From positions 1 through 10,073 of the forward strand of contig JACOVV010000210.1 of NCBI GenBank assembly GCA_016177145.1: 10,073 bases of DNA. Direction: 5' to 3'. The translations under genes and the position numbers were made by a program. Shown here piece after piece: positions 1 through 10,073 of this stretch. Origin of the DNA: Candidatus Omnitrophota bacterium. GTDB taxonomy: Bacteria > Omnitrophota > Gorgyraeia > JACOVV01. Every line of letters begins with the position of its first letter. Position 1 is the first letter of the stretch. The notes beneath the pieces are model-generated. The model saw only the letters and a list, made by a program, of their open reading frames with translations, was not told the DNA's origin and did not search any database.

Positions 1-1880
1 AAGTATAACACATCCCCGTTGCAGATGGCAACGGGATGATCCGGGTCTAATTCCTTAATTCGTTTCGCCGCTTGATTGACGAATTCATAATAGGGTTCGG
101 GAAATTTCTTGGCGCTGTTGGCGACTCCATAATTGTTTTCATTCCCCAGCATCCAGAGAAGAACGTACGGTTCGTCTTTATACTCCAGGACCATTTTTTC
201 GACGTCTTCCAGCATTTTTTGACGCTGGTCCGGATGACTGTAATCGGTCCCTTCATACCAGCTCGCCCCTGAACCGACCGTGTACGCTCCCAGAAAATTT
301 CCCATGATCACGTAGAGTCCGTACTTGTCGTGGAGTTCCCTGAGCAATTTCTTATTAACGACCAATCCATGATGGTAAATGCGCAGAGTGTTAGCCCCCA
401 TTTCCTTCAAAAGCTGAAAATCGCCGATGACCGGCTCATCAGCATCCTGAATTCCATTCCGGTTTTTATCCACCCAGCTCTCGTAAGGGGCGTCGATTAG
501 ACCGTTTTTATTTTCGTCCGCGTTGGACCAATCCTCGAGAGTACCGTTGTCCGGGCTCTGGCCTACCTTGCTGGGAGTGTAGGCGACCGCCTTAATAAGG
601 AAAGGCATGGCGCCCACCATCAACTGCCAATGCCCGTCAGCCAACTGAATTAAACGAACCTTCCCGTTTCCCAGCACCTGGCGCGCCTCGGATTCTCTGA
701 CTTCTCCGTGGGGCCGGTAACTCACGATGGCGCGCCGCGCCGCTTCTTCAAGGCCGATCCTTGCCAGCCGTCCCGGATCCGTGATAAAAACGTCATTGTT
801 GATATCCGCGTCAAAACCATTCATCACCCGGATACCGCTCCCTTCCAGCGCCAGCCCCAGCTCTGGATGAACACGACAGAGGTAGGTTATTTTATCAATC
901 GCCGCCGGTCCCACATACCAGGGAGAATTCCAGTAAGTCCAGCCGATGGAATTCGGGAAATGGACCACAATCGCGTAATAGGCTTTGATCGCATGCTCGA
1001 ACAATCCGGATTTCTCCAGGATTTCAGCGGTGTTGAAGAGTTTAATCCCGCGGTCTTCGTTCTTGATCGACGCCCATTTGTAAAAGGCCGCGGCCAAATC
1101 GTCCGTATGCAAAAACTCCCAATGGTCCCCTTCCAGGCGTTTCTGCGCTTCCAAACGCTGGTATTCAGGATCTTCCAGGACCGATCTTGTGTTCGGGAAA
1201 ATTCCTTCCCCCGCGGCCTCGGCGAGTCCCTTGGGGTCGCGAATCTGATATTGGTAATCGCTGGTTCCTACGTTCTTAAACTCGCCATATTTTGAATATT
1301 CCACGATCGGCTCTTTACCGTAATCGAGCAGGGAAAGCCGCACCGGTTCTTTGACAAAACGAACCGATTCCACGCCGGCCGCGGCGGTTTTATTTTCCAA
1401 ACGTTCCAGTTTATACTGGCTTTCTTCGGCCGCTTTGACATACCAGCCCCGGGGATCCCACCACTGGGAATAGGGATACTGCTCGATGACCATCCGGAAC
1501 GCCTGGGCGGCTTGATCTATCTTCCCCTGCTTGAGATAAGCTTCCCCCTGGAGAAAATAAGAAGTGCCGACATCATTAAGCGCTTGATAGCGGTGGCGTT
1601 CGTCCACCGATGGGAAATTCGTCAGAGCGGATTGCTCCACGCGGGCTTGATCTTGATGCTGGTCAATGCATTGTTGGGCAGTCTGGATGGCCTGGTCAAA
1701 TTGCTGTTGGTCCATCGCCTGCCGCGCGGCGGTGATCAGCTCGTTGGTTGGCCGGCTTTCGCCGGCCAAGGAAAGTGGAGAATGGAAAGTAGAAAGTAGA
1801 AAGTACACTGTGAAAAACAAAAAAAGTACCGGCCTTCCCCACTTTCCACTTTCCACTTTCCACTTTCCGTCTTTACTCAT
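1..1880 (-). CDS. Exported TPR plus GH2-type TIM-barrel glycoside hydrolase, partial (C-terminus beyond window)
   Basis: An open frame runs without a stop from ATG at 1880 to the left edge (626 residues seen). The ATG overlaps the TGA of the upstream permease as ATGA, and GGGAG lies 10 bases upstream, which supports this start. Residues 1-17 are basic, 18-32 hydrophobic (VLFLFFTVYFLLSTF), and SLA-GES near 37-42 fits a signal peptidase I site, so export is predicted. Residues about 45-140 look like TPR helices (YFLQGEAYLKQGKIDQAAQAF). A second helical stretch follows at about 240-330. Two calcium-loop-like motifs, DENKNGLID (455-463) and DKNRNGIQD (471-479), sit just inside a GH2/clan GH-A-like barrel beginning near 405. 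LWMLGNENNYG places the likely acid/base at E581; the nucleophile would lie past the edge. Substrate unknown. The family call is good; the exact activity is inferred. Confidence 0.8.
   Translation of the reverse strand, partial: MSKDGKWKVESGKWGRPVLFLFFTVYFLLSTFHSPLSLAGESRPTNELITAARQAMDQQQFDQAIQTAQQCIDQHQDQARVEQSALTNFPSVDERHRYQALNDVGTSYFLQGEAYLKQGKIDQAAQAFRMVIEQYPYSQWWDPRGWYVKAAEESQYKLERLENKTAAAGVESVRFVKEPVRLSLLDYGKEPIVEYSKYGEFKNVGTSDYQYQIRDPKGLAEAAGEGIFPNTRSVLEDPEYQRLEAQKRLEGDHWEFLHTDDLAAAFYKWASIKNEDRGIKLFNTAEILEKSGLFEHAIKAYYAIVVHFPNSIGWTYWNSPWYVGPAAIDKITYLCRVHPELGLALEGSGIRVMNGFDADINNDVFITDPGRLARIGLEEAARRAIVSYRPHGEVRESEARQVLGNGKVRLIQLADGHWQLMVGAMPFLIKAVAYTPSKVGQSPDNGTLEDWSNADENKNGLIDAPYESWVDKNRNGIQDADEPVIGDFQLLKEMGANTLRIYHHGLVVNKKLLRELHDKYGLYVIMGNFLGAYTVGSGASWYEGTDYSHPDQRQKMLEDVEKMVLEYKDEPYVLLWMLGNENNYGVANSAKKFPEPYYEFVNQAAKRIKELDPDHPVAICNGDVLY
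1748..1769 (-). repeat. Perfect 9-bp hairpin with GAAA tetraloop
   Basis: TTGGCCGGC-GAAA-GCCGGCCAA is a perfect inverted repeat whose minus-strand transcript would form a stable GNRA-capped hairpin. It directly abuts the heptad array at 1770 and encodes the signal peptidase site and first mature residues (LAGESRP). Confidence 0.85.
1770..1804 (-). repeat. Inverted heptanucleotide array, 5 units of ACTTTCY
   Basis: Read on the minus strand the five contiguous units are ACTTTCT, ACTTTCT, ACTTTCC, ATTCTCC and ACTTTCC. They are complementary to the upstream array, with 36 bases between. In the gene frame they encode part of the hydrophobic and cleavage regions of the signal peptide (FLLSTFHSPLS). 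The degenerate units suggest an older array than its perfect partner. Confidence 0.95.
1841..1868 (-). repeat. Tandem heptanucleotide array, 4 x GGAAAGT (coding sense)
   Basis: Four perfect contiguous copies of the 7-base unit GGAAAGT (minus strand) begin 12 bases after the ATG at 1880. In the gene frame they encode GKWKVESGKW, the basic n-region of the signal peptide. The array is the reverse complement of the one at 1770-1804. Confidence 0.95.
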
Positions 1881-2725
1881 CCCTTAATCGCTCCCGCGGT
1901 AATCCCCTCGATAATGTAACGCTGCATGAGCAAGTATACCACGACGATTGGAATGACGGAGATCGTCATCCCCGCCATTAAAAGAGGATACTGGGTAATA
2001 TGCGCCCCCTGGAAAACCATCAATCCCCGCTGCAGGGGCATCAGTTCTTTATCCGTCAAGACAAGCATGGCCAGCAGGTATTCGTTCCAGACCGCCAAGA
2101 CGTTAAAAATGACCACCACGGCAATCGCCGGCTTGGCTAACGGCATGGCGAGGTGCCAGTAAATGCCCCATTTGGTGCAGCCGTCAATCCGCGCGGAATC
2201 TTCCAGATCCTTGGGGAGTTTTTCAAAAAATGTCTTCAAGAGGAAAATACTCAGCGCCAATCCGCCGTTGATTTGCGGCAGGATATAGCCCCAATGGGTA
2301 TTGATCAATCCCAGTTTATTGAGCAGAACATACAGAGCGATAAAAGCGCCGGGGATCGGGATCATCATGGTCGCCAGAAAGAGGATAAAGAAAAACTGCC
2401 GCCCTGGAAACCGGAGGCGGGCGAAAGCGTAGGCGGCTAAAGAACTGATCAACACAATACCCACCACGACGACCGTGCTGTAAAAAATGCTGTTCAGGAA
2501 ATAAACCCCAAAACCCCCTTTGGTCCACGCGTTCACGTAGTTCAGCCACTGTGGATTAGAAGGAAGCAGGCTAAAATCCGAAAAAACGGTCTCTTGGGTC
2601 TTTAAACTGGAGGCGGCCATCCAGAAAAGAGGAAAAAGACAAGTAGCGGCAACGCCGGCGCAGAAAAGCTGCATTACCAGTTTTAACCCAAATCTTTTGG
2701 CGCGATACTGGGTGACTGAGTACAT
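1877..2725 (-). CDS. ABC sugar transporter permease, MalG/UgpE type
   Basis: This is an inner-membrane permease of the carbohydrate-uptake ABC family (282 residues, usual length). Hydrophobic segments lie near 18-38, 77-100, 111-135, 152-164, 200-222 and 250-268. The cytoplasmic EAA-type loop that contacts the ATPase is DSARIDG at 176-182 followed by MPLAKPA. The motifs FPLFWMAASS, WNEYLLA and the C-terminal IIEGITAGAIKG are typical of MalG-like partners. It starts 16 bases after the stop of the other permease, and its TGA overlaps the ATG of the exported GH2-like gene, so the two are probably translationally coupled. It should pair with the neighbouring MalF-type permease as a heterodimer. 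Confidence 0.93.
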   Translation of the reverse strand: MYSVTQYRAKRFGLKLVMQLFCAGVAATCLFPLFWMAASSLKTQETVFSDFSLLPSNPQWLNYVNAWTKGGFGVYFLNSIFYSTVVVVGIVLISSLAAYAFARLRFPGRQFFFILFLATMMIPIPGAFIALYVLLNKLGLINTHWGYILPQINGGLALSIFLLKTFFEKLPKDLEDSARIDGCTKWGIYWHLAMPLAKPAIAVVVIFNVLAVWNEYLLAMLVLTDKELMPLQRGLMVFQGAHITQYPLLMAGMTISVIPIVVVYLLMQRYIIEGITAGAIKG

Positions 2726-2741
2726 AAATTGATAGCTGTCT

Positions 2742-3629
2742 TTACGGCGCTTGCCTAAAAGTTTTCCCGATCCTCATCTGAAATAACGAAACCAGCAGCA
2801 GTAAGATCCCGAAAATGATTCCTTCCGCGCAAGCGTAACCAAACTGCGAAGTGCCTGTCATCGTCGAGAGGATCCGGGTCACCGGCACTTCGGTGTGATA
2901 ACCGGGTCCTCCCCCCGTCGTTGAGATGATAATGTCAAAAATCTGCATGGTGCCGAGAACCGTCAAGATCGCCACTAAAATAAAAACGGGAATCATCATC
3001 GGGATCGTCACTTCCTTAAAGACTTGCCAGGCGTTGGCCCCGTCCACGCGGGCCGCTTCGTAGAGTTCTCGCGGGATGTTCTGCAGCCCCGCGAGGAGAA
3101 TGACAAACCCCCAGCCAAATCCTTTCCACATGTGAATCACAGCGACGCTGGTGAGCGCCGTTTTTGGGTCCGACAGCCAGCTCCTGGTCAATCCGTCGAG
3201 GCCGATGGCCTTCAGCCAGTGGTTCAGCAGCCCGTAATTGCCGTCGTAGATCCAGCTCCAGATCAAACCAACCACAATCCCCGAGAGGACCGGCGGCAGA
3301 TAGAAAATCACCCGGTAAACGTGTCCTCCCCGGATTTTTCTGTCGCAAGCCAGCGCGAGCAGTAACGCCAGTATATTTTGAAACGTCAGAGCCAGGAGAG
3401 TGACATAAACCGCGTTCCAGACCGAAGTCCACCAGACGGTGTTGTGGCGAAAGATATCCCAGAAGTTCGCCAGTCCGACAAACCGCATGGTGGAACTGAT
3501 ACCGTCCCATTCATAGGCGCTCAACTGAAAAACTTTAAAGAAAGGATAAATGCTGAAGGTCGCGAACATCACAATCGCGGGAAGAATAAAAAAATAATTT
3601 TCGAAGGTATCCTTAAGGCGCACTTTCAT
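2742..3629 (-). CDS. ABC sugar transporter permease, MalF/UgpA type
   Basis: This is the second membrane subunit of the importer (295 residues). About six hydrophobic segments are visible, near 13-33, 70-95, 105-127, 160-183, 212-232 and 268-285. The EAA loop is clear: ELYEAARVDGANAWQVF at 188-204, followed by TIPMMIPVF. GGGPGYHTEV near 239-248 is also characteristic of the family. ATG at 3629 lies six bases after the stop of the binding-protein gene; no strong Shine-Dalgarno is seen, so coupling to the upstream gene is likely. It works with the MalG-type permease and the lipoprotein encoded on either side. No ATPase gene is present in the window. Confidence 0.93.
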   Translation of the reverse strand: MKVRLKDTFENYFFILPAIVMFATFSIYPFFKVFQLSAYEWDGISSTMRFVGLANFWDIFRHNTVWWTSVWNAVYVTLLALTFQNILALLLALACDRKIRGGHVYRVIFYLPPVLSGIVVGLIWSWIYDGNYGLLNHWLKAIGLDGLTRSWLSDPKTALTSVAVIHMWKGFGWGFVILLAGLQNIPRELYEAARVDGANAWQVFKEVTIPMMIPVFILVAILTVLGTMQIFDIIISTTGGGPGYHTEVPVTRILSTMTGTSQFGYACAEGIIFGILLLLVSLFQMRIGKTFRQAP

Positions 3630-3635
3630 GAGAAA

Positions 3636-4937
3636 TTATCTTTGAGCCATTTGTTTTTCCAGCTCCCTGTCCTTCACCGCCTGAACCTGGGCGGCGAGTT
3701 CTTCCGGGGTCTTTTCGCCGATGAGAATAGACTGAATCCCTTTCGTCATCGCCTCCGTCACCAAAGGGAACTCCGCTAACGGCATCAGACTGGGATGAAC
3801 GGTCCGGTCCATATCATTGACAAACTCAGCCAGGATGGGAGGAAGATCCACCAACGCTTCGCGATTGGAGGGAAGATTCCTGGTTTGCGTCGCCAAATAG
3901 ACCTGCTGTTCTTTGGCGGTCAGCCATTTTAAGAACGCGGCCGCCTGCTCTTTCCGGACCGATTTCGCGTTGACCATAAAATTCGAACCGGCCCCTCCCC
4001 AAATCACCTGAGGATAGGTGTTCGATACGCGGGGTGGGAGCATCACGCCGTAATCAAGACTGGGATTCATCCCATGGTAAACGTTGACGCACCAGGATCC
4101 ATTCATCGCGAACGCCGCCTGGCCGTTGGCGAAAATTTGCTCCGCCCGTTTATTAATCATCGTTACGACCCCCTCCGCCAGCGCCCCCTGATCCCTCATT
4201 TCTTGAAACAATTTCAATACGCGAACCCAATCAGAATCGGTATAGAGAACTTTTCCTTTGAGCGTCGCCAGGATCTTATCCTGGCCCATGATGTTCCAGG
4301 CGAAATTAGAGGCCAGACATTCGATCAGCCAGATCTCACCCCACCCGCTGACTAACCCCTGAATTCCTTTTTCCTTTAATTTTGCGTTCGCCGCGAGGAA
4401 GTCACGCCATGTCACTGGAGGTTTATTAGGATCGAGCCCCGCTTGGCGGAATAAATCTTTGTTATAAAGAAACTGGATGTTCATCACATCCAGCGGGACG
4501 CCGTAAGTCCCGACCGGCACGCCGTAGCCGTTTCCGGCGTCAAACTCATTCATCAGCAACGGTTTCTCAAAAAGCAGCTTCCGCCACGCCCCTTCTTGAT
4601 CGTTGATTTCTTCGGCGATATTGGCCACATGGCCGGAAAGGATAAAACTGGCAAGATCCCGTTTCTCTCCTAGAACACCAAAAACATCCGGAAGAGTATT
4701 GGTTTGGGCGGCGGCTTTGACTTTTTGACTGTAGGCCTCAGAGGGGGCAAAGAGTTCAAACCGGACAGGAATACCGGTAGCGGTTTCGTAGCGGCCGGCG
4801 AGCTCTTGCAAAGTATCTTCACGATCGCTCATCCAGTGCCAGATCGTCAATTGGCTGGAATTCTGCTTCTGTGCGCACCCTGCCAGCAGGGCCGCCAGGT
4901 ACACGCCTAGAATCCACGGCTTTTTTCGATGGGTCAT
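3636..4937 (-). CDS. Extracellular sugar-binding lipoprotein of ABC importer (family 1 solute-binding protein)
   Basis: The 433-residue protein begins with a basic n-region (MTHRKK), a hydrophobic core and the lipobox LLAGC, with Cys21 as the predicted lipidation site. The mature part opens with LTIWHWMSDREDTLQELAG and continues with ETATGIPVRFE, the usual opening of UgpB/MalE-like (COG1653) solute-binding proteins. Later motifs also fit: GVPLDVMNIQFLYNKDLF, FANGQAAFAMNGSW, and VRKEQAAAFLKWL near the C-terminus. It is the first gene after a 104-base gap with a likely promoter and leads the transport operon. It should deliver an oligosaccharide to the two permeases. The ligand cannot be read from the sequence; the neighbouring GH94 and GH26-like genes suggest a beta-linked oligosaccharide. 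Confidence 0.93.
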   Translation of the reverse strand: MTHRKKPWILGVYLAALLAGCAQKQNSSQLTIWHWMSDREDTLQELAGRYETATGIPVRFELFAPSEAYSQKVKAAAQTNTLPDVFGVLGEKRDLASFILSGHVANIAEEINDQEGAWRKLLFEKPLLMNEFDAGNGYGVPVGTYGVPLDVMNIQFLYNKDLFRQAGLDPNKPPVTWRDFLAANAKLKEKGIQGLVSGWGEIWLIECLASNFAWNIMGQDKILATLKGKVLYTDSDWVRVLKLFQEMRDQGALAEGVVTMINKRAEQIFANGQAAFAMNGSWCVNVYHGMNPSLDYGVMLPPRVSNTYPQVIWGGAGSNFMVNAKSVRKEQAAAFLKWLTAKEQQVYLATQTRNLPSNREALVDLPPILAEFVNDMDRTVHPSLMPLAEFPLVTEAMTKGIQSILIGEKTPEELAAQVQAVKDRELEKQMAQR

Positions 4938-4969
4938 TACGTCGTTACGATCTCCCAGCTCTTCCCCCT

Positions 4970-4981
4970 ATTACACGTAAT
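4970..4981 (-). promoter_or_regulatory. Candidate operator, ATTAC-N2-GTAAT inverted repeat
   Basis: A perfect 5-base inverted repeat with a two-base centre lies just downstream of the proposed -10 and 33 bases before the ATG of the binding-protein gene. A repressor bound here would cover the transcription start. Two further CGTAA half-sites occur at 4939-4951, next to the ATG. The ROK regulator encoded upstream is the obvious candidate, but no known ROK consensus is matched. Confidence 0.35.
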
Positions 4982-4992
4982 TGGCGTGGCTA

Positions 4993-5021
4993 GTTTAATA
5001 TAGAGAGCGCCCCTTTGTCAA
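4993..5021 (-). promoter_or_regulatory. Candidate sigma70-type promoter of the transport operon
   Basis: On the minus strand a perfect TTGACA lies at 5021-5016. Possible -10 elements are TATTAA (5000-4995, spacer 15) or TTAAAC (4998-4993, spacer 17). The -35 box sits inside a small palindrome, CCCTT-GACA-AAGGG, at 5011-5024. It lies in the only sizeable intergenic gap of the window, ahead of the binding-protein gene, so a promoter is expected here. The -10 match is only moderate. Confidence 0.5.
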
Positions 5022-5041
5022 GGGAAAGAATCATAAAACCA

Positions 5042-6001
5042 TTAACAAAGTCTTGTATTATGAGGAGGCCTCTCTTTGTAATAACCTGCGCTCACACTTT
5101 CTTGAAACGACTTCAACGTTTCGTCAGACGAATCAACGATCCAATTCGTCTCCTTAAGGATGTTAAACCACATCCATGCCTTGATGTGAGGATACTGCCG
5201 GATACTCTTGAAAGTCTCCAGAACCCATTGCGGTTTTGAACCTCCCCCTTCTCCGCAGGCGAATTCGGCGATCATGATCGGTTTTGCCGGCGCTATTGCC
5301 ATCATCCGTTGATAGGCCTCTCCGAAAATTTCATCGAACGAACGCCAGGGGTCTCTCCTTTCACCGGCCGTGCCAAAGTTGTAACCGTCGAAACCGATCC
5401 AATCCACGAAAGAGTCTCCCGGGTAATAGAGAGTATAATCATGAGGGCCTCCGTTCCGCGGCAGGTGGAGGACCATTTCGGGGCACCAAACCCAAAACAC
5501 GTTAGAGCATTTTCTGTCCCGGAATACGTTCACCACATAACGGAAGGTTTCAATATAGCGGGTTGGATCTGAATCGTTATGAATCCCATCCCAGGGATAC
5601 CAGGTTCCATTCATTTCATGAGCCCATCGGATGAGAAGCGGTTGACCCCATTGGCGGATCGAATCGGCCCATTGACAAAGATAAGAATCCCATCGGCCGC
5701 TGAGGATTTTATCAAGCCGGTAATCCGGACATTCGATCTTCTGGTCCCACGGCTCCCAAGTAAGCATCGGCATACTTCCTCTTTTGCTCACCATGGAACA
5801 CCATGATTCCGGGAATGGGGCCAGCGACTTGGGCGATCCCCAGGCAAGAAAGGTCATGACAATCGCCAGTTTTTTCTGGATCTTTTTCTCGAAGGAATCT
5901 ATTTCTTCTTTGGAAGGATGGCACTGAATCCCCTGCCAAGGGGAACTGATAAAGGCGCCGGTGAAACAACCTTGAATGGAAGACCAGTCGAAATTTTTCA
6001 C
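5042..6001 (-). CDS. GH26-like glycoside hydrolase (beta-mannanase family), predicted cytoplasmic
   Basis: The 319-residue protein carries the hallmark GH26 motif RWAHEMNGTWYPW, which makes E129 the likely acid/base, and IAEFACG, which makes E246 the likely nucleophile. Other barrel-strand motifs agree: MPMLTWEPWD (77-86), VFWVWCPE (168-175) and WIGFDGYN (201-208). Length matches a single catalytic domain with no binding module. No signal peptide is seen, since the protein starts MKNFDWSSIQG, so it probably acts on imported oligosaccharides inside the cell. The start is GTG at 6001, 19 bases after the phosphorylase stop, without a convincing Shine-Dalgarno. GH26 enzymes are mostly beta-1,4-mannanases, but xylanases and beta-1,3/1,4-glucanases also occur, so the substrate is uncertain. 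Confidence 0.85.
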   Translation of the reverse strand: MKNFDWSSIQGCFTGAFISSPWQGIQCHPSKEEIDSFEKKIQKKLAIVMTFLAWGSPKSLAPFPESWCSMVSKRGSMPMLTWEPWDQKIECPDYRLDKILSGRWDSYLCQWADSIRQWGQPLLIRWAHEMNGTWYPWDGIHNDSDPTRYIETFRYVVNVFRDRKCSNVFWVWCPEMVLHLPRNGGPHDYTLYYPGDSFVDWIGFDGYNFGTAGERRDPWRSFDEIFGEAYQRMMAIAPAKPIMIAEFACGEGGGSKPQWVLETFKSIRQYPHIKAWMWFNILKETNWIVDSSDETLKSFQESVSAGYYKERPPHNTRLC

Positions 6002-6020
6002 AACAAAATTTATGTCAAAT

Positions 6021-8556
6021 TCACCCCATTATTACACGAACATCGTATGTCTTTTTCTCTTTTGGAACCAGCAGGTTCGTCTCCTGCCTGACCCCGCCCA
6101 CATAGATTTCCCGAACTCCCCGCTGAACCCCGTTGGGATTTTCCACCTTAATATGATAGACCGCTCCACGGAAAGGACGGGTGATCTCAAATTGCTTCCA
6201 GTGAGACGGGATGCAGGGATCAATTTTCAAACCGTTAAAATCACGGCGGGTCCCCAGAATCCATTCGGTCGCCGCCATGAACCCCCACCCGGAACTCCCT
6301 GTAATCCAGGTGAAAGCCCCTTCTCCGTAAGCATACGGGTGCTGCGGCCCCGCAAGGTACTCCGCGAGGACATACGGTTCTGTCTTGTAAAGATCGTAAT
6401 CTTTCTGCGCGTTCGGAAGGATTTTCCGCAAAGCCCGGTACGCCCTGTCCCCCTCCCCCACCACGCAAAGTCCCACCGTCGCGAACATGGCGGCATGACA
6501 GAAAACAGCCGCGTTCTCTTTTGTCCCTTCAGTAAACATGCTGATTCGGCCAAGCCTGGAGTCATAAGTGGAATAGGCGGGGTAAAACAGCGCGTAGCCA
6601 TGTTCCCCGTCAAGATACCGATCCATGGAACTCAGGACTCTCTGCAATCGCTCTCCCTGCGCCACACCGCTTAAGAGAGCCCATCCTTGCGTGTTGAGGA
6701 AAATTTTCCCTTCTTTATTCTTCTTGGAACCGTAAACCGCATCGAAATCGGTGAAACCGCGAAGATACCAATCGCCGTCCCAGCAGATAGTGTTGATTCG
6801 ATCGGTCATCACTTGGGCTTTTCTGAGAAGCTCCTTGGCATCTTTGGATTTATTAATGATTTGCGCTAATTCTGCCAACGTTTTCAAAGAACGAACCAGC
6901 GCCTGTGCCATCCAGGCGCTTTCCCCGCGGTGCAGTTTGCCGGCGGCATCAATGGCGTCGTTCCAGTCGGCGTGCCCGATCTTGGGCAATCCCCGTTTGC
7001 CGGTATCACGGAAAGCAAATTCAAGGTTCCTTTTTAGATGTTCGTACAATGTCCCGCTTCCGGCCGCTCGGGCTTTCTCTTTCCACTTGGGATTGATGTC
7101 CCATCCCCGAACCCATTTGTCTTTCAGGTACGGGAATTTTTTTAGAAGAATTTTTTTATCCCCAGTCTCCTTGACATAGCCGCTGACAGTCTGTGTTAAC
7201 CACAAGGGATGGTCTTTGTTCGGGCGATGCCCCGCCGCCCCCTTCGTATCGCTGAAACCTGGAGCGCACGTCCCATCCTGACGAATGAGCGCCGCCAGTA
7301 TCTCGATCCGGCGCCGGGTCAGTTTTGGATCTATAGAGACAATCGCCTCTCCATCCTGGCAGGAATCACGATACCCCCTCCCGCCGGACCCTTCGTGGAA
7401 GAACGACGGCGAACGAGACCAATAATTACAGATCATCACCTGGTACTTCAGCCAGACGTTGACCATGCAATCAAAGTCCGCATCCGGGGTTTTGACGGTA
7501 ATATTCTCAATAACCCTCCGGCGCCAGAATTCTTTGACCTGTTCAAGATTTTTTTTAGCTCTGTCTACGTCCCGATAACGATCCACGAGAGATCTTACGG
7601 CGGCAGCGCTCCCTTTGGTCTGACCCATGACAATGACGAATTCTTTGCTCTCGCCGGGAGCCAGCGTGATCGCGTGCCTTAAAACACCCACACTCTCTTC
7701 CCCTGAGCAAAATTCCTGGTTTTGCCATTGCCCCGCGGCGATGGCTTCCGGTTTCTCTTCATTATTGTATCTGCCGAGAAATCGCTCTTTTTGCGTCACG
7801 CACCCGCCGTAAGGAAGAGAACTGGCCAGGAAAGCAAGGTAGGGAAACGGTTGAATGTTCATATTCTCCCAGAAAGCGGTCTTTCTGGCTAAAATGGCTT
7901 CCGTCTTTGGGTCCCAATAGACCCGGTTGTAGAGAACCATGATATTCCGGTAACGAAGTTCCTCATGATAATCACCAAGAAGCCATTCAACGTAGGGAAA
8001 TATTTCAAGTTTTTTTTGTTTCTCTGAATTGTTGGTTACTTTGTACAGCCAGATCTCACAAGTGTCTTTTAACGGAACAAAATAGACCGCCTCGGTATCG
8101 ATTCCGTGATAGGAAGTTCGAATCGCGGTGTATCCTAACCCGTGGCGGCTTTCATAGAAATCGGGTTTCTGACGGACCGGCTGGTAGGTAGCGCTCCAGT
8201 ACTGACCGCTGTCAGGATCTCTTAGATAAACAAACCGCCCCGGCCGGTCAAAATGATAATTCTCCGGAGCCCAGCGGCTGATACGGTCTGTCCGGCAGTC
8301 CTTATAAAAACTGTACCCGCCGGCGTTGTGCGAGATAACAGCACAGTAATCTTCATTGGTCAAATAGTTGATCCACGGGCGGGGTGTTACCGGTTCGGTA
8401 ATGATGAACTCAGCGTTATCCTGGCTGAAGTGCCCGTATTTCTTTAAATTGGAGAGAGTTCTGCCGCTTTCTGCCGCGCGCCGAGTCGTCGTTTTTTCTT
8501 ACATGAACTGAGTATTCTCCATCTTTGGATTTTCCCTCTTTGACTTCAATGGGCAA
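6021..8556 (-). CDS. GH94-type glycoside phosphorylase (cellobiose/chitobiose phosphorylase family), apparent N-terminal frameshift
   Basis: GH94 enzymes cleave beta-linked disaccharides or oligosaccharides with phosphate to give a sugar 1-phosphate. The family hallmarks are HNAGGYSFY, DRPGRFVYLRD and ESRHGLGYT near the N-terminus, YRDSCQDG and DHPLWLTQTVSGY in the (alpha/alpha)6 barrel, the catalytic-Asp motif GHADWNDA, the phosphate-site region TEGTKENAAVFCHAA, and WITGSSGWGF. The main frame is open from 8498 to the TGA at 6021. Conserved N-terminal sequence (KKYGHFSQ, PRPWINYL) lies upstream of the first possible start in that frame, TTG at 8363, and no ATG, GTG or TTG precedes it back to a TAA at 8499-8501. 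Taking one A out of the A6 run at 8492-8497 joins this frame to one starting at TTG 8556, five bases after the regulator stop, giving about 844 residues, near the family's usual size. It has no signal peptide, so it is cytoplasmic. The exact disaccharide is unknown. Confidence 0.85.
8492..8497 (-). other. A6 homopolymer at the GH94 frame break
   Basis: Upstream of this run the frame beginning TTG-CCC-ATT at 8556 is open (MPIEVKEGKSKDGEY...). Downstream, that frame soon reaches a stop, while the GH94 frame opens exactly here (8498) after an in-frame TAA. Five A instead of six would make one continuous frame. A sequencing or assembly indel, a real mutation, or slippage are all possible. Confidence 0.6.
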
Positions 8557-8561
8557 TCCGA

Positions 8562-9800
8562 TTAGACTTCCATATAAATATTGCGGATCATCAAACAGGC
8601 GGCTCCGATGGCGATGGCACTATCCCCCAGGCGAGAAGGAATAATTTTTAATGATTGCGTTGCTTCCTCAAAAGCCCAGTCTTTGACTGTTTCCCGAATC
8701 GTATCCAAGAGAAGATGTTTCGCGATTTCAATCCCCCCGCCGATCACAATCAGTTCAGGGTTCAAGAGGTTCTCAAGGAACGCATTCTTTTTACCGTACG
8801 CCTCTCCCCCTTTCCGGATTTGATCCAAAGCCACGGCATCTCCTTTTTCCGCCGCCTGGAGCACCACGCGGAAATCGAGTTTGTTCAAATCGCCGCCGAC
8901 GATCTCGGTGACCGCTGACTGAGCGCCCCCTTCGATCGCCTTTCTCGTCATCGCAACAATACTCAAGTCGGTATCCCATCGGCCTAACCCGGGTTTCATT
9001 TTTTCCAGAGTCTCCTGAGGCGCTCTCCGATTGTAAATACCGAGTTCGCCCGCCCACCCGTCTCTCCCGCCGTAAACCTTTCCGTCAATGATAATGCCGC
9101 AGCTGACCCCGGAATACATATACAGCATGTACTCTCTGTCATATTCGGTTGAGAACCATTTTTCGCCGAAGACAGCCGCGTCCGCGTCATTGAGAACCAT
9201 GGCGGGAATCCCGAAACGCTGTTCGAAAGAATCACGAAGGGAAACATTCAAGAAAATGTCGGCGCTTCCTACCGGCGGGTGAGGCCAGTGAATTCGATGC
9301 CCTTCTTCATCAATAATACCGGGGATGCCCACGCCGATGCCGCGCACTTTCTTAGGATCGATTTTGCCGGCGCTCATCAATTGTTCGGTGAACTCAATCA
9401 TCTGCCGGACAATATCTTCATTAATGACCGTTGGCTTTGGAATTCTCTGCTGATGAATGATCGTTCCGGATAAATCCGTGACGACCCCGCAGAGATCCGT
9501 CAGCGTCCATCCAATGCCGACCACAAATCCTGACTGGCGGTTGAGATCGATTAGAGTGGGAATTCTCCCGCCGGTCGAATGGCCAAGCCCTTTTTCCACG
9601 ACCAGCCCTAATTCGATGAAATGGTCCACGTAACTGGAGACAGTGACAATATTGATTTCAGTCGCTTTGGAGATATCGGTCTTCGCGAGCGGCCCGCCGC
9701 GGCGAATCACATCCAGGATAGCCAGCGCTTTCTGCTGGCGTTCTGAGAGGTCCTTTTCTGTAGAAGAGATTTTTTTTGCCATAAAAGATACTAGTTTCAC
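8562..9800 (-). CDS. ROK-family transcriptional regulator (NagC/XylR type)
   Basis: The 412-residue protein has an N-terminal winged helix (about 19-85: RQQKALAILDVIRRGGPLAKTDIS... then GRIPTLIDLN), followed by a two-lobed ROK sugar-kinase-like domain. Recognised motifs are VVGIGWTLTDL (93-103, phosphate loop region), RGIGVGIPGIID (153-164), LNDADAAVFGEKW (203-215, with the conserved Asp205), LLNPELIVIGGGI (345-357) and SAIAIGAACL (394-403). The Cys-rich zinc motif usual in NagC/Mlc and ROK kinases (CxCGxxGC) is absent; AGELGIYNRR follows instead. GTG at 9800 overlaps the stop of the small membrane gene by four bases; ATG at 9782 is a reasonable alternative start. It probably represses the surrounding sugar genes and is relieved by a sugar or sugar phosphate. 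The target site is not proven. Confidence 0.9.
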   Translation of the reverse strand: MKLVSFMAKKISSTEKDLSERQQKALAILDVIRRGGPLAKTDISKATEINIVTVSSYVDHFIELGLVVEKGLGHSTGGRIPTLIDLNRQSGFVVGIGWTLTDLCGVVTDLSGTIIHQQRIPKPTVINEDIVRQMIEFTEQLMSAGKIDPKKVRGIGVGIPGIIDEEGHRIHWPHPPVGSADIFLNVSLRDSFEQRFGIPAMVLNDADAAVFGEKWFSTEYDREYMLYMYSGVSCGIIIDGKVYGGRDGWAGELGIYNRRAPQETLEKMKPGLGRWDTDLSIVAMTRKAIEGGAQSAVTEIVGGDLNKLDFRVVLQAAEKGDAVALDQIRKGGEAYGKKNAFLENLLNPELIVIGGGIEIAKHLLLDTIRETVKDWAFEEATQSLKIIPSRLGDSAIAIGAACLMIRNIYMEV

Positions 9801-10051
9801 TGCACCGGTTTCTTTGACAAGGCCTCCCGTATTTCCAATAATAATTGAAGCGCTTCTCCCATCACGTAGAAAATCAGAAAATAAAGCGCCCCTATGAAAA
9901 TCCAGGCAAGCCCTGCTAAACGCGGTACGTCAGGCCCGCCGGCTCCGGCTAGTATCGCGACGCTCAAGATCAGCCCTAATACAGCAGAAACCCAGGCCAA
10001 TACTTTAAAAACAACCTTCCCAATCCGGAGTGATAAATAATTATTTGTCAT
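9797..10051 (-). CDS. Small two-helix membrane protein, DUF4282-like
   Basis: The 84-residue protein has two hydrophobic segments, about 16-36 (VLAWVSAVLGLILSVAILAGA) and 45-65 (AGLAWIFIGALYFLIFYVMG). An amphipathic tail with EALQLLLEIREAL follows. This layout, with a Glu-rich amphipathic helix after the second membrane span, resembles DUF4282 proteins, but I cannot confirm the family. ATG at 10051 is preceded by a purine-rich AAAAAAGGGGGGG ending five bases upstream, a strong ribosome binding site. Its TGA overlaps the GTG of the ROK regulator, so the two are likely coupled. Function unknown. Confidence 0.75.
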   Translation of the reverse strand: MTNNYLSLRIGKVVFKVLAWVSAVLGLILSVAILAGAGGPDVPRLAGLAWIFIGALYFLIFYVMGEALQLLLEIREALSKKPVQ

Positions 10052-10056
10052 GGCGG

Positions 10057-10069
10057 CCCCCCCTTTTTT
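10057..10069 (-). promoter_or_regulatory. A6G7 ribosome-binding tract
   Basis: Six A followed by seven G on the minus strand end five bases before the ATG at 10051. The tract serves as the Shine-Dalgarno, and its two homopolymers could vary in length. Confidence 0.5.
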
Positions 10070-10073
10070 AAAG

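Follow-up and report, generated by a model that had tools for sequence, protein, structure and literature searches.

Rickettsia palindromic elements (RPEs) are short palindromic repeats dispersed in frame inside unrelated protein-coding genes, and the enterobacterial RU-2 / Yersinia palindromic sequence forms part of a signal peptide (PMC10969869; Delihas 2007; PMC2229807). Tandem, genome-dispersed heptanucleotide repeats with a taxon-specific unit are described for Beggiatoaceae (TAACTGA), Xanthomonas (GGGAATC) and Nostoc (GGGGAYT); these repeats are mainly intergenic and the G-rich ones are under-represented in coding regions (PMC4679880, PMC4692102). In Borgs, repeats within ORFs yield amino-acid repeats, and the proteins that carry them are enriched in signal peptides (PMC9879509).

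The heptamer arrays described here resemble RPEs in being dispersed and in overlapping open genes. As judged by comparing descriptions, they differ from those elements (~150 bp, ten families) in that their arms are heptamer arrays, the units differ between sister species and the arrays, when paired, mostly form leaders. Unlike RU-2, a 168-bp MITE-like element, heptamer arrays form the n- and h-regions of several genes with units that vary by species; no MITE-like shared flank beyond the heptamers was seen by eye among the few loci inspected. With the TAACTGA, GGGAATC and GGGGAYT repeats they share a tandem 7-nt unit dispersed through one genome and varying by taxon but, unlike TAACTGA, which has forward stops, and unlike the G-rich heptamers, they coincide with genes, frequently form hairpin pairs and encode leaders. 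The likeness to Borgs lies in the amino-acid repeats that arise within ORFs; whereas Borg units are multiples of three and commonly yield disordered regions, a 7-nt unit here forms the leader itself. The nearest precedents are the RPEs and one Yersinia RU-2 leader. A literature search that took in few subscription journals returned no account of signal peptides made of heptamer arrays, nor of such arrays in Omnitrophota; within the literature searched, the heptamer make-up, the fixed polarity, the recurrence in one gene and the exchange of units appear to be new.

The stretch of DNA that we analysed (the window, 10,073 nucleotides) is an entire contig, C149, of a Candidatus Omnitrophota MAG (G000; 1.23 Mb, 60% complete, 237 contigs). 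Its minus strand carries eight clear ORFs, as judged from the ORF list and Pfam, whose products are a putative small membrane protein, a ROK regulator, a GH94 phosphorylase, a GH26 protein, a sugar-binding protein, two ABC permeases and a GH2-like TPR protein. The last of these matches TPR and Glyco_hydro_2_C in Pfam, the GH2 TIM-barrel domain (PF02836) being recognized at residues 482–619 (E 1.1e-11) of a gene that is cut at the contig end. Homologues number 650 proteins at E ≤ 0.001, and the named ones among the matches listed are mostly from Candidatus Omnitrophota. The first-pass annotation had supported the start of this gene by an ATGA overlap with the upstream gene and by a GGGAG at proper spacing; both motifs are present, but a distance of 10 nt is rather long. 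Translation would start at 1880 and is likely coupled across the overlap, so that reinitiation could bring ribosomes into the gene despite the hairpin described below.

Table 1. Features of the GH2-like gene and its leader, in window coordinates
Feature	Position	Strand	Basis
GH2-like/TPR protein gene (putative export), 626 aa, ATG 1880–1878, truncated by contig end	3..1880	-	ORF
Entire leader MSKDGKWKVESGKWGRPVLFLFFTVYFLLSTFHSPLSLAG, with a likely cleavage site between SLA (ending at residue 39) and GES	1761..1880	-	cleavage inferred
Pyrimidine arm, about YFLLSTFHSPLS, end of h-region and c-region	1770..1804	-	TRF, coding-strand read
36-base gap between perfect arrays, encoding about GRPVLFLFFTVY, most of the hydrophobic core	1805..1840	-	sequence
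Degenerate fifth unit of purine arm, GGGGAAG	1834..1840	-	array scored 1834–1868
Purine arm, four perfect GGAAAGT (GKWKVESGKW), Lys-rich n-region	1841..1868	-	TRF, coding-strand read
ATGA overlap of permease stop (ORF ends 1877) with GH2-like start	1877..1880	-	sequence and ORFs
GGGAG, possible Shine-Dalgarno, 10 nt 5' of ATG	1891..1895	-	read from sequence

Two period-7 arrays were detected by TRF in the leader. The four perfect GGAAAGT units that had been proposed could be located base by base on the coding strand (1868–1862, 1861–1855, 1854–1848 and 1847–1841), as could the 36-base separation. Of five supposed inverse ACTTTCY units, four fit (ACTTTCT at 1804–1798 and 1797–1791, ACTTTCC at 1790–1784 and 1776–1770) and one, ATTCTCC at 1783–1777, is two bases off. 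Together the arrays span nt +13 to +111, that is codons 5–37 and hence within the first 38 codons as claimed, and the ORF list leaves the frame open across both. The first array does supply the Lys-rich n-region; the hydrophobic core, formerly assigned in part to the second array, is provided mainly by the spacer and the first inverse units. The arrays contain a 28-nt inverted repeat that is 89% complementary and the longest in the window's inverted-repeat list, and the inverted-repeat score of the leader was equalled by none of 60 shuffles. The leader mRNA is predicted to fold at -55 kcal/mol (z -4.3), and none of 200 shuffles was as stable.

The encoded leader reads MSKDGKWKVESGKWGR-PVLFLFFTVYFLLSTFHSPLSLA-GES and has the charged n-region, hydrophobic core and small -3/-1 residues of a Sec signal peptide. 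A plain signal-peptide test, as distinct from a trained predictor, gave an n-region charge of +3, a 12-residue core VLFLFFTVYFLL with a mean hydropathy of 2.73, and SLA before GES, in agreement with the proposed SLA-GES cleavage site. Judging from these properties, the leader would be cleaved and would export the protein, which if cut at SLA would begin GESRPTNELITAAR. The first-pass annotation had suggested aligning homologues to see whether conserved mature domains follow unrelated leaders, and this is what we found: in the 29 other loci (best 30 of 130 genomes with matches) the mature protein is conserved at 48–73% identity and the leaders are unrelated. Homology at these loci starts at residues 42–51, upstream of Met56, and most of them have a signal-peptide-like leader upstream of that point. 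In P0002 (71% identity), the best-scoring other homologue, the annotated leader follows this layout too, MIKDGEWRMEN...ILFFSFLVFLFFPFSILYSPFSLAGESRP, and to judge from the protein would be built of GGAGAAT-type units. Because homologues without arrays have leaders too, the array probably took the place of an earlier signal peptide and did not create export anew.

Thirteen of 30 loci, our own included (best 30 of 130 genomes with matches), carry lag-7 tracts in the open leader region. At these 30 loci such tracts number 14 in 6.6 kb of leader regions versus 6 in 130 kb elsewhere, and there were 11 in 1.2 Mb of other stretches from the class, made up of 60 stretches, each 20 kb in length, from 20 genomes that had been selected for their long contigs rather than drawn at random. 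The 7-base-periodic leader regions thus found at 12 of the 29 other loci lie at or after a plausible start in ten cases; at L104 (G095) and L120 the tract is mostly before any plausible start, and at L104 neither ATG nor GTG stands ahead of the repeat and the annotated protein, P0079, starts downstream. The units differ from GGAAAGT (GRGACGA, ACTATCC, CGCTATA, AAAAGTM, CGGATTT, CTAAACC, TTTTCTG and others), and a unit of 8 bases (AAGTCACA) was seen in one further leader. Only 3 of the 30 leader regions (own, G001 and G095; best 30 of 130 genomes) contained inverted repeats that outscored all 60 shuffles.

Within G000 the heptamer behaves as a tandem repeat family, with a period of 7, dispersed and above chance. 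A search for three units with up to 3 mismatches gave 45 overlapping matches, versus 2 for the reversed control; in the sister species G001 the same pattern gave 1 match versus 3 for the control. Two exact GGAAAGT units occur only in G000 and G001 among 59 genomes (own included), once in the latter. We grouped the 45 matches into 24 arrays, all of which overlap stop-to-stop ORFs of at least 100 codons. The genome search that had been recommended therefore did find other arrays overlapping genes, often at leaders, and the description of such repeats as usually intergenic fails for the arrays studied in this genome.

With weaker matches added, 22 genes carry arrays; low-score two-unit matches (C11, C26, C47, C54, C55, C81, C109 and others) were left out of the gene-context analysis, and neither C168, at a contig end, nor C117, where the ORFs are short, is counted among the 22. 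Pfam or NCBIfam matches were obtained for 21 of these genes, the LptD match being weak and the C87 protein having no family. By our reading, ten carry the array at an export or prepilin leader: the window gene, a TPR protein (C63), the C87 protein, LptE (C155), an M48 lipoprotein (C162), COX2 (C166), an amidase lipoprotein (C213), an LptD-like protein (C232) and two prepilin-like proteins (C222), with T2SSJ and N_methyl prepilin matches among them. For one of the C222 prepilins the array itself is the leader, KMENGKWRMENG before FSLIEV. The other array genes are RimO (two arrays), PheT, TsaD, RsmH, a heptosyltransferase, WaaA, an HlyD-type protein, GltX, ArgJ, CoaX, QueC and an ArsP permease. 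Comparison of PheT and GltX with solved structures revealed no clear length-adding insertion, the array sitting in variable loop columns; relative to a solved homologue, the loop holding the second CoaX array lacks about 9 residues. For the first RimO array and those of RsmH, COX2 and ArgJ, the open frame offers no ATG that precedes or falls at the array; these arrays either depend on a GTG-type start or are partly untranslated.

The array in tsaD (G000:C83:4300-4334; L070:1501-1535) lies where the family match stops, at profile position 228 of 314, and a short way beyond it the frame closes. Either the gene is disrupted or the assembly was joined here at repeats. Arrays at contig ends (G000:C168:6958-6978 and C183:4-24) suggest that assembly breaks at these repeats and that more arrays exist than were counted; taken with the disrupted tsaD, they indicate that some array sites may be misassembled.

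Palindromic organization in G000 is confined to eight close inverted pairs, the remaining arrays being single and some gene starts uncertain. Export or prepilin leaders account for seven of the eight pairs, the eighth lying inside the ArsP permease, versus 3 of 16 single arrays (Fisher p 0.002). The purine arm comes first in all eight (the C63 pair has a weaker arm), in all four GRGACGA pairs of the G001 loci retrieved (22 of 45 G001 matches had loci) and in 20 of 21 GGAAAGT-array pairs from other phyla among the matches listed; overall this makes 32 of 33 pairs, with the same limit on other phyla. Three of the four G001 pairs are apparently not at an exported leader, and polarity is partly confounded with selection for leaders in G000, elsewhere much less so. 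Among single arrays, the purine strand is the sense strand in 15 of 16 (p 0.0005). CoaX accounts for the one unpaired array whose sense strand is the pyrimidine one (VPISTFHFPR; G000:C190:3596-3609), at the loop that is shorter than in the solved homologue.

Since a unit of seven is not a multiple of three, an array gives the identical 7-residue repeat in any frame: GGAAAGT reads GKWKVES in all three and TFHFPLS on the reverse strand, and GGAAAAT additionally carries an ATG. Arrays of either unit contain no stop in six frames, though some variants such as GGATAGT do. Freedom from stops in all six is shared by 50% of 7-mers, so openness alone is no sign of selection for coding. Three exact GGAAAGT units occur in at least 116 stretches (L215–L330) from Bacteroidota, Peregrinibacteria, Chloroflexota and others; many of these lie within long putative ORFs, and the Bacteroidetes MAG RUG14564 has many.

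We compared G000 and G001 in detail at four genes, encoding the GH2-like protein (leader), RsmH, ArgJ and RimO. At the site homologous to our leader, G001 has a GRGACGA hairpin with the ATG within the array itself, giving MRDEGRKSRWTTDVRSLGQRTILSFSSFVLCFSSLVSLFFIVPQLSYA-DQN. Both species also carry arrays that precede or lie at the N-termini of RsmH (GGAAAGT in G000, GRGACGA in G001) and ArgJ (GGAAAGT and CAGCGTT, respectively), and one in the TRAM loop of RimO (GGAAAGT and TCAGTCG), where it is an insertion absent from the two other class members aligned. The first RimO array has no counterpart in G001. These sites may hold ancestral arrays that changed unit or may have been hit again. The sister genome has several 7-mer families; its GH2-like locus (L096, G001:C76) carries a second array, of AGCTTGG units, in the mature coding region about residues 119–134 after the homology start. 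At four G001 loci (L188, L202, L204 and L207) an interspersed repeat, FDPAQGRR / SPALSRVEG, adjoins GRGACGA arrays in open frames, and one such repeat precedes what we take to be GrpE.

To what extent do arrays supply leaders elsewhere? A near-N-terminal lag-7 tract was present in 1 of 22 usable M48 lipoprotein loci and 1 of 29 usable amidase lipoprotein loci among the best 30 of each, only our own copy in either case (8 and 1 of the 30, respectively, were dropped for a match beginning too far in). Near-start tracts occurred at 4 of 30 RimO and 2 of 30 ArgJ loci, own included (best 30 each). The family sets are the 30 best loci per search, out of 130, 168, 147, 195 and 191 genomes with matches, and were drawn from different genomes, which leaves the contrast between families unmatched. 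In 391 kb from eight genomes with a repeat leader region in the GH2-like gene, we counted 17 lag-7 tracts. Several of them lie within long conserved-looking ORFs; none stands at another recognized signal peptide. Together, the own-only lipoprotein results and the 391 kb without a further case argue against array leaders being the norm for secreted proteins, and we reject a general rule of heptamer-made signal peptides in Omnitrophota. In other members of the class, in-frame heptamer arrays of other units lie inside long conserved-looking ORFs at L453:11572-11741 (G050) and L458:122-152 (G095).

We consider it probable that a dispersed palindromic (GGAAART)n-spacer-(AYTTTCC)n element at the 5' end of the gene serves as its Sec signal peptide. 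That repeat DNA acts here as a signal peptide, and does so as one of a palindromic heptamer family residing in genes, is well supported by the signal-peptide-like leader, the conserved protein downstream of it and the frequent position of other arrays at leaders, in keeping with the earlier proposal of a secretion signal derived from repeats. The purine arm encodes a peptide rich in Lys, Trp and Glu (GKWKVES, GKWKMEN), the pyrimidine arm one rich in Phe, Leu and Ser (TFHFPLS, IFHFPFS); with polarity fixed, a translated hairpin would thus give a charged n-region and then a more hydrophobic stretch. Selection would retain pairs where the protein is exported, and unpaired purine arms at the N-termini and in the loops of cytosolic proteins.

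An alternative that we find unlikely holds that the element acts primarily as nucleic acid (an mRNA hairpin, a regulator site or structural DNA), leader coding being a tolerated by-product of a stop-free unit. The stability of the hairpin would suit such a role, as would the equal polarity in other phyla, the position of 55 of 141 other-phyla clusters outside long ORFs (among the matches listed; ORFs putative) and the proportion of 7-mers that are open regardless, but a purely nucleic-acid role does not predict that seven of eight pairs stand at export leaders or that a single one of 16 unpaired arrays has pyrimidine sense.

Equally doubtful to us is the joint reading in which arrays are portable leader modules whose units are swapped between sister species by telomerase-like end addition. 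Such an element would bring a Shine-Dalgarno-like GGAG and an ATG (GGAAAATGG), and would encode a charged n-region plus a hydrophobic stretch whatever the frame. At fixed sites GGAAAGT would be swapped for GRGACGA, CAGCGTT or TCAGTCG, by a process adding species-specific 7-mer repeats of fixed polarity to DNA ends in the manner of telomerase; this end addition is speculative. A reverse transcriptase as the source of the repeats is not supported, RVT_1 being found in none of four genomes (two of them incomplete) and the control in 3 of 14.

We regard as quite improbable that neutral selfish or slippage repeats simply land anywhere, with N-termini and loops tolerating in-frame insertion and a signal peptide arising by chance. 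A bacterial genome is about 90% coding, so matches in genes are expected if nothing removes them, and 12 of the 22 array genes are by our reading not exported (RimO, PheT, GltX, CoaX, QueC, ArgJ, RsmH and others), their arrays lying in loops or N-termini. Neutral landing alone, however, does not explain the difference between pairs and singles, nor the repeat leader regions at 12 of 29 other loci (best 30 of 130 genomes), unless leaders simply tolerate such DNA best; as an account of how arrays arrive, before selection acts, it may well hold. Finally, a downstream start at the in-frame ATG of codon 56, which would make the arrays untranslated leader DNA and which resembles the annotated start of P0079 downstream of the G095 repeats, is very improbable and we reject it, since homology begins upstream of Met56 and most homologues, P0002 with its annotated leader of the same layout included, have signal-peptide-like leaders there.

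Signal peptides change fast and, to our knowledge, the origin of new ones has been little studied. The element that we read as the signal peptide of the GH2-like protein points to repeat DNA as a recurrent supplier of such leaders. As the purine-rich arm codes for charged residues and its complement for more hydrophobic ones, the layout of a signal peptide is inherent in a hairpin whose polarity is fixed. Heptamer repeats, so far described as mainly intergenic, here lie inside housekeeping genes, and sister species carry different units at one site. If arrays are indeed portable leader modules, one 5' insertion could swap a signal peptide in a single step.
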